Source: an uncultured Bradyrhizobium sp. (GTDB lineage Bacteria; Pseudomonadota; Alphaproteobacteria; Rhizobiales; Xanthobacteraceae). From it: DNA of 64,000 nucleotides. The translations under genes and the position numbers were made by a program. Numbering within the stretch: the first letter of the stretch is position 1; every line of letters starts with the position of its first letter. The stretch spans positions 24,150-88,149 of the forward strand of contig NZ_CANSMR010000028.1 of the NCBI RefSeq assembly GCF_947648125.1, given 5' to 3'. The notes below the pieces were generated by a model. It was not told the DNA's origin and did not search any database. It saw only the letters and a list, made by a program, of their open reading frames with translations. This document shows positions 1 to 64,000 of this stretch, in pieces.

Positions 1-65
1 CGCATCGGCATCCCGGCGAGCGGGGCGGCCTCGGCGGGTTCGGCAATGTCGATATTCTCGGCCAT
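1..65 (-). CDS. 5' end of a leftward gene, product unknown
   Basis: An ATG on the minus strand at 65 opens a frame that stays open to the window edge, about 21 codons. It begins MAENIDIAEPAEA and is rich in Ala, Glu and Pro, with GC-ending codons like the neighbouring genes. No family can be named from so little. The gene would be divergent from the deacetylase at 150, so 66-149 would hold both promoters. Confidence 0.4.
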   Translation of the reverse strand, partial: MAENIDIAEPAEAAPLAGMPM

Positions 66-149
66 GCCGTGTTTCGCCGGTTTGACAGGAAGAGAAAAAC
101 TGCTCTGATGAGTGCGGAACGGATTACCTAATCGGTGGGGCCCAGTGCA

Positions 150-965
150 ATGAGAAAGATGTCGAGCGCACCGCGACCGATCCTGAACACTGTCGCGGCG
201 CTGATCGCGCTTGCGCCATTTGCGCTGATCGGCTCGGCGAAGGCCGCCGAATGCCCGCGCAAGGACGCGCTCGGCACCGCGCGTGTGCTCGAGGTCGACC
301 CTGCGACCTATCCGCGCGTCGGGTTGAAGAGCTTTCCGCAGACCCTGCCGCTGCGCGATGGCGAGGTTGTGCTGACTTTCGACGACGGGCCGACACCTGG
401 TGTCACCGACAAGGTGCTGACGGCGCTGGCAACCGAATGCGTGCAGGCCACCTTCTTCATGGTCGGCCGCAATGCGGCCGATCATCCCGATATGGTCCGC
501 AAGATCGCGCGGCTCGGCCACAGCATCGGCTATCACAGCTGGGACCATCCGCATCTCAACAAAATGCCGACGGATCAGGCCGAGGCGAACATCAACCGGG
601 GGATCGAAGCGATCCAGACGGCCCTGCGCGGCACCGCGAGCACGGTCCCGAGCACGCCGTTCTTCCGGTTCCCCTATTTCGAGTCGACGCCCGCCCTGCT
701 CGGGCGCATGGAAAAGCGCGGTATCGCGGTGTTCGGCGCCGATTTCTGGGCCAGCGACTGGAACAAGATGACCCCCGAGGAGGAACTCAAGCTGCTCACC
801 GGGCGGCTCGAGGGCCATCGCAAGGGAATTATCCTGCTGCATGACCCGCAAATGCGAACAGCGCAGATGCTGCCCGCCTTCCTAAGGTACCTGCAGGAGC
901 ATAATTATCACGTCGTCCACATCGTCCCGGCGGCGTTGAAAACCGTGTCCGACCGGACACATTGA
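150..965 (+). CDS. Exported polysaccharide deacetylase (NodB homology domain)
   Basis: About 271 aa, a carbohydrate esterase 4 type deacetylase that should remove acetyl groups from N-acetylated sugars outside the cytoplasm. An N-terminal hydrophobic signal ends near AKAAE. The NodB motifs appear in order: TFDDGP (catalytic and metal-binding Asp), HSWDHPHL (metal-binding His pair), RFPYFE, DFWASDW and IILLHD. I chose the ATG at 150, after a G-rich stretch; an in-frame GTG at 135 is possible. It is followed 80 bp later by a paralogue with the same start pattern, so the pair is a tandem duplication. The real substrate (peptidoglycan, chitin-like or exopolysaccharide) cannot be told from sequence. 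Confidence 0.88.
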   Translation: MRKMSSAPRPILNTVAALIALAPFALIGSAKAAECPRKDALGTARVLEVDPATYPRVGLKSFPQTLPLRDGEVVLTFDDGPTPGVTDKVLTALATECVQATFFMVGRNAADHPDMVRKIARLGHSIGYHSWDHPHLNKMPTDQAEANINRGIEAIQTALRGTASTVPSTPFFRFPYFESTPALLGRMEKRGIAVFGADFWASDWNKMTPEEELKLLTGRLEGHRKGIILLHDPQMRTAQMLPAFLRYLQEHNYHVVHIVPAALKTVSDRTH

Positions 966-1045
966 ACCCGGGACCCAAGGTGGATTACAGACCGTTAAGG
1001 CGGCATTCATGGGGCCGCACCTAAGGATTCGTCAGTGCGTTTGGA

Positions 1046-2437
1046 ATGCGGCCGAGATTGATGATTGCAGACGTCCTGGTGATGATCCGGAAGCGGTCGC
1101 GGACCGTGATCGGCGCGGCGCTGCTGGGCTGCTGCTTCATGACGCCGCAGGCCGGCCTCGCCGCGGATTGCCCGGGTAACCCCAACGCACTCGGCACCTC
1201 GCGGACCATCGTCGTCGATCCCACGGAGCATCCGCGGATCGGCACCATGCAGTATCCGGAGACGCTGCCGCTCGCCGATCACGAGGTGGTGCTGACCTTC
1301 GACGACGGACCGCTGCCGAAATACAGCAACCAGGTGCTGGCCATTCTCGCCAGCCAGTGCGTCAAGGCAACCTTCTTCACCATCGGCTCCCAGGCCCGGT
1401 TCAATCCGGAGGGCGTGCGCAGGCTGATCGCTGCGGGGCATACCGTCGGCACGCACAGCCAGAATCATCCGTTGACGATGAACAAGATGCCGCTCGAGCG
1501 GGTGCGGCAGGAGGTCGACGACGGCATCGCCTCGACGCTCGCCGCCCTCAACGGCGACAAGAGCAAGCTGGCGCCGTTCTTCCGGATCCCCGGCCTGATG
1601 CGCGCCGAGATCCCCGAAGCCTATCTGGCGTCGCAGGGCATCCAGGTCTGGAGCGCCGACTTCCCGGCTGACGACTGGCGTCACATCTCGCCGCAGCGGG
1701 TTTACGACCTCGCGATCCAGCGGATCGAGGCCAAGCACAAGGGCATCCTGCTGCTGCACGACATCCAGCCGCGCACGGTTGCGGCGCTGCCGCGCATCCT
1801 CAACACGCTGAAGGAGCGCGGCTACCGCATCGTCCATGTCGTGCCCGCGACACCGGACCGCCCGGCGACGCCGACCGAGCCGCAGCAATGGTTCATGCGT
1901 CCGCCGACCGAGACGGTCGCGATCACGCGCTGGCCCAAAATACCGAACTTCGTCTTCACCGCAACGCGGACGCTGCCGGCGCCGGTGTTTGCCGACATGG
2001 ATTGGCGCGATGGCGACGTCCTAGATCACGCGCAGCGCGCGCGCGTCGGCGCATCCGTCCGCACGCTGTGGCCGCAGGCGCAGCTCGCCCAGCCGGCGTC
2101 GCCCTCGACATTGCCGATCCCGGCGGCTGACGTGTTTCGCATTCCCGAAGCGCTGGACGTGACCCTGCTTGCGGCCCGCTCGGCGGCCGAACGTCGTCTG
2201 GCACAGCGCGCGGCAGCTGTCCCCGGAGCTGGCGCACCGCGCGCGCAGGCGATCTCCGCGCGTCAGGCCAGGCATCCGAAACAGGCCGCGCATCAGATTC
2301 CCGCTGCGGCCCACGGCCGGCTTCACGGCGCGCCGCTGCATATCGCCCCGCCTGCCGCGAGCAATGCGTCGGTCCATGTCGCCAGGCGCACCCCGCGCGC
2401 CGAGGCCTCGGCGGCAAGCAAGCGCGAGCCTGAATAG
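1046..2437 (+). CDS. Exported polysaccharide deacetylase with long disordered C-terminus
   Basis: 463 aa. The first ~280 residues are a NodB domain closely similar to the upstream gene. It has a signal/TM segment ending near GLAADC, then TFDDGP, HSQNHPL, a variant RIPGLM in place of RxPY, DFPADDW and ILLLHD. The last ~180 residues are low-complexity and rich in Ala, Pro, Arg and His, with no visible fold. They may be a periplasmic or wall-associated tail. Tandem duplicate of the preceding gene, with clear divergence in motif 3. Confidence 0.85.
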   Translation: MRPRLMIADVLVMIRKRSRTVIGAALLGCCFMTPQAGLAADCPGNPNALGTSRTIVVDPTEHPRIGTMQYPETLPLADHEVVLTFDDGPLPKYSNQVLAILASQCVKATFFTIGSQARFNPEGVRRLIAAGHTVGTHSQNHPLTMNKMPLERVRQEVDDGIASTLAALNGDKSKLAPFFRIPGLMRAEIPEAYLASQGIQVWSADFPADDWRHISPQRVYDLAIQRIEAKHKGILLLHDIQPRTVAALPRILNTLKERGYRIVHVVPATPDRPATPTEPQQWFMRPPTETVAITRWPKIPNFVFTATRTLPAPVFADMDWRDGDVLDHAQRARVGASVRTLWPQAQLAQPASPSTLPIPAADVFRIPEALDVTLLAARSAAERRLAQRAAAVPGAGAPRAQAISARQARHPKQAAHQIPAAAHGRLHGAPLHIAPPAASNASVHVARRTPRAEASAASKREPE

Positions 2438-2480
2438 GGCGCGATCTAGCTGACCACGATCTTAGCGACGCAAAGCAGGA

Positions 2481-2819
2481 TCACCGCCGCCAGGAGAAGA
2501 TGTCGATATAGGATTTGATCTCGCCGGCATGCCTGAGCTCGGTGACATCGGCGACGATCTGCTTGCGCGAGGCGACAGCGTTGGGCCCCTCGCCGGCTGC
2601 AGCCGCCAGCCGCCGCGTTTCGCCTTCGAGGCGCTCGATCCGTTGGAAGAAATAGAACGAGCGCAGGCCCGAGAGGGCATGCATCGTTGCATAGACCAGG
2701 ACCAGGATCGCGACCGTCGCGCGCTGCTCGTATTTCTCCAGCAGGTTCAGCGTGAAATAGACCAGCCCCAGGAACACGAAGTTGGAGAGGATACGGTAGG
2801 CGTAGCTGGCAAAGATCAT
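2481..2819 (-). CDS. Small membrane protein of unknown function
   Basis: 112 aa from an ATG at 2819; the frame is open upstream to 2909 but that part looks non-coding. Two hydrophobic segments can be seen (FVFLGLVYFTLNLL near residue 14 and TVAILVLVYATMHAL near 36). A charged, probably helical tail follows, with EGETRR and ELRHAGEIKSYIDIF. It converges with the deacetylase gene ending at 2437. No function assigned. Confidence 0.6.
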   Translation of the reverse strand: MIFASYAYRILSNFVFLGLVYFTLNLLEKYEQRATVAILVLVYATMHALSGLRSFYFFQRIERLEGETRRLAAAAGEGPNAVASRKQIVADVTELRHAGEIKSYIDIFSWRR

Positions 2820-3063
2820 CAGGCGCTCCGGGTGGGGCAGGCTTGGCCGCGCGATCGCAAGAGGCAGCCTTTGGTCGGCAGCGACATACCAACAGGGCCA
2901 TGCACCCACTACTCTACCCGACCGGTGTTACAGGACCGCATCGACCACAGCTTCTCGTCACCAGCCGGCTCGAGCCGGCATGGCTGGCGCGCGGGTAGTC
3001 GCCCCATTGACGCGGCGCGGCCGGCTTGCGATGTAAGCCGCCCCGGACATCCCAGGGTGGTCA

Positions 3064-6000
3064 ATGCAAATCGTTCGTTCCGTTCGCCTCTGGATGAAGG
3101 AAGGCAGATCCGACAAGCTCTATGAAGTCGATCTGGTCGATCTGGAACGCGCCGCCGACGCACGATATCTCGTCAACTTCAGATATGGCCGTCGCGGCAC
3201 CTCGTTGAGGGATGGAACCAAGACTCCGTCGCCGGTCACTCGCTCGAACGCCGAGAAGCTGTTCGATAGTGTCGTAGTATCCAAGATCAACGATGGCTAT
3301 CGCCGCATCGACGGCGACGCACCACCGCTGGCCGTTCGCGACGCCGGCGATGCCCACGGACGCGACACGGAATTGCTCAAGAAGCTCGCGCTCTGTGCAC
3401 GAAGTGCGTGGCCCGAGAAGGAGCGCGACCGCCTGTTCTGGCGCCTTGGTGTGATCCGGCTGGCCGCCGCCTATCCCCAACTCGCCGCCTTCGCCGAGAA
3501 GGTCGGCGCGGCAAACGCGAGCTACAGCCTGGTATATGCGCTGGCGCGCTGTGGCGGTGCGGACGCCGCCCATCTGTTGCGCAGCTGCGCCGACCTCAAT
3601 GTCAGCCTGGTGACGCGCGACTACGCCGCCTATGCCCTCGCAAGCGAACTGATGGGCGCTCGGCAATTGTCGCCACGGCTGTCGCTGCCGCGAACCACGG
3701 ATGCTGCGGCGACACGCGACATCGAGATGGCGCTGACGAACGGCAATGGCGCGGGCCTGACGCAGGCCCTGCTCGCGGCGAACTCGGCGCAACCGGGCTT
3801 CGCCAATCAGTTCCTCATTGCTCTTGCCCACCACGCGCTCGCAGACGACGCCGCGCGCAAGACGCTGCTCGCGGCTGTGCATGCGATGAGCCCACGACCG
3901 CCCTACGTGCAGGTGCTGCGACGCCTGTTCAAATATGCCGATCTCATCGACGACGGCCCGCTGTTCGCCGCGACTGCACGACAGTTCGAGCTGGCTACGC
4001 CGATGTATTATCGCGGCCGGGTCTACAACGACCGAGTCTGGGTGCCCGGTTCGCGCCAGGCGCTGAAGCTCAGCGAGGAACAGCACAGCGCGGCTCCGCG
4101 CATCGCGCTGTCCGACCAGACCCTGTTCTACTTCAAGCGACGCGCCTGGCGCATGCTGCGCAAGCGTGCCGAACTCGGACAGGACGCCTTCACGGCGATG
4201 GCGGGTGAGCTCCTCCTCGCCTTCACCGACGCCGACGGCATCAAGCCGGCGACATGGACCGAGCATGTCCGTATCGACGGCAGCTTTCGTCCCGTTCCCC
4301 ATTCCGCCGAGGCGCTGAGCCGCGTGTGGAGCGTCAGCCACCTGCTGCATGCCGGGGGCCAGACCAGCCGCTTCAATGACAAGGCTCTCACCCATCGCCA
4401 TGTCGGCACGCGCACGCCCGCGCAGCGCGAGGAAGCCTTTCCCGCGCTATGGGATGCGCAGCCGCAGCGGCTGCTGCGCATCGCGACGCTGGCGCGCAAT
4501 CATGCGGCGGCGCGCTTCGCGGCAGAGGCGCTGCGGCAGGGCCCGCCGCGGCCCGATGCGATGGACGTGGCTGCGATCGGCGGCCTGCTGGCCTCGCCCT
4601 ATCCCGAGGTCACCGCGCTCGCGGCCACGATCGCGCGGCGCCTGATCGATGCCGACAAGGCCGATGCGGCATTGATCGCCGCGCTGCTCGAGGCGTCGGC
4701 GCCCGACATGCGCGACCTGGCCATCCGTGCCATTGACGACCGCACCGACTGGCCGTGGGCCGACGCCGCCCTTGCACGCGCCGCGCTGACGAGCCCGCAC
4801 GATCACGTGCAAGGCCGCATGCGCGGCTGGCTACGCGACCGAGCGCCTTCACGGGACCAACGCGCCCACGCGACGGAGGCGTTCGCAGCCTGGCTCGCGC
4901 AGTTGCCGCCAGAACTTGACGATCTGCAGCGCGCCGGCCTCACTGCCGCTCTCGCGCTGCTGCCGCAACTATGGCCGGATCGCGACTGCCCGCTGCAGCC
5001 GGAGGTGATCGAAAGCCTGACCGGTCACGCCAGCCCCGACGTGCAGGCAGCCAGCATCCAGCTCATCGCCGTCACCCCGACGCGGCCTGACGACCTGCCG
5101 ACAGCGTTTTGGCAGGCGATCCTGCAGGCCGACGCGCCGGAAATCCGTATTGCCTCGATGAGCCTGCTGGCACGGCTCGACGACGCCGCGCTCGCGCAAC
5201 ATCGCGATGGCATCGCTTTGGCGGCCACCGGCGCTCATGCAGGGCTGCGAGCGGCTGCGCGGCCACTCGTTGCACGCCTCGCGGCAGCCGACGAGGCTTT
5301 CGCCGTTCGGTTGCGCGACGCGCTGATGACTGGCCTCTTTCGCGCCGAGCCGGTCGAAGGCCATGCCGCCGACATGGTCGCACTCTTCGTCGAGGCCTTG
5401 CCGCAGGCAGCGGCTGCCATCGACGATGGCACCCTATGGCGCCTGCTGCAAGCGCGCGCGGCCGGCGCCCGCATGCTGGGCGCAAAGCTGCTGGAGAGCA
5501 GCGACCCGTCGCGCTTCTCGGTCCGTCAACTCGCCCGCCTCGGCAACCATTCGTTTGCCGCCGTGCGCCGCTTCGCGCTGCATGCGTTTGCGACCGACGA
5601 GCCGCGCTTCCGCGCCGACCCGCAGAATGCCGTGCTGCTGGTCGAGAGCGAATGGGACGATGTACGAACAGTCGCGGTGAACCGCCTCACGGCATGGCCC
5701 AGCGAAGCGCTGCCGGCGGCGGCGCTGGCAGTGATGGCGGACTCGACCGTGCCCGCGGTGCAGGACGGCGCCCGCCTGCTGCTGCGGCGCAGCCTCGCTG
5801 ACGGCGATGTCGCCGAGGTGCTGGGCCGCGTATTGGAGCACCCCTCCGGCAGCTTCCATCTCTTCGTCACCGAGCTGATCACCGGCGATTCGCTGGCGGA
5901 TGCGGCGATCTTCGCCAAATTCCTCACCCAGGCCCGCATCATCCTGATGCAGATCAACCGCGGGCGCATCGCCAAGGACCGGATCTTCACGTCACTACGC

Positions 6001-6216
6001 AACGAGGCGCTGGCGCACCGGGATCGCGCAGCGGCGATCGCACAGCTGCTGCACGACTTCACGCTCAGCGTGACCCTGCGTGACAAGGCGCCCGCACTGA
6101 TCATCCTGCGCGACATCGCTCATGCCTGGCCGGATCTCAGCCTGCCCGTCACCGTGGCCCGCGCCGGCCGCACGCCGCCGGGCGGCGGCTCGCAAACCAG
6201 CGGAACCGCCGCATGA
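3064..6216 (+). CDS. WGR-domain / HEAT-ARM repeat protein (retron accessory protein)
   Basis: 1050 aa. Residues ~3-80 form a WGR-like domain, with the signature present as YGRRGTSLRDGTKT (Tyr in place of Trp). Such domains bind nucleic acid in PARPs and bacterial DNA-binding proteins. The rest is an alpha-solenoid of repeated Leu/Ala-rich helical pairs of the HEAT/armadillo kind (for example segments around residues 480-560 and 640-760). The start ATG follows AGGGTGG. Its stop overlaps the next start (ATGA at 6213). With the SWIM gene and retron RT downstream it forms the ARM + WHSWIM + RT set that I recall as type XIII retrons. Its likely part is sensing, or holding the RT-msDNA complex; that is inference. 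Confidence 0.85.
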   Translation: MQIVRSVRLWMKEGRSDKLYEVDLVDLERAADARYLVNFRYGRRGTSLRDGTKTPSPVTRSNAEKLFDSVVVSKINDGYRRIDGDAPPLAVRDAGDAHGRDTELLKKLALCARSAWPEKERDRLFWRLGVIRLAAAYPQLAAFAEKVGAANASYSLVYALARCGGADAAHLLRSCADLNVSLVTRDYAAYALASELMGARQLSPRLSLPRTTDAAATRDIEMALTNGNGAGLTQALLAANSAQPGFANQFLIALAHHALADDAARKTLLAAVHAMSPRPPYVQVLRRLFKYADLIDDGPLFAATARQFELATPMYYRGRVYNDRVWVPGSRQALKLSEEQHSAAPRIALSDQTLFYFKRRAWRMLRKRAELGQDAFTAMAGELLLAFTDADGIKPATWTEHVRIDGSFRPVPHSAEALSRVWSVSHLLHAGGQTSRFNDKALTHRHVGTRTPAQREEAFPALWDAQPQRLLRIATLARNHAAARFAAEALRQGPPRPDAMDVAAIGGLLASPYPEVTALAATIARRLIDADKADAALIAALLEASAPDMRDLAIRAIDDRTDWPWADAALARAALTSPHDHVQGRMRGWLRDRAPSRDQRAHATEAFAAWLAQLPPELDDLQRAGLTAALALLPQLWPDRDCPLQPEVIESLTGHASPDVQAASIQLIAVTPTRPDDLPTAFWQAILQADAPEIRIASMSLLARLDDAALAQHRDGIALAATGAHAGLRAAARPLVARLAAADEAFAVRLRDALMTGLFRAEPVEGHAADMVALFVEALPQAAAAIDDGTLWRLLQARAAGARMLGAKLLESSDPSRFSVRQLARLGNHSFAAVRRFALHAFATDEPRFRADPQNAVLLVESEWDDVRTVAVNRLTAWPSEALPAAALAVMADSTVPAVQDGARLLLRRSLADGDVAEVLGRVLEHPSGSFHLFVTELITGDSLADAAIFAKFLTQARIILMQINRGRIAKDRIFTSLRNEALAHRDRAAAIAQLLHDFTLSVTLRDKAPALIILRDIAHAWPDLSLPVTVARAGRTPPGGGSQTSGTAA

Positions 6217-7883
6217 ATTTCGCGTATCGATTTCTCGGCAGCAGCAGCGCGTCGTCCGACGCCGCCTCGTCGTCGTTCGCCTTCGCGCCGGACACGCTGC
6301 GCCAGCCGACTTTCTTCACCGGCAAGGTCGCGCGTCACCTCGCGTTTCGTGAGGCGATCTCCGCGCTGCATCACGTCGTCGTCTCGGACCTGCGCTTCAA
6401 GCCGCGCGATCGCACCGCCTATTTCGAGTGGCTGAAGCAGAACGAGGCCAACTTCCTCGCCGAGGCGACAGCGCAATCCGCGGCGCTCAAGCCGCGCATC
6501 GCGGAATTGCAGGACCGCATCCGCGGCTTCGACCGCGAGCGCGATCGGCTGATGAAGCCGTTCTGGGCGGCGCGGCAATCTTATTTCAACTACCTCTACA
6601 AGCAGAACCGCGACGCCTGGATCGTGCTCGATCCGGTAATCACAGTGCATCCGGACGAGATTTTCTTCGAGTGCTTCAGCCTCGACGAATCGAGCTACGG
6701 GCGGCTGTCGTGCGACCACGACGTGTTCGAGAGCCTCGGCGAGATGGCGTTCGGCACCACCAATATCGACTACAGCCACGCCCTCTACGACGAATTCCAG
6801 AAGATCCGCTCCTACCGCGACACCACGCTCACCATCGATCCGTCCGGATTCGAGGTGCAGACCGGCGACGACCTCGACTTCCGCGAGGAGAAGATCGACC
6901 TGCCGGATAGCTGGGTGCGCGGCTTCCTGCAGGTGTCGAGTGCCATGACCCTGCCGGCGCATGTGTTCGACCTGCACCCCGTGGACATGGCCAATATCCT
7001 CACCCGCCTCGCGCAGAGGAAGGAGCAAGCCGGCCCGCGCTCTCTGCGATTCGTGCTGAAGCCGGACGCGCCGGTGGAGGTCGTCATCGAGCCATGGCAC
7101 GACCGGCTCACCTTCCGCCGCTCGATCTATCGCGGCCCGGCGCCCGCCGAGATCCGCATCTGGGGCCGGCGGCGGCTTGCCATTCTCGGGCGGGCGCTGC
7201 CGCTGGCGCGGTCGGTGCGGGTGCATTTGAGCGGGACCGGCCTGCCGTCGTTCTTCGTCGTCGATTTTGGCGGTCTGCGCTTCACGCTCGGCCTGTCCGG
7301 CTGGACCGCGAACGACTGGTCGTCCGCCGGGCAATTCGACCTGCTCGCGCCGCGCCACAAGGTCGACAACGACACGGCCCAACGCGTTTTCGCAGCGCTC
7401 AGCAAATCCCACGCGGCGAGCGCCGCCGAGCTGGCGCGACAGACCGGTGTCGACCAGGCGCTGGTGCATGCGGCGCTCACCGCCTACACTCAGGCCGGAC
7501 GCGTCATGTTCGACCTCGACAAGTCGCTGTACCGCCTGCGCGAGCTGACGCGCGAGCCGCTGTCCCCCGCCCGGCTGCGCTTCGCCAGCGCGCAGGAGGA
7601 GAAAGCCAATCGCCTGATCAACGCCAACCTCGTGACGATCGGCAACATAGATCGCAACCAGGGCGTTCGCGCGATCAACGGCAGCGTGCTCGACAACGCC
7701 CGCACCGAGCAGGTGAATCTCGTCATCGACGATGACGACCGTCTCGTCGAGGCGCGGTGCAGCTGTCATTTCTACGGCCACAACAAGATGATGCGCGGCC
7801 CTTGCGAACACATGCTCGCATTGCGCCGGATCTTCCATTCACAAATCGAGGGCGTCGCCCAGGATGGACCCGCCATCGCATGA
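6213..7883 (+). CDS. Winged-helix + SWIM zinc-finger protein (retron accessory, WHSWIM)
   Basis: 556 aa, overlapping the stop of the HEAT/ARM gene by 4 nt (ATGA), so translation is probably coupled. The N-terminal ~370 residues are of unknown fold with coiled-coil-like stretches (LKPRIAELQDRIRGFDRERD). A winged-helix-like unit follows (AELARQTGVDQALVHAALTA, ~residues 405-430). A C-terminal SWIM finger has CSC, then CEH about 14 residues later (CxCx(n)CxH, ~residues 510-530). SWIM fingers bind nucleic acid or proteins. Position between the ARM gene and the msr-msd/RT points to the retron's own accessory protein. Confidence 0.87.
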   Translation: MNFAYRFLGSSSASSDAASSSFAFAPDTLRQPTFFTGKVARHLAFREAISALHHVVVSDLRFKPRDRTAYFEWLKQNEANFLAEATAQSAALKPRIAELQDRIRGFDRERDRLMKPFWAARQSYFNYLYKQNRDAWIVLDPVITVHPDEIFFECFSLDESSYGRLSCDHDVFESLGEMAFGTTNIDYSHALYDEFQKIRSYRDTTLTIDPSGFEVQTGDDLDFREEKIDLPDSWVRGFLQVSSAMTLPAHVFDLHPVDMANILTRLAQRKEQAGPRSLRFVLKPDAPVEVVIEPWHDRLTFRRSIYRGPAPAEIRIWGRRRLAILGRALPLARSVRVHLSGTGLPSFFVVDFGGLRFTLGLSGWTANDWSSAGQFDLLAPRHKVDNDTAQRVFAALSKSHAASAAELARQTGVDQALVHAALTAYTQAGRVMFDLDKSLYRLRELTREPLSPARLRFASAQEEKANRLINANLVTIGNIDRNQGVRAINGSVLDNARTEQVNLVIDDDDRLVEARCSCHFYGHNKMMRGPCEHMLALRRIFHSQIEGVAQDGPAIA

Positions 7884-7951
7884 GTGACATGAGAGCTGCC
7901 ATCTGCAGAGCCGGCTTGAACCGGCCACGACAATTCGCGTATCACTGCATT

Positions 7952-8185
7952 CGGAAGGGCGCAGGCCGGTCAGGACCTTGCAATCCGGGCGGCGTATCGC
8001 CGTCCTTGCACTATGACCACGCATGCGTCACTGGCCCGATCTTCACTGGGCCGGGGCAGTCCACCCGTACGCAATCGCAGAATGGGTTCCTTGAACCCAA
8101 TTGCGTACGGGTGGACGCCCCGGCGTCGAGTGGATCGATCCAGTTCTTAGAAGAGACGAAGGCAACCCGGCCTGCGCCCTTTCCG
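7952..8185 (+). ncRNA. Retron msr-msd RNA locus with a1/a2 repeats
   Basis: The 352-bp gap before the RT gene is highly structured. a1 at 7952-7969 (CGGAAGGGCGCAGGCCGG) is complementary to a2 at 8167-8185, with only one extra T at 8182. Between them lie msr-like hairpins: CGGCG-TAT-CGCCG at 7990-8002, and GGCCC/GGGCC at 8033-8052. Then comes a long msd hairpin. It has outer arms GGGGC 8053-8057 / GCCCC 8117-8121, a perfect 16-bp stem 8060-8075 / 8100-8115, a 7-nt one-sided bulge, and an inner 7-bp stem 8083-8089 / 8093-8099 with a CTT loop. The order a1-msr-msd-a2-RT is the retron order. The branching G and exact msDNA ends cannot be fixed from sequence. Confidence 0.85.
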
Positions 8186-8235
8186 ATCCCCCTCCACAAG
8201 ACTGCCGCGCCCCTCCTGAACGGAGGGCTGGCCGC

Positions 8236-10047
8236 GTGAACGAGACCATTGCTCCCGGCACGCTGACGCGTCAGGAACTCTACGACCGCATCCGCCAGTC
8301 GTCGAAGGACGAGGTCATCCTCGAAGAGATGATCCGGCTCGGTTTCTGGCCCGACGGCGAAGACGCACCGGCGCCGGCCGCGGACGTGATCCGCGCCCGC
8401 GCAGACGCGATGCGCGAACTCACCGAACTGCAGCGTCAGAACGCCACGCTCGGCGATCCCGAGCGGGCGCTGAAGGAAATGCACAAGCGCCGCAAGGCCG
8501 AAGCGATGGCGCGGCGGCAGGAGACCAAGCGTCGCAACGCGGAGGCATGCCAAAGCCGGGCCTTTGCCTGGTACGATCGGCGCAAGCGCGACGTGCTCTA
8601 TCTCGGCGAGGACGTCTCGCGGGGCCTTCACACCCGTACGGCCACCACGCCCTTGCACGACGGCCTGCCCCCGCTCGCCGATGCCAAGGCGCTGGCTGAC
8701 GCGATGGGCATAGCACTGGGCGAGCTGCGCTTCCTCGCCTTCAACAGAAAAGTGGCGTTGGTCAACCACTATCAGCGCTTCACGATCCCCAAGAAGAGCG
8801 GCGGCGAGCGATTGATCTCGGCGCCGATGCCGCGTCTCAAGCGCACGCAATATTGGGTGCTGGACAACGTTCTCGCACGGGTGCCACTCCATGATGCCGC
8901 GCACGGCTTTGCAGCGCAGCGCTCCATCCTGACCAATGCGCGCAACCATGTCGGCCGCGACGTGGTGATCAATCTCGATCTCAAGGATTTCTTCCCGACC
9001 TTGACCTACGCTCGCGTCAAGGGCCTGTTCGAGGCGCTGGGCTATGCCGAAGCGGTCGCGATTCCGCTCGCGCTGTTGTGCACCGAGCCGATGGTCGACG
9101 AAGTGGCGCTCGACGGCGAACGCCACTTCGTTGCCGACGGTCCGCGGCTGCTGCCGCAGGGCGCGCCGACCAGCCCGGCGATCACCAACCTGATCTGCCG
9201 CAAGCTCGACCGACGTCTTGTGGGGCTCGCGCGCACACTTGGTTTCGTCTACAGCCGCTACGCCGACGATCTGACCTTCTCCGGCTCGGGCGAAGCCTTG
9301 AAGAAGATCGGCACCTTGCTCAAGGCCGTGCACGGCATCGTCGAGGCCGAAGGATTCAGGGTCCATCCGGACAAGACGCGCGTGATGCGCCGCTCGACGC
9401 GCCAGGAGGTCACCGGCCTCACCGTCAACGAGGCGGTAGCCGTGCCGCGCGACCTGCTGCGCCGTTACCGCGCCGTGCTGCAACAGGTCGAGCGCCACGG
9501 GCCGGCTGGCAAGCATTTCGGCCCCGGCAAGGACGTGATCCGGTCGCTGCTCGGCTTCGGCCATTTCGCCGCGATGGTGGATCCGGAAAGCGGCACGCCG
9601 TTGTTGCAGCGAGCGCAGCGCCTCGCCGCACAGTATGGACCCGTCCCTTCCGCGCGGCGTCCGACTCGCGCCGCATTCCGCAAGGCCGCGGCCGCCGGCC
9701 AGACGCCGCCCGGCCGGCAATGGAATCCCGCCGAGCGGCCGCCGCCACCGCCGGATCCGGTGTTGGTCGCGCTGGCACGACAGGACGAAAAGAAGCGGAC
9801 GGCGCAGGCGCGCGCCGCAGCGCCGGGCCCCTCGCGCATGCCCAACGTTCCGCCACCGCCGGTGAGCGTCACGCGCGTGGTCGGCCCGCAGGCTGCTCCC
9901 CCGTCGGCACCGAGCGGGACAAGGCAGCCGTGGTTCGTCACGGCACTGGTGATCGTCGCGGCACTCGCCGTGCTGCTGCTCCCTGGCGGCCCCGCAATCG
10001 CCGGCGCGATGCTGTTTCTTTACTTCAGCCGTTGGTGGAAATGGTGA
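8236..10047 (+). CDS. Retron reverse transcriptase with proline-rich hydrophobic C-terminal tail
   Basis: 603 aa from a GTG at 8236 preceded by GGAGGG; the frame is open from 8101 but that part overlaps the msd and a2. Retron hallmarks: NARNH (NAxxH, residues 234-238), NLDLKDFFP (motif A, 246-254), QGAPTSPAITNL (motif B), YADD (catalytic, 342-345) and VTG (392-394). It should reverse-transcribe the adjacent msd into msDNA. Two oddities stand out. There are ~130 residues before the RT core, rich in charged helices. After a long Pro/Ala-rich stretch (~470-560), the last ~39 residues carry hydrophobic segments (VTALVIVAALAVLLL, AIAGAMLFLYF) ending in WWKW, as in a membrane tail. Confidence 0.93.
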   Translation: MNETIAPGTLTRQELYDRIRQSSKDEVILEEMIRLGFWPDGEDAPAPAADVIRARADAMRELTELQRQNATLGDPERALKEMHKRRKAEAMARRQETKRRNAEACQSRAFAWYDRRKRDVLYLGEDVSRGLHTRTATTPLHDGLPPLADAKALADAMGIALGELRFLAFNRKVALVNHYQRFTIPKKSGGERLISAPMPRLKRTQYWVLDNVLARVPLHDAAHGFAAQRSILTNARNHVGRDVVINLDLKDFFPTLTYARVKGLFEALGYAEAVAIPLALLCTEPMVDEVALDGERHFVADGPRLLPQGAPTSPAITNLICRKLDRRLVGLARTLGFVYSRYADDLTFSGSGEALKKIGTLLKAVHGIVEAEGFRVHPDKTRVMRRSTRQEVTGLTVNEAVAVPRDLLRRYRAVLQQVERHGPAGKHFGPGKDVIRSLLGFGHFAAMVDPESGTPLLQRAQRLAAQYGPVPSARRPTRAAFRKAAAAGQTPPGRQWNPAERPPPPPDPVLVALARQDEKKRTAQARAAAPGPSRMPNVPPPPVSVTRVVGPQAAPPSAPSGTRQPWFVTALVIVAALAVLLLPGGPAIAGAMLFLYFSRWWKW

Positions 10048-10270
10048 ACGACCGCCCCGTCGCGCCGGTCTTCGACCAGCCGACGAAAGACGGAAGATAG
10101 AGAGTCCAGGAGGGAGAATCGCCGGGGGTGATTCAGCCGGGCGGCGGCGTCATGGTGGCCTCCGCGCACGGCGGAAGCGGACCTGAACTCCACCGTTCAA
10201 CGTTGCACCACGTCCCATACCGGGAGCATGGGAGCTAAAACCGCAACAATTTCAATCGGAAATTCCAAGT

Positions 10271-10489
10271 GTGGTGCGCTCGGAGGGCGGGCGCATTTAT
10301 TGCGATATCAACGAGTTGCCCAGATTCGTCAAACAAAAAGGTGCATTTCGCGCGCAGAAGTGCTTTTCGGCCCTGCCTCACCCGACAGCCATCAAGCGCC
10401 GGCCCAGCCCCGTGCTTGATCGCCGAGAGCACCTAAACTCTCGCGCAGAGGAAAGATATGCCCCACTTCGGGGAAGAACTAAGCCCTAA
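10271..10489 (+). CDS. Possible 72-aa protein in the duplicated repeat
   Basis: Frame from GTG 10271, beginning MVRSEGGRIYCDINELP. All four differences from the copy at 35444 fall on third codon positions of this frame, giving one Glu/Asp change and three silent changes. The opposite-strand frame would suffer amino-acid changes. That pattern hints that this strand has been read as protein. No family recognised; a clear ribosome site is absent. Confidence 0.35.
   Translation: MVRSEGGRIYCDINELPRFVKQKGAFRAQKCFSALPHPTAIKRRPSPVLDRREHLNSRAEERYAPLRGRTKP
10272..10458 (+). repeat. 187-bp dispersed repeat, copy 1
   Basis: Matches 35445-35631 in the same orientation with four mismatches and no gaps by eye. 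A second shared block follows in both places (10861-10908 and 35680-35725), with unrelated sequence between. So a longer segment was probably duplicated and then altered. Confidence 0.85.
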
Positions 10490-10556
10490 AGGAAAACGGC
10501 CCTAGCACCCTTGGAGGTTAATGCTGAGGCAGTTTCACCATGCCGCTGAATCGAAA

Positions 10557-10579
10557 GGGGCCGCTGGCAATGCGGCCCC
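10557..10579. terminator. GC-rich hairpin, terminator-like
   Basis: GGGGCCGC 10557-10564 pairs with GCGGCCCC 10572-10579 around a 7-nt loop. It lacks a strong T run on either side, so it may be only a structured repeat. Confidence 0.35.
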
Positions 10580-10712
10580 CAGCCGAGAAAATTTTCAAAA
10601 AGCGCGTTACCGATTGAAATACCCTGCCATCGGCAAGGATTAATTTACTCTTATCCACAGGATTTGAGGATTCCGGAAGAACACGGTGGTCCTGAGTCGG
10701 ATCACACGAAAA

Positions 10713-10749
10713 GGCCTCAGCTCTCTGGGGGACAGATGGAGCTGAGGCC
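10713..10749 (-). terminator. Minus-strand intrinsic terminator-like hairpin
   Basis: An 11-bp perfect stem (GGCCTCAGCTC 10713-10723 with GAGCTGAGGCC 10739-10749). Read on the minus strand, TTTTC follows it. It could end transcripts coming leftward from the small gene at 11115-11423, although ~370 nt away. Confidence 0.4.
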
Positions 10750-11114
10750 AAATACGGCCAGACCAAACGTGTACATCCGTCGTCGGCCTAGTGTGAGCCC
10801 ATCATGGCACCGCGACGGGCCAGCGCCAACTTGGCAAGCGGCGCACCTCGAATTTCCCCCGCTAAAGTGCGAGCCTCTGGTGGTGCCGTTTCCTATTTTC
10901 GCAAACCGGGAAGGTGTGGGGTCATGTTGTTGCTCCTCTGATGTGACCCTGGGGGCGGACTTTACCTGCCATTTGATGTCCGGTCTGCTCCCGGGAGCGA
11001 CGCGGTTGCTGCGTGGCAACGAAATGACGCGATGGGCCGACTCCGGACTCATGCACCGCAACATGATCGGCACAAAAGGAAGGACAGCCTCGAGCGCAGG
11101 GGCGCTATTTTTCG

Positions 11115-11423
11115 TTACGCGGGGGCGGTCTCGGCGACGGTCTCAAGTGGCAGCACCTCGACCGAGCCACCTGCGGCCGCGCGGGTCTGCTCGTTATAGC
11201 GCTTGAACCAGTCGCGGCTTTGCAGCGCCTTGACTGCGGCGTCGTCCGTTGGCGTCGCAAGGTGCATATATTCGTCGCTGTCGCGCACCTTCATGCACCG
11301 GTAGGAGATCCGTCCGCGCAATTCCGGATCGGCCTCGATCTGCGCGATGAAGCGCTTGATGTCCTCGTGCCAGGCTTCGGCGGTAGCGGTCGTGCGGCGA
11401 TAACGGATCAGGAACTGCTTCAT
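11115..11423 (-). CDS. Small ABM-like (dimeric alpha-beta barrel) protein
   Basis: 102 aa starting MKQFLIRYRRTTATAEAWHEDI. The pattern of short strands and an amphipathic helix (HEDIKRFIAQIEADPEL), with the size, resembles antibiotic-biosynthesis-monooxygenase-like small barrels. No catalytic residue can be named. It sits 10 nt downstream of the broken NmrA-like gene at 11434-11710 and was probably cotranscribed with it. The ATG at 11423 is chosen because upstream codons lack protein character. Confidence 0.6.
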   Translation of the reverse strand: MKQFLIRYRRTTATAEAWHEDIKRFIAQIEADPELRGRISYRCMKVRDSDEYMHLATPTDDAAVKALQSRDWFKRYNEQTRAAAGGSVEVLPLETVAETAPA

Positions 11424-11433
11424 CTGATACCTT

Positions 11434-11710
11434 TCACAATCTCGGCGCCGGCTGCTCGCCGCGAAAGATCGCCCCATGCTTCGCTACGAATTGGTCGAAC
11501 GACGTCGGCTTCATCTTAAACACTGCGGCGATCGTCGGCCAGACGTGTGACTCGCTGCCCTTGCCGCCGCGCGGCGAACAGTTCGCCCAGCGCGTCAACA
11601 AGGTAGGGCGGCACGCCGGTGGCTATGCCCGGCACCATCTGGTCCAGCACCGCCTTCATCTGACCCACATACGGACCGTGCAACCCGAAGTCCGTGAACT
11701 GCACAATCAA
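11434..11710 (-). pseudogene. C-terminal fragment of an NmrA-like NAD(P)-binding protein, frameshifted
   Basis: The minus strand reads MIVQFTDFGLHGPYVGQMKA onward to FAARRQG, where the frame breaks near 11555. The next frame continues SESHVWPTIAAVFKMKPTSF to a stop at 11434-11436. The joined reading has the look of the C-terminus of NmrA/NAD(P)-binding oxidoreductases of rhizobia, by memory. The catalytic Rossmann part is missing. It is therefore a truncated, frameshifted relic upstream of the ABM-like gene. Confidence 0.5.
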
Positions 11711-12010
11711 AGTTGCCAGCTAACCTCTGTACGTCCTGCTGCAATGGGGGCGAGCATCATACGCGCCAATGATATCAGTGGGTTAGTGAAAATTTCCGAT
11801 TTCATTGTGTTGCGCTTGTTATGTCGGATTTCCACCTATTCTCAAGCATGCCCCTGCACCCTCGGCGGACGCAACCCTCCGTCGATGTGAATGGCAAGTG
11901 CGGCCCCCTTGGCGGCCTGAGGCCGGCATGCGCGGGCGAACCGCATCACCCGGAGGCTGCCCGCTGAAAAGTGACCTGTAGCCTGGCCGGCCGAACATGA
12001 GGAGAGGTCG
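11711..12010. other. 300-bp stretch without a recognisable gene
   Basis: Only chance open frames. The last 10 bases hold the ribosome site GGAGAGG for the gene at 12011. Confidence 0.4.
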
Positions 12011-12334
12011 GTGGTCAAGAAGACGAAGAAGGCAGCCAAGTCCGCGAAGAAGCGCAAGCCGGCCCCGAAGAAGGCAGCACCGAAGACGACCCAACGCGAC
12101 CGGTCGATCTCGGGGCGATTGCATGCCCTCGGCAAGGTGCGGAAGGCGGCCGAGGAACTTCTCAAGATCCAACTCGAGATCGATCACGCATGCGGCAAAG
12201 GCGGCCAGCTCGCGTTCGGCGAGTTCGGAGGGCGGTTGGCGGCCGCCAAGAGTGCTTGGGAAGATGCGATCTTGAAATCGGACAACGTCACGGACTGGGT
12301 TGCAGCTGCGCGCAAAGCCGCGCATCTGCCATAG
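12011..12334 (+). CDS. Small basic protein with Lys/Ala-rich N-terminus
   Basis: 107 aa from GTG 12011, with GGAGAGG just upstream. Residues 1-30 are almost only Lys, Ala, Pro and Arg (KKTKKAAKSAKKRKPAPKKA), like the tails of histone-H1-like proteins. The remainder is a plain helical segment (ALGKVRKAAEELLKIQLEID). It may bind DNA or RNA through the tail; no family is recognised. Confidence 0.6.
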   Translation: MVKKTKKAAKSAKKRKPAPKKAAPKTTQRDRSISGRLHALGKVRKAAEELLKIQLEIDHACGKGGQLAFGEFGGRLAAAKSAWEDAILKSDNVTDWVAAARKAAHLP

Positions 12335-12689
12335 GATTAGCGCGGGCGATCGGGATCGAACCGCCGAGGCGGCCGCATGGGCGTGGCAATCCGAAGCCGT
12401 CTCCTTCAACCGCCGTGCAAGTCTGATAATCGACCCTGACGGCGGAGATGGCGTTCTCCAGGAGATGCCGAAGGAATTCACGTCCTGGGAAGCCATCCAT
12501 GCAGCGCTGTGCGCCGCTGTCCCGGATGAATTTTATCGGTCCGGCTCCGAGGTGGTGACGGTGTCCCAGACCCGGTTGCCCCCTCGCACCGGCGCCCGAC
12601 GCTGATTCCCCGCGGCACCGTTTAGGGACTTCTATTAGAGCGCCCCACGCGTTGAGGCCCCATCGAGGGGCTGAACCCGGAGGTGGGTT
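12335..12689. other. Gap with the duplicated leader of the small gene at 12690
   Basis: The first ~250 bp carries only a weak candidate frame (12300-12605 +). From about 12593 the sequence matches 41360-41453. This shared leader includes a small hairpin GCCCC-ATCGA-GGGGC at 12657-12671 and the GGAGG site before the start codon. Confidence 0.5.
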
Positions 12690-12893
12690 ATGTGCGACGT
12701 TCCTCGGGACTTGCAAAGGAAGTTCGAACAGCGGTGGGCCGCCAGATTTGCGCCGCGAGCTCCGACGGGAGCGCCTGAAAAGCATCAGCCCGAAAGGCAG
12801 GCCGCACCACCGGCGCCAGCGCTTGACCAAGCCAAAGAAAAAACCCGCCAGATTGAAGCGGCGTGTTTGAAGCAGCCTGCATCGGCGGCGTGA
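12690..12893 (+). CDS. 67-aa conserved protein (MCDVPRD family), copy 1
   Basis: Starts MCDVPRDLQRKFEQRWAARF and ends in a variable Pro/Ala/Lys-rich tail. A paralogue at 41454 shares the first ~21 residues almost exactly while the tails differ, and the 5' leader is also conserved. The strong GGAGG before the ATG and conservation of the head argue for a real gene. Function unknown. Confidence 0.7.
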   Translation: MCDVPRDLQRKFEQRWAARFAPRAPTGAPEKHQPERQAAPPAPALDQAKEKTRQIEAACLKQPASAA

Positions 12894-12957
12894 GCGCTGG
12901 ACCGCAACCCGCCCCGCTTCCTTCTATCGTCCAAGCCGCCGGCGCAGGCGCGCTGTG

Positions 12958-13143
12958 TCAGCTCCGCATGCCTGCCGAGTGGCTAACGGGTTCTGCAACG
13001 ATCTCAGGAGCTATAAGCGGACTTTCAGCCCATTTCACCGCGGGGTCGTCACAGCTTATGCATTGAAGGTCGGTGCGGCCGGACAAGGTGACAACCGGCA
13101 CCCGTTGTTTTCCGCATTTGGGGCAGTGCGTTATCGGATCCAT
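12958..13143 (-). CDS. 61-aa zinc-ribbon-like protein
   Basis: Two knuckles, CPKC (residues 8-11) and CISC (28-31), are spaced as in a small zinc ribbon. They are followed by a short acidic-hydrophobic tail. The start ATG follows a GGAGGGTC-like stretch. Probably a small zinc-binding protein; partner unknown. Confidence 0.65.
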   Translation of the reverse strand: MDPITHCPKCGKQRVPVVTLSGRTDLQCISCDDPAVKWAESPLIAPEIVAEPVSHSAGMRS

Positions 13144-13246
13144 GAGACCCTCCCGATTTTTTCACCCCCCTAACTCGGAACTGTGATTTTTGCTCCATGC
13201 TGCGTTTAGGGCGCATGACCGAAGTGTCCGCGCTCGGCATTCGTCC

Positions 13247-13444
13247 TTATCGCACATCCTCCTTCAGCACCCAGCGCCGGTTCCGTGCGTCATAGCTGTA
13301 GATTGCCGGGTCTGGCTTGCGCGTGCTCCCGCTTGCCTGCCATTCCTCCAGCGTGATGACGCGCTTCCGTCCGGGATGCAACGGATCGATGCGGCGATAA
13401 GGCGAGATATGCGCGATCGGCTCGATAGTCGGGGGAATCTTCAT
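13247..13444 (-). CDS. 65-aa conserved hypothetical protein
   Basis: Begins MKIPPTIEPIAHISPYRRID and contains RKRVITLEEWQASG and YSYDARNRRWVLKEDVR, an ordered strand-rich composition unlike chance frames. No family named. Confidence 0.55.
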   Translation of the reverse strand: MKIPPTIEPIAHISPYRRIDPLHPGRKRVITLEEWQASGSTRKPDPAIYSYDARNRRWVLKEDVR

Positions 13445-13879
13445 CTGCGACCCCCATCGTTTGCGTGGTCGGACTTTAGCATATTCCCTGTATGAAAATC
13501 AGTGCGGCAGTGATTGCGCTGCCAAAAAATCGCGCCCCTCGCCCAGGCATTTGGCGGCGCCGGGGCGACATAAGACGCCAGCGCCGCCGAGGTTGTGGAA
13601 AAGCTACCGTCTCAGTCGCCTGGCGTGCGCCGCCAGCTCTGCCGGTTGCGCCTACCGGGCCTGCATGCACACTGAGAAGAGGCAGGCCTACTGCTCGGAC
13701 GAAGCCAAATAACCTTTGCCCACTGCGGGACCGCTTCGCGCTTTTTCAGGCGCTGAAGGCTTAGGCAGGTCGCGGTAGGGACGAGGATTGCTCCTCGCCC
13801 CCCGCAGAGATTCCGGCGAGCGCTGCTAACGCACCGGGCTCCTCCCTTGGGTCAGACGTCGTGCGATGAGCAATTTAGT
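13445..13879. other. Decayed stretch, no gene supported
   Basis: One plus-strand frame from ATG 13492 (90 codons) is open but Arg-rich and shadow-like. Nothing else recognised. Confidence 0.35.
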
Positions 13880-14432
13880 CAGGCTCATCGCCCCGCCGCA
13901 CAGCCATCATTCGGATCGACGTGGCATTTCGGCTCAGTGTCCGAACCGCGGCCGCCTAACGGCTGTTGCCCTTGGGTGAGGCCCTTCCCTCCACGACTTC
14001 CGCCGAGAGCTGCCTCCCGTTGTTCATCGCTTCTCAGGTAGTATGGCCTCATCCGACTTCTCATCCACGTACATGCTCGGCGTGCGGCTGTCGCCTTCCC
14101 GAGCCGGCCCGGCACACGAGTCCGGGCATGGATGAGACCTCCCAGGTTCCGCGCAAAAAACGTCTCCACGTGCACAAGGTCTCCGACTGTGCGAGGTTCG
14201 GCCCATGCAAGCCATTTCGTCATGGGAGATGTCGCCTTCTCTTCAGCAGAACGAGATCGGCACCTCGGAAGCAGCCCCGTTTCGCAGCTCAATACTCGGC
14301 CCGTGGTCTCCCCTGTGAACGCTTCACGTCGGCCCTCGCGGGACGCCGCGCATCACTCGGGGTCGGGGTGGTTGCTAGACCTTCCCCGGGGGGACCTGCA
14401 CCTCCTATTCTTTGCCAGCTTGCCTGGCGCAC
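13880..14432 (-). mobile_element. Group II intron remnant, 5' part with start of its maturase gene
   Basis: On the minus strand the element begins at 14432 with GTGCGCCAGGCAAGCTGG, the usual GUGYG start of bacterial group II introns. Domain-I-like paired sequence follows. At 14074 the frame MYVDEKSDEAILPEKR begins; after a frame break comes NNGRQLSAEVVEGRASPKG, typical of the N-terminus of rhizobial LtrA-type maturase/RT proteins as I recall them. The sequence leaves the family soon after, near 13880. The catalytic RT, domain V and the 3' end are all missing, so it cannot move by itself. Confidence 0.65.
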
Positions 14433-14637
14433 TCCGCTTTGGGTCCATTTTCGACCGACTTAGCCGGTTATCTCACCGGTTGATGTCCGTGTTGCCCCGG
14501 AAGCAGACCTGAAGCAGACGGGACGAATGCGACGCCGGCAGCCGCCGCTGGGCCCTCGTGATGCCGCTAGTCAAATCGCACATGTGCAGCAAAGGCGGCT
14601 GCACGCGGCGGTCTCAGATACGAAACGGGGCTCGGCT

Positions 14638-15192
14638 TTACTCGTCCTTCCATTTGATCGAGCAGCCAATCGACGCCTTTTGGTCAGCCGGCGCCAGGCC
14701 GGTCGTCGCAATCGCGCGCATGGCCTCGACAAGCTCTCGGGGCGCCCCCGCGCGACGCGGAGTTGTGCGGCCTTCGTCGAGCCGGCCGCGATACTTGAGC
14801 TTGCGGTCGGCATTGTAACCGAAGAAGTCCGGCGTACAGACTGCCCCATATGCCCGAGCGACTGTCTGGGTCTCGTCGTGGAGATATGGAAACGGGAAAT
14901 CATGAGCCTTCGCGAAACGCTTCATATTCTCAAATGAGTCTTCGGGGTAGCTCGCCGCATCGTTCGAGCAAATCGCCGCAAAGCCTATGCTCTCCGACAT
15001 CAGCACGCAGGCGTCCGAAACCATGCGGTCGATCACCGCTTTAACAAAGGGACAATGGTTGCAGATGAAGACGACGACCGTGCCTTTTTCGCCCGCAAGG
15101 TCGTCCAGTGCGTAAGTCTTGCCGTCGGTGGCAGGAAGCCGGAACTCCGCCGCCGGCGTATCAAGAACGACTTGGGTAGCTGTTGTCGCCAT
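14638..15192 (-). CDS. Thioredoxin-family protein (AhpC/TSA-like) with CNHC motif
   Basis: 184 aa from ATG 15192, preceded by GGAGGTGCG. A thioredoxin fold is visible. FRLPATDGKTYALDDLAGEKG leads to VVVFICNHCPFVKA, placing a CxxC motif (C-N-H-C) at ~residues 45-48. Later come DETQTVARAYGAVCTPDFFGY (the cis-Pro region and an extra Cys) and KYRGRLDEGR. It is expected to be a cytoplasmic thiol oxidoreductase or peroxide-handling protein. No signal peptide is seen from this start. Monocistronic. Confidence 0.82.
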   Translation of the reverse strand: MATTATQVVLDTPAAEFRLPATDGKTYALDDLAGEKGTVVVFICNHCPFVKAVIDRMVSDACVLMSESIGFAAICSNDAASYPEDSFENMKRFAKAHDFPFPYLHDETQTVARAYGAVCTPDFFGYNADRKLKYRGRLDEGRTTPRRAGAPRELVEAMRAIATTGLAPADQKASIGCSIKWKDE

Positions 15193-15468
15193 ATCGCACC
15201 TCCTTGTGCCCAAATATATGCTGACGACGGCCTGCCGGGGCACGGTTTCCAAAGCCTGCTCGCCAGTCGCGTCGTTTTGGCCATACGTCAGCCATCTCCG
15301 GTCGACTCTTAACAGCCGGCATTTGAACGAGCGCGAGATTTCGTCGGTGTGGGCCACGAACGGACGATAGCACCTCCAATGCCCCGGCGCGTGGGCGCTG
15401 GCTGCGACCATAATAAACTTCTGTCTAAAGTTTGTTTGTCCGGCGGCTCTGAATGATTGTCTCGACAC

Positions 15469-16311
15469 TCACCGCCGCCCGCGCTCCTGCCATTTTTCTT
15501 CGCCGATTAGACAAGACACCCGGGGTTCCTTCTCGGCGGCTGGGACGATCGCCCTCTCCGACGTGAGGCCCGCAACTTCGAGAGCAAGCTTGGTCCGGAT
15601 CGCTTCCTGGAATTGTCCGCGATCGTTGATTGTCATGATGAAGGCGCCCGGACCTCCGATCACGCAGTCCTCGTAATAAAGATCGAGATTCTCGATATCG
15701 GTCGTCGAATAGGACGGCTCCTTCACCATGATCGGCAGACCGTTGATGATGATTCCATTCTCAAGGGCAGCGTCGCGCGCGACGGTTACCGGGACTCCGT
15801 CGTTGTTCGGCCCATCGCCGGAAATATCGATGACGCGCCGCAACCCGTGATAGGGATTCTCTTCGAACAGTTGAAGTGCGAAATTAATCGCGCCGGAAAT
15901 CGAGGTACTCGAACCTCGGCGAACCGGCGTTTTCATGATCTCGGCGGCCACGGCATCCGCCGATTCCGGGCCGTCGATCACGCGCCAGGGAATGATGATC
16001 TTCTCGTCTCCCGACATCGACCACTCGAAATAGGTCACGGCCATCTTGCTGCCCGGAACGGCCCTCAGCGCCTGAAGGAAGTCTTTCGAGACGATGGCCT
16101 GTGCATAGCCCTCGCGCTGAATGGCAAGCTCGTCCATATCCATCGAATAGGAGACGTCGACGGCGATAACGAGCTCGACATTGACGGACGGTACATTGCG
16201 TTTGGTGTCGGCGAATCGAGATTTCGGGCTCGGCGCGGCAATGCCAGCAATGTCACCTCCGACTATCGCCCCCGCAACAAGCACCGCCCCGACCGAGACA
16301 CACCAGCGCAT
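15469..16311 (-). CDS. Exported DUF1194 von Willebrand A protein, copy 1
   Basis: 280 aa with an N-terminal signal segment (CVSVGAVLVAGAIVGG). A vWA fold carries a MIDAS metal motif DVSYS (~residues 50-54), ISGAINFALQLF and ISGDGPNNDG. Such proteins bind divalent metal and often protein partners in the periplasm. GGAGGGCGGCC precedes the start. A paralogue lies at 36220-37062 on the same strand, about 75-80 percent identical by eye, including the start region. Role unknown. Confidence 0.85.
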   Translation of the reverse strand: MRWCVSVGAVLVAGAIVGGDIAGIAAPSPKSRFADTKRNVPSVNVELVIAVDVSYSMDMDELAIQREGYAQAIVSKDFLQALRAVPGSKMAVTYFEWSMSGDEKIIIPWRVIDGPESADAVAAEIMKTPVRRGSSTSISGAINFALQLFEENPYHGLRRVIDISGDGPNNDGVPVTVARDAALENGIIINGLPIMVKEPSYSTTDIENLDLYYEDCVIGGPGAFIMTINDRGQFQEAIRTKLALEVAGLTSERAIVPAAEKEPRVSCLIGEEKWQERGRR

Positions 16312-16557
16312 GGCCGCCCTCCCATCCTTTCACAAGCATGGTGACACCCAAAATGCGCATCGAAAAGCGGAAACATGCAATTGTCGTCCACGTTCGCAGC
16401 AATCGAGGCGGCAGAGTGGAGCGGGCGCAAACGCCGCAAGCCGTTTGAAGCGCCTCGCCTTTACGTTTTCGGTACACAGGCTTGACCTTGACGCCCGCGC
16501 GTCGCAGGTTTCGGGCGCCGCGGGGCTCGCGCGCCCAACGGGTAGGATCGATCTTTC

Positions 16558-16740
16558 ATGGCATTCGTGCAGTTCACGCAACCGGACGATCAGCCTATCA
16601 TCATCAACACGGATAGGATCGTGACCGCCACACCACTGCCCGACGGACAAGGCACACGCATCACCTTCAACAACGGTGGCCATCAGGACGTGAAGCAACT
16701 CATCGCTGACGTGCTGCGGCAGTTGAACATAAGCGCGTAG
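16558..16740 (+). CDS. 60-aa conserved small protein
   Basis: MAFVQFTQPDDQPIIINTD onward; a beta-rich layout ending in a helix (HQDVKQLIADVLRQLNI). The shape resembles FlbD-like small domains, but without enough identity to name it. Intact, with clean codon use. Confidence 0.55.
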   Translation: MAFVQFTQPDDQPIIINTDRIVTATPLPDGQGTRITFNNGGHQDVKQLIADVLRQLNISA

Positions 16741-17162
16741 GCTCAGGACATCGCCGCCTGGGCGAACCATTCCGCCGATCAAGTGGGATCGTGCCCTTTC
16801 TTGAGTGCTGCCCAATGTCGCAGATGGGTCACGGGCGTCGCCCTCTGCACCACTCGGCTTTCGTCAACTTCCGCTATGCGCCGTTCGCGACCGAGGTCTT
16901 GTGGCGGTGCATTATGTCGCGAAGGGCCACAAACGGACTCGTGCACTGCAGGGATTGCCCGCGTCGCGCGCCGCGTTCAGTCGCGCTTTTATTCGTCCCC
17001 ACAGCCGCGTTTCTGCGGAGTGACTGCTTTTACCAGCCCCGCCGCCTGGTCTCGTGGTGTTTGGCGTGCATGTGATGCCCAATGCCCACCGACGTGCTTT
17101 CGGGCGATCGGTTCAGATCATTTTCCAGACGATTGAGCGCTCTCTTGATGCGGAGGACGTTC
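16741..17162. other. Degenerate repeat-rich stretch
   Basis: Several overlapping frames are open but none looks coding. The segment from ~16820 resembles the degenerate GGGTCATTCGCGTCG-type repeats at 38.9 and 39.8 kb only weakly. Confidence 0.35.
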
Positions 17163-17480
17163 TCACTTTGGTGGGGAAGCAACGACGAACTCCGGGGTCA
17201 GCGTTACCTTGGCCTTAACGGAATTTGCGATGAAGCATTGGGCTTTGACGCCTTCCATGGTTTTGCGAGCAGGCTCGAGTTTGGCTTCGCTTTCGTATCC
17301 GACCGAGTCAGGCCTCGGGCGTGAGCGAGCGCGAGGAATGTCAGCATCATGTACGTATTGAGCGAGCCGACGGGCATCTCTTTCGGCGCCCAGATTCCGG
17401 CCCGCCTCTGAACTCCGGCGGGCCGCCAACGATGATGTTCGGTCTTCCCATTGCCGAGAGCATTCCGCACCGCGCGTCAG
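17163..17480 (-). pseudogene. OsmC/Ohr-family protein remnant, frameshifted
   Basis: Minus-strand reading gives APKEMPVGSLNTYMMLTFLA and then LAHARGLT. The frame shifts by one near 17312 and continues VGYESEAKLEPARKTMEGVK to AKVTLTPEFVVASPPK and a stop at 17163. That order is characteristic of OsmC-type peroxide-resistance proteins. The upstream half is also broken. A decayed gene. Confidence 0.6.
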
Positions 17481-17756
17481 CGCAAGCATCTGCTTGGGGT
17501 CGGAATCGTTGATCCGTGGAGCATGTGCCTGGGAGCCGCGGCGGGATCGCCGTGCCAAGCTCTCAGGGGATCATCGCATGCGACAATAAGTTTGGCAGGC
17601 GACAGAACGATCAGCGGATGTTTGTGTTGATTATGCAAAACCCTCATGACGCTGCTCTCCAAAGCTATGGCGCGATGGCGCAGGGCCGTTGGCAACGCTG
17701 GTTTTGGAGCAATCGAGGCAACCATGGGGGTGGGTGAGGAACATAGGGAGATGGCT

Positions 17757-19487
17757 ATGACCAGAAAGCAATGGCTTCTATCGAGCGCTGTCGCGTTCAC
17801 AACCCTTGTTTCAACCGCCGCCGGCGCAGGATCGATCGAGAAATACAGCCCGGTGACCGCAGCCCGGCTGGAAAATCCGGAGCCGGGCAACTGGCTGATG
17901 ATACGCGGCAACTACAAGGGATGGAGCTACAGCTCGCTCGATCAGATCAACACCAGCAACGTGAAGTCGCTGGTGCCGGTGTGGAGTTTCTCCACCGGTG
18001 TGGATTCGGGCCACGAAGCGCCGCCGATCGTGAACAACGGAGTGATGTTCGTCACGACGCCGTACAGCCAGGTGATCGCGCTGGACGCGGCCACGGGCGA
18101 ACTGCTCTGGCGCTATAAGCCCAAGCTTCCCGAAGGGTTCAGCGCCCTGCACAACACCAACCGTGGCGTGGCGCTTTACGGCGACAAGGTCTATGCGGCC
18201 GGGCTCGATGCCGTGCTGGTCGCGCTCGACGCCAAGTCTGGCAAGGTCGCCTGGAACGCAAAGGTCGAGGATTGGAAGACCGGCTACTACATGACCATGG
18301 CGCCCCTGGTCGTGAAGGGCAATATCCTGGTCGGCGTGGCGGGCGGCGAGTTCGGCGTGCGCGGCTTCGTCCAGGCATTCGACGCCGAGACCGGCAAGCC
18401 GGTGTGGAAGACTTACACGATTCCGGCACCCGGCGAGCCGGGAAGCGATACCTGGCAGAAGCCCGACACCTGGAAGACCGGCGGTGCCTCCACCTGGATG
18501 ACCGGCAACTATGACGCCGAGTCCAACACGGTCTATTGGGGGACCGGCAACGCTTCGCCATGGTTCGGCGATCAGCGGCCGGGCGACAACCTGTACACCG
18601 CCTCCACGGTCGCGCTCGATGGCGATACCGGCAAGATCAAGGGCTATTTCCAGTACCATCAGAACGAGTCATGGGACTGGGACGAGATGAGCGCCCCGAT
18701 GCTGGTGGACTTCCAGAAGGACGGCGCCAGCACCAAGGGCCTGCTGAAACCGGCGCGCAACGGCTACCTGTACTGGCTCAAGCGCAATCCGGACGGCGGG
18801 ATCTCCTACATCAACGCCCAGGCCTACGTGCCGCAGAACGTCTTCAAGAGCATCGATCCGAAGACCGGGCGGCCTGAGGTCGACGTGGCCCACAAGCCGG
18901 CCACCGGCAAGGCGGCCCAGTTCTGCCCTGGCCTGTGGGGCGGCAAGGACTGGCCGTACGAGGCCTATAACCCGAAGACCGGAATGGTCTACATTCCGTC
19001 CAACGAGAACCACTGCAACAACCTGGAAGGCAAGGTCGAGGAGCGCATTCCCGGACAGTGGTGGACGGGCGTTGCCATCCCGGATTTTCACTTCTCGGTC
19101 GACACCAAGGCGGGCTTCTACGGCGAGCTCCAGGCGTACGACGTCGACAGCGGCAAGCGGGTTTGGCGCAACCTGTATTCGAGCTCGATGATGTGGGGCT
19201 CGATACTCACCACCGGCGGCGGCCTGGTCTTCACGGGCGGCACCAACGACCGTGAGTTCCGCGCCTACGATGCCAGGACCGGCGAGCAGCTTTGGCACTT
19301 CAAGACCAACTCCGGTATCATGGCCCCGCCTTCGACCTACGAGGTCAACGGCGTGCAGTATGTGGCGGTGGCGTCCGGCTACGGAGTCGACCCGGCCTTC
19401 CAGCAGGAGCTGATGAGCCAGCTGGTAGGTTGGCAGAAGGATGTGCCGCAGGGCGGCGTCGTCTGGGTCTTCGCGGTCTCCAAGTGA
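17757..19487 (+). CDS. PQQ-dependent alcohol dehydrogenase, periplasmic
   Basis: 576 aa with a signal peptide ending near STAAGA. An eight-bladed quinoprotein propeller is shown by repeated A-D-x-x-T/S-G-K-x-x-W blades (ALDAATGELLWRY, ALDAKSGKVAWNA, AYDVDSGKRVWRN, AYDARTGEQLWHF). WDWDE places the catalytic Asp at 307 with another Asp two residues on (309), a pattern linked to lanthanide-using enzymes (XoxF/PedH-like) rather than calcium ones. No fused cytochrome c, so electrons must leave through a separate carrier. ATG 17757 is chosen because GGGAG lies 6-7 nt upstream; ATG 17751 sits too close. A terminator-like hairpin follows. Confidence 0.9.
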   Translation: MTRKQWLLSSAVAFTTLVSTAAGAGSIEKYSPVTAARLENPEPGNWLMIRGNYKGWSYSSLDQINTSNVKSLVPVWSFSTGVDSGHEAPPIVNNGVMFVTTPYSQVIALDAATGELLWRYKPKLPEGFSALHNTNRGVALYGDKVYAAGLDAVLVALDAKSGKVAWNAKVEDWKTGYYMTMAPLVVKGNILVGVAGGEFGVRGFVQAFDAETGKPVWKTYTIPAPGEPGSDTWQKPDTWKTGGASTWMTGNYDAESNTVYWGTGNASPWFGDQRPGDNLYTASTVALDGDTGKIKGYFQYHQNESWDWDEMSAPMLVDFQKDGASTKGLLKPARNGYLYWLKRNPDGGISYINAQAYVPQNVFKSIDPKTGRPEVDVAHKPATGKAAQFCPGLWGGKDWPYEAYNPKTGMVYIPSNENHCNNLEGKVEERIPGQWWTGVAIPDFHFSVDTKAGFYGELQAYDVDSGKRVWRNLYSSSMMWGSILTTGGGLVFTGGTNDREFRAYDARTGEQLWHFKTNSGIMAPPSTYEVNGVQYVAVASGYGVDPAFQQELMSQLVGWQKDVPQGGVVWVFAVSK

Positions 19488-19504
19488 GTCCATCTTTGTT
19501 CGCG

Positions 19505-19530
19505 ACCGGCCGCCAGCAATGGCGGCCGGT
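19505..19530 (+). terminator. Intrinsic terminator or attenuator after the PQQ dehydrogenase
   Basis: Perfect 11-bp stem ACCGGCCGCCA / TGGCGGCCGGT with a GCAA loop, then TTCTC. It should reduce read-through into the genes at 19600 and 20028. Confidence 0.65.
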
Positions 19531-19599
19531 TTCTCGGCCGGGGGGTTCGTTGTCTTGTCAAGCAACCTGGTCGGGTCTCACCCGTTAGGGATTCTGACG

Positions 19600-20028
19600 A
19601 TGATCCGCTTCACTGCCTTTGCACTGTTCGGCGCGCTGGCGACCTCTCCAGCCTCGCTGGGGTTCGAACAGGCGCGAGCCGATGAATCGCCCGCCTACGT
19701 GGTCGAGGTGACCGACGTGTCCGCCAAGGTCGGCGAGCCGGCCGTGCTGCACGCCACGTTGCGCATTCGCGACGGCCACCGCGTTCTCGAGGGCTACAAC
19801 AATCGCGTGATCGAGCTGTCGTCGTTTGACGATGGGGTAGTGTTCGAGCGTCGCGTGGTCCGGGGCACCATTCAGGAGGGCGGGCTCGACTTCGCAATCG
19901 GCGTACGGGCCACAAAGCCGGGCAGACACCCGATCAACGGCTACTTCAGGGTCGGTTACATCCACGGCCCCGACGAGCTGGCAATGGTGTCGCTGCGCCT
20001 GATCGCGAACGTCAATGGCACCGAATAA
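19600..20028 (+). CDS. Small exported protein next to the PQQ dehydrogenase
   Basis: 142 aa. A signal peptide (MIRFTAFALFGALATSPA) is followed by a beta-rich domain of ~115 residues (VVEVTDVSAKVGEPAVLHAT, LRIRDGHRVLEG, GVRATKPGRHPINGYFRVGY), immunoglobulin-like in pattern. Its stop overlaps the start of the Rieske gene (TAATG). Probably a periplasmic partner of the dehydrogenase or Rieske protein; the function is not established. Confidence 0.7.
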   Translation: MIRFTAFALFGALATSPASLGFEQARADESPAYVVEVTDVSAKVGEPAVLHATLRIRDGHRVLEGYNNRVIELSSFDDGVVFERRVVRGTIQEGGLDFAIGVRATKPGRHPINGYFRVGYIHGPDELAMVSLRLIANVNGTE

Positions 20029-20621
20029 TGAAGGGAGTGGGCCACATGCCGTGCGATGATTGGCTGCACTGTCGCTGCTACACGCGTCGAACGATCCTCG
20101 GGCTGGCGCTTGTACCGCTGTTAGCCGGTCCCGCGCGCGCGGCGGAGGAGGACGAGGCTGCCAAGCCGCCAGCGCCGGACGATCGCTTCGTGTTTCTGAC
20201 CGGTCCGAAGAAGGGACAGGTGGTTCGGGCCGAGGACCTTGCGCTCGGCGGCCCGCAGGTGCAGGCCTATCCGATGGCTCCGGACGGCACGGTGCGCAGC
20301 GACAACCGCCTCAATCTGGTGATCCTGGCGAGGTTCGACCCCGCCGCATTAACCGACGAGACGCGGGCGCGCGCCGCAGACGGCGTCGTTGCCTATTCGG
20401 CGATCTGCACGCACCAGGGCTGCCCGGTGAACATGTGGTCGAAGGAGCGCGACGGGTTCGTCTGCTCCTGCCACGCCTCCATCTTCGACCCCAGAAACGC
20501 CGCCGAGGTGATTGGTGGGCCGGCTCCGCGTCCGCTTGCGGCGCTCGGGCTGAAGCTCAAGGACGGCGTGGTGACGGTTGCTTCGGCCTTTTCGGGTCGC
20601 GTCGGTGCCACGCAGGGCTGA
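20028..20621 (+). CDS. Exported Rieske [2Fe-2S] protein
   Basis: 197 aa. The N-terminus has TRRTILGLALVPLLAGPARA, a Tat-like signal. CTHQGC (residues 127-132) and CSCHASIFDP are the two halves of the Rieske motif, giving two Cys and two His ligands. It is a likely periplasmic electron carrier between the PQQ dehydrogenase and the respiratory chain. The start overlaps the previous stop by one base; an internal ATG at 20046 is the alternative. Confidence 0.85.
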   Translation: MKGVGHMPCDDWLHCRCYTRRTILGLALVPLLAGPARAAEEDEAAKPPAPDDRFVFLTGPKKGQVVRAEDLALGGPQVQAYPMAPDGTVRSDNRLNLVILARFDPAALTDETRARAADGVVAYSAICTHQGCPVNMWSKERDGFVCSCHASIFDPRNAAEVIGGPAPRPLAALGLKLKDGVVTVASAFSGRVGATQG

Positions 20622-20756
20622 TCTGCGCCTCACATTGCGACCGTCCGAGCGCCGATAGCCCGCCAACGACAACTGCTGCAGAGGTTTCAGCGGCGCGAAG
20701 GTACCGCTGAATCCCGGTAAGCTCTAGGCCTCAAGGTGGGCTCGGGGCGCCGATCA

Positions 20757-21023
20757 TTATGGTGAAGTGCAAGCGTGGGATCCCACCCGGGAACGAAGAC
20801 CTGGTCGTACAATTTCCCAAAATCGCAGTTGTTTGGTTCGGTCACGGCGACTGCAGGCGAGCTCTTCTTCGCCGGCGGGACCAACGACCGCAACTTCCGG
20901 GCCTTCGACGCCAAGACGGGCGAACTGCTCTAGGAGCAGAAGACCAACTCCGACCAACAACATCGGTCTCGAAACAACGTGCTCCAAGGCGGCGTGGTCT
21001 GGGTGTTCGCCGTCAAGAAGTAG
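20757..21023 (+). pseudogene. 3' remnant of a second PQQ dehydrogenase
   Basis: Pieces of the C-terminal blades remain: YGEVQAWDPT, then after a frame shift KTWSYNFPKSQLFGSVTATA, GELFFAGGTNDRNFRAFDAK and TGELL. Next come a TAG stop (20931) where Trp is expected, a deletion, and the usual ending LQGGVVWVFAVKK. The match to the intact gene at 17757 is by motif, not by close identity. It is therefore a separate, older paralogue that has decayed. Confidence 0.75.
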
Positions 21024-21152
21024 CCCAGCACCAACCGCCGAGCGCGGTATTCGAGAACAAGAAAATGCGGCCGAACATATCCGCCGCATTCCTTTTGTTT
21101 GAGCGACCGTTTCGCCGTCGGATCGATGAAACGGTCTCTGCGAGCAATGCCT

Positions 21153-23483
21153 CTACGTCTCCAGTTGCTTGCCGATTGGCAGCACCCGAATACGCTTGCC
21201 GGTCGCGGCAAAGATGGCGTTGGCCAATGCCGGGGCGAAGGGCGGCACGCCCGGCTCGCCGACGCCGCTCGGCGGCGTGTCGGGGCCAGGAGGCACGATG
21301 TAGACGTTGGTCACGCGGGGAGCCTCGTCAATCCGGATCACCTGGAAGTCGTCATAGTTGCGCTGCTGTACCTTGCCGTCCTTGAACGTGATCTCGCCAT
21401 ATTTGGCAAGGCTCATTCCCATGATCGCGGCGCCCTCGATCTGGGACTGGATTCGCTCCGGGTTCACATATGTGCCGCAGTCGATCGCGGTGTCGACCCG
21501 AGGCACCGTGAACTTGCCCTTGTCGTCCACGGCCACCTCGACAATGGTCGCGATATAGCTGACAAAACTACGGTGGACAGCAATCCCGAGCCCATGGCCT
21601 TTGGGCACCGACCGCCCCCATTCGCCCTTCTCAGCGACCAGCTCGACGACACGCCGCAGCCGCGCCGCGTCGATGGGATAGCTGGAGTACGGCTCGCCAT
21701 AGTTCCAGAGATCCTTCACGGAAGACAGGTCAACGATTCGCGGAGAGCCGATGAGGTCCAACAACATTTCCTTCTGATCGCGGTTGGTGGCCTGCGCGAG
21801 CTCGCCAACCATGGACTGCACGGCGAAGGCGCGCGGGATATTCGACACCGAGCGGAACCAGCCAATGCGGGTGTGTGCGGCCACTTCCGGGTTCTCGCAC
21901 TGGATATTGGCGATCTCGAAGGGCATGTCGACAAGTCCCATGCCGAGTTCGAAAGGTGCCTGATGCACCGTACCCGCCGCAAATGTCGATGCGATGCTCG
22001 GTGCGACACTGCGGTGCCGCCAGGCGATCACCTTGCCCTTCTTATCAAGGCCGGCCTCAATGCGTTCCACCGAAACGGTGTGAAGGAAGCCGTGACGAAT
22101 ATCGTCGTCCCGCGTCCATTGCACCTTGACCGGCGCACCGAGTTCCTTCGAAAGCAGGGCCGCTTCCAGCGCGAAATCGCACTTCGACTTTCGTCCGAAT
22201 CCACCGCCAAGCAGCGTGACGTTGACGGTCACGTTCTCCTCGGGAATGCCGAGCGTCTTCGCGACGTCTTCGCGGGTTCCACCCGCACTTTGCACCGGCG
22301 CCCAGATATCGGCCTTGTCGCCTTTGACGTCGGCGACCGCGACGGGCGTCTCCATGGCGACATGGGCAAGGTGCGGCAGGTAATATTCACCCACGATCAC
22401 CTTGTCGGCCCCCTTCAAGGCGGCATCGACGTCGCCCTCCTTGCGCACGATCAGCCCTGGCTTGCGCGCGGCCTCCTCAAGTTCGGCCCGATAGGCGACC
22501 GAGTCGTATTTGCCATTAGGTCCGTCGTCCCAGACAACCTTTAGCGCATCGCGGCCCTTGATCGCAGCACCGGTGTTGCGAGCAATCACGGCGACCCCGC
22601 CGAGCGGCTGGAACTTGGAGGGCCACGGCCATCCTTTCACTTCCATGACCTTTTCGACGCCGGAAACCTTCATGGCCTCTGCTGCGTCGAACGACGCGAG
22701 CTTGCCGCCGGTGACCGGAGGCCGCGCGATGACGGCGTACTTCATGCCGGGCAGGCGCGTGTCGGAGCCGTAATGCGCCGCGCCGGTGGTGATGTCGCGC
22801 AGGTCGACGATGCCGATCTCGCCTTTGCCGAGATAGCGAAAATCCTTCGGGTCCTTCAGCTTCAGGCCTTCGATACTCGGCACCGGCTCCTTCGCTGCAT
22901 CGCCAGCCAGATCGCCGAATCCGATGCGGCGTCCACTCGCATTGTGGACCACTTCGTGATTGGCGGCCTTCACTTCGGTGGCCGGTACGCCCCAGCGTTT
23001 CGCCGCAGCGGCTTCAAGCATCGTGCGAGCCGAGGCGCCGATCTGGCGCATCGGGATCAGATAGTGGCGTGTGCTGCGCGATCCGTCAGTATCCTGGTTG
23101 CCGTATCTGACTTCGTCGCCATGGGCCTGCTGGACGCGGACGCGCGACCAGTCGGCTCCCATCTCTTCGGCTACGATCAACGGCAGGCTGGTTCTGACGC
23201 CCGTTCCCATCTCGGCACGGTGTGCGAGGATCGTAACCAAGCCATCCGGTGCGATCGACACGAAGACACGAGGGTCGACCACGGTGCCGTGCGGCATCTT
23301 GCTCGCGCCGGTCTCGTACGCGGCGAAAGCGGGGCGTGACATCACGGGAGCGGCGAGCACGAAGCCTCCGGCGATGCCGAGGCCCTTCAGGATGCTGCGA
23401 CGCGAAACGTTCTCAACCTTGGCCTTGATGAACTGTTCAAAGCCGCGGAGTTTTTTGGGGTTCGTATTGATGGTCATGGTCAC
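21153..23483 (-). CDS. Molybdenum hydroxylase large subunit (IorB / xanthine dehydrogenase family)
   Basis: 776 aa with a Tat signal ([15 protein letters not shown]). Molybdopterin-cytosine-dinucleotide-binding segments of the family include [20 protein letters not shown] and, near the end, [19 protein letters not shown], whose Glu is the usual catalytic base. It would hydroxylate an N-heterocycle or oxidise an aldehyde in the periplasm. Its start overlaps the stop of the [2Fe-2S] subunit gene by 4 nt. A cytochrome c subunit, often found with such pairs, is not adjacent. ATG 23477 is an alternative start. Confidence 0.9.
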
Positions 23484-23932
23484 ACCCCCGTCGATGCGAG
23501 ATGCACTGCGTTTTCGATGCGCTGGTAACAGCCGCAGCGGCAGATGTTGCCGGACATCGCTTCAACTATCTGATCGTGGGACGGTTTTGGATTTTGTATC
23601 AGCAACGCGGCCGCCTGCATGATTTGGCCGACCTGGCAATAACCGCATTGCGGGACGTTGAGTTGTCGCCAAGCCTTCTGAACCCGATGGTCGCCGGTCG
23701 GGTGAAGGCCTTCGATGGTGGTGACCTCGCGGCCGACCACGTCGGAAACGGAGGTGATGCAGGCGCGTACCGCTTCCTTGTCAACGATGACGGTACACGC
23801 ACCGCACAGCGCCACGCCGCAGCCATACTTGGTCCCGGTCAGGCCCACCTCATCACGGAGAAACCAAAGCAGCGAAAGATCTGGGTCGCCATCCCAGTTT
23901 TGTTCTTGGCCATTAATCTTCAACTTGATCAT
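23480..23932 (-). CDS. Molybdenum hydroxylase [2Fe-2S] small subunit (IorA-like)
   Basis: 150 aa. Plant-type cluster CGVALCGAC and a distal cluster CGYCQVGQ ... CRCGCY, in the order of the CoxS/IorA family. It carries electrons from the molybdenum site of the gene product at 21153. It has no signal and would be exported as a complex through the large subunit's Tat leader. The start ATG 23932 is supported by the strand MIKLKINGQEQNW at the fold's beginning; upstream codons are not protein-like. Confidence 0.9.
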   Translation of the reverse strand: MIKLKINGQEQNWDGDPDLSLLWFLRDEVGLTGTKYGCGVALCGACTVIVDKEAVRACITSVSDVVGREVTTIEGLHPTGDHRVQKAWRQLNVPQCGYCQVGQIMQAAALLIQNPKPSHDQIVEAMSGNICRCGCYQRIENAVHLASTGV

Positions 23933-24028
23933 GATCGTTTCTCGCTCTTCTTGAGCTACTGACGTCTGGTTCGGTGCAAGCGGAACAGGCATCCATTCGC
24001 CTGCATCAACCGCTTCGACTTCCCGCAC

Positions 24029-24544
24029 GAGCTCATCGTGTCAGGAAGGCTGACAGACTTCATTGCACGATCTGTTCGACAGTTCTGTTTTGCTCACGGC
24101 TCCTGCTTCTCTTGATTGTTGGTTGTTGTGCAGGCGCGCCTTTATCGCCAACGATGTTATCAGAAATTGACATGGAGCTGACTTCACAGACAGTTGTTTT
24201 GGCATTTTTCGTTTGTCAAAAGCGGGGCGCCAATTGCCGGAGCTTTTCAATTTTCCAACAAGCATGGTTTGAGAGACCGCAGCAGCGACGAGAAAAAATG
24301 CCTCGCTCGGCGACTGCGGAGCGAGGCAAGAGTTAAGTCATGGGGGGAACATGACGCACCTGATCAGACCTGCAACGCGACGCGATCTAAGCAAATCGTA
24401 TGCTCGAAAGTGGCCAAGTTCACCTTGATCACGGGAAGCCGCTCTGGCCGGAGCCAATGTCCGAGTCGGGTCAACAGGAGACTCGCGCAACGCAGCAATT
24501 ACCACCTGAATGAAATTTCGCCTTGAGCGCACAATCATCCGTCC
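24029..24544. other. Gap without genes
   Basis: Upstream region of the molybdenum hydroxylase pair. It holds a minus-strand terminator-like hairpin at 24293-24328 and nothing else recognised. Confidence 0.4.
24293..24328 (-). terminator. Minus-strand terminator-like hairpin
   Basis: TGCCTCGCTC 24299-24308 pairs perfectly with GAGCGAGGCA 24319-24328. On the minus strand the stem is followed by TTTTTT. No intact minus-strand gene lies just upstream of it, so it may have belonged to a lost gene or guard the hydroxylase promoter from read-through. Confidence 0.55.
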
Positions 24545-24691
24545 GGCGATCCTTCGCCCTCACAGGCGGATATCCAGATGACCAGGGCGATCATCGACAT
24601 CGCCGGCCCGCTCGGAATGTCGGTGTATGACCACATCATCGTTGGCAAGAACGGGCATGCGAGCTTTCGAACGCTGAAGCTGATCCAGTGA
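24545..24691 (+). pseudogene. radC: C-terminal fragment of radC
   Basis: A 47-codon frame reads [19 protein letters not shown], then [20 protein letters not shown] and RTLKLIQ, ending at a TGA (24689-24691). This is the end of the RadC JAB/MPN domain (the D-H-x-I-V-G-x-x-G-H-x-S-F segment). The rest of the gene is missing, so this marks an old breakpoint. Confidence 0.8.
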
Positions 24692-24912
24692 GCGAGTGGC
24701 GAGCAGTGAGGGAGACTGCACCCCTCTTGTCACCCGCAATTCGCCATTCGCTTCAGTTGAGCGCCATCACCAAGCGTGACCATATCATCGTCCGCCCGGG
24801 ACGCGACCATTTGGCTGTTCTAAGTTGGTAAGAACTGCGGTAAGATTGCAACATTCGCGGATCGCCAGGGAGACGATCTGCCTTTGGTCTTCCTTCAGAG
24901 GGAGGAACCATC

Positions 24913-26304
24913 ATGGAGAAGACAACACCTTCAGTAAATCGTCGCGCCTTCCTCAATACGTTGGGCGTGACTATAGGCGGGACAGGCCTCATCAGCGCTG
25001 GCGTAGTCGGCGGCTCACAGATGCTCAAGGCCGCGCAAGATCCTGCCAAGGGGCGGATCCCCGACACGCCCTTCAGAACCGGCCACATGACGTTCCTGAC
25101 CGGCGCCGGCGCGGTGCTGGGCGAGCCGTCGATCAAGGGCCACACCATGGCGGCGGAAGAAATCAACGCGCAGGGCGGGCTGCTGGGCAAGCGCAAGATC
25201 GAGACCATTACCGCCGATGAAGCCGCCGGCACAGACGCCTGTGTGAAAGAGGTGCGGCGGATGAAGCTCGACGCCAAGATCGACATGTTCACCGGCGTCA
25301 TATCCAGCGGGACCAGCCCGGCGGTCGGTCCGGTTGCCGAGGAACTCGGGCTGCTGACGATCCTGACGGACGGGTGCACCGACTTTCTGTTCGACAGGGC
25401 TATACCCAATCCCAAATACGTCTTCCGGATCACCAACATCCAGTCGTCGGACGGGATCACGGCTGCCATCGGGGTGGCGCAGGCTTGGCCGAATGTCCGC
25501 AGGATCGCCCATATCCATCCGGACTACGCCTACGGCCGCAACGCATCCGAGCATTTTACCCTCGCGCTCGAACGGCTGCTGCCCGGAACCGAGATCGTCT
25601 CGGAAAGCTGGCCGAAGCTCTTCACCACCGACTTCACTGCCCACATCACCAAGATCATGTCGGCGCAGCCCGACCTTTTGGTGGCTTCGGTGTGGGGCGG
25701 CGACTATGTGGCCTTCTACAAGCAGGCGCTGCGCTACGGCCTGTTTGACAAGATGAAGGTCGCGAGCACGATCGCCTTTGGCGTTGCCCCGCATGCGATC
25801 GGCAAGGATCACCCCGAGGGTGTGCTCGCCGGGGTCCACTCCAACTATTACTTCACCTATCCGGGCGGCGACCGCTGGCCGCTGAACAAGAGCTTCGTCC
25901 AGCGCTACTTCAAGCGCTGGAACGAGTACCCCAACTTCCAGTCGGAGGGCGCGTATATGGCGCTCTACCTACTGAAATCCGCCATCGAGCGGGCCAACAA
26001 GCTGACCGGCGGCTGGCCCGAGGACGAAGCGATCATTAGCCAGCTCGAGGGCCTCGGCATAGATGCGCCATCGGGCTATCTCTACATGCGGCCCGACCAC
26101 CAGGCCTACAAGGACGCGGTCACCGGATTCAGCAAGAACCTTACCGATTTTGAGTTCGCGAGCTGGGATCCGGCCCGGATCATCACCATTCCGATCCGGA
26201 ACATCACCGCACCGCTCGGCTGGCCGAAGCCCGGCACGACCCACAACGAGTCGACCGCAGCGGCGAACTGGATCAAGACCACCTGGCCGAAGGTGGTCGG
26301 GTGA
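24913..26304 (+). CDS. Branched-chain-type ABC transporter substrate-binding protein
   Basis: 463 aa with a Tat-like signal (NRRAFLNTLGVTIGG). It is a type I periplasmic binding fold: GHTMAAEEINAQGGLLGKRK, then FTGVISSGTSPAVGPVAEEL and HPDYAYGRNASEHF. AGGGAGGAACC precedes the ATG. First gene of an importer operon with two permeases and two ATPases. The ligand is unknown. Proximity to PQQ and molybdenum oxidoreductases fits a ligand related to their substrate or product, by inference. Confidence 0.88.
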   Translation: MEKTTPSVNRRAFLNTLGVTIGGTGLISAGVVGGSQMLKAAQDPAKGRIPDTPFRTGHMTFLTGAGAVLGEPSIKGHTMAAEEINAQGGLLGKRKIETITADEAAGTDACVKEVRRMKLDAKIDMFTGVISSGTSPAVGPVAEELGLLTILTDGCTDFLFDRAIPNPKYVFRITNIQSSDGITAAIGVAQAWPNVRRIAHIHPDYAYGRNASEHFTLALERLLPGTEIVSESWPKLFTTDFTAHITKIMSAQPDLLVASVWGGDYVAFYKQALRYGLFDKMKVASTIAFGVAPHAIGKDHPEGVLAGVHSNYYFTYPGGDRWPLNKSFVQRYFKRWNEYPNFQSEGAYMALYLLKSAIERANKLTGGWPEDEAIISQLEGLGIDAPSGYLYMRPDHQAYKDAVTGFSKNLTDFEFASWDPARIITIPIRNITAPLGWPKPGTTHNESTAAANWIKTTWPKVVG

Positions 26305-26330
26305 GCTCGGCGAAGTGACTTCAGTGAGAT

Positions 26331-26362
26331 CCCCTCGCGCCCTTGCAAACGGGCGCGGGGGG
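26331..26362 (+). terminator. GC-rich hairpin between binding protein and permease genes
   Basis: CGCGCCC 26336-26342 pairs with GGGCGCG 26351-26357 around TTGCAAAC, extended by flanking C and G runs. It sits after the binding-protein stop in a 203-nt gap. Such hairpins often keep the binding-protein message in excess over the permease part. Confidence 0.5.
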
Positions 26363-26507
26363 CTCTTGTCGGCGATAATTGCACGAAGCTGTGTCACGTG
26401 ACCCGTGAACCAGCGGTTTGCGGAAGCTTGGGCGTCCCGGACCTTCGCGGCGACCTCGCGTCAGGATCCAGGGTTGCGTCATAAGCGCCAAGGCGGAGGA
26501 GCACCGG

Positions 26508-27386
26508 GTGGCCTTCCTGACGATTCAAATCCTGAACTCGTTGCTCTATGCCTCGGTGCTCTTCCTCATTGCCGCTGGTCTCAGCCTGATCTTCGGGGTC
26601 ATGCGGATCATCAATCTGGCGCATGGCAGCCTCTATGCTGTTGGCGCCTACGTCACCGCGTGGCTGGTCGGCCGGGGGATTGCGCTGGGCCTGCCGCCGG
26701 GCTGGCTGTTCCTCCTGCTGCCCTTGGGGGCGCTGTCGGTGGCGCTCATCGGCATCGTCATAGAACCTTTGTTGCTTCGACCCTTCTATCGCCGAGCCGA
26801 GGAATACCAGTTGCTCGTCACCTTCGGCCTCATTCAGATCCTCGAAGATTCGATCCGTTTCATCTGGGGCGGGACGCCCCTTTCCGCGGACGCGCTGATG
26901 GACGCGCTGCCGATCATCCATATCGGCGGCCTGCTCTATCCTGCCTACAATCTGGTGGTGATCGGGATCGGCGTGGTGGCGGCCTTGGCCCTCTGGGTGG
27001 CAATCTATCACACCAAGTTCGGCGTCATGTTGCGAGCGACGTCCCAAGATCGGCGCATGGCTTCGGCGCTCGGCCTCAATGTGGGCCTCGTCTATGTGAT
27101 GGCGTTCGGGATCGGCTGCTTCATGGCGGGTCTCGGCGGAGCCATCGTGGTGCCGACCCAGGCGGCCGTGCTTGGCATGGGGATCGATGCGCTGGTCATC
27201 GCCTTCGTGGTGGTGGTGATCGGCGGGCTAGGCAGCCTCAAGGGGGCTCTGGTCGGGGCCCTGGTCGTGAGCTTCGTGCGGACCGCAGGAATTCAGTTCT
27301 TCCCGGAGCTCGAGTTGGCGGTGCTGTACCTCATCGCCGCCCTGGTGCTGCTGGTGCGGCCGACCGGGCTGTTTGGAACCGCGTGA
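26508..27386 (+). CDS. livH: Branched-chain-type ABC permease LivH
   Basis: 292 aa from GTG 26508, with GGCGGAGGA just upstream. Hydrophobic throughout with about eight membrane segments. LivH-family signatures are GLSLIFGVMRIINLAHGSLY near the N-terminus and the EAA-like cytoplasmic loop GVMLRATSQDRRMASALGLN. It ends in RPTGLFG, as usual for the family. Its stop overlaps the livM start (TGATG). Confidence 0.9.
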   Translation: MAFLTIQILNSLLYASVLFLIAAGLSLIFGVMRIINLAHGSLYAVGAYVTAWLVGRGIALGLPPGWLFLLLPLGALSVALIGIVIEPLLLRPFYRRAEEYQLLVTFGLIQILEDSIRFIWGGTPLSADALMDALPIIHIGGLLYPAYNLVVIGIGVVAALALWVAIYHTKFGVMLRATSQDRRMASALGLNVGLVYVMAFGIGCFMAGLGGAIVVPTQAAVLGMGIDALVIAFVVVVIGGLGSLKGALVGALVVSFVRTAGIQFFPELELAVLYLIAALVLLVRPTGLFGTA

Positions 27387-28390
27387 TGAAACCCGATCCA
27401 AGCGCGCCGCGCGATCATTCGTTGGCACGACTCGCAGCCGCGATGGCGCCGGTCCTGCTCCTGTTGATCTTGCTGCCGACCTTCGTCGACACGTATCAGA
27501 TCCAGCTCGTGACCTACGGGCTGATCGCGGCGATCGCCGCGCTCGGGTTCAATCTGCTGCTCGGCTACACAGGCCTGTTGTCGTTCGGTCATTCCGCCTA
27601 TTTCGGCCTCGGCGCCTACACCGTCGCCTTCGTGGTGCAGCGTCTCGGACCGCATTCCATGGAGTTCTATATCCTGATCGGGATTCCGGCCGTCGCGATT
27701 GCGTCGGCGCTGTTCGGTTATGTCTGCGTCCGGCATACCCGAATCTTCTTCGGCATTCTTACGCTGGCGATTTCGCAGGTGGTCTACAGCCTGGCGCTAA
27801 AGTTGTATTGGGTGACCGGCGGCAGCGACGGTCTGCGGGTACCCCGTCCGGCCTTGTTGCTGGGCTTGCTCAATTTCTCCGGCCCCCGCGGCTTCCAGCA
27901 ATTCATCACGTCCTATTACTACTACGTGCTGGCCATCTTCGTCGTATGCGTCGTCCTGATGTGGGTGGTCGTGCACTCGCCGTTCGGCAAAGCGCTTCAG
28001 GCCATACGAGATAACGAGGTCCGCGCGCGCTTTCTCGGCTTGAGGATCCGCCGGTTCCGCTGGATATCCTTTCTCGTTTCCGGAACTTTCACCGGGCTCG
28101 CGGGCATTCTCTGGGTGCCGCTCAACGGCTTAACGACACCCGACGTCCTCTACTGGACCTTCTCGGGCGAGATCGTATTCTCTGCGCTGCTCGGCGGCTT
28201 CCGCAACTTTACCGGCCCGATCGTCGGCGGCATCGTGTTCACTTATTTGAAGACCTACGCGGTGGCCACGACCGAATATTGGCAACTTCTGCTTGGCGTG
28301 GTTCTGGTCACTCTCGTGCTGGTGCTGCCAACAGGCATCGTCGGGGGGCTGTCGACGCTCGGGCTGAGACTGAGGAAGGGGAGATCCTGA
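27386..28390 (+). CDS. livM: Branched-chain-type ABC permease LivM
   Basis: 334 aa, about nine membrane segments. Family signatures: GFNLLLGYTGLLSFGHSAYF and the loop KALQAIRDNEVRARFLGL. It overlaps livH by one base and lies one base before livG, indicating one polycistronic message. Pairs with LivH to form the inner-membrane channel. Confidence 0.9.
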   Translation: MKPDPSAPRDHSLARLAAAMAPVLLLLILLPTFVDTYQIQLVTYGLIAAIAALGFNLLLGYTGLLSFGHSAYFGLGAYTVAFVVQRLGPHSMEFYILIGIPAVAIASALFGYVCVRHTRIFFGILTLAISQVVYSLALKLYWVTGGSDGLRVPRPALLLGLLNFSGPRGFQQFITSYYYYVLAIFVVCVVLMWVVVHSPFGKALQAIRDNEVRARFLGLRIRRFRWISFLVSGTFTGLAGILWVPLNGLTTPDVLYWTFSGEIVFSALLGGFRNFTGPIVGGIVFTYLKTYAVATTEYWQLLLGVVLVTLVLVLPTGIVGGLSTLGLRLRKGRS

Positions 28391-28391
28391 C

Positions 28392-29147
28392 ATGCCCCTT
28401 CTCAAGACAGTTAACCTGAGGAAGCAGTTTGGCGAGACCCGCGCCTGCGACGGCGTCAATTTCGTGGTGAACAAGGGTGAATTCCTGTCCCTGGTGGGAT
28501 CGAACGGCGCGGGCAAGACCACGCTCGTCAACCTGATCAGCGCACATCTGCAGCCGGACAGCGGTCAAATCCTGTTCGAGGATCGCGACATCACCTTTAC
28601 TACGGTGACCGACCGCATCAAGGCGGGAATTGTCCGCAGCTTCCAGATCGTCAACCTGTTCGACGGACTTTCGGTTTTCGACAACGTCGCACTGTCGATC
28701 TTCTCGCGTGACGGCAAGGCCGTGCAGATGGCGGCCTTGGCCGACCACGACTATGATGTGCGCCGCGAGACGATCGAAGTGCTGGGCGAGTTCGGCTTGA
28801 CGAACAAGATCGAGGTTCCGGCGGGGGGCCTCGCGCAGGGCGATCGCAAGCTGCTCGACGTGGCGGTCGCCTACGCGCTGCGTCCCCGGCTGCTGTTTCT
28901 CGACGAGCCGACCAGCGGCGTGAGCACCCACGAGAAGGCGCAGATCATGGATACCGTATCGTCGGTGGTGCGCAGAGGAATGGTGACCGCGGTCGTCATC
29001 GAGCACGACATGGACGTGGTGTTTCGCTACTCGGATCGCATCGTGATGATGCATGAGGGCTCCTTCCTCGCCGATGGCACGCCCGACGAGATCCGCGCGA
29101 ACAAGGACGTCGCCAGCATTCTGCTTGGCGCGCCGCTGGCGAGTTGA
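28392..29147 (+). CDS. livG: ABC transporter ATPase LivG
   Basis: 251 aa. Walker A is GSNGAGKTT (residues ~37-45). The signature region is GGLAQGDRKLLDVAVA, a divergent form of LSGGQ. Walker B is LLFLDEPTSG, and the H-loop region is VVIEHDMDVVF. The stop overlaps the possible TTG start of livF. Energises uptake through LivHM. Confidence 0.9.
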   Translation: MPLLKTVNLRKQFGETRACDGVNFVVNKGEFLSLVGSNGAGKTTLVNLISAHLQPDSGQILFEDRDITFTTVTDRIKAGIVRSFQIVNLFDGLSVFDNVALSIFSRDGKAVQMAALADHDYDVRRETIEVLGEFGLTNKIEVPAGGLAQGDRKLLDVAVAYALRPRLLFLDEPTSGVSTHEKAQIMDTVSSVVRRGMVTAVVIEHDMDVVFRYSDRIVMMHEGSFLADGTPDEIRANKDVASILLGAPLAS

Positions 29148-29878
29148 GGCGAGAAAAGCTGGTGCTGCTCGAGGTCAAGGACATCAACACCTATCGAGGC
29201 CCCGCCCATATCCTGCGCGGCGTGTCGATCAGCGTCGATACGGACGAGGTCGTGGCCCTGGTCGGACGCAACGGAGCCGGACGCACGACCATCATCGAGA
29301 GCGTCACCGGCCTGCTCCCCGTCCGTTCAGGCCAGATCCGCTTTCGCGATGAGGAGATCACCTCGTTGCCACCGCATCGGCGCGCCAAACGCGGCATCGG
29401 CTACGCGCCGGAGAACTCCGGCATTTTTCCCGAGCTGACGGTCGCCGAGAATCTGATGATCAGCCGCTGGCTCGCGCAAAAAACGGAGCGCGGCGCCGCA
29501 GGCGATGGCAATACCGAAGCGCGGGCGTTCACCGTATTTCCTGAAGTGCGCCAACTTGTCGACCGACAGGGGCAGAATTTGAGTGGCGGCCAGAAGAAAA
29601 TGGTGGCGATCGCCAGGGCCATGGCGCTCGCCCCCTATCTCTTGATCCTAGACGAGGCTTTCGAAGGGCTCGCACCCGCCGTCGTGAAACGTTTCCGCGA
29701 GGCGGTCATGACTATCAAGGCCATGGGCATCTCGCTGCTGATCGCCGAATCGAATCTCGTGAGTGCGGCGACGATGGCCGATCGGCTCTACGTGGTCGAT
29801 CGCGGCGAGATCGTCTTCCATGGCAAGCCGCAGCAGGCGCTCGCCGATGACCAGGTGATGCGCACGCTGCGCGGGTGA
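29144..29878 (+). CDS. livF: ABC transporter ATPase LivF with Walker A Lys replaced by Arg
   Basis: 244 aa if the TTG at 29144 (overlapping the livG stop) is used, 238 aa from GTG 29162. It has LSGGQKKMVAIARAM and Walker B LLILDEAFEG. Walker A, however, reads GRNGAGRTT: the phosphate-binding Lys is Arg (codon CGC at 29281). This normally weakens ATP hydrolysis, so the pair LivG/LivF may be asymmetric. The rest of the protein is intact. Confidence 0.87.
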   Translation: MRREKLVLLEVKDINTYRGPAHILRGVSISVDTDEVVALVGRNGAGRTTIIESVTGLLPVRSGQIRFRDEEITSLPPHRRAKRGIGYAPENSGIFPELTVAENLMISRWLAQKTERGAAGDGNTEARAFTVFPEVRQLVDRQGQNLSGGQKKMVAIARAMALAPYLLILDEAFEGLAPAVVKRFREAVMTIKAMGISLLIAESNLVSAATMADRLYVVDRGEIVFHGKPQQALADDQVMRTLRG

Positions 29879-29883
29879 TTGCC

Positions 29884-31035
29884 ATGTCCGGTTCTTCCAG
29901 GCCGCGTCCCATGGTGAAGCCGCTGAGCCTGCTTGCTGCGCTAGCGGCGACATTGGCGATCGCAACCGTGGGGAGGGGCGGCCACGAGCTGCCAATGTAC
30001 CCGTCCTATTATCCGCACGAGATCGCCATCGAGACCATACCGCCTGAGCACGCCGCTCCGTTGCTGCTCGAAAACAAGATTCAGGCCTATCTCGGTCCGC
30101 AGCCGCGCTTTTCCGGCGACGTGCCGGTCTCGATCCGTGCGGTGGAGTCGCTCGGCAGTTTCGTCATCGTGCTGCGCAATCCCGCCGCGTCCGCGTGTGC
30201 CGCCGTCGAGACGGTCGTCGGCGACATCGCCGGAAAGCAAGGCTTTATATTTCATCCCTATCCGATCACGCCTTTTCACGGCGATTATCTCTATTACGCT
30301 GATCTCGCCGAGGCCGCGAAGGCGCGCTTTCTGCGTGCGCGCGCCCGGACATCGGCGGCGCCCGCAAATCTTAGAGTCAAGGCCGACGGCGCGTTGCAAC
30401 ACCTCATTCGTCCCGAATGGATTGCACAGGGTCCGGAATGGGATGTCGCGGTCGAGGAGGTCAGCGCGGCGGACCTCGTCGCCTCATCGATGACCTCGGT
30501 CAACGGTTGGCTCGGGCCTCCGTGGGTGAAGGCCGGGTGGTTTCATGCCGAGCGCATCCTGGCTGATGCGATCGAGGATGGCGATACTAGGGCTCGCGCT
30601 GACGCCATGGTGGGGCGGATCGAGGCGAGCGATTATCGCGATGCGGTCGAGCGGATAAACTTGCAACGCGACCTCGTGACTACGCTCACCAGCAGTTGTC
30701 GCAAGCTCGTCGTCGGATACACCGTGAAGCGGCAGTATTTCAGCGTCGAATTCAGTGACGGCATCGAGAATATCGGATTCGATTCCATTGAGGGCCTCAA
30801 TTCACCGATGTTCATACGCACGGTGAAGCTCAAGAACTTTCCGTGGAACGGTTGGCTCATGCTAGGGATCGACAAAGCGCCGAACGCAGCCTGGAATCCG
30901 ATCGCGGGATTTAACGACGGCTTCGGACGGCTGCTTTGGTCGGCGGTCGGCGATCCGGCCCTGGTGCCCGCACCCTATGATTCGGGCTGGATGCTCAATC
31001 GCCTCTCGGACGTTCAATCGAATTCCCGTCGGTGA
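29884..31035 (+). CDS. Exported protein of unknown function in the ABC/cupredoxin operon
   Basis: About 383 aa. An N-terminal hydrophobic segment (KPLSLLAALAATLAIATVG) follows a basic start; ATG 29911 could also be used. It lies 5 nt after livF and 16 nt before the cupredoxin gene, so it belongs to the same transcript. It contains repeated aromatic/Pro motifs (MYPSYYPHEIAIE, HPYPITPFHGDYLYY, PSYYP) and a Cys-containing middle (LTSSCRKLVV). The early part looks binding-protein-like, with no firm family. It is predicted to be periplasmic. Confidence 0.7.
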   Translation: MSGSSRPRPMVKPLSLLAALAATLAIATVGRGGHELPMYPSYYPHEIAIETIPPEHAAPLLLENKIQAYLGPQPRFSGDVPVSIRAVESLGSFVIVLRNPAASACAAVETVVGDIAGKQGFIFHPYPITPFHGDYLYYADLAEAAKARFLRARARTSAAPANLRVKADGALQHLIRPEWIAQGPEWDVAVEEVSAADLVASSMTSVNGWLGPPWVKAGWFHAERILADAIEDGDTRARADAMVGRIEASDYRDAVERINLQRDLVTTLTSSCRKLVVGYTVKRQYFSVEFSDGIENIGFDSIEGLNSPMFIRTVKLKNFPWNGWLMLGIDKAPNAAWNPIAGFNDGFGRLLWSAVGDPALVPAPYDSGWMLNRLSDVQSNSRR

Positions 31036-31051
31036 AAAGCGAGGGGAGCCA

Positions 31052-31438
31052 ATGTTTCACGTCCGCTTCGTGCTCGCCACGTTTGTATGGGCGTTCTTGC
31101 TGATCGCGGCGGGCAGCGCGTTCTTCGGCGCTCTTGCCGCGGAGCTTACCTTCGACCTCAAGGTCGCGCATGGTCGCGTTCCGGACTCCATGCAGCTCAT
31201 CCGCGTCAGGCAGGGCGACGTCGTAAGGCTGCGATGGAGCACGGATCAACCGTTGACCCTGCATCTGCACGGCTATGATATCGAGAAACACGTCGAACCG
31301 GGCACCACCACCGATCTCACATTCGCGGCTTCTGCGACGGGGCGATTTCCGGTTCACGTCCACGCGCAAGGGGGGCGCGCCGACGGTCACACGCACGAGG
31401 AAGAACCGCTGGTGAATATCGAGGTTTATCCGCGCTAG
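31052..31438 (+). CDS. Exported cupredoxin-like protein
   Basis: 128 aa. A signal/TM segment (FVLATFVWAFLLIAAGSAFF) precedes a ~95-residue beta sandwich. It has VRQGDVVRLRWSTDQPLTLH, LHGYD and a His-rich end HVHAQGGRADGHTHEEE. This matches the cupredoxin-like domain seen in EfeO-type and related proteins. It lacks an obvious type 1 Cys ligand, so blue-copper electron transfer is doubtful; His-mediated metal binding is more likely. GAGGGGAG precedes the ATG. Confidence 0.75.
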   Translation: MFHVRFVLATFVWAFLLIAAGSAFFGALAAELTFDLKVAHGRVPDSMQLIRVRQGDVVRLRWSTDQPLTLHLHGYDIEKHVEPGTTTDLTFAASATGRFPVHVHAQGGRADGHTHEEEPLVNIEVYPR

Positions 31439-31481
31439 ACCGTGCGGCAAAGCTGCGTCCTGCCGGAGAGCATATGTTCGG

Positions 31482-34217
31482 ATGTCTTTGGTGACCCAAG
31501 CTCTCATCGCCTCCCCGCTCCATGGCGGGCCTGAAAACAACGAAGCCGTACGGTTCGGCCACGCGAAACGGCCGGCTTTCACCTTCGCCGCCGTAGTGGC
31601 GGGTGTTTGCTCGCTCGCTTTCCCGGCACATGCCCATGGCTTCGGCCAGCGTTACGACCTACCCCTGCCGCTGTCGCTCTATCTGTTCGGCACGGCGGCG
31701 GCCGTCGTTCTGTCGTTCGTCATCGTCGGGTTATTCGCCCGCCATGCGCCAGGCGCGAGTGGCTACCCGCGCATCGACCTCCTGGCGCACCGGCTGCGCC
31801 GGCAGATCGCACGCGCGCTTGGGACCTTTCTTAAGCTCTTCTCGATCAGCCTGTTGGTCTTGACCGTGATCGCCGGGTTTTACGGAAGCCAGAACCCGTA
31901 TCAGAACATCGCGCCGACGCTTGTGTGGGTGATCTGGTGGGTAGGGCTCGCGGTGTTCTCGGCTTTCTTCGGAGACCTGTGGGTATTGATCAATCCATGG
32001 CGTACCCTTTTCGACTGGGCCGATCGGCTCTACCGGACCGGCGGCGGCCGCGGTTTGGGCTTGCGCTGGCCCTATCCCGAGGCGCTCGCAGTGTGGCCGG
32101 CATTCGCATTGCTGCTTGCCGTTTCCTGGACGGAGCTCGTATTTCCGAGCCCGGCGGTGCCAGCCAACATCGCCTGGTTGGCTCTTTTCTATTCGCTACT
32201 CACCTGGGCCGGCATGGCCGCGTTCGGCAGCGAGGCCTGGGTCAAGCATGGCGAGGTCTTCAGCGTTTTCTTCGGCGTATTTGCTCGCTTTGCGCCGACC
32301 GAACCGAGCATCCGCGATCGTTCCGGCGAACATGGATTGGCGCTAAGGCCCTTCGGAGCGGGTCTGCTCGCCAACGAGCCGGCCTCCACCTCGATGGTCG
32401 CCTTCGTCCTGCTCGTGTTGTCGAGTGTTCTCTATGACGGGTTGCTGAGCACGCCGGAATGGGCGGAGGTCGAGCGCCAACTCCTCGGTGTGCTGCCCAG
32501 TCTTGGGGAAGCTGATTCCATCATCGTCAGGACTATCGGTCTCGTTGCGTTCTGGGCTTTGTTCTTCGGCGCATATGTGGCCGTAAGCGCCGTCATGAGC
32601 ATGGTGGCAGCCTTCCACTCGCCCTGGGAAATAGCGCGGAACTTTGCCTTCACTCTGGTCCCGATCGCCATCGCCTATCACCTCGCGCATTACCTCGTGT
32701 ACCTGCTGACCCAGGGACAATACATCGTGCCGCTCGCATCCGATCCATTCGGATATGGCTGGAATCTCTTTGACACCGCGGGATACCGCGTCGACATCGC
32801 CGTCGTCGGCGCGCGGTTTGCATGGTATGCCGCAGTGACGTCGATCGTGCTTGGCCACATCGCCGCCGTCTATCTCGCCGATGTGAGGGCACACCAGATC
32901 CTCGAAACGCGTGGCGCCGCGCTGCGCTCGCAGGTGCCGTTGACCGCACTGATGGTGGTCTACACGTTTGTAAGCTTGTCGATTCTCGCCGAGCCGATCG
33001 TTGAGCGCCGCGTGCCTGCGCAACCGACCGCAACGGTACCGGAGGCCCTGGCCGTTCCCGAAGACGCGCTTATTCCCGAGCCTGGGACCGGCCGGTTGCA
33101 GCCGGTTGGGGCGGGCCGATTCGCCACTTTGAAATTGACCTACCGCGTGCTCGGCTCGGCATTTCATGACGGGACGCGCGCGACCTTCGCGGACCTGCTC
33201 TATGCCTACATGTTCGCCTATCGCTGGGCCGTCCCCGGCGAAGCGGATTCACATTACGACCCCGTAGTCGCCGCGGCGACCGCCCCGCTGCGGCGGCGAC
33301 TCGCGGGCGTGCGGGTCGCGGGTGTCGATACGGCGTCGAAGTCGTTCCGGGTGGGTGACGTCAATTTCGTCCGCGAGTTGGTCGTGGTCGACGTCTACGC
33401 CAATATTCCGCCGGAGGATGCCGAGCAGGACGCGGTCTTCGCACCGCCGTGGAGTACGCTACCTTGGCATTTGCTCGTGCTGATGGAAGAGGCAGTCAGC
33501 CGCGACTGGGCCGCGTTCTCGCAAGCCGAGGCTGCCCGCCGCGGCATCGATTGGCTCGATCTCGTGCGCTCCGATACATTGAAAGCGCGGCTCGCGGCGC
33601 TCACCGATCAATTCGAACAGGAGGGGTTTCGTCCCGAAATCCTGCGATCGCAGGTAAGCGCCGAGGAGGCGCGGAAGCGCTGGGCAGCGATGGCGGCGTT
33701 CTACCGAGACCACGGGCATTTTCTGGTGACCAACGGTCCCTATCAGCTCAAGAGCTGGGCGGGCGACAGCGCAACGCTCCAGGCGTTCCGGGATCTCAGC
33801 TACCCCTTGGGAGTGGGTTCCTACGACGCCTACGCCATTCCGCGCCGAGGCTACGTCACCAAAGTCGAGAGCGATGGCGGCGGACTGCGCCTCTCCGCCG
33901 ATATTGAAATTCTCGAGAGGTTCATGCGCGACTACCGCGTCCTGCGCCGACCGATGCAGTCGGTTGACGCCGTCCTCCTCAAGCGTGCTGCCCCCGAATG
34001 CCGCTACGTGGTGCTGAACGCTGACGGTCGGGTCGTGCTGACGGGCGCCGCTCGTCTACGGGAGGACCTGACGTTCCAGATCGAGTTTGACGGCAAGCTG
34101 CCGCCCAGCCAGTACGACGTCATGGTCGAGATCGTTGTCAACGGCGACGCGATGCTTGCGCAGATCGAGCGAATCCCGGTCGTGATCGGCGCCAGCCCTG
34201 CTTCGCCCTCCCATTGA
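31482..34217 (+). CDS. 911-aa polytopic membrane protein with large C-terminal domain
   Basis: A leading hydrophobic segment ends in PAHAHGFGQRYDLPLPL. About ten membrane helices follow up to residue ~510 (for example VWVIWWVGLAVFSAFF, AWLALFYSLLTWAGMAAF, IGLVAFWALFFGAYVAVS, HLAHYLVYLL). After them comes a soluble region of ~390 residues. The AHGFGxRxDLPLP head and helix pattern recall membrane proteins often labelled fenitrothion hydrolase, a name I do not trust functionally. Last gene of the ABC/cupredoxin run. It could be a metal or substrate handling membrane partner of the cupredoxin. Confidence 0.8.
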   Translation: MSLVTQALIASPLHGGPENNEAVRFGHAKRPAFTFAAVVAGVCSLAFPAHAHGFGQRYDLPLPLSLYLFGTAAAVVLSFVIVGLFARHAPGASGYPRIDLLAHRLRRQIARALGTFLKLFSISLLVLTVIAGFYGSQNPYQNIAPTLVWVIWWVGLAVFSAFFGDLWVLINPWRTLFDWADRLYRTGGGRGLGLRWPYPEALAVWPAFALLLAVSWTELVFPSPAVPANIAWLALFYSLLTWAGMAAFGSEAWVKHGEVFSVFFGVFARFAPTEPSIRDRSGEHGLALRPFGAGLLANEPASTSMVAFVLLVLSSVLYDGLLSTPEWAEVERQLLGVLPSLGEADSIIVRTIGLVAFWALFFGAYVAVSAVMSMVAAFHSPWEIARNFAFTLVPIAIAYHLAHYLVYLLTQGQYIVPLASDPFGYGWNLFDTAGYRVDIAVVGARFAWYAAVTSIVLGHIAAVYLADVRAHQILETRGAALRSQVPLTALMVVYTFVSLSILAEPIVERRVPAQPTATVPEALAVPEDALIPEPGTGRLQPVGAGRFATLKLTYRVLGSAFHDGTRATFADLLYAYMFAYRWAVPGEADSHYDPVVAAATAPLRRRLAGVRVAGVDTASKSFRVGDVNFVRELVVVDVYANIPPEDAEQDAVFAPPWSTLPWHLLVLMEEAVSRDWAAFSQAEAARRGIDWLDLVRSDTLKARLAALTDQFEQEGFRPEILRSQVSAEEARKRWAAMAAFYRDHGHFLVTNGPYQLKSWAGDSATLQAFRDLSYPLGVGSYDAYAIPRRGYVTKVESDGGGLRLSADIEILERFMRDYRVLRRPMQSVDAVLLKRAAPECRYVVLNADGRVVLTGAARLREDLTFQIEFDGKLPPSQYDVMVEIVVNGDAMLAQIERIPVVIGASPASPSH

Positions 34218-34289
34218 CTGCTACGGTATCGTCCGGCCCAAGTCAGCTCAGGTAGAGTCGAGGATGGGCGCGGTAGCTTGGGCCATTCG

Positions 34290-34978
34290 GCAACGCTCCG
34301 TTTCCCATCCCGCTCATCGAACCGGACGTGCCCGATTAAGGCCATCCGGCTCTCCGACTGGTTTCACCGTTGAGGCACACGGAGAGCAAACTAACCGCAC
34401 GCGGCTTCGGCACGGTGAGTAACTCTCCTTCGCCCCTCGACACAGCAATCTCCGGCGGCGCCTGTCATTGATGGTGTTTGCAGGCTCATCGCCAATCACC
34501 ACGACTTCGCCATCTTCGAAAGCGCACCAGAAGTCAGGGCCCTTTCCTCAGCCAGCATTACCCGGCTTCAACGGTCATACGGCCCTGTCCGACTCCCGCC
34601 ATGGCCGCCGCCTTCGCGACGTTGAGGCCGCTACCCTCGCCCGTGACGGGTCTCCCCCGATTACCCGAAACCACCATTCCGACGTGCCGTGCCCACTACC
34701 CCGGCGGATCGAGCGGGTGCGCTTGTCGATTGCTTCCCCGCTCATGCTGCCTACCCCTTTTGACCGGAGGGTCGGCATCCGCATTAGGACTTTCGAGGCC
34801 TGCTCAGGCTTCACTCACGTTACGGCCCGCCGCATTGCTCAACCGCCTAAAGCGGCCTTTGTCACGAGGCTCCAGCCCTGCCGGTTACCCGACCGAACCG
34901 CTCGTCAGCTACCAGATCAATCGACAACTCTCTGGGTGGAATCTTCCTCCACTAGTGATCCGCGCCTTCAGGGCGCAC
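34290..34978 (-). mobile_element. Group II intron relic without maturase
   Basis: On the minus strand it starts at 34978 with GTGCGCCCTGAAGG (GUGYG 5' end). Near the other end, at 34319-34352, is a domain-V-like hairpin (GAGCCGGATG ... CACGTCCGGTTC). Between them a frame includes GSMSGEAIDKRTRSIRRG, like the leader of an intron-encoded protein, but no RT remains. At about 0.7 kb it is an internally deleted copy. It is of a different subtype from the remnant at 14 kb, judging by its 5' sequence. Confidence 0.65.
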
Positions 34979-35443
34979 GGTCAAAAAGCGCCGTTTTGAC
35001 GGTCCGCCGGTCGCGTCCGGTTTGCCACTGTCATCGGACGTCTTCGGTACCTTCTGGCACTTCGCATTCGGGCCAATAGCAGCTATTCAGGAAGACCCGC
35101 GAGGCGGATATGAGGCGGTGGGCGAGCTCAAGGATGTGGACGCCCTGCCCGCACGTCTTTTGATGGACATGCGGTTCGGGATACCGCGCGTAGCGCTCAC
35201 GGATAAGAGTACGAACCCACCGATTTCTGCGCTGGGCTACGCCACTGCCCTCTCGTGAGCAAACAGCGGTTTTCCTTCGCGGATCGGTGGTTCAAAGAAT
35301 GCTGCGACGACCACAAGAGCAAACGCTCGACCACGCGATCAAACATGGAGGATTAGCGGAAGAGCAATCTAGAATTCGCAGCGGGTAACAACGTGGGAGT
35401 AAAAGGATCGCGAAAACATTTTTCGCATCAATGACTTATTCTC

Positions 35444-35683
35444 TTGGTGCGCTCGGACGGCGGGCGCATCTATTGCGATATCAACGAGTTGCCCAGATTC
35501 GTCAAACAAAAAGGTGCGTTTCGCGCGCAGAAGTGCTTTTCGGCCCTGCCTCACCCGACAGCCATCAAGCGCCGGCCCAGCCCCGTGCTTGATCGCCGAG
35601 AGCACCTAAACTCTCGCGCGGAGGAAAGATACCGACGTTGCGCTCGACCGCTTTCCGCTGAATTTTTGGTATCCGTGGCCTAA
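35444..35683 (+). CDS. Possible small protein in repeat copy 2
   Basis: 79 codons beginning with TTG 35444, same frame as the candidate at 10271. The shared ~62 residues differ by one Glu/Asp change. Tails diverge after the repeat ends. No good ribosome site is visible, so expression is unproven. Confidence 0.3.
   Translation: MVRSDGGRIYCDINELPRFVKQKGAFRAQKCFSALPHPTAIKRRPSPVLDRREHLNSRAEERYRRCARPLSAEFLVSVA
35445..35631 (+). repeat. 187-bp dispersed repeat, copy 2
   Basis: Direct copy of 10272-10458 with four substitutions. Followed at 35680 by a shorter shared block also found at 10861. Confidence 0.85.
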
Positions 35684-35859
35684 AGTGCGAGCCCCTGGTG
35701 GTGCGTTGCCTATTTTCGCAAAACCAGACCGGAGAGCCCTCGCTATGAGGTGAGGCCCCGCATTTAAATAAAATTTGATTGGATAAGTCTAATAGACGAC
35801 TTGATCTTTCAGACTTCTTGATAACGCGACTCTCCCGCCATTCAAATGGGTAAGAAGCG

Positions 35860-36036
35860 ATGACCGATCAACAGCTGACTCTTCAGGCCGTCAGCGAAGC
35901 CCTGTGCATCTTGGACGAATACCTTCAGCCCCGCCCCCACGACAGTGAAAGCATTCTCGACAAGATGGTTGAGGTTCTCGAGCGGCCCGATTTGGTCGGT
36001 GCCGTAAGCCGATTGCGGCAACGAAGTAGTCTCTGA
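35860..36036 (+). CDS. 58-aa conserved small protein
   Basis: MTDQQLTLQAVSEALCILDE and then YLQPRPHDSESILDKMVEVL, followed by ERPDLVGAVSRLRQRSSL. Regular amphipathic helices, clean codons and a start preceded by AAGAAGCG argue for a real gene. It recalls short rhizobial proteins of unknown role. The opposite-strand frame here is a shadow. Confidence 0.65.
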   Translation: MTDQQLTLQAVSEALCILDEYLQPRPHDSESILDKMVEVLERPDLVGAVSRLRQRSSL

Positions 36037-36219
36037 GTACTCCGATGACGAAACTCCATTTATCCCTTTGGCCGCTTGCATCGCTACGGCCGGTCACTTT
36101 CGGCCTCCCCGATAATCGGACGTCTTCGGTGCCAGCCGCTACCTCGAAAAGGGCCATGACCGGACACGGTAGTCCGAACCGCGAAGTGATCGACTTTGTT
36201 AAATATCTGCTCTTGACGC

Positions 36220-37062
36220 TCACCGGCCCCAGCGGTCCTGCCACAACTTTTCACCGATCAAACAGGGCACCCGCGGCTGTTTCTCAGCTGCCGTGACGAT
36301 CCGGCGCTCCGGCGTACGGCCCGCGACCTCAAGCAGGAGTTTTGCGCGGATCGCCTCCTTGAATTTTTCCCGATCCTTGATCGGCACCACGAATGAGCCA
36401 GGGCCGCCGATCACGCAGTCCTCATAATACCAATCGAGATTGTCGATATCCATGGTCGAATAGGACGGCTCTTTCACCATGATTGGCAAACCGTTGATGA
36501 CGATGCCCTTCGACAGCGCCTCGTCGCGCGCGCCGGTCACGGGCGCGCCGTTGTTGTTGGGGCCGTCGCCGGAAATGTCCATGACGCGGCGCAAGCCGCG
36601 ATAGGGATCCTCATCGAACAGCGGCATCGCGAAATAGATCGCACCTGAGATCGAGGTGCGCGAGCCCCGGCGAACCGGCGCACTCATGATTTCGTTGGCT
36701 ACTGCATCAGCCGATTCCGGACCATCAATCAACCGCCACGGAATGATGATCTTCTGGTCGCTCGAAGCCGACCACTCGAAATAGGTCACAGCCACGTTGC
36801 TGTGGGGACCGGCCTTCAACGCCTGAAGGAAATCTTTCGAGACGAAAGCTAGCGCGTAGCCCTCGCGCTGAACAGCAAGCTCGTCCAAGTCCATCGAATA
36901 GGAAACATCGACGGCGATCACAAGCTCGAGGTCAACGGACGGCACACCGCCGTTGGGGTCGGCCTGTTGAGAGTTGGGCCCCGGGGCTGCAGCGCCCGTT
37001 AGGTCGCTCCCCGCCATCGCTCCGGCCACAAGCGCTGCTCCGATCGAGACACTCCAGCGCAT
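36220..37062 (-). CDS. Exported DUF1194 von Willebrand A protein, copy 2
   Basis: 280 aa from ATG 37062, with GGAGGG upstream. Signal segment CVSIG-like (SIGAALVAGAMAGSD), MIDAS DVSYS, ISGAIYFAMPLF and ISGDGPNNNG. Same length and strand as the copy at 15469, with substitutions throughout. So this is an older duplication kept intact, unlike the near-identical 187-bp repeat nearby. Metal-dependent protein binding in the periplasm is the family expectation. Confidence 0.85.
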   Translation of the reverse strand: MRWSVSIGAALVAGAMAGSDLTGAAAPGPNSQQADPNGGVPSVDLELVIAVDVSYSMDLDELAVQREGYALAFVSKDFLQALKAGPHSNVAVTYFEWSASSDQKIIIPWRLIDGPESADAVANEIMSAPVRRGSRTSISGAIYFAMPLFDEDPYRGLRRVMDISGDGPNNNGAPVTGARDEALSKGIVINGLPIMVKEPSYSTMDIDNLDWYYEDCVIGGPGSFVVPIKDREKFKEAIRAKLLLEVAGRTPERRIVTAAEKQPRVPCLIGEKLWQDRWGR

Positions 37063-37764
37063 GGCAACCCTCCCGTCGTTGCAAAGGGATGGTGACACGC
37101 AAAACGCGCCGCGAAAAGCGGCAACATATTCTGCTTTTCACATTTCGGTTAGTCACGTGGGCGAGTTGGCTCGGCCCACTGCCGCTGTGGGTCAATCGCT
37201 CCACTTTGACAGTCGGTGAGCCGCTTCCGGTTTTCCACTAACTCCGGACATGACACCGCACTGCGCCAACTACCGCTGAGGGCCAACATCGGACATCCAG
37301 TCCCACCAAAGAATCCGCGCTCAATCAAGGAAGGTCAGCATAGTCTTGTCATCATCCCGTCGCGAAAGCGTCCGGAATCATGTCCCATTTAGAGTCGGTC
37401 GTGTTCCAGTCGATTTAGAAACTAAAATGCTTGTCATTTGAGCGGTTACGAATTCCCGCGTTTAATCGCGAGAGTGCTGTGCGGCCTTCATCGCCTCATG
37501 CGGTGTGGAGACTCAGCAAGTATGCCGGCATTCCGCACAAGTCATAAAGAATGGACGGAATGTGAGGCGGCTATGCCCTCGGGCTGCGCAGAGCAAGCGG
37601 CGTGCCGTGGCGGTCGAATAGAAACGATCGAGTGGGTGTTCCCGAGCAACACGTAAATCGCGTGAGCGTCTTCCCACTGCGGGATTGAGCGTCTTCCCAC
37701 CGCGGGATTTTGTCACTGCGTGGCTTTGCTCATTCGGCACGTCATCTCACCAAGGGAGCAGAGC
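37063..37764. other. Gap before the repeat-rich protein gene
   Basis: No gene supported. Contains a two-unit 23-bp tandem repeat at 37664-37709 and the ribosome site AAGGGAG at 37752-37758 for the gene at 37765. Confidence 0.4.
37664..37709 (+). repeat. 23-bp direct tandem repeat, two units
   Basis: GAGCGTCTTCCCACTGCGGG plus ATT, repeated at 37687 with one T-to-C change. It lies ~55 nt before the start of the gene at 37765, where an operator or promoter could be. Confidence 0.7.
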
Positions 37765-38700
37765 ATGCGAGAGCATATGACGTACGACTTCCATACGTTC
37801 GACAATCCGGCCGACCCCACTTTCAATAATTTGCTGGGGATCAACAACAGGGGTTTGATCGCTGGATTTTACGGCAGCGGAGACGCAGGGCATCCCAACC
37901 AGGGATACCTGCTGACGACATCCGGCACGTTTAATGCCGTGGACTTTCCTGGTGTGCCTCAAACTCAGCTGACCGGGCTCAATGACAAGGGCATCGCGGT
38001 CGGATACTTCTACCCGACGAACAATGGGGTCCCCGTCGACAATCAGTTTGGCTTCTACGAGAAGCACGGCGTTTTTACAGCTGTCAACAACCCGAACACG
38101 CCAACCCACCCGAACGCCGGGGTCCTAATCGAAAACCAGCTGCTGGGGGTAAACGACCACAATATTGCGGTCGGATTCTATAACGACGCGTTCGGGAATA
38201 GCCACGGCTACACATACAACATCAACAGCGGCAAGTTTTCGGCTGATATCAATGATCCGCTTGCAGTCAGCACGGTTGCAGCAGCGATCAACAACAAGGG
38301 CACGATCGCCGGGTTCTATACGGATAGTGCGGGCGTCACTCACGGTTTCTTGGAGGACCATTTCGTCTTCAAGACCGTGGACGCGCCCGGCGCGACCACG
38401 ACGGAGCTCCTTGGAGTGAACGATCACGGCATCGCGGTCGGCGAAGACATCGTCAATGGCGTCACGCATGGCATCATCTACGATGCCAATACGGGCACAT
38501 TCACCACGCTTGACGATCCGAACGCGGCCGGCTCGACGGTGTTCAACGGGATCAATGACAAGGGAGAGATCGTCGGCTTCTACGCGGACGCCGCCGGCAA
38601 TACCAATGGCCTTCTGGCCGTGCCAAACGACGATGACAAATCGGTTGACGACTTCCACCACCATGCCACGCACTTTTCTGGCTGGGCGCTGGACGTTTAA
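37765..38700 (+). CDS. HAF-type extracellular-repeat protein
   Basis: 311 aa made of about seven imperfect ~40-residue repeats with the core G-(I/V)-N-(D/N)-x-G-x-(I/A)-V/A-G-F/Y (GINNRGLIAGFY, GLNDKGIAVGYF, GVNDHNIAVGFY, AINNKGTIAGFY, GVNDHGIAVGED, GINDKGEIVGFY). These alternate with H-G-(Y/F/I) strands, as in the HAF beta-propeller-like family. No N-terminal signal from this start, which is odd for a family usually exported. Ends in an Asp/His-rich tail DDDKSVDDFHHHATHF. Function unknown. Confidence 0.8.
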   Translation: MREHMTYDFHTFDNPADPTFNNLLGINNRGLIAGFYGSGDAGHPNQGYLLTTSGTFNAVDFPGVPQTQLTGLNDKGIAVGYFYPTNNGVPVDNQFGFYEKHGVFTAVNNPNTPTHPNAGVLIENQLLGVNDHNIAVGFYNDAFGNSHGYTYNINSGKFSADINDPLAVSTVAAAINNKGTIAGFYTDSAGVTHGFLEDHFVFKTVDAPGATTTELLGVNDHGIAVGEDIVNGVTHGIIYDANTGTFTTLDDPNAAGSTVFNGINDKGEIVGFYADAAGNTNGLLAVPNDDDKSVDDFHHHATHFSGWALDV

Positions 38701-39309
38701 CCGCCATATGTGACCTGGCAGCACCGAGCCCGGCGGGCCCAGCGAAGGCAGAGGGCCACGCCCGCGTTGCGCTGCTTGACGGCGTTTGGACTACCCGACC
38801 TCCAGCCCTTGCGCGCGCGGGCATCTCTCGCGCGCGACAACCTCGTCCCGGCGTCCGCTTGCAGCCGCGGATTTCGGACTCGGGATACCGCATGGCAAGC
38901 GGCGGCTCGATCCGCAAGCGGATGTCTCAGTTGGGTCATTCGCGTCGTCTTGATCGTCCGCCGAAGACTTCCGGTTTACCCCGGCGAACAGACATTCTGA
39001 GGCCTCGTCCCCGTGTCTCAAACGGGCCAACTCCGGACATTCCCAGGAGCCGCAGTCGCAGCCTCCGGGCGGTATGCCGATCGGGCCTTCGGGCGAAGCC
39101 ACCCGTTTCTCAGGCGCGTCAGGTGGCGTAGAATGCAGTTGCCCTTGAAGCGGGACGTGCCGAAATCGCCGTTCGGGGCGAGCGAGCAGCACTGGTGCCA
39201 TCGGCAGTGCTCTTAGAGACCGCCCCTTTTTTGGTTTTGCACCAGCATTCACCACGAAGCGCACACGCCGCTTCTGCGACGGCTCGTTGCTTAACCTCGG
39301 AGAAAAGCG
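38701..39309. other. Gap with degenerate repeat
   Basis: No gene. 38931-39000 resembles 39797-39868 (repeat entry). The 39.1-39.3 kb part is unexplained leader before the gene at 39310. Confidence 0.35.
38931..39000 (+). repeat. Degenerate dispersed repeat, copy A
   Basis: Shares TGGGTCATTCGCGTCGT, then ACTTCCGGT and CAGACAT at the same spacing with 39797-39868. Such decayed repeats are common in Bradyrhizobium intergenic DNA, by memory. Confidence 0.5.
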
Positions 39310-39717
39310 ATGAACAAGATCGATCGAAGGTCAGCACTGGGAATCGGGTTGGCAGCGGCTTCGGCGGCTATGATGAAGCCCGCCGCCGCTCAAACCACCA
39401 GCTACAAGGATACGACGCCGTGGCCAGGTGTCGTCGTGCGTGCTTATGATGGCGAGACACCATCCCTCATCCCCGGTTTTAGGACCGTCTCAATGCGCGA
39501 TGTCATCATGCAGCCGGGATCGAAGACTATGGGTCCCCCGATGATGAATGCCATGATCTGCCATATCCCCGAGGGGGAGCTTCGGATCGAGCAGGAGCGA
39601 AAGACCTTTACGGCCAAGAAGAACTTTGTCTGGACCTGCAACAAGGACACAAAGGAGCAGGCGCACAACGATGGGAACGTGGTCGCAATCATGCGGATCA
39701 CGGATCTGAAGGCTTAA
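39310..39717 (+). CDS. Small Tat-exported cupin-like protein
   Basis: 135 aa. Tat-like signal DRRSALGIGLAAASAAMM. Then a compact beta domain: VSMRDVIMQPGSKTMGPPMM, CHIPEGELRIEQERKTFTAK and NKDTKEQAHNDGNVVAIMRI. The PEGEL turn and late HNDG suggest a cupin barrel, though with few metal-ligand His. GGAGAAAAGCG precedes the ATG. Periplasmic, role unknown. Confidence 0.7.
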   Translation: MNKIDRRSALGIGLAAASAAMMKPAAAQTTSYKDTTPWPGVVVRAYDGETPSLIPGFRTVSMRDVIMQPGSKTMGPPMMNAMICHIPEGELRIEQERKTFTAKKNFVWTCNKDTKEQAHNDGNVVAIMRITDLKA

Positions 39718-40241
39718 GGCCCGTTTCTTCGCAAGAGACCGATTGCAGGCGCGGATGGCGTACTCGACGAGGATGCCGCCGCCGAGAGTTTCTTTGGGTC
39801 ATTCGCGTCGTGTTGAACGCTGGCTGATTACTTCCGGTCCACTTCCAACTGCAGACATGGACCTGCAGGTCTCAATGGGTTCTTCCGCAAGGGAGACCTA
39901 CGGCGCTAGATTTGGCCACTACATCGCTTCAAAGTGCCGGGCTTCGCTGGTGCGCGCTTGCCGAGCTGAAACGAGCCGCGTGTGTGTGTGTCCCTGATGA
40001 TTTCCTGGGCCTGCAACAATGACAACGATTGTAATTGTGACGACCAGGGACGGGCGAGAGTGGTGAACGACTACTATTCCAGGTTCTAACCGCTGCCCGC
40101 GATCAATGTCTGGGGTCGCGGGGCGGTGCCGTAGCGCGAAAACTAACGGCTTCGCCACCGACCAAGCGACGGACTGCTTCTCGACGAGCACCGCGTGCGC
40201 CCAGGCGCCTGTCCCGCAAGCTTCGCCGTCCCCGCGAGCGC
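39718..40241. other. Gap with degenerate repeat and a doubtful Cys-rich mini-frame
   Basis: 39797-39868 is copy B of the degenerate repeat. A 30-codon frame at 39997-40089 reads MISWACNNDNDCNCDDQGRA and ends DYYSRF. Its Cys/Asp/Asn-rich core is peculiar but no ribosome site is evident. Confidence 0.35.
39797..39868 (+). repeat. Degenerate dispersed repeat, copy B
   Basis: See copy A at 38931; same orientation, about 860 bp apart. Confidence 0.5.
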
Positions 40242-40658
40242 CTACGAAGCCGCGGCTCTTCCCCGCCGGACCAGGGCCCGCCGGCGCCGCTTTCGGTCCT
40301 GCTTTCGCCGGTCGGTCGCGATCGAAGGTGTTGCTTCCGGTGCCGCTGCGAGCGAGGGCTCATCGATCCCACGGACGGGAGGCGGGTCCCTTGCCGGGAC
40401 GGCGGCCGGGCGCGTCTCCATGACCTCAAGCACGGCGCAGCCTTTCTCGGTGATACGCCAGCCGCCGTTGAGCCTTTCGACGAGTCCTTGCGAGAAGATG
40501 TCTAACTCGGGCACGCGCCCCGCCAGTCTCTTGGTACGTTCGGTCCAGTCGCATCCGCTGGTCGCCAGGATCGCCATGTCGCGCTTGAGGTCCGCCATCA
40601 TCGCGAACCCGTCCGGATAGCTGACCAGCACCTTGAGAACCGTCACCTGGAAGTTCAC
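40242..40658 (-). CDS. Winged-helix-like small protein with basic tail
   Basis: 138 aa. Residues 1-80 alternate helices and an ending strand pair (VLKVLVSYPDGFAMMADLKR, LVERLNGGWRITEKGCAVLE), the pattern of a winged-helix DNA-binding domain. Residues 85-138 are disordered and Arg-rich (RRKQDRKRRRRALVRRGR). Likely nucleic-acid binding; target unknown. Confidence 0.65.
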   Translation of the reverse strand: MNFQVTVLKVLVSYPDGFAMMADLKRDMAILATSGCDWTERTKRLAGRVPELDIFSQGLVERLNGGWRITEKGCAVLEVMETRPAAVPARDPPPVRGIDEPSLAAAPEATPSIATDRRKQDRKRRRRALVRRGRAAAS

Positions 40659-40841
40659 CGCCCTACCCCGCCGCCCGGCCTCCTGCGAACTTGCTGCCGT
40701 TCATTTTAGGAGCGGCGACGAGCGGCTGTCGACCATGCTGTTCGGCCGCATATAGTGGGCGCGGTGAAATACTCTGTCCGACATCGCGAAGGCGAAGACT
40801 CGGGCCCCAAAAGTATCATCATCGACCTCGCGGATTTATGG

Positions 40842-41051
40842 ATGATTGCCACGACCAACGAGCGGCCGATGTGTCCCGCGTGCAAGCACCGGATGGCGTT
40901 GGCGCGCATCTCGCCTGGCGAGCGCGGGTTCGAGGTCCGCACGTTCGAGTGCTCGACCTGCGGGCGGACCGAAAAGCTCTCCTTGTCTGTAGACCCGATG
41001 AAGACCGACGCGGTCGGCTGGCTGGCCAGCGAATTGAAGCCGCCTAACTGA
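40842..41051 (+). CDS. 69-aa zinc-ribbon protein
   Basis: MIATTNERPMCPACKHRMAL onward to FECSTCGRTEKLSLSVDP. CPAC and CSTC knuckles ~25 residues apart form a zinc ribbon; the Arg-Ile-Ser-Pro-Gly-x-Arg-Gly-Phe-Glu linker is ordered. A GTG at 40755 would add 29 residues in the same frame. Probable small regulator or cofactor protein. Confidence 0.6.
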   Translation: MIATTNERPMCPACKHRMALARISPGERGFEVRTFECSTCGRTEKLSLSVDPMKTDAVGWLASELKPPN

Positions 41052-41113
41052 GGTTGGCATGTCGCCGCGGCCGCGTTCTCGGGGAAAGGCAGCATCATCG
41101 TGCCAAATTCGCC

Positions 41114-41218
41114 ATGAAGGCGGCCCGGAAGGTCGCTCGAGAGACCGGGCGCTCCGTCACTATGCGGGATGAGGATTTGCGCGCGATCGGTACGATACCG
41201 GCGGCCACGACCCATTGA
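41114..41218 (+). CDS. Possible 34-aa remnant or mini-gene
   Basis: Reads MKAARKVARETGRSVTMRDE and DLRAIGTIPAATTH. The frame is also open just upstream (RAKFA), so it may be the end of a lost gene rather than a real mini-gene. Confidence 0.3.
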   Translation: MKAARKVARETGRSVTMRDEDLRAIGTIPAATTH

Positions 41219-41453
41219 AGCGTTTTGAGGTCGGATCAGCTGGCGGCACAGATCAGGGCAGGCCTAGAGCCGCTAGAATGGCCGCCGCGACTCTGGCGAG
41301 GCCGCTGGTGTGGGTTTGATTGGAGCTCCCGAGGCCGGGCAATCGCGGCACTGCACGGGCGCCCGACGCTGATTCCCCGTGGCGCCGTTTACGGACCTTT
41401 AGAGCGCTCCGCGCGTTAAGGCCCCGTCGAGGGGCCGAACCCGGAGGTGGGTT

Positions 41454-41651
41454 ATGTGCGACGTTCCTCGGGACGTGCAAAGAAAGTTCGAACAGCGGTG
41501 GGCCGCCAGATTTGCGCGGCCGATCGGGGCGGCCAAGCCCGAAAAGCATCAAAGTGAAAAGCCGGATCAACCGCTCGCCGCTCCCCCCAGAGCCCTGAAG
41601 AAAACCCGCCGAACTGAACCGGCGCGCTTGAGGCCTTTAGCGACGCCATGA
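41454..41651 (+). CDS. 65-aa conserved protein (MCDVPRD family), copy 2
   Basis: MCDVPRDVQRKFEQRWAARF head nearly identical to the copy at 12690, with a different Pro/Lys/Arg-rich tail. The ~90-bp leader with hairpin GGCCCC-GTCGA-GGGGCC (41420-41436) and GGAGG is also shared. Function unknown. Confidence 0.7.
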   Translation: MCDVPRDVQRKFEQRWAARFARPIGAAKPEKHQSEKPDQPLAAPPRALKKTRRTEPARLRPLATP

Positions 41652-41676
41652 GCGCGGGACCGAAGTCCCCCGGGCC

Positions 41677-42015
41677 CTAGCCCATACTGCCGGGCATGAA
41701 GCACCTGATTTCAGTGGACGGATGATCGGTCCCGCGATCGGCCGTGTAGGGCCAAACCATAGTTCTGCCGGCACGGTTCGGCTCGGTGATCACGGCGTCA
41801 TCGGGCACGTCGATCCATCGGCCCTCGAGACGGACGCGGTAGTGGCCATCCTTCGATTCCCAATCGACGTCGCTGACGGCAAAACCGTCCGCGAACGAAC
41901 AGCAAAGCCCCTTGTGGGACGCAAGTCTGTTGAACCATTCGTTCAGTTCGGGACGGCTGGGGTCATGGGCGAGCGCGGGAGAGCAGAGCGATAGGAAGAT
42001 CAAGACAGTTCGCAC
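41677..42015 (-). CDS. Small exported protein of unknown function
   Basis: About 112 aa. A GTG at 42015 or 42018 is well placed after AGGAGGGGAG; ATG 42039 would lie upstream of that ribosome site. A signal peptide (TVLIFLSLCSPALAHD) is followed by a compact domain with a Cys pair (GLCCSFADG) and a late Cys (IRCFMPG). It also has DGHYRVRLEGRWIDVPDDAV. Periplasmic. Confidence 0.65.
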   Translation of the reverse strand: MRTVLIFLSLCSPALAHDPSRPELNEWFNRLASHKGLCCSFADGFAVSDVDWESKDGHYRVRLEGRWIDVPDDAVITEPNRAGRTMVWPYTADRGTDHPSTEIRCFMPGSMG

Positions 42016-43033
42016 CACAACCGACTCCCCTCCTCTCAAAGGCTACGCCTTCTGCGCGGCCGCGGCGCCATTTTTCAGATCGATATTCGCAGGATTAAGG
42101 CGCGGACCTGAGCCCGCGCCCCCTTCTTGTTATCGCTTTCAACCATCCTGGCATGCGCCGCCAGCCTGCGATCGTCGACGGGCGCTTCATCGGTCACTGT
42201 CCAACCGTTTCGCGGCGGCAGCTCCAGAAACGACCCCGACGCGGGCGGCGGGCCGGGGTCGCTATTCCACTAAACTCGCAGCAGTCGGGGGCTGCCCGCG
42301 GGGGAGCAATAAATTGCTTCCTGGCCTTGCCTACTTGTTCCTGCCAGTCCTGCGACGAAACCATTTTCCAAGAGCCACGAAGCCGGCAAGAAGCAAACCC
42401 GGCATAGCCTTTCCTCGATTGTTCCAAAGGAGCGACGGCTATGATGGGCTCGGCGTGGACTCGTAAAGGACGCATGCTCGTAATGGTAAATTTTGCTGGC
42501 CGGCGCCGCTGTTCTGTTAGCGATGGCTGCTCCACAGCCCGTATCGAGTGTTGCGCTCGGCAGTGAATGGCAATGTAGCAAGGCCGCGTTTATTTTAACG
42601 ACGTGCCGTCAGGCCCCTTAACGAGTGACACGGAAAACAAGGCACCAGTAGCGGACGGCGAAAAGCCGCCGGCAAAACGGGGGTTCGGATTAATCATTGT
42701 CGTCGCCCGGGTGGCATAATGTCTGCAGTTTGCTTGGTGCTGGGGATTTCAGCGTCCCAGCTTAGGAATGAGCGCCGCCGGGCGTTGCATTTCGATCCCG
42801 GCGGCGTCCCTTTCTGGGATTAGCGAGACAGTCGCCGGCGGCGCGAGCGCAGCCGCTTCCGGTGCGACCGTCGATGGCGCTTCATGCGCTGCTGAGCGAC
42901 CAGTCGAGAGTGACGCCATGGCTTTGGCAGTTGTCGGCGAAGACGAATTTCAGAAGGTGTGCCGCGACCGAAAAGCATAGGATCGAAAACCAGCTCTGCG
43001 CGTTGACCGCTAAGCCCAAATGGGAGGTAAACT
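42016..43033. other. Kilobase gap with no firm gene
   Basis: One candidate frame at 42768-42980 (70 codons, ending MALAVVGEDEFQKVCRDRKA) looks coding only in its last 20 codons. Otherwise nothing recognised; 42997-43033 holds the ribosome site of the next gene. Confidence 0.35.
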
Positions 43034-43231
43034 ATGATCAATGACCGAGAACGGCGGGCAACCACGGCGGCGGAACGCGAAGCCCACAAGGTATTTAAGG
43101 CGGTCAGGGCAAAGGGAGCTATGACCGATTACGCCAAAGCGCAGAAAGCATTCCACGATAATCGCGAGCGCCTAAAGGCAGAACGGCTGGCGCGGCTGGC
43201 TGAAGCGGCCAACCGCACAAAGGCAAGTTAA
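43034..43231 (+). CDS. 65-aa highly charged helical protein
   Basis: MINDRERRATTAAEREAHKV, then FKAVRAKGAMTDYAKAQKAF and HDNRERLKAERLARLAEAAN. It is almost wholly alpha-helical, Lys/Arg/Glu-rich, and starts after GGGAGGTAAACT. Real by composition and ribosome site. Function unknown. Confidence 0.65.
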   Translation: MINDRERRATTAAEREAHKVFKAVRAKGAMTDYAKAQKAFHDNRERLKAERLARLAEAANRTKAS

Positions 43232-43576
43232 GCGTCGGAAATGAAGCGCAGGCCACGGGGAATCTCAAACGCTTCCCCGCCTTGGCAGGGGTCCTACTCT
43301 ACCGGCATTTGCAACGTCGGGAAGCACGGCTTTGCAATCCCGTCGAGCGTCGTTGCCTGGTGCGTTCCGCAAGGCTCGACAATCTCGTGGGCTTCCGAGT
43401 TACGCCTCGGCTCGCTGCTTCGCCTCGTCATCGCTCAGTCATTTCAACGCTGCGCGACACCCGCGGTATCACCCGCAAACGCAACGTAGAGCTTGCTTGA
43501 GCGCTTCGGCCATAGGGGTCTAATGGACCGACCACCGACGCGTTCCGTGTCCGTAGGCCCAGCACCCCCTGTCTAT
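43232..43576. other. Gap, no gene seen
   Basis: Overlapping plus frames only, none with protein character. Confidence 0.35.
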
Positions 43577-43738
43577 CTACAGGTTGTCCGGCGTGCGGAG
43601 GGGCGAGGCTTTGTCCTGATTCCGCAGCTCTTGTTCGGCCAAATCCCAAAATTCCTTGTCGCGGCCTTCAGGCCGTCCAGCCTTCTCCCAGAGTTGATGG
43701 GCATACGTTCGTATTTCTTCTTCTGTGGGTTCTGCCAT
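43577..43738 (-). CDS. DUF2934 small protein
   Basis: 53 aa: MAEPTEEEIRTYAHQLWEKA, then GRPEGRDKEFWDLAEQELRN. The pattern I-R-x-x-A-x-x-L-W-E-x-A-G-x-P-E-G-R-x-x-x-x-W is the DUF2934 signature. GGAGGTGGAC lies before the ATG at 43738. No known biochemical role. Confidence 0.8.
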   Translation of the reverse strand: MAEPTEEEIRTYAHQLWEKAGRPEGRDKEFWDLAEQELRNQDKASPLRTPDNL

Positions 43739-43984
43739 GTCCACCTCCCGATAGGCGCGGTCCCGTCCAGGTATGGGGTGAACGCGAGAATCATGCAGGC
43801 CAGCAATGATGGTGGGACTGACCTGAAGACTAATCCAAGTCCGGGTTCTGGGTTCCACGTAACAGACGTTCGCCATCCCCGCCGAATTCCATCGAGCGGT
43901 CGTAGAGTTCGCTCCGGAGCACCGACGAGTTCGTGAGAAGGTGAACGAGGCACGCCTCGGGTGAGCGCCCAGGCGCTCGCCGGC

Positions 43985-44194
43985 TTATGTTAGCCGCTGA
44001 TGGTCCCCGCTCTGCGACCAACCAACTTCCGGCGATGGTAGCCGCGGGAGCTGGACGTCCGCGCGGATTTTCTCGCTAACCGAACGGACGGCCCGCTTCT
44101 TCTTGCGCCAACTGCCGTTCAATTTCGACGGAACGGATATTCCGGATGGAACGACCAGAAGGTCTTTCTGTGCGCTTAGATAGACGTCATACAT
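43985..44194 (-). pseudogene. Small conserved protein with C-terminal frameshift
   Basis: 69 codons from ATG 44194, preceded by AGGGGGGACTG: MYDVYLSAQKDLLVVPSGIS, then NGSWRKKKRAVRSVSEKIRA. After DVQ the reading continues in an improbable Pro/Ser sequence. The neighbouring frame gives RGYHRRKLVG, which fits the family ending I recall. One indel near 44045 probably broke the last ~15 residues. It may still be made. Confidence 0.5.
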
Positions 44195-44629
44195 GTGCAG
44201 TCCCCCCTCAGCACGATAGGCGCCGCGCTGCGGCCATTGGTGGCGCCAGCGCAACATCACGGTCGAAATGCATCCGATCGACGCCTAAGCAATCTTCCGG
44301 CGCATGAGATCCTCAAGCGCATGGCGAGCGACGGATTCCAATGCACCGAGCGTCGTGTCGCCCCGCCGCGCCGCTCGCCTCAGCTTCCTCGCTATAAATT
44401 TCCGGCTCTCATGATCGCCCCCACTGTTTGGCAGGTCGCGGCGGAGTTTTCCAGAACGACATCCGTATTCGCAAGGCCCGACAGCGATGCCGGGCCTTTT
44501 GCTTTGGTCGCAACAGGGAACTACATTCGTAGTGCAGTGCACGCCCGACTGCCTCTCCTTTCGCAAGCCAGCTCGTAGCCCGTTGATGGGGCTCATCGCC
44601 CCACTTTCGATGTCGGGTTTGCGCATCCG
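44195..44629. other. Gap with a terminator-like hairpin
   Basis: A minus-strand frame ending at 44285 (LESVARHALEDLMRRKIA) has some coding character but no start I can defend. The hairpin at 44471-44502 is listed separately. Confidence 0.35.
44471..44502 (+). terminator. Intrinsic-terminator-like hairpin
   Basis: AAGGCCCG 44473-44480 pairs with CGGGCCTT 44491-44498, then TTGC. No plus-strand gene ends close before it, so an unannotated small RNA or a lost gene is possible. Confidence 0.45.
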
Positions 44630-45121
44630 ATGGTCGAGCGCCTAAGCTGGAGCATGACCGCCATCACCTATTTCGGCGAGATGTTAGTTGCCTCCCTGCT
44701 CGCAATCGTGCTGCTTGCGATCTCACCGCTCGAAACGACGTACGCCGGTGCGCTTTTCGCAGGTGGAGCTGTCGCATGGACCCTCAGCGAATATGTCGTT
44801 CATCGCTTCGTGCTACACAGTCTAGCACCGACGCAACACGCGCTGTATCATGCCAATCCCGACGAGCCGGTGCTTACAGTTTTCTGGAAAATATGGGCTT
44901 GCTTCGCGCTAGTTTATTCAATTGCCGGCGGTGTATTCCTAGCGGGCTCGCTGATTGCCTATGGTTGGTATTTGTTTGTGCATCACTGTGCTCACCACCG
45001 TCCAAGCAATTTGCCACTACCCCAGGCGTCACGATCCACCACGAGGCAGCCGGGGCGAACGAAGAGCCGCCGTGGTCCTAATCGCAAAACGCGGGACAGA
45101 AGCCCCGCACCAACGTCTTAG
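44630..45121 (+). pseudogene. Fatty-acid hydroxylase/sterol desaturase family protein, C-terminus lost
   Basis: 163 codons. Membrane helices and His boxes are present: HRFVLH, QHALYHANP and HHCAHHRPSN. In the family the sequence should go on through another His box (KxHHxxH) and a core of ~40 residues. Here the frame breaks after NLPLP into an Arg/Ser tail, while another frame carries QFATTPGVT, the expected later segment. A deletion with frameshift has removed part of the di-iron site, so the enzyme is probably inactive. Confidence 0.65.
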
Positions 45122-45320
45122 TTGGGTCAAACTCGGAAATGGAGAGCCATTCGCGGAGAGTCCACTCTACCCCGATGAACGTACATCGTCAGACCGGGCC
45201 GACTAGTCCGGAACGTGCCCACATCGGAAGTAGCCGAGTGCCCATCGTTCATGGACGCGGATCCGGAATCGCTCCTGTATTGAGCGGACTGGACCGACGC
45301 CCCGATGCGGTGCGCGTCGG

Positions 45321-46376
45321 TCAGCGGTGTACTGCGCTCGATCCGGCGATCTGACGGCTGTCGTTGCGCAGCCTGCCGGCGAGTTCTGTAAGTGGGCTTT
45401 CCGCTGGTTGCGGGCGGGGCGCCGGGTCGAGATTATCGATGCCGGTCGCCACTACCGAGACGCGGACGATACCCTCCAGGCTTTCATCAAACGATGCGCC
45501 AATGATGATGTTGGCGTCCTGGTCGGCCTCGTCGCGAATGCGGGTAGCAGCTTCGTCGACCTCGAATAACATCAGGTCCTTGCCGCCAGTGATGGAGATT
45601 ATGAGGCCGCTGGCACGTTTGATCGAGGGGTCCTCGATCAGTGGATTTGAAATCGCGGCCACGGCGGCGGTGAGCACGCGGTTTGCGCCAGAAGCTTCGC
45701 CCCTGCCCATCATGGCCTTGCCCTTCTCGCGCATTACGGCGAGAACGTCGGCAAAATCGAGGTTGATCAGACCTTCCTTGACTATGAGGTCGCTGATGCA
45801 GGCCACCCCCGAATAAAGCACCTGATCGGCCAACGCGAAAGCATTGGAGAACGTGGTCTTCTCGTTGGCCACCCGGAATAGGTTCTGGTTTGGGATGATC
45901 AGCAGAGTATCCACCACCTTCAGTAGTTCCGCGATGCCGGCCTCGGCAAGGCGCATGCGGCGCTGGCCCTCGAAGTGGAATGGCTTGGTGACTACACCGA
46001 TGGTGAGAATGCCAAGCTCGCGCGCGGTCTTGGCGATAATGGGCGCTGCGCCGGTGCCGGTACCGCCGCCCATGCCGGCAGTAACGAACACCATGTGCGC
46101 GCCGGTCAAAGAATCGCGGATCGCGTCGATTGTCTCTTCGGCTGCGGCGCGCCCCACTTCAGGATGCGAGCCAGCGCCGAGACCTTCCGTCACCCGCGTG
46201 CCCATCTGGATGAGACGGTCGGCCTTCGACATGGTAAGCGCCTGTGCATCGGTATTGGCGACGATGAAGTCGACGCCTTGCAGCCCGGCCGCGATCATGT
46301 TGTTGACTGCATTGCCACCGGCACCGCCGACCCCAAACACGGTAATGCGCGCCTTCATCTCGCAAATATCGGTCAT
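45321..46376 (-). CDS. ftsZ: Second, short FtsZ
   Basis: 351 aa. It has [16 protein letters not shown] at the N-terminus, the tubulin signature [10 protein letters not shown], and the T7 loop NLDFADV used to activate GTP hydrolysis in the next subunit. The C-terminus stops soon after the second domain ([19 protein letters not shown]). The long linker and conserved tail peptide that bind FtsA/ZipA are missing. Rhizobia commonly keep such a truncated FtsZ2 beside the essential FtsZ. It is not in a dcw cluster here, which supports that reading. Confidence 0.92.
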
Positions 46377-47349
46377 TTTTGCCTCACCATTGCTCCACCG
46401 AGCTGGGGAATGAGGGGACACGGATTTTGCTATACACTAGGATTTTGCTCCGAAAGTGAGCGCAGCAAGCGCGGTCGCTTAGCAAGCGACAAAGGCCACT
46501 GGCGAGATTTTCAGGTACGCACCCAGTGCGGCATATGTCAGCGTCTCGGCGGACACCGGCTGTTCTCCTAGAACGAACCGAGCGGCAATCGGCTGATGAT
46601 GACTAAGCTATGAAGTTAGGCTAGGCCGCGATGGTTAACGAATTCCTAACGGGCAAGCAGCGGTCTGCCACTTGAGCGTGGCCGGCGGGGATTGTAGCCC
46701 ATCATCTGACCTCATCTCGAAAGTGCGTGGCCTCGCCGGGCTTGCCGAGCCAATGGACATTGCGCGGACGATCCCACAACGACGCGCCGACGAACAATGG
46801 CGGAAACTCGGCGACGTCAGCGCTGCGATGTATTGGTCGGCTGCCGATCCAACAGAGCCGCGCCGCCGCAGAAGCCGTAGTTCTCCAGGAGCAAGACGCG
46901 GACACCCGCTCTTGCCGCGGTGCAGGCTGCGAGGCAGCCGCACCTCCCCCCGACGACAGGACGTCTGCTTAAAGATCTTGTCTCGGTCGCTCATCGCTTA
47001 CGCGGGCCATTTCGTTTCTCGTTTCCGCGCGCTCGCTTGCCACGAAACGCTCGATCGGTGGACCTCGGCCAAAGCTATCAAACCATAGGGATTGGCCTCA
47101 CGCCAGCGGGCGGAATAGTGCTTGTGATCAGCGCGCGAGGACAGGCGTGACGCCAGCCAAATTGGGAATCGCTATTTGATGCGCGACAGCGAGCCTGGTC
47201 GTTACTTAAACTCGGCAGCCCGATAGTGATGCGGCCGGCTGACGAACCGTTTGACGAGCGGTTAGCATCGCCGTCATGGAGAGGTCACCACGCGAGATAA
47301 CGCGCGGGACCGGCCTCGATGAAGCCACGGTTTGCCAGGGAGAAATCGA
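46377..47349. other. Gap between ftsZ2 and the Lrp gene
   Basis: Promoter side of ftsZ2 and ~900 bp of sequence with only shadow frames. CAGGGAG before 47350 is the ribosome site of the Lrp gene. Confidence 0.4.
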
Positions 47350-47976
47350 ATGACGACGACCGCTCTGGACAGGATCGACATCAAGATTCTGAATGAACTG
47401 CAGCAGAATGCCGGCTTGACCAACGTCGAGCTTGCATCGCGCGTGAATCTCTCACCGTCACCCTGCCTCGCCCGCTTTCGCACGCTCGAGAAACTTGGCG
47501 TGATCGACCGGCGAATTGCCGTGCTGGATCCGGCGGTCGTCGGGATCGGCGTTACCGCGTTCATCCAAGTCAAGCTCGAGAAGCAGGTCCAGCTCTCACT
47601 CGAGAATTTCACGCGCTCGATCGATCGCCTGAACCAGGTGATGGAGTGCTACCTGATGACGGGCGATAGCGATTATCTTCTGCGCGTGATGGTGTCCGAT
47701 ATCGAGGCGCTCGAAGACCTCATCGTCAACAAGCTCTCGCGCATACAAGGCGTGACCAGCATTCGTTCAAACCTGGCCTTGAAGCGGATTTCTCACAAGA
47801 CGGTACTTCCTATCGACTCCAATCAACCTGTTCAAATCAAGTCGCCCAGTCCGGCCTCCAGGCGCATCGAGAGACCTGCCAAGTCACACTACGACGCCGC
47901 CCTTCAAACGCGGATCGACGGCGGCATGAGCATCGAGACTTCGCGCGCGCTCGACCACAGTGTGGCCAGCTTCTAG
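47350..47976 (+). CDS. Lrp/AsnC-family transcriptional regulator with extended C-terminus
   Basis: 208 aa. Helix-turn-helix at residues ~5-55 (LDRIDIKILNELQQNAGLTN, LASRVNLSPSPCLARFRTLE). A RAM-type ligand-binding domain follows to ~155 (GVTAFIQVKLEKQVQLSLEN, MECYLMTGDSDYLLRVMV). Family members are usually 150-165 aa; the last ~50 residues here are extra and look disordered. It likely responds to an amino acid and acts on genes not next to it. The stop overlaps the stop of a convergent small frame at 47973. Confidence 0.9.
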   Translation: MTTTALDRIDIKILNELQQNAGLTNVELASRVNLSPSPCLARFRTLEKLGVIDRRIAVLDPAVVGIGVTAFIQVKLEKQVQLSLENFTRSIDRLNQVMECYLMTGDSDYLLRVMVSDIEALEDLIVNKLSRIQGVTSIRSNLALKRISHKTVLPIDSNQPVQIKSPSPASRRIERPAKSHYDAALQTRIDGGMSIETSRALDHSVASF

Positions 47977-48287
47977 CGACCGGGCAGCTCTTGTCGTTTC
48001 AGGTTCATCAAGTAATTGTCCGCCAATCCCCGGTTCAAGGTGCTGAAGCCGTCTGGCAAGGGGTTTTTGCGGAGCAGGCCGCCGACAAGGACCGGCTGCA
48101 TCTGGCGCAATTCCCGAAAGACCATCCCGGCCTGGCGAGGGAAGAAGCTCTCAAGATGACTAGGGAAGCGGTCGGCTAAAAGGTCACCTGTACTCGTCGC
48201 CGCGAAAGGCAGCAGCATGAGCCGAAAGCCGGCTCGAGGGAACAGCGCTGTCCGCCACGATCCATTTTGTGTAAGCTCCTGCAGCAT
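47973..48287 (-). CDS. Possible small protein convergent with the Lrp gene
   Basis: Codons with GC-rich third positions and ordered sequence (DRFPSHLESFFPRQAGMVFR, RQMQPVLVGGLLRKNPLPDG, NRGLADNYLMNLKRQELPGR) suggest coding. The start is unclear (48287 or 48218). No family named. It may be a real ~80-105 aa protein. Confidence 0.4.
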   Translation of the reverse strand: MLQELTQNGSWRTALFPRAGFRLMLLPFAATSTGDLLADRFPSHLESFFPRQAGMVFRELRQMQPVLVGGLLRKNPLPDGFSTLNRGLADNYLMNLKRQELPGR

Positions 48288-48309
48288 TCGACCTCTTGGG
48301 AGGATTGCC

Positions 48310-48432
48310 ATGAGAGCCTTTCTGCTCGCCTGCGTGGCCGCCGCCGTCACGGCAGGAGTCGGCGCCGCGGCTCTTGACCGCGTACAAGAGCCGGTCGCGG
48401 AGGCCTTTGCAACGATGGCCGTGCGGCTTTAG
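48310..48432 (+). CDS. 40-aa exported or membrane micro-protein
   Basis: MRAFLLACVAAAVTAGVGAA, then ALDRVQEPVAEAFATMAVRL. A hydrophobic head is followed by a short amphipathic tail, with GGGAGGATTGCC before the ATG. It resembles very short conserved proteins scattered in Bradyrhizobium genomes as I recall them. Confidence 0.65.
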   Translation: MRAFLLACVAAAVTAGVGAAALDRVQEPVAEAFATMAVRL

Positions 48433-48462
48433 CGACCTCGGCCGCCCGGGGCTGCGTTGCTC

Positions 48463-49467
48463 CTACTCCGCCGCCGTGGCGGCCGGCTTCGAGCGCGCAT
48501 CATTGGTCGCGGCGCGCGCATCTTCCTCGTCGAGCCAGAGGCTGTGGTGCTCTTTCGCCCAATTGGCGTCCACGGTGCCACTGCCCATCGCCTCGAACGC
48601 ACCCTGCATGCCGATGGTGCCGATGTAGATGTGGGCCAACATCACCGCGACGAACAGCATCGCCACGGTCGAGTGGACCATCTGGGCCATTTGCATTCCT
48701 TCGATGCCGGACAGGTAGAACGGGAACATCAGCTCATATCCGGTGACCGCAACGGCAGCGCCGCCGATCACGACGATCCAGTAGACCGCCTTTTGGCCGG
48801 CGTTGAAACGATAGGCTGGCGGGTGATCGTGACCCACGATGCCGCCACCGCGCTTGATCCACTCGACATCGACCTTGTTCGGAATATTACCGCCGAGCCA
48901 CATCAGGAAGATCAGCACCACCCCGATGGTGAATGGGAAGCTCAGATAGTTATGCGCGTACTTCGCCCATTGCGACCACTCGGAGAATGCCTCGTGGCCA
49001 ATCAACGGCAATAGCAGCGGACGGCCGAAGGTGATGTTCAGTCCGGAGATCGCCAGAGTGATGAAGCAGGTCGCGGTCATCCAGTGTACGAAGCGCTCGA
49101 ATGCGCTGAAGCGCACGATCGTGCGCCCCGCCCTCCCACCCTGCAGACGGACCATGCCGCAGGCGAGATAAAAGACGACGAGCACGGCAAGCGTGCCGAG
49201 AATGGCAATTCCGCCGATCCAGCGCAGGGTGACGTTGCGGAATTCCCGCCACTCGCGCCCTGCCGGCTGCTCCAGCACGCCCGACCGCTGATCCGGAATG
49301 CTGACGCGTCCTTGAATCCGGTTGAGCTCCTGCAGAAGCTGTTGCTCCTTCACCGCGCTGGCGGTCGGGTTGACTTGTTGGGCGATGGACGGCACCGACG
49401 CGCTGATCATCAACGAAAGCACCCATGCGCCCAGGGCGAGACGGACGCATTTTGCAAGAGACGCCAT
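48463..49467 (-). CDS. Formate dehydrogenase gamma subunit, cytochrome b556
   Basis: 334 aa. A cleavable signal (WVLSLMISASVPSIAQQ), then four to five membrane helices with haem-b His candidates (FERFVHWMTATCF, WAKYAHNYLSFPF, MVHSTVAMLFVAVMLAHIYI). It passes electrons from the beta subunit to quinone. Last gene of the minus-strand operon, 33 nt after the beta gene, with GGGAGGACC before the ATG. Confidence 0.92.
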   Translation of the reverse strand: MASLAKCVRLALGAWVLSLMISASVPSIAQQVNPTASAVKEQQLLQELNRIQGRVSIPDQRSGVLEQPAGREWREFRNVTLRWIGGIAILGTLAVLVVFYLACGMVRLQGGRAGRTIVRFSAFERFVHWMTATCFITLAISGLNITFGRPLLLPLIGHEAFSEWSQWAKYAHNYLSFPFTIGVVLIFLMWLGGNIPNKVDVEWIKRGGGIVGHDHPPAYRFNAGQKAVYWIVVIGGAAVAVTGYELMFPFYLSGIEGMQMAQMVHSTVAMLFVAVMLAHIYIGTIGMQGAFEAMGSGTVDANWAKEHHSLWLDEEDARAATNDARSKPAATAAE

Positions 49468-49500
49468 GAGGTCCTCCCGAGATTTGCGCGAGTCTTGCGT

Positions 49501-50097
49501 TCAGGACGCGATGGTCTCGCGATAAGCGGTCTTCCAGCCCCAGGCGCCTGACCCGTAACCGCGCTTCATCACACGTTCCTTGTAGATCTGGGCGATGATC
49601 TCGCCATCACCGGCGAGCAACGATTTGGTGGAGCACATCTCGGCGCAGAGCGGCAATTTCCCCTCGGCGAGGCGATTGGCCCCGTATTTCTCGTACTCCT
49701 CCTTGCTGCCGTCGGCCTCGGGTCCGCCGGCGCAGAACGTGCACTTGTCCATCTTGCCGCGGGAGCCGAAATTACCGATCTTCGGATATTGCGGCGCCCC
49801 GAACGGGCAGGCGTAGAAGCAATAACCGCAGCCGATGCACAGATCCTTGGAGTGAAGTACGACGCCGTCGTCGGTGGTGTAGATGCAATTCACCGGGCAG
49901 ACAGCCGCACAGGGCGCGTCGGTGCAGTGCATGCAGGCCATCGAGACCGAACGCTCGCCGGGCTTGCCGTCATTGATGGTAACAACGCGGCGCCGGTTGA
50001 TGCCCCAAGGCACCTCGTGCTCGTTCTTGCAGGCGGTGACGCAGGCATTGCACTCGATGCAACGGTCGGCGTCGCAGAGGAATTTCATACGTGCCAT
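49501..50097 (-). CDS. Formate dehydrogenase beta subunit, four [4Fe-4S] clusters
   Basis: 198 aa. Ferredoxin-like Cys runs in order: CDADRCIECNACVTAC, CMHCTDAPCAAVCPVNC, CIGCGYCFYACPFGAP and CTFCAGG. This is the usual electron wire between molybdopterin subunit and cytochrome b. GGGAGCAACGACC precedes the ATG. The alpha gene ends 12 nt upstream. Confidence 0.93.
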   Translation of the reverse strand: MARMKFLCDADRCIECNACVTACKNEHEVPWGINRRRVVTINDGKPGERSVSMACMHCTDAPCAAVCPVNCIYTTDDGVVLHSKDLCIGCGYCFYACPFGAPQYPKIGNFGSRGKMDKCTFCAGGPEADGSKEEYEKYGANRLAEGKLPLCAEMCSTKSLLAGDGEIIAQIYKERVMKRGYGSGAWGWKTAYRETIAS

Positions 50098-50109
50098 GGT
50101 CGTTGCTCC

Positions 50110-53055
50110 CTATGCTGCCGCGATTTGGCAGAGAGTGACTTTGGGCTCCTGCATGCCGGTCGCCGGATCGTATCCGTAGGTCGTGATCGTGTTCGCGCTT
50201 TCGCCGAGCACGATCGGATCGGTGCCCTTCGGATAGTTGCCGCGAAGATCCCTGCCCGCGAACCAGCCGCCGAAGTGGAATGGCATCCAGGCGACGCCCT
50301 TGCCGACACGCTCGGTAACGAGCGCCTTCATCCTGGCCCGCGAATTGTTTTCGGCGCCGGTGACCCAGACCCAGCCGCCGTCTTTGACGCCGCGGTCCGC
50401 GGCATCAGCCGGGCTGATCTCGATGAACATGTCCTGCTGCAGCTCGGCGAGCCACGGATTGGTGCGCGTCTCCTCGCCGCCGCCCTCATATTCGACCAGA
50501 CGTCCCGAGGAGAGGATAAGCGGGAATTGCTTGGCGATCCCCTTCTCCACCGCGGCCTTCTGCACGGAGAACCCGATGTTGGGCATGCGAAACTGCTTGG
50601 CATCGGGCAGCGTCGGATATTTCGCTACGAGATCGACGCGCGGCGTGTAGATCGGTTCGCGATGAACCGGTATGGGATCCGGTAGGCCGAACGCATTCAT
50701 GCGCGCCTTGCCGTTACCGTAAGGCACGCAGCCGTGCATCAGTGCGATGCGCTGAATGCCGCCCGAGAGATCCAGCGACCACGACACCGCGTCGGGAGTG
50801 GCCGGATTGATCCTGTTGATCGTGGCCATCTCCGCTTCCGTCAGATCCCTGTCCCAGCCGAGTTTCTTCAGGCTCGCCAGTGTGAATTCCGGATAGCCGT
50901 CCTTTATCTCCGAACCCCTGGAATAGGACCCGTCCGCCAGCAGGCTCACCTTCCGCGTCGTCCCGTCGGGCAGCTTCTCCTCGCGCTCGAGGCCGAAGCG
51001 CGGCCGGAACGTCCCGCCGCCATCCATCACACTCAGATTGGTGTTGTAGAGCAGCGGAGTGCCCGGATGCTTGAGTTCCGGGGAGCCCCAGCACGGCCAA
51101 GGCAGGCCGTAATAGTCGCCGCCGACCTCCGGATCGTCCTTGGGAGCTCGCATGGTCAGAAAATCGAACTTGGCCTGGTTCTTCATATGCGCCTTGAGGC
51201 GCTCGGGCGATTGCCCGCAATAGCCGGTCGACCAGCTGCCGCGATTCATCTCGCGCAGGATATCCTCGGCCTCGGGCAGATTGTTCTCGACCTTGATGTT
51301 CTTGAACATCTTGTCGGCGAAGCCGAACTTCTTCGCCATCAGATAGATCACCTCGAGGTCGTCCTTGGACTCGAAGATCGGCTTCACGATCTGCTCGCCC
51401 CACTGCAGCGAGCGGTTCGAGGCGACTCGCGATCCCTTGCACTCGAATTGCGTGGCAATCGGGAGAACGTAGAGACTGTCCTTGCGCCCGGCCTCCACGG
51501 CGAGCGAGGCCCAGGTGGTTGGATGCGGGTCGGCGATGACAAGCAGGTCGAGCGCCTTCAGGCCCTTCAGAGATTCCGGAATACGGGTGATGCTATTGCT
51601 GGCGTGTCCCTGCACGAACACCGCCCGCACATTGTCTTTCTGCGCGACCTGGTCTTTCGGCAACGTCACCGCCTCGAACCAGCGCGTGAGCGGGATGCCG
51701 GGGGTTTCCATGATCTGCTTGGAATCGAAGCGCGACTTCAGGAACTCATAGTCGACCTCCCAAACCCGCGACCAGTGCTTCCAGGCGCCTTCCGCGAGGC
51801 CGTAGTAGAACGGCAGCGTGACGATATCGAGCCCGACATCGGTCGCTCCCTGCACGTTATCGTGGCCGCGGAAGATGTTGGCGCCGGCGCCGGACATGCC
51901 GACGTTGCCGGTCAACAGCAATGCTATGCAACTCGCCCGCACATTGGCGGTACCGACCGTCTTCTGCGTTTGCCCCATGGCCCAGATCAGCGTCGCCGGC
52001 TTCTCCGTAGCAAGCATTTTGGCGACGCGCTTGAGCTGTTCGCCGGGAACGCCGCTCACGCGCTCGACCTCTTCCGGATTCCACTTCTCCACCTCCTTGC
52101 GGAGATCGTCGAACCCGTAGACGCGCCGCTGGATGAATTCCTTGTCCTCCCAACCGTTTTGGAGAATGTGCCACATCATACCGTAGAGCACTGGAATGTC
52201 GGTGCCCGGCCGCATACGAACATATTCGGTCGCGTGCGCGGCGGTTCGCGTCAGGCGCGGGTCGATGACGATGAAGTTGGCCTTTTGAAGCTCCTTGCCT
52301 TCGAGCAGATGCTGCAATGACACCGGATGCGCCTCGGCCGGATTGCCACCCATGATGATCTGGGTCTTGGCATTGCGGATATCGTTGAAGCTGTTGGTCA
52401 TCGCGCCGTAGCCCCAGGTGTTGGCTACACCCGTGACGGTCGTCGAATGGCAGATACGCGCCTGATGGTCGGTGTTGTTGGTGCCCCAGAACGCGCCGAG
52501 CTTGCGGAACAGATAGGAACCCTCGTTGGTCATCTTGGCCGACCCGAGCCAATAGACGGAATCGGGTCCCGACTTTTCGCGCACGTCCAGGAGCTTGTCG
52601 CCGATCTCGTTGATCGCGGTCTCCCAGGAGACCCGGGTCCACTGCCCGCCGACGAGCTTCATCGGATAGCGCAACCGCCGCTCGCTGTGCACAAGTTCGC
52701 GCACGGAGGCGCCCTTGGCACAATGCGATCCGCGATTGATCGGGGAATCCCAGGTCGGCTCTTGGCCGATCCATACGCCGTTCAGCACTTCCGCAGTCAC
52801 GGTGCATCCAACCGAGCAATGCGTGCAGATGCTCTTGCGAACAGTCGCTCCCGCGGTGAGCGGCCCCGCGGCGGCAGCTTCCGCCTTGCGAACGCTGCCG
52901 AGAGGCAGCGTGCTGAGCGCTGCAAACGCCCCACCGGCAAGGCCGGACCGGCGTAGGAACGTGCGGCGGTCGAGACCGCCGGTTTGCCCGGACAGGAGGG
53001 CCGCGACGGATCCACGTCGGTCGGATTCGGAACGCTGTGTTCTCCTGATCAACAT
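50110..53055 (-). CDS. Formate dehydrogenase alpha subunit, Tat-exported molybdoenzyme
   Basis: 981 aa from ATG 53055, with GGGAGG before it. Tat signal DRRTFLRRSGLAGGAFAALS. [4Fe-4S] motif CTHCSVGC ... CAKG. The molybdenum ligand region is QARICHSTTVTGVANTWGYG, where Cys stands at the active site, so no selenocysteine. Full-length bis-MGD enzyme of the FdhA/FdnG type. Oxidises formate to CO2 at the periplasmic face together with the beta and gamma subunits. Confidence 0.95.
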   Translation of the reverse strand: MLIRRTQRSESDRRGSVAALLSGQTGGLDRRTFLRRSGLAGGAFAALSTLPLGSVRKAEAAAAGPLTAGATVRKSICTHCSVGCTVTAEVLNGVWIGQEPTWDSPINRGSHCAKGASVRELVHSERRLRYPMKLVGGQWTRVSWETAINEIGDKLLDVREKSGPDSVYWLGSAKMTNEGSYLFRKLGAFWGTNNTDHQARICHSTTVTGVANTWGYGAMTNSFNDIRNAKTQIIMGGNPAEAHPVSLQHLLEGKELQKANFIVIDPRLTRTAAHATEYVRMRPGTDIPVLYGMMWHILQNGWEDKEFIQRRVYGFDDLRKEVEKWNPEEVERVSGVPGEQLKRVAKMLATEKPATLIWAMGQTQKTVGTANVRASCIALLLTGNVGMSGAGANIFRGHDNVQGATDVGLDIVTLPFYYGLAEGAWKHWSRVWEVDYEFLKSRFDSKQIMETPGIPLTRWFEAVTLPKDQVAQKDNVRAVFVQGHASNSITRIPESLKGLKALDLLVIADPHPTTWASLAVEAGRKDSLYVLPIATQFECKGSRVASNRSLQWGEQIVKPIFESKDDLEVIYLMAKKFGFADKMFKNIKVENNLPEAEDILREMNRGSWSTGYCGQSPERLKAHMKNQAKFDFLTMRAPKDDPEVGGDYYGLPWPCWGSPELKHPGTPLLYNTNLSVMDGGGTFRPRFGLEREEKLPDGTTRKVSLLADGSYSRGSEIKDGYPEFTLASLKKLGWDRDLTEAEMATINRINPATPDAVSWSLDLSGGIQRIALMHGCVPYGNGKARMNAFGLPDPIPVHREPIYTPRVDLVAKYPTLPDAKQFRMPNIGFSVQKAAVEKGIAKQFPLILSSGRLVEYEGGGEETRTNPWLAELQQDMFIEISPADAADRGVKDGGWVWVTGAENNSRARMKALVTERVGKGVAWMPFHFGGWFAGRDLRGNYPKGTDPIVLGESANTITTYGYDPATGMQEPKVTLCQIAAA

Positions 53056-53066
53056 GGCCGCCTCCC

Positions 53067-53276
53067 TCAACGCGGATAGCGATTGACGCGGTAGTACGCC
53101 TTCACGTGGTCGGTTTCCTTGTAGCGCGCCTTGCGCTTCTCAGCCTCGGTCTCGCTGTCGGCTTGCGCCGGCGCGATCAAGGGGGTTGCCAGCGTAGCGC
53201 CGGCGCCAATCGTGCCGATTCCGACCTTGCGAAGGAAGTCGCGGCGGCCTGCCGTCATTTTCTTCTCATCGCTCAT
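53067..53276 (-). CDS. Small Tat-leader protein of the formate dehydrogenase operon
   Basis: 69 aa: MSDEKKMTAGRRDFLRKVGI and then a hydrophobic stretch IGAGATLATPLIAPAQA, a full Tat signal. Only ~28 residues remain after it (KRKARYKETDHVKAYYRVNRYP). Such proteins regularly precede fdhA in this operon type. GGAGAGCTGCA before the ATG. It may help maturation or be a small subunit. Confidence 0.85.
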   Translation of the reverse strand: MSDEKKMTAGRRDFLRKVGIGTIGAGATLATPLIAPAQADSETEAEKRKARYKETDHVKAYYRVNRYPR

Positions 53277-53304
53277 TGCAGCTCTCCTGGACCGGGGCAG
53301 CCGG

Positions 53305-54129
53305 TCAATTGGCGAATTTGAAGGCCTCCGTCTCAATCTCCAAGAACACGCATCCCACCGTCCCGACCGCTCGGTAGAACCTGGCGCTTTCCGCCTTCGT
53401 CATGTCGGCGAACAGACGTCCAATCCAGCGGGACAAATGCTTGTCGAAGAAGGCGCGCTGTGTTTCTAGCGTCGCCGGGAAGCGACCAGCCACAAGGCCC
53501 GCCATGATCTCGCAGAGCGTCGCTGCATGGTCCTCGGGTTCTGGATTGCTCTCCATTCGCTCAATGCCGAGCGCGGTCAGATCGTTGCGAAGTCGCGACA
53601 GCGGGCGTTCGTTGAGAAAGCCGGTCAGATAGTAGGACGCGTAGGGCAACAGCTCGGCGCGCCCGACGCCGACGAACAGGTCGAAAAATTCGCGCTCGAC
53701 CTCGGTTGCGACCGCAATCGAAGCGGCCTCCGCAAGAGAGGCGTGGGCGCGCCCAAGCGGAGTAGCATCGCCGCTCAGGAGCGCGATCCGTTCAAGGAAG
53801 GTACGTGATGGCGCGGACGAGAGCAGGGTCGCGAGCAGAGCGTATTCCTGCGCGCGTGCCGCTTCGATCGGATCAAGCATGTCCGACATCTCAAGCTCGC
53901 CATAAAGATCGGGTCGGAGGACTTTCCGCGATACGCCTGTCGCGGCTTCGACAGCGATCACGCGCTGCGCGGGCACCCGGTTCCAGTTCGACACTGAGGG
54001 CTGGGCAATGCCGATTTTCCGGGCTAGCTGGGCTACGCCGCCCGCGGCATCTATGGCTTGTTCAAGGCCGGCCTCGCGCACGCCGCCCTCCCATCCAGAG
54101 GGGTCAAGCGCTTGATAGCGTTTGCTCAT
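53305..54129 (-). CDS. HTH (YdaS/Cro-like)-TorD chaperone fusion
   Basis: 274 aa. Residues ~20-75 form a helix-turn-helix (LEQAIDAAGGVAQLARKIGI, PSVSNWNRVPAQRVIAVEAA) like YdaS-type Cro regulators. Residues ~85-270 are a TorD/DmsD all-helical chaperone domain (ARAQEYALLATLLSSAPSRT, REFFDLFVGVGRAELLPYAS, ACC-free). The second half should bind the Tat leader of FdhA and hold it until molybdenum insertion. The HTH suggests it also controls a promoter, so enzyme maturation and expression could be linked. Confidence 0.85.
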   Translation of the reverse strand: MSKRYQALDPSGWEGGVREAGLEQAIDAAGGVAQLARKIGIAQPSVSNWNRVPAQRVIAVEAATGVSRKVLRPDLYGELEMSDMLDPIEAARAQEYALLATLLSSAPSRTFLERIALLSGDATPLGRAHASLAEAASIAVATEVEREFFDLFVGVGRAELLPYASYYLTGFLNERPLSRLRNDLTALGIERMESNPEPEDHAATLCEIMAGLVAGRFPATLETQRAFFDKHLSRWIGRLFADMTKAESARFYRAVGTVGCVFLEIETEAFKFAN

Positions 54130-54200
54130 CCAAGACTAGACGGGTGCCGGGAAGCGGTCAATCGAAGGCATAGCTTGAGGCTATAGCATTTGGTCGCAGC

Positions 54201-54857
54201 CTATCGCGGCAGCGCGCCACCGTGTGTGCGGTGCCGAACGGGAGTATCTTCGCTCGCGGCTGGCAGTTGCGGTGCAGCAGAGTCTGGCACCGGATCAGCG
54301 GTGGCGGCCTCATCAACCGGCGAGGATTCCGCAAACGGCTTCACCCGACCTGATGCTTGCGCCAGATCGTCTCCAGCAGGAGTCGGTCGCGTGGTGTCTT
54401 CGACGGTCTGTGCAAGCGCGTTGGTAGCATTCCCGGCGGCTTCCACGACCTCCCCGACAACGCGGCGGACGAGTGCGTCAATCTGCTCGGCCGAATAGTC
54501 GAGCGGACCGAAGCCGGGCATGGCGGCCGGGTCGTTGAAGTCCCATGCGCTCTCCGCGAGCCCGATGAAATCGCGGATGGCAGAATCGGCCGTCCAGGCC
54601 CGGCGAAGCGCCGCACGGCTCAACTCCTGAGGAATGCCCTTGCGCAGGAAGGCCGAGACGTCGGTCGCGGCGCCGATCGAGTCGAGGGGCGGCAGGCTCG
54701 ACAAGTCCGCCTCCGTGGGGCAGGGCTCCGCCACGTCAGGGTCGGACGCCGCCGGCGCATGCGCCTCGACGGGTTGTTCGGGCTTTGGTTCAGCGTGGCC
54801 GCCCCTTGCTGCCTGCTTGCGCCGCGACCAGCGCGCCAAAAAGTCGTCTTCGCTCAT
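54201..54857 (-). CDS. DUF3306 protein of the formate dehydrogenase operon
   Basis: 218 aa: MSEDDFLARWSRRKQAARGG head, then LSSLPPLDSIGAATDVSAFL and LRRAWTADSAIRDFIGLAES. These match the DUF3306 pattern (F-L-x-R-W-S-x-R-K ... L-R-R-x-W). The C-terminal third is Ala/Pro/Thr-rich and probably unstructured. Overlaps the DUF3305 stop by 4 nt. Found almost only with this FDH type; role in assembly is inferred. Confidence 0.87.
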   Translation of the reverse strand: MSEDDFLARWSRRKQAARGGHAEPKPEQPVEAHAPAASDPDVAEPCPTEADLSSLPPLDSIGAATDVSAFLRKGIPQELSRAALRRAWTADSAIRDFIGLAESAWDFNDPAAMPGFGPLDYSAEQIDALVRRVVGEVVEAAGNATNALAQTVEDTTRPTPAGDDLAQASGRVKPFAESSPVDEAATADPVPDSAAPQLPAASEDTPVRHRTHGGALPR

Positions 54858-55369
54858 TCGTGCCCACCTTCACGGCGCAGTTGCGCCAGCGCTTCCGGAT
54901 CGGCGCGGCTCCGCTCGCGCTTGAAGAACTCCTTCTCGACGTGGTGCTCGGCAATGAAATCTTCAATCGCCCGGTGCAACACCTCTGGCATCGGCACCGC
55001 TTCGACGAGATTGGCGCCGGCCCCCGTGAACGACTCCCCCTCCGCGGGATCCGCCGTGACCGAGGAAACGAGGTAGGGCCAAGTCCCCTCGGCGGGGCTC
55101 AACACGACCCAGATGCTTGGCCCACCGGAGACGAGGTTGTCACGGTAGCGCTCGGTTTCCGAGCGGTAGAGATCCACTGTTGCGCTGCCGGCGTAGAACA
55201 GCGTCACCCCGTCCTGTTCGCGGATCACCGTCCACGGCTTCATCTCCGGCTCGTCCGGCAGCACCCCGATGGCGCGCCAGACGACGTCGATCCATGGAGA
55301 CTCCGCCCTGCGGCGCTCGACCACGACGCCAACGGAGATACGCAACAGCGGCTGTGCGACAGGGCTCAC
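54854..55369 (-). CDS. DUF3305 protein of the formate dehydrogenase operon
   Basis: 171 aa: ISVGVVVERRRAESPWIDVV, TVIREQDGVTLFYAGSATVD and ETERYRDNLVSGGPSIWVVL. This is the DUF3305 layout (strand, W-x-D-x-x-W, ... E-T-x-x-Y-x-x-N-L). Ends in a charged helix with FFKRERSRADPEALAQLRRE. Four-nt overlaps on both sides. Confidence 0.87.
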   Translation of the reverse strand: MSPVAQPLLRISVGVVVERRRAESPWIDVVWRAIGVLPDEPEMKPWTVIREQDGVTLFYAGSATVDLYRSETERYRDNLVSGGPSIWVVLSPAEGTWPYLVSSVTADPAEGESFTGAGANLVEAVPMPEVLHRAIEDFIAEHHVEKEFFKRERSRADPEALAQLRREGGHE

Positions 55370-56373
55370 GTCGCAGCCTCCAGATGCTTGATTGGTAATC
55401 CCGTCACCAAATTCTGCGGTTTCATCCGGACGACCTGATCGGACGTCGTTGCAAGGATCAGATAGGCCGGCGTGTGCCCGACGGCGTTAACGACCAGGCC
55501 GGGATCCGCAAAGCTCAGCCGAAACAACGCCAGCACGCGCCCCGCGGTGCGGTCGTCGAGGGATTCGTCCTGCCAAAGCCGGTCGCCGATCCGGGTCGCT
55601 TCGGAATCCAGGCCCACATACCAGGTGAGTTCTGCGTTGCGCAGTTCGGTCAGCGGCTCGATCGTCACATCGATCCCGAGCAGATGCGAGATCCAGCGCC
55701 GCATCGCGTCGGCCAGCGCGGCCTGCCCCCGCCCTCCGCCGGTCAGATCAAGCGCCATATCGAACTGGTCACTGCGTTGCCAATAGCCGTCGGCATTCTC
55801 CTCGCTGAGAACGTCGAGCTGGGTATCGCCCGTCGCGCCCAGCATGGACATCAGCGACAGCACCGGCGTCGGGCTGCGCGCACCAAGGATTTCCTCGTCG
55901 CCCAGCAGCAGCAAATGCTCGTGCGACAGAATCCGTTGCGGCCGAAAGAACAACTCGGCCGCGCGCAGCTGAAACGGATCCTCGCAGCGATCAAGCGCAT
56001 TGCGCAGGATCACATGCACCAGCTGGTTCATGAACAGCGGCGGCAGATTGACCGAACCGGAACGAACCATCGCGAGATAGGCCGCCTCCAGCGTCGGATG
56101 GCGCAGCAGGAGGTTACGAAATGCCAGCACGAATTGCCAGTTTTCTCGCGCATCGGCATCGGCGATCGCGGCCGCCTCCTTGTCCCCGACCGGGAGGCGC
56201 GGATCGGCCAGCAATTGCCGGTGCAAGCGACGCTCGACTGGACAGGCGTCGTCCGGCGGCATCAGCTCGGGGCGCGCGAAGTAGGCCTTCAGGTATTCGT
56301 CCGTGACAACGAGCCCGCCGCTCGCGCTGCGATCGAGCAGATGGTGGCCGCAGGCGATCCAGAAATCCCTCAT
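55366..56373 (-). CDS. DUF6352 protein of the formate dehydrogenase operon
   Basis: 335 aa, starting MRDFWIACGHHLLDRSASGG. The family is mostly helical (AYLAMVRSGSVNLPPLFMNQ, LVHVILRNALDRCEDPFQLR) with a Trp-rich later part. Cytoplasmic. Overlaps the next gene by 4 nt. No enzyme motif seen; named from operon position and remembered family. Confidence 0.8.
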   Translation of the reverse strand: MRDFWIACGHHLLDRSASGGLVVTDEYLKAYFARPELMPPDDACPVERRLHRQLLADPRLPVGDKEAAAIADADARENWQFVLAFRNLLLRHPTLEAAYLAMVRSGSVNLPPLFMNQLVHVILRNALDRCEDPFQLRAAELFFRPQRILSHEHLLLLGDEEILGARSPTPVLSLMSMLGATGDTQLDVLSEENADGYWQRSDQFDMALDLTGGGRGQAALADAMRRWISHLLGIDVTIEPLTELRNAELTWYVGLDSEATRIGDRLWQDESLDDRTAGRVLALFRLSFADPGLVVNAVGHTPAYLILATTSDQVVRMKPQNLVTGLPIKHLEAAT

Positions 56374-56906
56374 CGCCCTGGCTCCTTGCTCATGTCCGCA
56401 AGGTTGAGATTGCCGTCGGGATCGGAGTCATCCTCCAGTTCCATGAACGAGAACGCCTTGCCGTGCCCCTGCCCCTCCCGCAGTCGCAAGCTTCGGAATG
56501 ACTCGCGGACCTCGCCATCGATCATCGAGCGGTGGACGGCTATCAGCACGCTGACGGGACGGGCACAGAGCGATTGCGCAAAGGCGACCTCCTCTTCCGC
56601 CGCCATGCTCGCGGTTGAAAGATCCGGCGCGCCGAACCGCTCGACCAGTCGCCTCGCAAGGAGCTCCACCAGCGCCCGGCGATCGTCCTCGGTCGCGGGG
56701 ACGATCTGCGCAAGCGTCGACCAGCCCCAGGATTGCACGCCGAGAAAACCGCCGCGGAAAGCGGCACGGTCCTTGCCGTGCAGTTGCGCCAAATCTCGAT
56801 CAAGAAAACGGAACGCGCCCGACACCGCCCATTCGCCGGGCTCCGCGGGCACGTCGAATACGAACGTGTCGGACGGGTCGAGCGCGATGGTGCGCAAGAG
56901 CTTCAC
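56370..56906 (-). CDS. DUF6505 protein of the formate dehydrogenase operon
   Basis: 178 aa from GTG 56906, with GGAGG 8-12 nt upstream; the open frame reaches 56939 but the ribosome site decides. LLRTIALDPSDTFVFDVPAE, GEWAVSGAFRFLDRDLAQLH and FLGVQSWGWSTLAQIVPATE. Start overlaps the stop of the ligase-like gene by 4 nt. Confidence 0.8.
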   Translation of the reverse strand: MKLLRTIALDPSDTFVFDVPAEPGEWAVSGAFRFLDRDLAQLHGKDRAAFRGGFLGVQSWGWSTLAQIVPATEDDRRALVELLARRLVERFGAPDLSTASMAAEEEVAFAQSLCARPVSVLIAVHRSMIDGEVRESFRSLRLREGQGHGKAFSFMELEDDSDPDGNLNLADMSKEPGR

Positions 56907-57670
56907 AGGCGCGGTCCTCCGAGCTTCGGATCGAGCCACGAGGACGATCGCAGGTATTTCCTCAAATCGTGCCGCTCGGTCGCATCTACTCCAACCCGAC
57001 GCACCAGAAGATCGCCGTTGTCAGCGATCGCGCGAGAGGTCTGCGGCTCGTCCGTCAGCAGACTCAGGAATTCGCGTGCAACGGCGTCAAAACCGTCGAC
57101 GTGCCAGGTTTCGGTCGCGAGCATCAGATGCCGCGCAAAGCTTTCCGTGATTTGAACCGCGCCGGCTTCGCCAAAGCCCTCCTGATCGAGCGCCGAAGCG
57201 AGTGGATGAACGCCGGCTTCCGCCTCGGTCATCGCAACCGTCCGGATCATGGCACCGAACACCAACCAACGCGGCGGCTCATCCTCTTTCGCGGACGATG
57301 GCCAGCCAAGCTGGCCGCCACCGACGAGCCCGCCGTCGACACGGACCGCATCCGGCCAGTCGATGGCGACCTGCTTGTTCGGGGGTGCATAGGCGCGCAA
57401 GGCGTCGGTCAATGCCACCATGGCGGCATAGAAGGCGCGGCGCGCGGTGCACAAGGGCTCGGCGGGTTCGAGCACGACGGCGAACTCGGCGAGATCGAAC
57501 CGCCCCACATAGGTCAGCGTGCCTGCCCCGCTCTTCTCCGCGATGTCGATGGCATGGGCGAAGGCGTCGCGCCTCTCGCGCAGCCTCACCAGCCTGAACG
57601 GCGGAGGCAGGTCAACGGGCTCCAGGATCGATGAGCGCGTGTGGACGGTCGGCGACAGACGGACCTCCAG
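56903..57670 (-). CDS. Biotin/lipoate-protein-ligase-like protein, start codon unclear
   Basis: About 245-255 aa. LPPPFRLVRLRERRDAFAHA, GTLTYVGRFDLAEFAVVLEP, NKQVAIDWPDAVRVDGGLVG and RWLVFGAMIRTVAMTEAE. This is the biotin/lipoate A-B ligase fold with the W-P-D-x-(I/V)-x-x-x-G-x-(K/L)-x-G-G segment. The frame has no ATG, GTG or TTG between 57770 and the domain start; the first normal codon is a GTG at 57589 inside the domain. A CTG at 57670 or another rare start is possible, or a sequencing error. First gene of the FDH operon; possibly a cofactor-related accessory. Confidence 0.75.
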   Translation of the reverse strand: MEVRLSPTVHTRSSILEPVDLPPPFRLVRLRERRDAFAHAIDIAEKSGAGTLTYVGRFDLAEFAVVLEPAEPLCTARRAFYAAMVALTDALRAYAPPNKQVAIDWPDAVRVDGGLVGGGQLGWPSSAKEDEPPRWLVFGAMIRTVAMTEAEAGVHPLASALDQEGFGEAGAVQITESFARHLMLATETWHVDGFDAVAREFLSLLTDEPQTSRAIADNGDLLVRRVGVDATERHDLRKYLRSSSWLDPKLGGPRL

Positions 57671-57770
57671 CTTCCATTTCTTCCCATGTGATAATAGCTT
57701 ATCCGAGCAAAGGGGACGGCGCGAGTCCGCCCCCTCGTTCCCGGACGCTTTGGGAGGTGAATAGCCGCGT
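57671..57770. promoter_or_regulatory. Divergent control region of the formate dehydrogenase genes
   Basis: The 100-nt gap separates the leftward FDH operon from the rightward iron-sulfur gene, so both promoters and any operator for the HTH-TorD protein should lie here or just inside the genes. I see GGGAGGTG at 57750-57757 (ribosome site for 57771) but no clear sigma-54 or CRP/FNR box. Confidence 0.45.
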
Positions 57771-59804
57771 ATGCCGGATTCGCCGAAGACGATCCTGATC
57801 TGCTCGTGCGAAGACACGATGCGTCTCGACACCGCTGCGATCAAGCGAGGCTGTCGCAACAGCGAGATCGCCGAATTCCGACACCTGTGCCGAGCCGAGC
57901 TGGATCGGTTTCGCGATGCAGCGAAGGTCGCGGGCCCGATGATCGTCGGCTGCACCCAGGAGGCGCCGCTGTTTGCCGATGCGATGGAGGGCCGCTCGGA
58001 AAGAACGGAGTTCGTCAACATCCGGGAGACCGCAGGGTGGTCCCTGGAAGGGCGACAGGCGGGGCCGAAAACGGCAGGGCTGCTCGCGGCAGCGTCGGAG
58101 CCCGTGCCGGCCTACCCGTTTGTCGCCTTGTCAAGCGAGGGCGTAATCCTGATCTATGGCCGCGACGACGTCGCGGTTGAAGCGGGCCAACTGCTGGCAG
58201 ATCACCTCGACGTGACGGTCATGATCACGAGGCCAGCGCAGATTGCGCCACCGGCGACGACATCGTTCCCGATCGTCAAGGGTACGATTCGAAATGCCAA
58301 GGGACATTTGGGCGCCTTCGAGCTTGAGATCGACGACTATGCCGCGCCTCGCCCCTCCTCGCGCGAGGCGCTGATGTTCGAGGCTCCGCGCAACGGCCTG
58401 ACGTCGCGCTGCGACCTCATCCTTGATCTTTCCGGCGGGATGCCGCTTTTTCCCGCGCATGACCTGCGCGAAGGTTATCTCCGCGCCGACCCGGGAGACC
58501 CGCCCGTAATGCTGCGCGCGGTCCTCAAGGCACGCGATCTCGTCGGCAGTTTCGACAAGCCGAAATACGTCAACTTCGCCGCAGAGCTCTGCGTGCATTC
58601 GCGGTCGAAGCTAACGGGGTGCCATCGCTGCCTCGATCTTTGCCCGACCGGGGCGATCACACCGGATGGCGATCACGTCAGGATCAATGCGGAGGTTTGC
58701 GCCGGATGCGGCCAATGCGCCGCGGCCTGTCCGACCGGCGCGGCAACCTATGCCCTGCCACCGGCCGACGCGCTGTTACACAAATTGCGCGCGATGCTTT
58801 TGTCCTATCACGCGGCCGGCGGCACCCATGCCGTCGTCCTGTTCCACGATAGCCAGCACGGCAGCGCGTTGATCGATGCGCTCGCCCGCCATGGCGACGG
58901 GCTGCCGGCTAGCGTGCTGCCGCTCGCGGTGAACGAGGTGACGCAGGTTGGACTCGAGGCCGTCGTCGCGTCCTTCGCCTATGGTGCGGCGGGGATCCGC
59001 TTTCTGCTTCGCGCAAAGCCGCGGCATGACGTCGCCGGCCTCTTCAAGACGATCGCGATGGCTGATGCCATTATCTCCGGACTTGGATTTGCAGGACCTG
59101 GGTTCGCAGGACGCAGGGTCGAAGCCATCGAAACCGACGATCCGGACGCACTCGGCAAGACGCTCTGGTCAATCGAGCCGGCGCCGACCGTCGAGCACCC
59201 AGCGACCTTCCGGTCCGTCGGCAAACGGCGCGAATTGCTTCGCCTCGCGCTTCACGAGCTTCACAGCCGCGCTCCTTCGCCGGTCGACGTCATCGCGCTG
59301 CCTGAAGGCGCACCACTTGGCGCGATCAGCGTCAATGTGGAGGGATGCACCTTATGTCTGTCTTGCGTGTCGGTCTGCCCGACCGGTGCGCTGCGCGACG
59401 ATCCCGAGCGTCCTGTGCTCAAATTCGTCGAAGATGCCTGCGTGCAATGCGGATTGTGCCAGAGCACGTGCCCGGAAAAGGTGATCACGCTCAAGCCGCA
59501 GATCGACTTCCGGGCCGCCAGGGCCCCGGCAACGATCATCAAGGAGGAAGAGCCTGCGCTTTGCATCCGCTGCAACAAACCATTTGGCGTGAAGAGCACG
59601 ATTGAGAAGATCGCAGCGAAACTCGAGGGCCGGCACTGGATGTATCCCGCCGGCGACAAGCGGCTCGATACGGTAAGAATGTGCGCGGATTGCCGCGTGA
59701 TCACCATGAGCGAGCAACAGTTCGACCCGTTTGCCGGCGTGCCACAACGCGCGGCGCCTCGCACGACCGATGATTATCTACGCGAACGGGAAACCAAGAA
59801 TTAG
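57771..59804 (+). CDS. Multi-[4Fe-4S] protein divergent from the formate dehydrogenase operon
   Basis: 677 aa. At least four ferredoxin-type motifs in two pairs: CHRCLDLCPTGAI and CAGCGQCAAACPTGAA (~residues 285-325), then CTLCLSCVSVCPTGAL and CVQCGLCQSTCPEKV (~525-570). Extra Cys pairs are CIRC and CADCR near the end. The first 280 residues include a Cys-bearing head (ILICSCEDTM, IVGCTQEAP), as in HdrA-like or ferredoxin-fused proteins. Cytoplasmic by lack of signal. Probably moves electrons during FDH maturation or to another acceptor; the exact role is unproven. Confidence 0.85.
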   Translation: MPDSPKTILICSCEDTMRLDTAAIKRGCRNSEIAEFRHLCRAELDRFRDAAKVAGPMIVGCTQEAPLFADAMEGRSERTEFVNIRETAGWSLEGRQAGPKTAGLLAAASEPVPAYPFVALSSEGVILIYGRDDVAVEAGQLLADHLDVTVMITRPAQIAPPATTSFPIVKGTIRNAKGHLGAFELEIDDYAAPRPSSREALMFEAPRNGLTSRCDLILDLSGGMPLFPAHDLREGYLRADPGDPPVMLRAVLKARDLVGSFDKPKYVNFAAELCVHSRSKLTGCHRCLDLCPTGAITPDGDHVRINAEVCAGCGQCAAACPTGAATYALPPADALLHKLRAMLLSYHAAGGTHAVVLFHDSQHGSALIDALARHGDGLPASVLPLAVNEVTQVGLEAVVASFAYGAAGIRFLLRAKPRHDVAGLFKTIAMADAIISGLGFAGPGFAGRRVEAIETDDPDALGKTLWSIEPAPTVEHPATFRSVGKRRELLRLALHELHSRAPSPVDVIALPEGAPLGAISVNVEGCTLCLSCVSVCPTGALRDDPERPVLKFVEDACVQCGLCQSTCPEKVITLKPQIDFRAARAPATIIKEEEPALCIRCNKPFGVKSTIEKIAAKLEGRHWMYPAGDKRLDTVRMCADCRVITMSEQQFDPFAGVPQRAAPRTTDDYLRERETKN

Positions 59805-59849
59805 AACCAATTCGATTGTGGGGAGCAGCACACTTTAGGAAGGCGCACC

Positions 59850-60158
59850 ATGTCTCATCTCACCAAAGCTCATTTTGCATTCGTTGCCGTTGGCGTTGCC
59901 CTTGGCACAGCGATGATCGCGGCGCCCGTCGAAGCCGCGCGCCTGTCGAACGCCGACAAGGTCGCCCTGAAACAGGCGATCGTTGCCTGCAAGGCGCAAG
60001 CCAAGGGCAGGAAGATCAAATGGCTGGCCCGCCGGAAATATGTCAACAGCTGCGTCTCCGAGGCCCTGAAGGAACATCCAAACGTCGACGTCATCAAACT
60101 GATCAAGGAGCATCCAAACTTGACGGACCTCCCAGTAGAGAAATGGCCCGGCTTCTAG
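59850..60158 (+). CDS. Small exported basic protein
   Basis: 102 aa with a signal peptide ending near APVEAA. The mature part is ~70 residues with two Cys (IVACKAQAKG, YVNSCVSEAL), many Lys, and a repeated phrase LKEHPN / IKEHPN. GGAAGGCGCACC precedes the ATG. The TAG stop lies inside a perfect palindrome (see 60154). Confidence 0.75.
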   Translation: MSHLTKAHFAFVAVGVALGTAMIAAPVEAARLSNADKVALKQAIVACKAQAKGRKIKWLARRKYVNSCVSEALKEHPNVDVIKLIKEHPNLTDLPVEKWPGF

Positions 60159-60259
60159 AGCTTCGGTTCTGATTGAATCAGAACCGAAGCTCTAGATTCT
60201 TGTTTTGACGCGTTTTCTTCACGCGAACCGGTGTCCACTTTGCTCGAAAGCGCTCTAGC
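60154..60259. repeat. Palindromic intergenic repeat (REP-like) overlapping a stop codon
   Basis: Arms 60154-60174 and 60176-60196 are perfect 21-nt complements (TCTAGAGCTTCGGTTCTGATT) around a single G. The element continues through TTGTTTTGACGCG and ACGCGAACCGG to CTCTAG near 60258. I recall such units as common in Bradyrhizobium and Rhodopseudomonas. It also works as a possible terminator for the gene at 59850. Confidence 0.8.
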
Positions 60260-60283
60260 TGCACACAGCTGCGTAACGGGCCG

Positions 60284-61576
60284 CTACCGTCGCCCCAACG
60301 TCGCACGCCCCAGAAAATCCGTCAGCGCCTTGCGGTCCTCGACCGAGCCGATCCGCTGCTCCGGCATTTTTGTGCCCGGCGTATAGGTATTCGGGCCGAG
60401 TTCGAAGAGTCTTGCCACCGTTTCGGGAGTCCAGACGATATCCATTTTCGTCAGCGCGTCGGAGAAGCGATATCCCGGCAACGACGCAATCCTGCGACCA
60501 AACAGGCCATCGAGCGTAGGGCCGGCGCGCTGCGGCTCCTTCGCGGACAGCGTGTGACACGCAACACACGCCCTATACACCTCGGCGCCACGATCTCCCG
60601 CATAGGGCGCCAGGGGATCGCTTTGTGCATCCCGCAGCGACGAGCCGATTGGATCGCCCGTCCGCGCGTTCCAGCGCCGGATCCTGCCGTCCGCGCCTCC
60701 CGTCAGCAACGTTGCGTTGTCGGGCAGGAATGCCACCGACCAAATGGGCGCTCCCTGAGTGGCCAGCGCTTGCACGATGCTCCGCGCCTTTCGGTCGATG
60801 ACGGAAACCCCTCCACCAATTCCCGTCGCCGCGATCAACGTGCCGTCGGCGGACATCGCCAACGCGACGATCGGGGTCGACCCGGCCTGAACTTCGCCGG
60901 TCTCACGACTATCCGATGTCAGAAGCCGTATTTTCCCGTCGCCTCCGCCCGTGACGATCTCGCCGTCGGGCGCGACTGCCACGGCATTGAGAGGTGACGG
61001 AAGCAGGACGACATCCGGCGTTCCTGCCACCATCGGCCAGATCCTCAACTCGCGATCGTAACCGACGCTGACCAGCGATTGTCCATCTGCAGAGAAGGCA
61101 ACTCCGTTCACGTTCTGCGTATGCCCTTTCAGCACCTGCGACGCGCCGCCGGCGAGTGACCAGACGCCGACCGTATGATCCCACGATGCCGTGGCGAGCC
61201 GTGTTCCGTCCGGCGAGACGGCGAGCGAAACGATTGGCGCGAGATGGCCCTCGAAGACCTGATCCGGCTGCTCCCGGCCGGGTGTCCAGATCGCGATCCG
61301 CGCGTCGGCTCCGGCTGTCGCCATTCGTCCGTCCTTCAGGAACGCGACTGCATTCACTGCATCGGAGTGAAAACGAAGGACTTGCTCCGCGGATTCGGTC
61401 TTGAGTGACCATCGAATGGCGGATGTGTCGAAGCTGCCTGACAGAGCGTTGTTGCCATCACTCGAGATCGCAATCGCCCGAACGGGTCCGCCATGACCCG
61501 CGAGCTGGCCTTGCGCCGGCGTTAAATCAAATGCCCACAAGGCGGCAACGACGTACAGATTTGAGAGCCAGTTCAT
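60284..61576 (-). CDS. Exported WD40-propeller / cytochrome c fusion
   Basis: 430 aa from ATG 61576, chosen because a signal peptide begins there (MNWLSNLYVVAALWAFDLTP). Residues ~25-310 carry six to seven WD40 blades (VRAIAISSDGNNALSGSFDT, VSLAVSPDGTRLATASWDHT, VNGVAFSADGQSLVSVGYDR, SVAFLPDNATLLTGGADGRI). The last ~105 are a class I cytochrome c with haem motif CVACH and a later Met ligand candidate (PGTKMPEQRI). Periplasmic electron carrier with a binding propeller; partner unknown. Confidence 0.87.
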   Translation of the reverse strand: MNWLSNLYVVAALWAFDLTPAQGQLAGHGGPVRAIAISSDGNNALSGSFDTSAIRWSLKTESAEQVLRFHSDAVNAVAFLKDGRMATAGADARIAIWTPGREQPDQVFEGHLAPIVSLAVSPDGTRLATASWDHTVGVWSLAGGASQVLKGHTQNVNGVAFSADGQSLVSVGYDRELRIWPMVAGTPDVVLLPSPLNAVAVAPDGEIVTGGGDGKIRLLTSDSRETGEVQAGSTPIVALAMSADGTLIAATGIGGGVSVIDRKARSIVQALATQGAPIWSVAFLPDNATLLTGGADGRIRRWNARTGDPIGSSLRDAQSDPLAPYAGDRGAEVYRACVACHTLSAKEPQRAGPTLDGLFGRRIASLPGYRFSDALTKMDIVWTPETVARLFELGPNTYTPGTKMPEQRIGSVEDRKALTDFLGRATLGRR

Positions 61577-62118
61577 CGGCGGCTCGCGGGTCGGCTCCGG
61601 CACGCTGCCGTTGCCTTGCAGGATAGCTTGCACGCGCTTGACCAGGGTCAACGACTGGAGCCGTTGTTCGGTTTCCATGCTGCGCCGCGGGATCGGAACG
61701 CCCCCGGTACTCAATGCCGCAATGGCGTCTTGTTGGCTTGAACCGAGGGGCACCGGCTCCTATGCTGAACGTGAAGCGTCAAGGATGACGGCATGCAAAT
61801 ACGACCCAAAGCGTATCTGCATTTCATTTCGCTGTGGCGGTCACTTCGCAATTCGACTTCGCCACACGATGCCGACGTGCCCCGTGAAACGTCACCATCG
61901 CTCATTTTCGTCGCGGTCGTGCTGACGCTTCTCTCGGCTATCCTGGAGGTCGACCTTCATCGAGGTGAATTGGAATCGCTTGGTCTCCTCCGAAGCCACG
62001 ACTCACCTCCAGCCGCCTTCTTGGGCCCGTAGCGTTCGTCGCCCGACCAGGTTTCAATCTGAAGCGCGCCCTCAGCGTTGATCCTGGCTGCGGGTCGCTT
62101 CGCCTGACAGTTGGTTGT
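61577..62118. other. Gap, no gene supported
   Basis: The frame of the fusion gene stays open upstream to 61753, but its codons there lack protein character. Nothing else recognised. Confidence 0.4.
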
Positions 62119-62334
62119 CTACCGCGTCGTCTCTCTCGGAAAGACCAGGGACCGGTCGTCGAAGTCCTCGGCCGGCAACTTGGCTGCGCCGCGGGCGCCT
62201 TGCAGTTCTTGCAATGTCGAACTGCTTGCCAAGTCGGCACGCCCGACGGCCGAGACCGAGTGTGATCGCGGGAAGCCGAGCACCGCGGTAAGAAGTGCAA
62301 AAGCGGTGATGACCGCTACCATCAGACCCTTCAT
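62119..62334 (-). CDS. 71-aa small exported protein
   Basis: MKGLMVAVITAFALLTAVLG signal, then a mature tail with LPAEDFDDRSLVFPRETTR. The ending (E/D-D-F-x-D-x-S-L-V-F-P) is one I recall from short Bradyrhizobium proteins. GGAGATTTCGC before the ATG. Confidence 0.6.
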   Translation of the reverse strand: MKGLMVAVITAFALLTAVLGFPRSHSVSAVGRADLASSSTLQELQGARGAAKLPAEDFDDRSLVFPRETTR

Positions 62335-63101
62335 GCGAAATCTCCGTTCGGTTGGAGCTGTCCCCGAAGAAGTTTTGCAGTGATCTGATTAGTGCTGACC
62401 GCAGCGTCGCGATGTGAACCGCCTCACATGCCCTGGAAATTTTCTACTGAAGCGCCTTTCCGGTTCCGCCCGATTAAAGTCGACGGCAATGGCTTCGTAC
62501 GCGAGGATGTGGCCGACAAGAAAGCTGCTAAAATTGCCGGTGCAGTACCCGCGATTGAAGTTCAATCCGCGAGATGACCTTGCTTCTCCACCTTGTTGAC
62601 ATTTGGTCGAACCGTCGGCCTCGAAATCGATGCTCGCCAGCATTCTCGCAAGTTGCTTGCGCGCGCAAGTACGCGGCTCGTAGGTGGTAAACAAAATCGC
62701 AGAATCGATAGCGCGTGAGCAATTCATCCCGGCATCAACATTCCTCACCGTTACGTTTGAACGGCAGCCTCCTCCCCAATGGCGACACGAAGGCAGGTCG
62801 GTTCGCTAACGCCGACGGAACGACGCCAGCTTATCGGTCGTCGGTAGCTGCCCTGCTCTCATCAATCCGATCGCGTCGAGCCGACGTCCGCGTCACGCCT
62901 CGAACGACTGTTCAGATTTTGTTTTTCTTGATCTCCCGGTGCACACGTCATGCACACGCGGCTCACTAACCATTTGAAAAATTTCAGGTCTCGCTCCAAT
63001 CCATCATGAGCAAGCTTGAGCTAGCTCCAGCAAATTACGTGCAACTTGGTCGTATCGACAATCGCGGCGTAACCGGGAGGTGGCACAAACCCGCCGAACT
63101 C
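62335..63101. other. Gap upstream of the groEL terminator
   Basis: A minus-strand frame (62389-62748, 119 codons) is open, but its composition (several Cys and Arg clusters, no ribosome site) does not convince. Otherwise nothing seen. Confidence 0.4.
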
Positions 63102-63129
63102 AAAGGCCCGGCATCACTGCCGGGCCTTT
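63102..63129 (-). terminator. Intrinsic terminator of groEL
   Basis: AAAGGCCCGGCA 63102-63113 pairs perfectly with TGCCGGGCCTTT 63118-63129 around TCAC. It lies 26 nt beyond the groEL stop on the minus strand. Confidence 0.8.
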
Positions 63130-63154
63130 ATGGTTGAGCTCTGAATATTCGGAG

Positions 63155-64000
63155 TTAGAAGTCCATACCGCCCATGCCACCCATCCCGCCCGCACTCGGA
63201 GGCATGCCGCCGCCACCCGCGTTCTTCTTCGGCACTTCGGCCACCATGGCTTCGGTGGTGATCAGAAGAGCCGCCACCGAGGACGCGTTCTGGATCGCCA
63301 CCCGAACCACCTTGGTGGGATCGATGATGCCCTTCGAGATCAGGTTGCCGTACTCGCCGGTCTGCGAGTCGAAGCCGTAGGAGTATTGGTCCTTTTCGAG
63401 GATCTTGCCGATGATAACGGAACCGTCCTCACCGGCGTTAATCGCGATCTGGCGTGCCGGGTAGGACAACGCCTTGCGCACAATCTCGACGCCGGTCCTC
63501 TGGTCGTCGTTTTTGGTGCGAATGCCCTTGAGGTGCTCGGAAGCGCGCAGCAGCGCGACGCCGCCGCCTGGTACGATACCTTCCTCGACCGCCGCACGGG
63601 TCGCGTGCATCGCGTCATCCACGCGATCTTTGCGCTCCCTCACCTCGACTTCGGTCGCGCCGCCGACGCGGATCACCGCGACGCCGCCTGCGAGCTTGGC
63701 GAGACGCTCCTGCAGCTTCTCACGGTCGTAGTCCGAGGTGGTCTCCTCGATCTGCGCCTTGATCTGGGCGACGCGGGCCTCGATGTCGGCCTTCTTACCG
63801 GCGCCGCTGACGATCGTGGTGTTCTCCTTGTCGATCATAACCTTTTTGGCGCGGCCGAGCATCTGGAGCGTGACGTTCTCGAGCTTGATGCCGAGGTCTT
63901 CCGAGATGGCCTGGCCGCCGGTCAGAACGGCGATGTCCTGGAGCATGGCCTTGCGGCGATCGCCGAAGCCCGGAGCCTTGACGGCCGCGACCTTCAGGCC
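63155..64000 (-). CDS. groEL: Chaperonin GroEL, C-terminal half (cut by window edge)
   Basis: 281 residues visible of an expected ~545. [20 protein letters not shown] at the window edge is the apical-domain hallmark. [20 protein letters not shown] and [14 protein letters not shown] follow. It ends in a Gly/Met tail ([11 protein letters not shown]), typical of GroEL. Folds proteins as two heptameric rings with GroES. The start, groES and any CIRCE element lie outside the window. Bradyrhizobium carries several groEL copies, so this need not be the main one. Confidence 0.96.

Follow-up and report, generated by a model that had tools for sequence, protein, structure and literature searches.

Retron type XIII was reportedly defined in a typing paper of 2020. 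The closest solved enzyme to the type XIII reverse transcriptase (RT) profile is the RT of retron Ec86 (Eco1; E 4e-68), whose solved chains comprise 320-349 residues, whereas the RT described here has 603. The effector of Ec86 is a nucleoside deoxyribosyltransferase-like protein. For type XIII, the literature searched, to which the 2020 typing paper does not belong, contains no description of an effector or mechanism, and within the same scope no title or abstract start places a clamp inside a retron and no title reports a membrane-anchor tail on a retron RT. Likewise, nothing in the literature searched concerns a retron with WHSWIM, with WGR plus SWIM or with ARM/HEAT/winged helix, and no title among the matches listed combines type XIII with SWIM/HEAT. 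The type is named as a PADLOC prediction in Variovorax in a section of one paper (PMC11953036), and a term search found neither "XIII" nor "SWIM" in the retron census papers PMC12548924 and PMC13405049.

Cassette architecture and type assignment

The window, by which we mean the whole stretch of 64,000 nucleotides from an uncultured Bradyrhizobium sp., contains three open genes on the forward strand. They encode a WGR-HEAT/ARM protein (positions 3064-6216, 1,050 amino acids), a SWIM protein (6213-7883, 556 amino acids), whose gene overlaps the former by 4 bases (6213 versus 6216), and an RT (8236-10047, 603 amino acids), with an msr-msd locus between the SWIM and RT genes. The first-pass annotation had proposed a type XIII retron and named PADLOC scoring as a first check; with the type models of PADLOC-DB 2.0.0, all three proteins obtained very strong scores (WGR_XIII 837, SWIM_XIII 747 and RT_XIII 594 bits). 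Each protein matches its model nearly full-length, the WGR-HEAT protein with 836.9 bits over residues 1-1033 and the RT with 594.4 bits over residues 7-479. Nothing excludes the locus from the PADLOC type, although the RT has a tail beyond the profile-matching part and the model names are silent on the clamp fold described below. The claimed coupling of three genes to an msr-msd locus is confirmed by the open frames, the a1/a2 pair, the msd hairpin and covariation, and the solenoid, SWIM finger, WGR head and msr-msd that had been noticed are all real. An RT_XIII enzyme, a SWIM protein and a WGR/HEAT-ARM protein share a single locus with an adjacent msr-msd closed by a1/a2. Judged from sequence, the locus is almost certainly a complete retron of the known type XIII, for which an anti-phage role would be expected. 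A PADLOC scan of 10 other open reading frames of the window matched no defence model except for a HEAT protein (63.5 bits).

The reverse transcriptase and the msr-msd RNA

The open frame of the RT spans 8101-10047, and the GTG at 8236 is most likely its start, given the upstream position of the RNA hairpin and the use of this site by two aligned relatives. A family-specific N-terminal extension (residues ~1-140) precedes the RT core (~145-465; Pfam RVT_1 at 184-397), and the NAxxH (here NARNH), YADD and VTG motifs reported previously are present in the sequence. Placement within the retron clade also stands, RT_XIII being the best PADLOC model and Ec86 the best solved relative, and in a tree a starred branch sets 77 type XIII RTs apart from five other RTs of the window's family. 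Past the PADLOC match, the C-terminal tail (9670-10047) consists of a Pro/Ala-rich linker followed by a hydrophobic hairpin (residues ~565-595; hydropathy 2.48 over 19 residues) and ends in SRWWKW. Every one of the 26 RTs in the window's alphaproteobacterial clade has a hydrophobic tail. Such a tail is present on 30 of the 77 classified RTs, one of them the RT of locus L095, which bears an RDD membrane domain and lies apart from the other type XIII RTs in the tree. Short Lys/Trp ends without a membrane segment are found in 32 of the 77 RTs, and the remaining 15, all of them cyanobacterial, are tailless. Terminal Trp tails resemble clamp-binding (PIP-type) peptides; the RT of the window has the hydrophobic tail, not the Lys/Trp terminal peptide.

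The msr-msd non-coding RNA extends from a1 to a2 on the forward strand (7951-8186) and shows covariation in alignment A7. The a1 repeat (7955-7969, 15 nt) is 100% complementary to a2 (8167-8181), the two forming a perfect pair. The conserved msr hairpin, CTTGCA...GGGCGGCG-TAT-CGCCGTCC (7977-8009), is helix 3 of A7, in which 100% of cells are paired and three of eight pairs have changed on both sides; by analogy with other retrons, we infer that the branching G would lie just 5' of this hairpin, at the GG of 7973-7974. The msd stem-loop (8030-8144; A7 helices 4-8) has an ACTGG...CCAGT base and a long hairpin with a variable stem (8054-8121), whose 22-nt arms (8054-8075 and 8100-8121) are 91% complementary. 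CM R1 matches 7971-8149 with 174.4 bits, the window being among the sequences that built the model. The fold has a z of -8.0, with none of 100 shuffles equally stable, and 91.5% of cells are paired across 28 sequences versus 76.1% in shuffles (0/500) and 32-43% in a slid control. Together with the a1/a2 pair and the hairpin, these values place the msr-msd structure far beyond chance. The covariation extends across phyla, and an RNA match lies upstream of the RT in all 46 searched loci with SWIM and RT together, including the window, 24 sequences from these loci having gone into building the CM. Rfam returned no family over the RNA at gathering scores; relaxing the threshold to E <= 10 gave two matches that fall far short of theirs. 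The locus may produce branched msDNA. Four loci with two copies retain pairing while the stem arms are 66-69% identical, compared with 96% for the msr and 98% for the loop; this divergence of the arms with pairing kept fits the idea of the stem as a bait.

Predicted folds of the partner proteins

The WGR-HEAT protein comprises a WGR-like head (residues ~1-80) and a long HEAT solenoid. Its AlphaFold model is a helical solenoid (mean pLDDT 88.8, the last ~15 residues being of low confidence), and its profile matches are to HEAT/alphaRep. Assignment to a specific known family was rejected, since the matches were those of a generic HEAT solenoid, a comparison that barely tests the N-terminal part. 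In PARPs, the WGR domain binds DNA ends. The head of the window protein has no Pfam match at 1e-3; in the scan of four relatives, Pfam WGR exceeds its cut-off of 22 in L067 (27.4 bits), stays below it in L069 (18.7 bits) and L018 (14.9 bits), and L076 is not listed.

Most of the SWIM protein (residues 34-365) is predicted to adopt a two-domain, PCNA-type sliding clamp fold. The predicted fold is like that of PCNA and Rad9-type clamps but is extended by a helical insertion (~68-131), a C-terminal winged helix (~386-442) and a SWIM zinc finger (505-537; Pfam 21.9 bits, cut-off 19.6), and it comes without a sequence-profile link to these clamps. PCNA as a sequence-level homologue found no support, as a profile search among PDB sequences gave no link at E <= 10 and hhalign against human PCNA returned 0.8% probability; a clamp family was also absent from the matches listed for 49 SWIM members, which cover 25 of 43 Pfam families. 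All three non-retron SWIM homologues scanned have weak Pfam Rad9 (9-1-1 clamp) matches (E 0.0055, 0.017 and 0.31, all below cut-off), which fall at identical profile positions. Among four putative hole-lining helices, assigned by us from topology, only 319-331 is strongly basic across the SWIM family, and the four together are mildly basic (+3.6 over 55 residues), so that encirclement of DNA by the predicted clamp is only a possibility.

Non-retron SWIM genes occur beside a large partner in two cyanobacterial loci (L109 and L111). Their proteins match SWIM_XIII at profile positions 97-504 with 212-224 bits, but the surrounding stretches have neither an RT nor an msr-msd match. One of the two partners scanned is DUF6493-like (22.6 bits, below the cut-off of 25), and that of L111 was not recognised as a WGR-HEAT protein.

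Distribution and possible mode of action

The three-gene set is common to 67 of 80 loci taken from named genomes. In the cyanobacterial phylum (194 genomes), SWIM_XIII is matched at near full length in nine genomes, every one of which belongs to the 12 that have RT_XIII (Fisher 2.5e-13, with thresholds chosen after the gap was seen and with non-independent genomes); a SWIM match is missing in the other three. The cyanobacterial parts lie dispersed, an unusual arrangement for a defence cassette. Their retention together in genomes with an unlinked RT and the tracking of RT_XIII by SWIM_XIII argue that they form a functional unit. In the window's family, three of 296 genomes match at E <= 1e-150, one being the window's own and one a relative with a decayed copy at the same site. 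The window has its upstream flank in common with five further Bradyrhizobium records. In three other records from Bradyrhizobium or the genus of the window (L014, L023 and L025), homology is confined to the cassette, with limits near 3.0 and 10.06 kb, and the flanks are not shared. The patchy occurrence and the sharing of the cassette without its flanks are both suggestive of a locus that is gained and lost in the manner of defence systems. None of four candidate stretches from viral contigs encodes an RT relative; plasmids contributed one close RT relative (Methylobacterium bullatum) and five weaker RTs, with SWIM only in the M. bullatum record.

We consider it an even bet that RT, msDNA, clamp-like SWIM and WGR-HEAT proteins make up a DNA-sensing immune complex. 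The RT would copy the msd into msDNA and remain bound to it, and this particle would keep the WGR-HEAT and clamp-like SWIM proteins complexed and inactive. Binding, cleavage or modification of the msd hairpin by phage proteins would take the complex apart, and the released clamp/WGR module would act on DNA. A block to replication or repair at DNA ends is the likeliest effect, and the infected cell would cease to grow or die. In the window's clade, the hydrophobic hairpin of the RT would hold the complex at the membrane; RTs of other clades may attach to the clamp through their terminal Lys/Trp peptide in PIP-type fashion. Against this explanation stand the lack of a recognised toxin-like enzyme, the missing sequence-profile link of SWIM to PCNA, the dispersal of the parts in cyanobacteria and the three RT_XIII genomes there without a SWIM match.

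A primary role in DNA damage or genome maintenance, in which RT-made DNA and the clamp would answer host DNA breaks rather than phage, is unlikely but draws on the joint retention of the dispersed cyanobacterial parts, on the shared upstream flank and on the fact that clamp and WGR are repair-type modules; the patchiness within the family and the three loci sharing the cassette without flanks speak against it. Quite unlikely, too, is that the hydrophobic hairpin is itself the effector, perforating or depolarising the membrane on release, with SWIM and WGR-HEAT as sensor only. The effector of retron Ec48, a 2TM protein, offers a likeness, and the 30 hydrophobic tails, that of L095 included, fit such a role; the 32 RTs without a membrane segment and the 15 tailless ones rule the hairpin out as an effector common to the entire family.

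That the copy of this strain is dead is highly improbable given three open frames, catalytic motifs and an RNA scoring 174 bits, even if the relative with its decayed copy provides a precedent. Two group II intron RNA matches elsewhere in the window might hint at an RT of group II intron or DRT type with an unrelated hairpin, an origin refuted by the model scores (RT_XIII 594 bits, far above 54 for group II and 30 for Drt2) and of negligible probability.

Returning to the DNA-sensing complex, we tentatively extend it, as a possible though doubtful generalisation, to type XIII as a whole. Such clamp-based immune complexes would have msDNA guard a PCNA-like SWIM protein and a WGR-HEAT scaffold, with the hypervariable stem as exchangeable bait and the RT tied by a clamp-binding peptide or a membrane hairpin; in cyanobacteria, the RT would work in trans on an RNA possibly megabases away.

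If SWIM is a sliding-clamp relative, a bacterial immune system would be tied to the replication and damage-checkpoint fold, which would offer concrete mutants to test and a possible reason why RT, RNA and partners stay together. The split form in cyanobacteria would demonstrate that a retron RT can be encoded away from its RNA, which bears on retron discovery and on the use of RTs in trans for genome editing. The predicted PCNA-like partner is a lead on the possible working of the poorly understood type XIII.

A type XIII retron in Bradyrhizobium

The forward strand carries three genes in head-to-tail order: an open frame for a WGR-HEAT solenoid protein (3064-6216), a SWIM gene that overlaps it by four bases (6213-7883) and a reverse transcriptase (RT) frame whose stop is at 10047. 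From the sequence, GTG 8236 is the most likely start codon of the RT, because two aligned relatives begin there and the RNA precedes that codon. The spacer of 352 bases between SWIM and RT folds far more stably than shuffled versions (z -8.0) and contains a perfect 15-nt pair of a1/a2 closing repeats and a long msd hairpin. The first-pass annotation had assigned such a set to the type XIII retrons, and this assignment is correct: the PADLOC models scored 836.9 (WGR_XIII), 747.4 (SWIM_XIII) and 594.4 bits (RT_XIII), and the best solved relative of the type XIII RT profile is the Ec86 retron RT. NCBIfam returned zero matches for the WGR-HEAT and SWIM proteins, and Rfam no family for the msr-msd RNA at gathering scores. 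The SWIM protein is predicted to adopt a clamp fold.

The source genome (8.57 Mb draft, contig 28) holds a single RT_XIII match, the window's own RT, whose closest neighbours in the tree are Bradyrhizobium RTs. Elsewhere in the window, a protein at 60284-61753 (-) matches the PADLOC model HEAT-ARM_XIII (63.5 bits), and two group II intron D1-D4 RNA matches (14177-14399 and 34815-34954, both on the minus strand; 143.4 and 98.9 bits) are unconnected with the retron.

The DNA upstream of the cassette, from 1 to about 2.95 kb, holds tandem polysaccharide deacetylase genes (135-965 and 1046-2437, both +) and is common to five Bradyrhizobium records (L020, L021, L022, L030 and L039) in which the cassette occupies the same site as in the window; one of them, L039, seems to have interrupted frames for WGR-HEAT and RT. 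In L014, L023 and L025, homology ends near 3.0 and 10.06 kb, and from these ends the cassette of about 7 kb, inside which no integrase was seen, seems to move as one unit. One relative, apparently a single record (L015 9481-10953, L028 9001-10473), retains a decayed retron at the same chromosomal site, its RT internally deleted and the remnant free of WGR-HEAT, SWIM and RNA matches.

Relatives and their template RNA

An alignment of three RTs, used to scan GTDB contigs, gave 171 confirmed relatives; the 80 best were retained. A hit had to contain one or other of two N-terminal motifs, which biases the sample towards RTs retaining them. The phyla represented include Pseudomonadota, Bacteroidota, Myxococcota, Planctomycetota, Chloroflexota and Cyanobacteriota, and 67 of the 80 loci match all three proteins (SWIM, 68/80). 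For four genes (L023 ARM, L043 SWIM, L047 SWIM, L060 RT) the best match has no single open frame. Two RT-less loci, L109 4877-9725 (-) and L111 70-5005 (+), pair a SWIM_XIII-like protein that weakly matches Rad9 with a large partner, which in L109 resembles DUF6493 below cut-off.

Searching 83 loci with a sequence pattern located the RNA in 44, with two wrong placements (L049 and L077), and 28 varied sequences were hand-picked from the remainder for alignment. Both-side changes occur in 29 of its 45 consensus pairs, and 91.5% of cells are paired, compared with 76.1% in shuffles (0/500) and 32-43% when slid. A covariance model built from 24 of these RNAs was applied first to 63 sources, then to 12; wherever SWIM and RT occurred together (46 sources including the window), an RNA match lay upstream of the RT (46/46). 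A partial match (model positions 78-158, 32 bits) was also seen at G289:C1:7206366-7206446, distant from that genome's retron.

Among the loci searched, five carry two RNAs each (L042, L046, L047, L048 and L076) and Aureispira L064 carries three. In the four pairs compared (all but L047), the copies agree at 311 of 324 msr and 110 of 112 loop positions but at only 117 of 173 stem arm positions, with pairing retained; the stem arms of the L064 copies also differ, msr conservation being less clear there. Changing letters within a constant stem shape are, at sequence level, the pattern expected of a bait or barcode, and the msd stem could thus be read as bait; relaxed constraint on the stem sequence alone would look the same. 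The Aureispira copies comprise three in tandem near the RT (L064 149-878) and one adjoining SWIM on another contig (L098 6-205).

Split loci in cyanobacteria

SWIM is missing from 12 of the 80 loci, including the decayed L028, L060 (no open RT frame) and L074; for the other nine, all searched, it was found elsewhere in the genome. In eight cyanobacteria (L054, L058, L059, L065, L071, L079, L084 and L094) the RT vicinity gave no RNA match over at least 4.7 kb of upstream DNA (partly masked in L059 and L079), and the RNA lies directly 3' of SWIM at a separate place. A single RT_XIII match turned up in each of these genomes, as did a single RNA match; because the RNA count covers the best 150 first-look candidates, additional RNA copies may be present. 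RT and RNA share a contig in Moorena bouillonii (1.86 and 7.56 Mb) and in L065 (28 kb apart) and are on separate contigs in the other six; in a sister Moorena MAG (L068) they are adjacent. In the ninth genome, Aureispira L064, the separation is likely an assembly break, because the RNA sites beside RT and beside SWIM both sit at contig starts. In the cyanobacterial loci L059, L072 and L092, the RT is directly preceded by a gene that we take, from its sequence, to be RNase III-like.

Among 194 genomes sampled across the phylum, 26 have RT_XIII matches at E <= 1e-60, and the 12 above a gap from 1e-138 to 1e-85 were counted as type XIII. A near full-length SWIM match is present in nine genomes, every one within these 12, the other three having no SWIM match; G310, G316 and G338 have weaker partial SWIM matches without RT_XIII. 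WGR_XIII is found in eight genomes, all within the nine with SWIM (one match weak and partial). SWIM and RT are on separate contigs in four of the nine, which in G344 may reflect an assembly break.

RT tails and a possible mode of action

Tail classes were assigned to 77 of 83 RTs, leaving out those cut at a contig end (L024, L026), broken (L028, L039), without an open frame (L060) or lost to the motif search (L033). A hydrophobic segment is present in 30, namely an alphaproteobacterial clade of 26, a Neomegalonema MAG, Pleionea, Chitinibacter and L095, whose RT (2907-4955) is fused C-terminally to an RDD membrane domain (Pfam, 28.3 bits against a cut-off of 24.1). Another 32 end, after a variable linker, in a Lys/Trp-rich peptide such as KKPWWKFW, EKPWWDVL or KKKWWKLF, and 15, all cyanobacterial, are tailless. 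The tree, a quick one with several long branches, requires four changes of tail type.

The place and make-up of the Trp peptide lead us to infer that it binds the clamp. The msDNA would guard the clamp/WGR module, the complex would be tethered to membrane or clamp, and the outcome would be abortive. The window locus is a good member of an already known retron type; added interest comes, more than from this single locus, from the anatomy of the type XIII family, whose parts, RNA, co-occurrence, split loci and tail classes are documented here.
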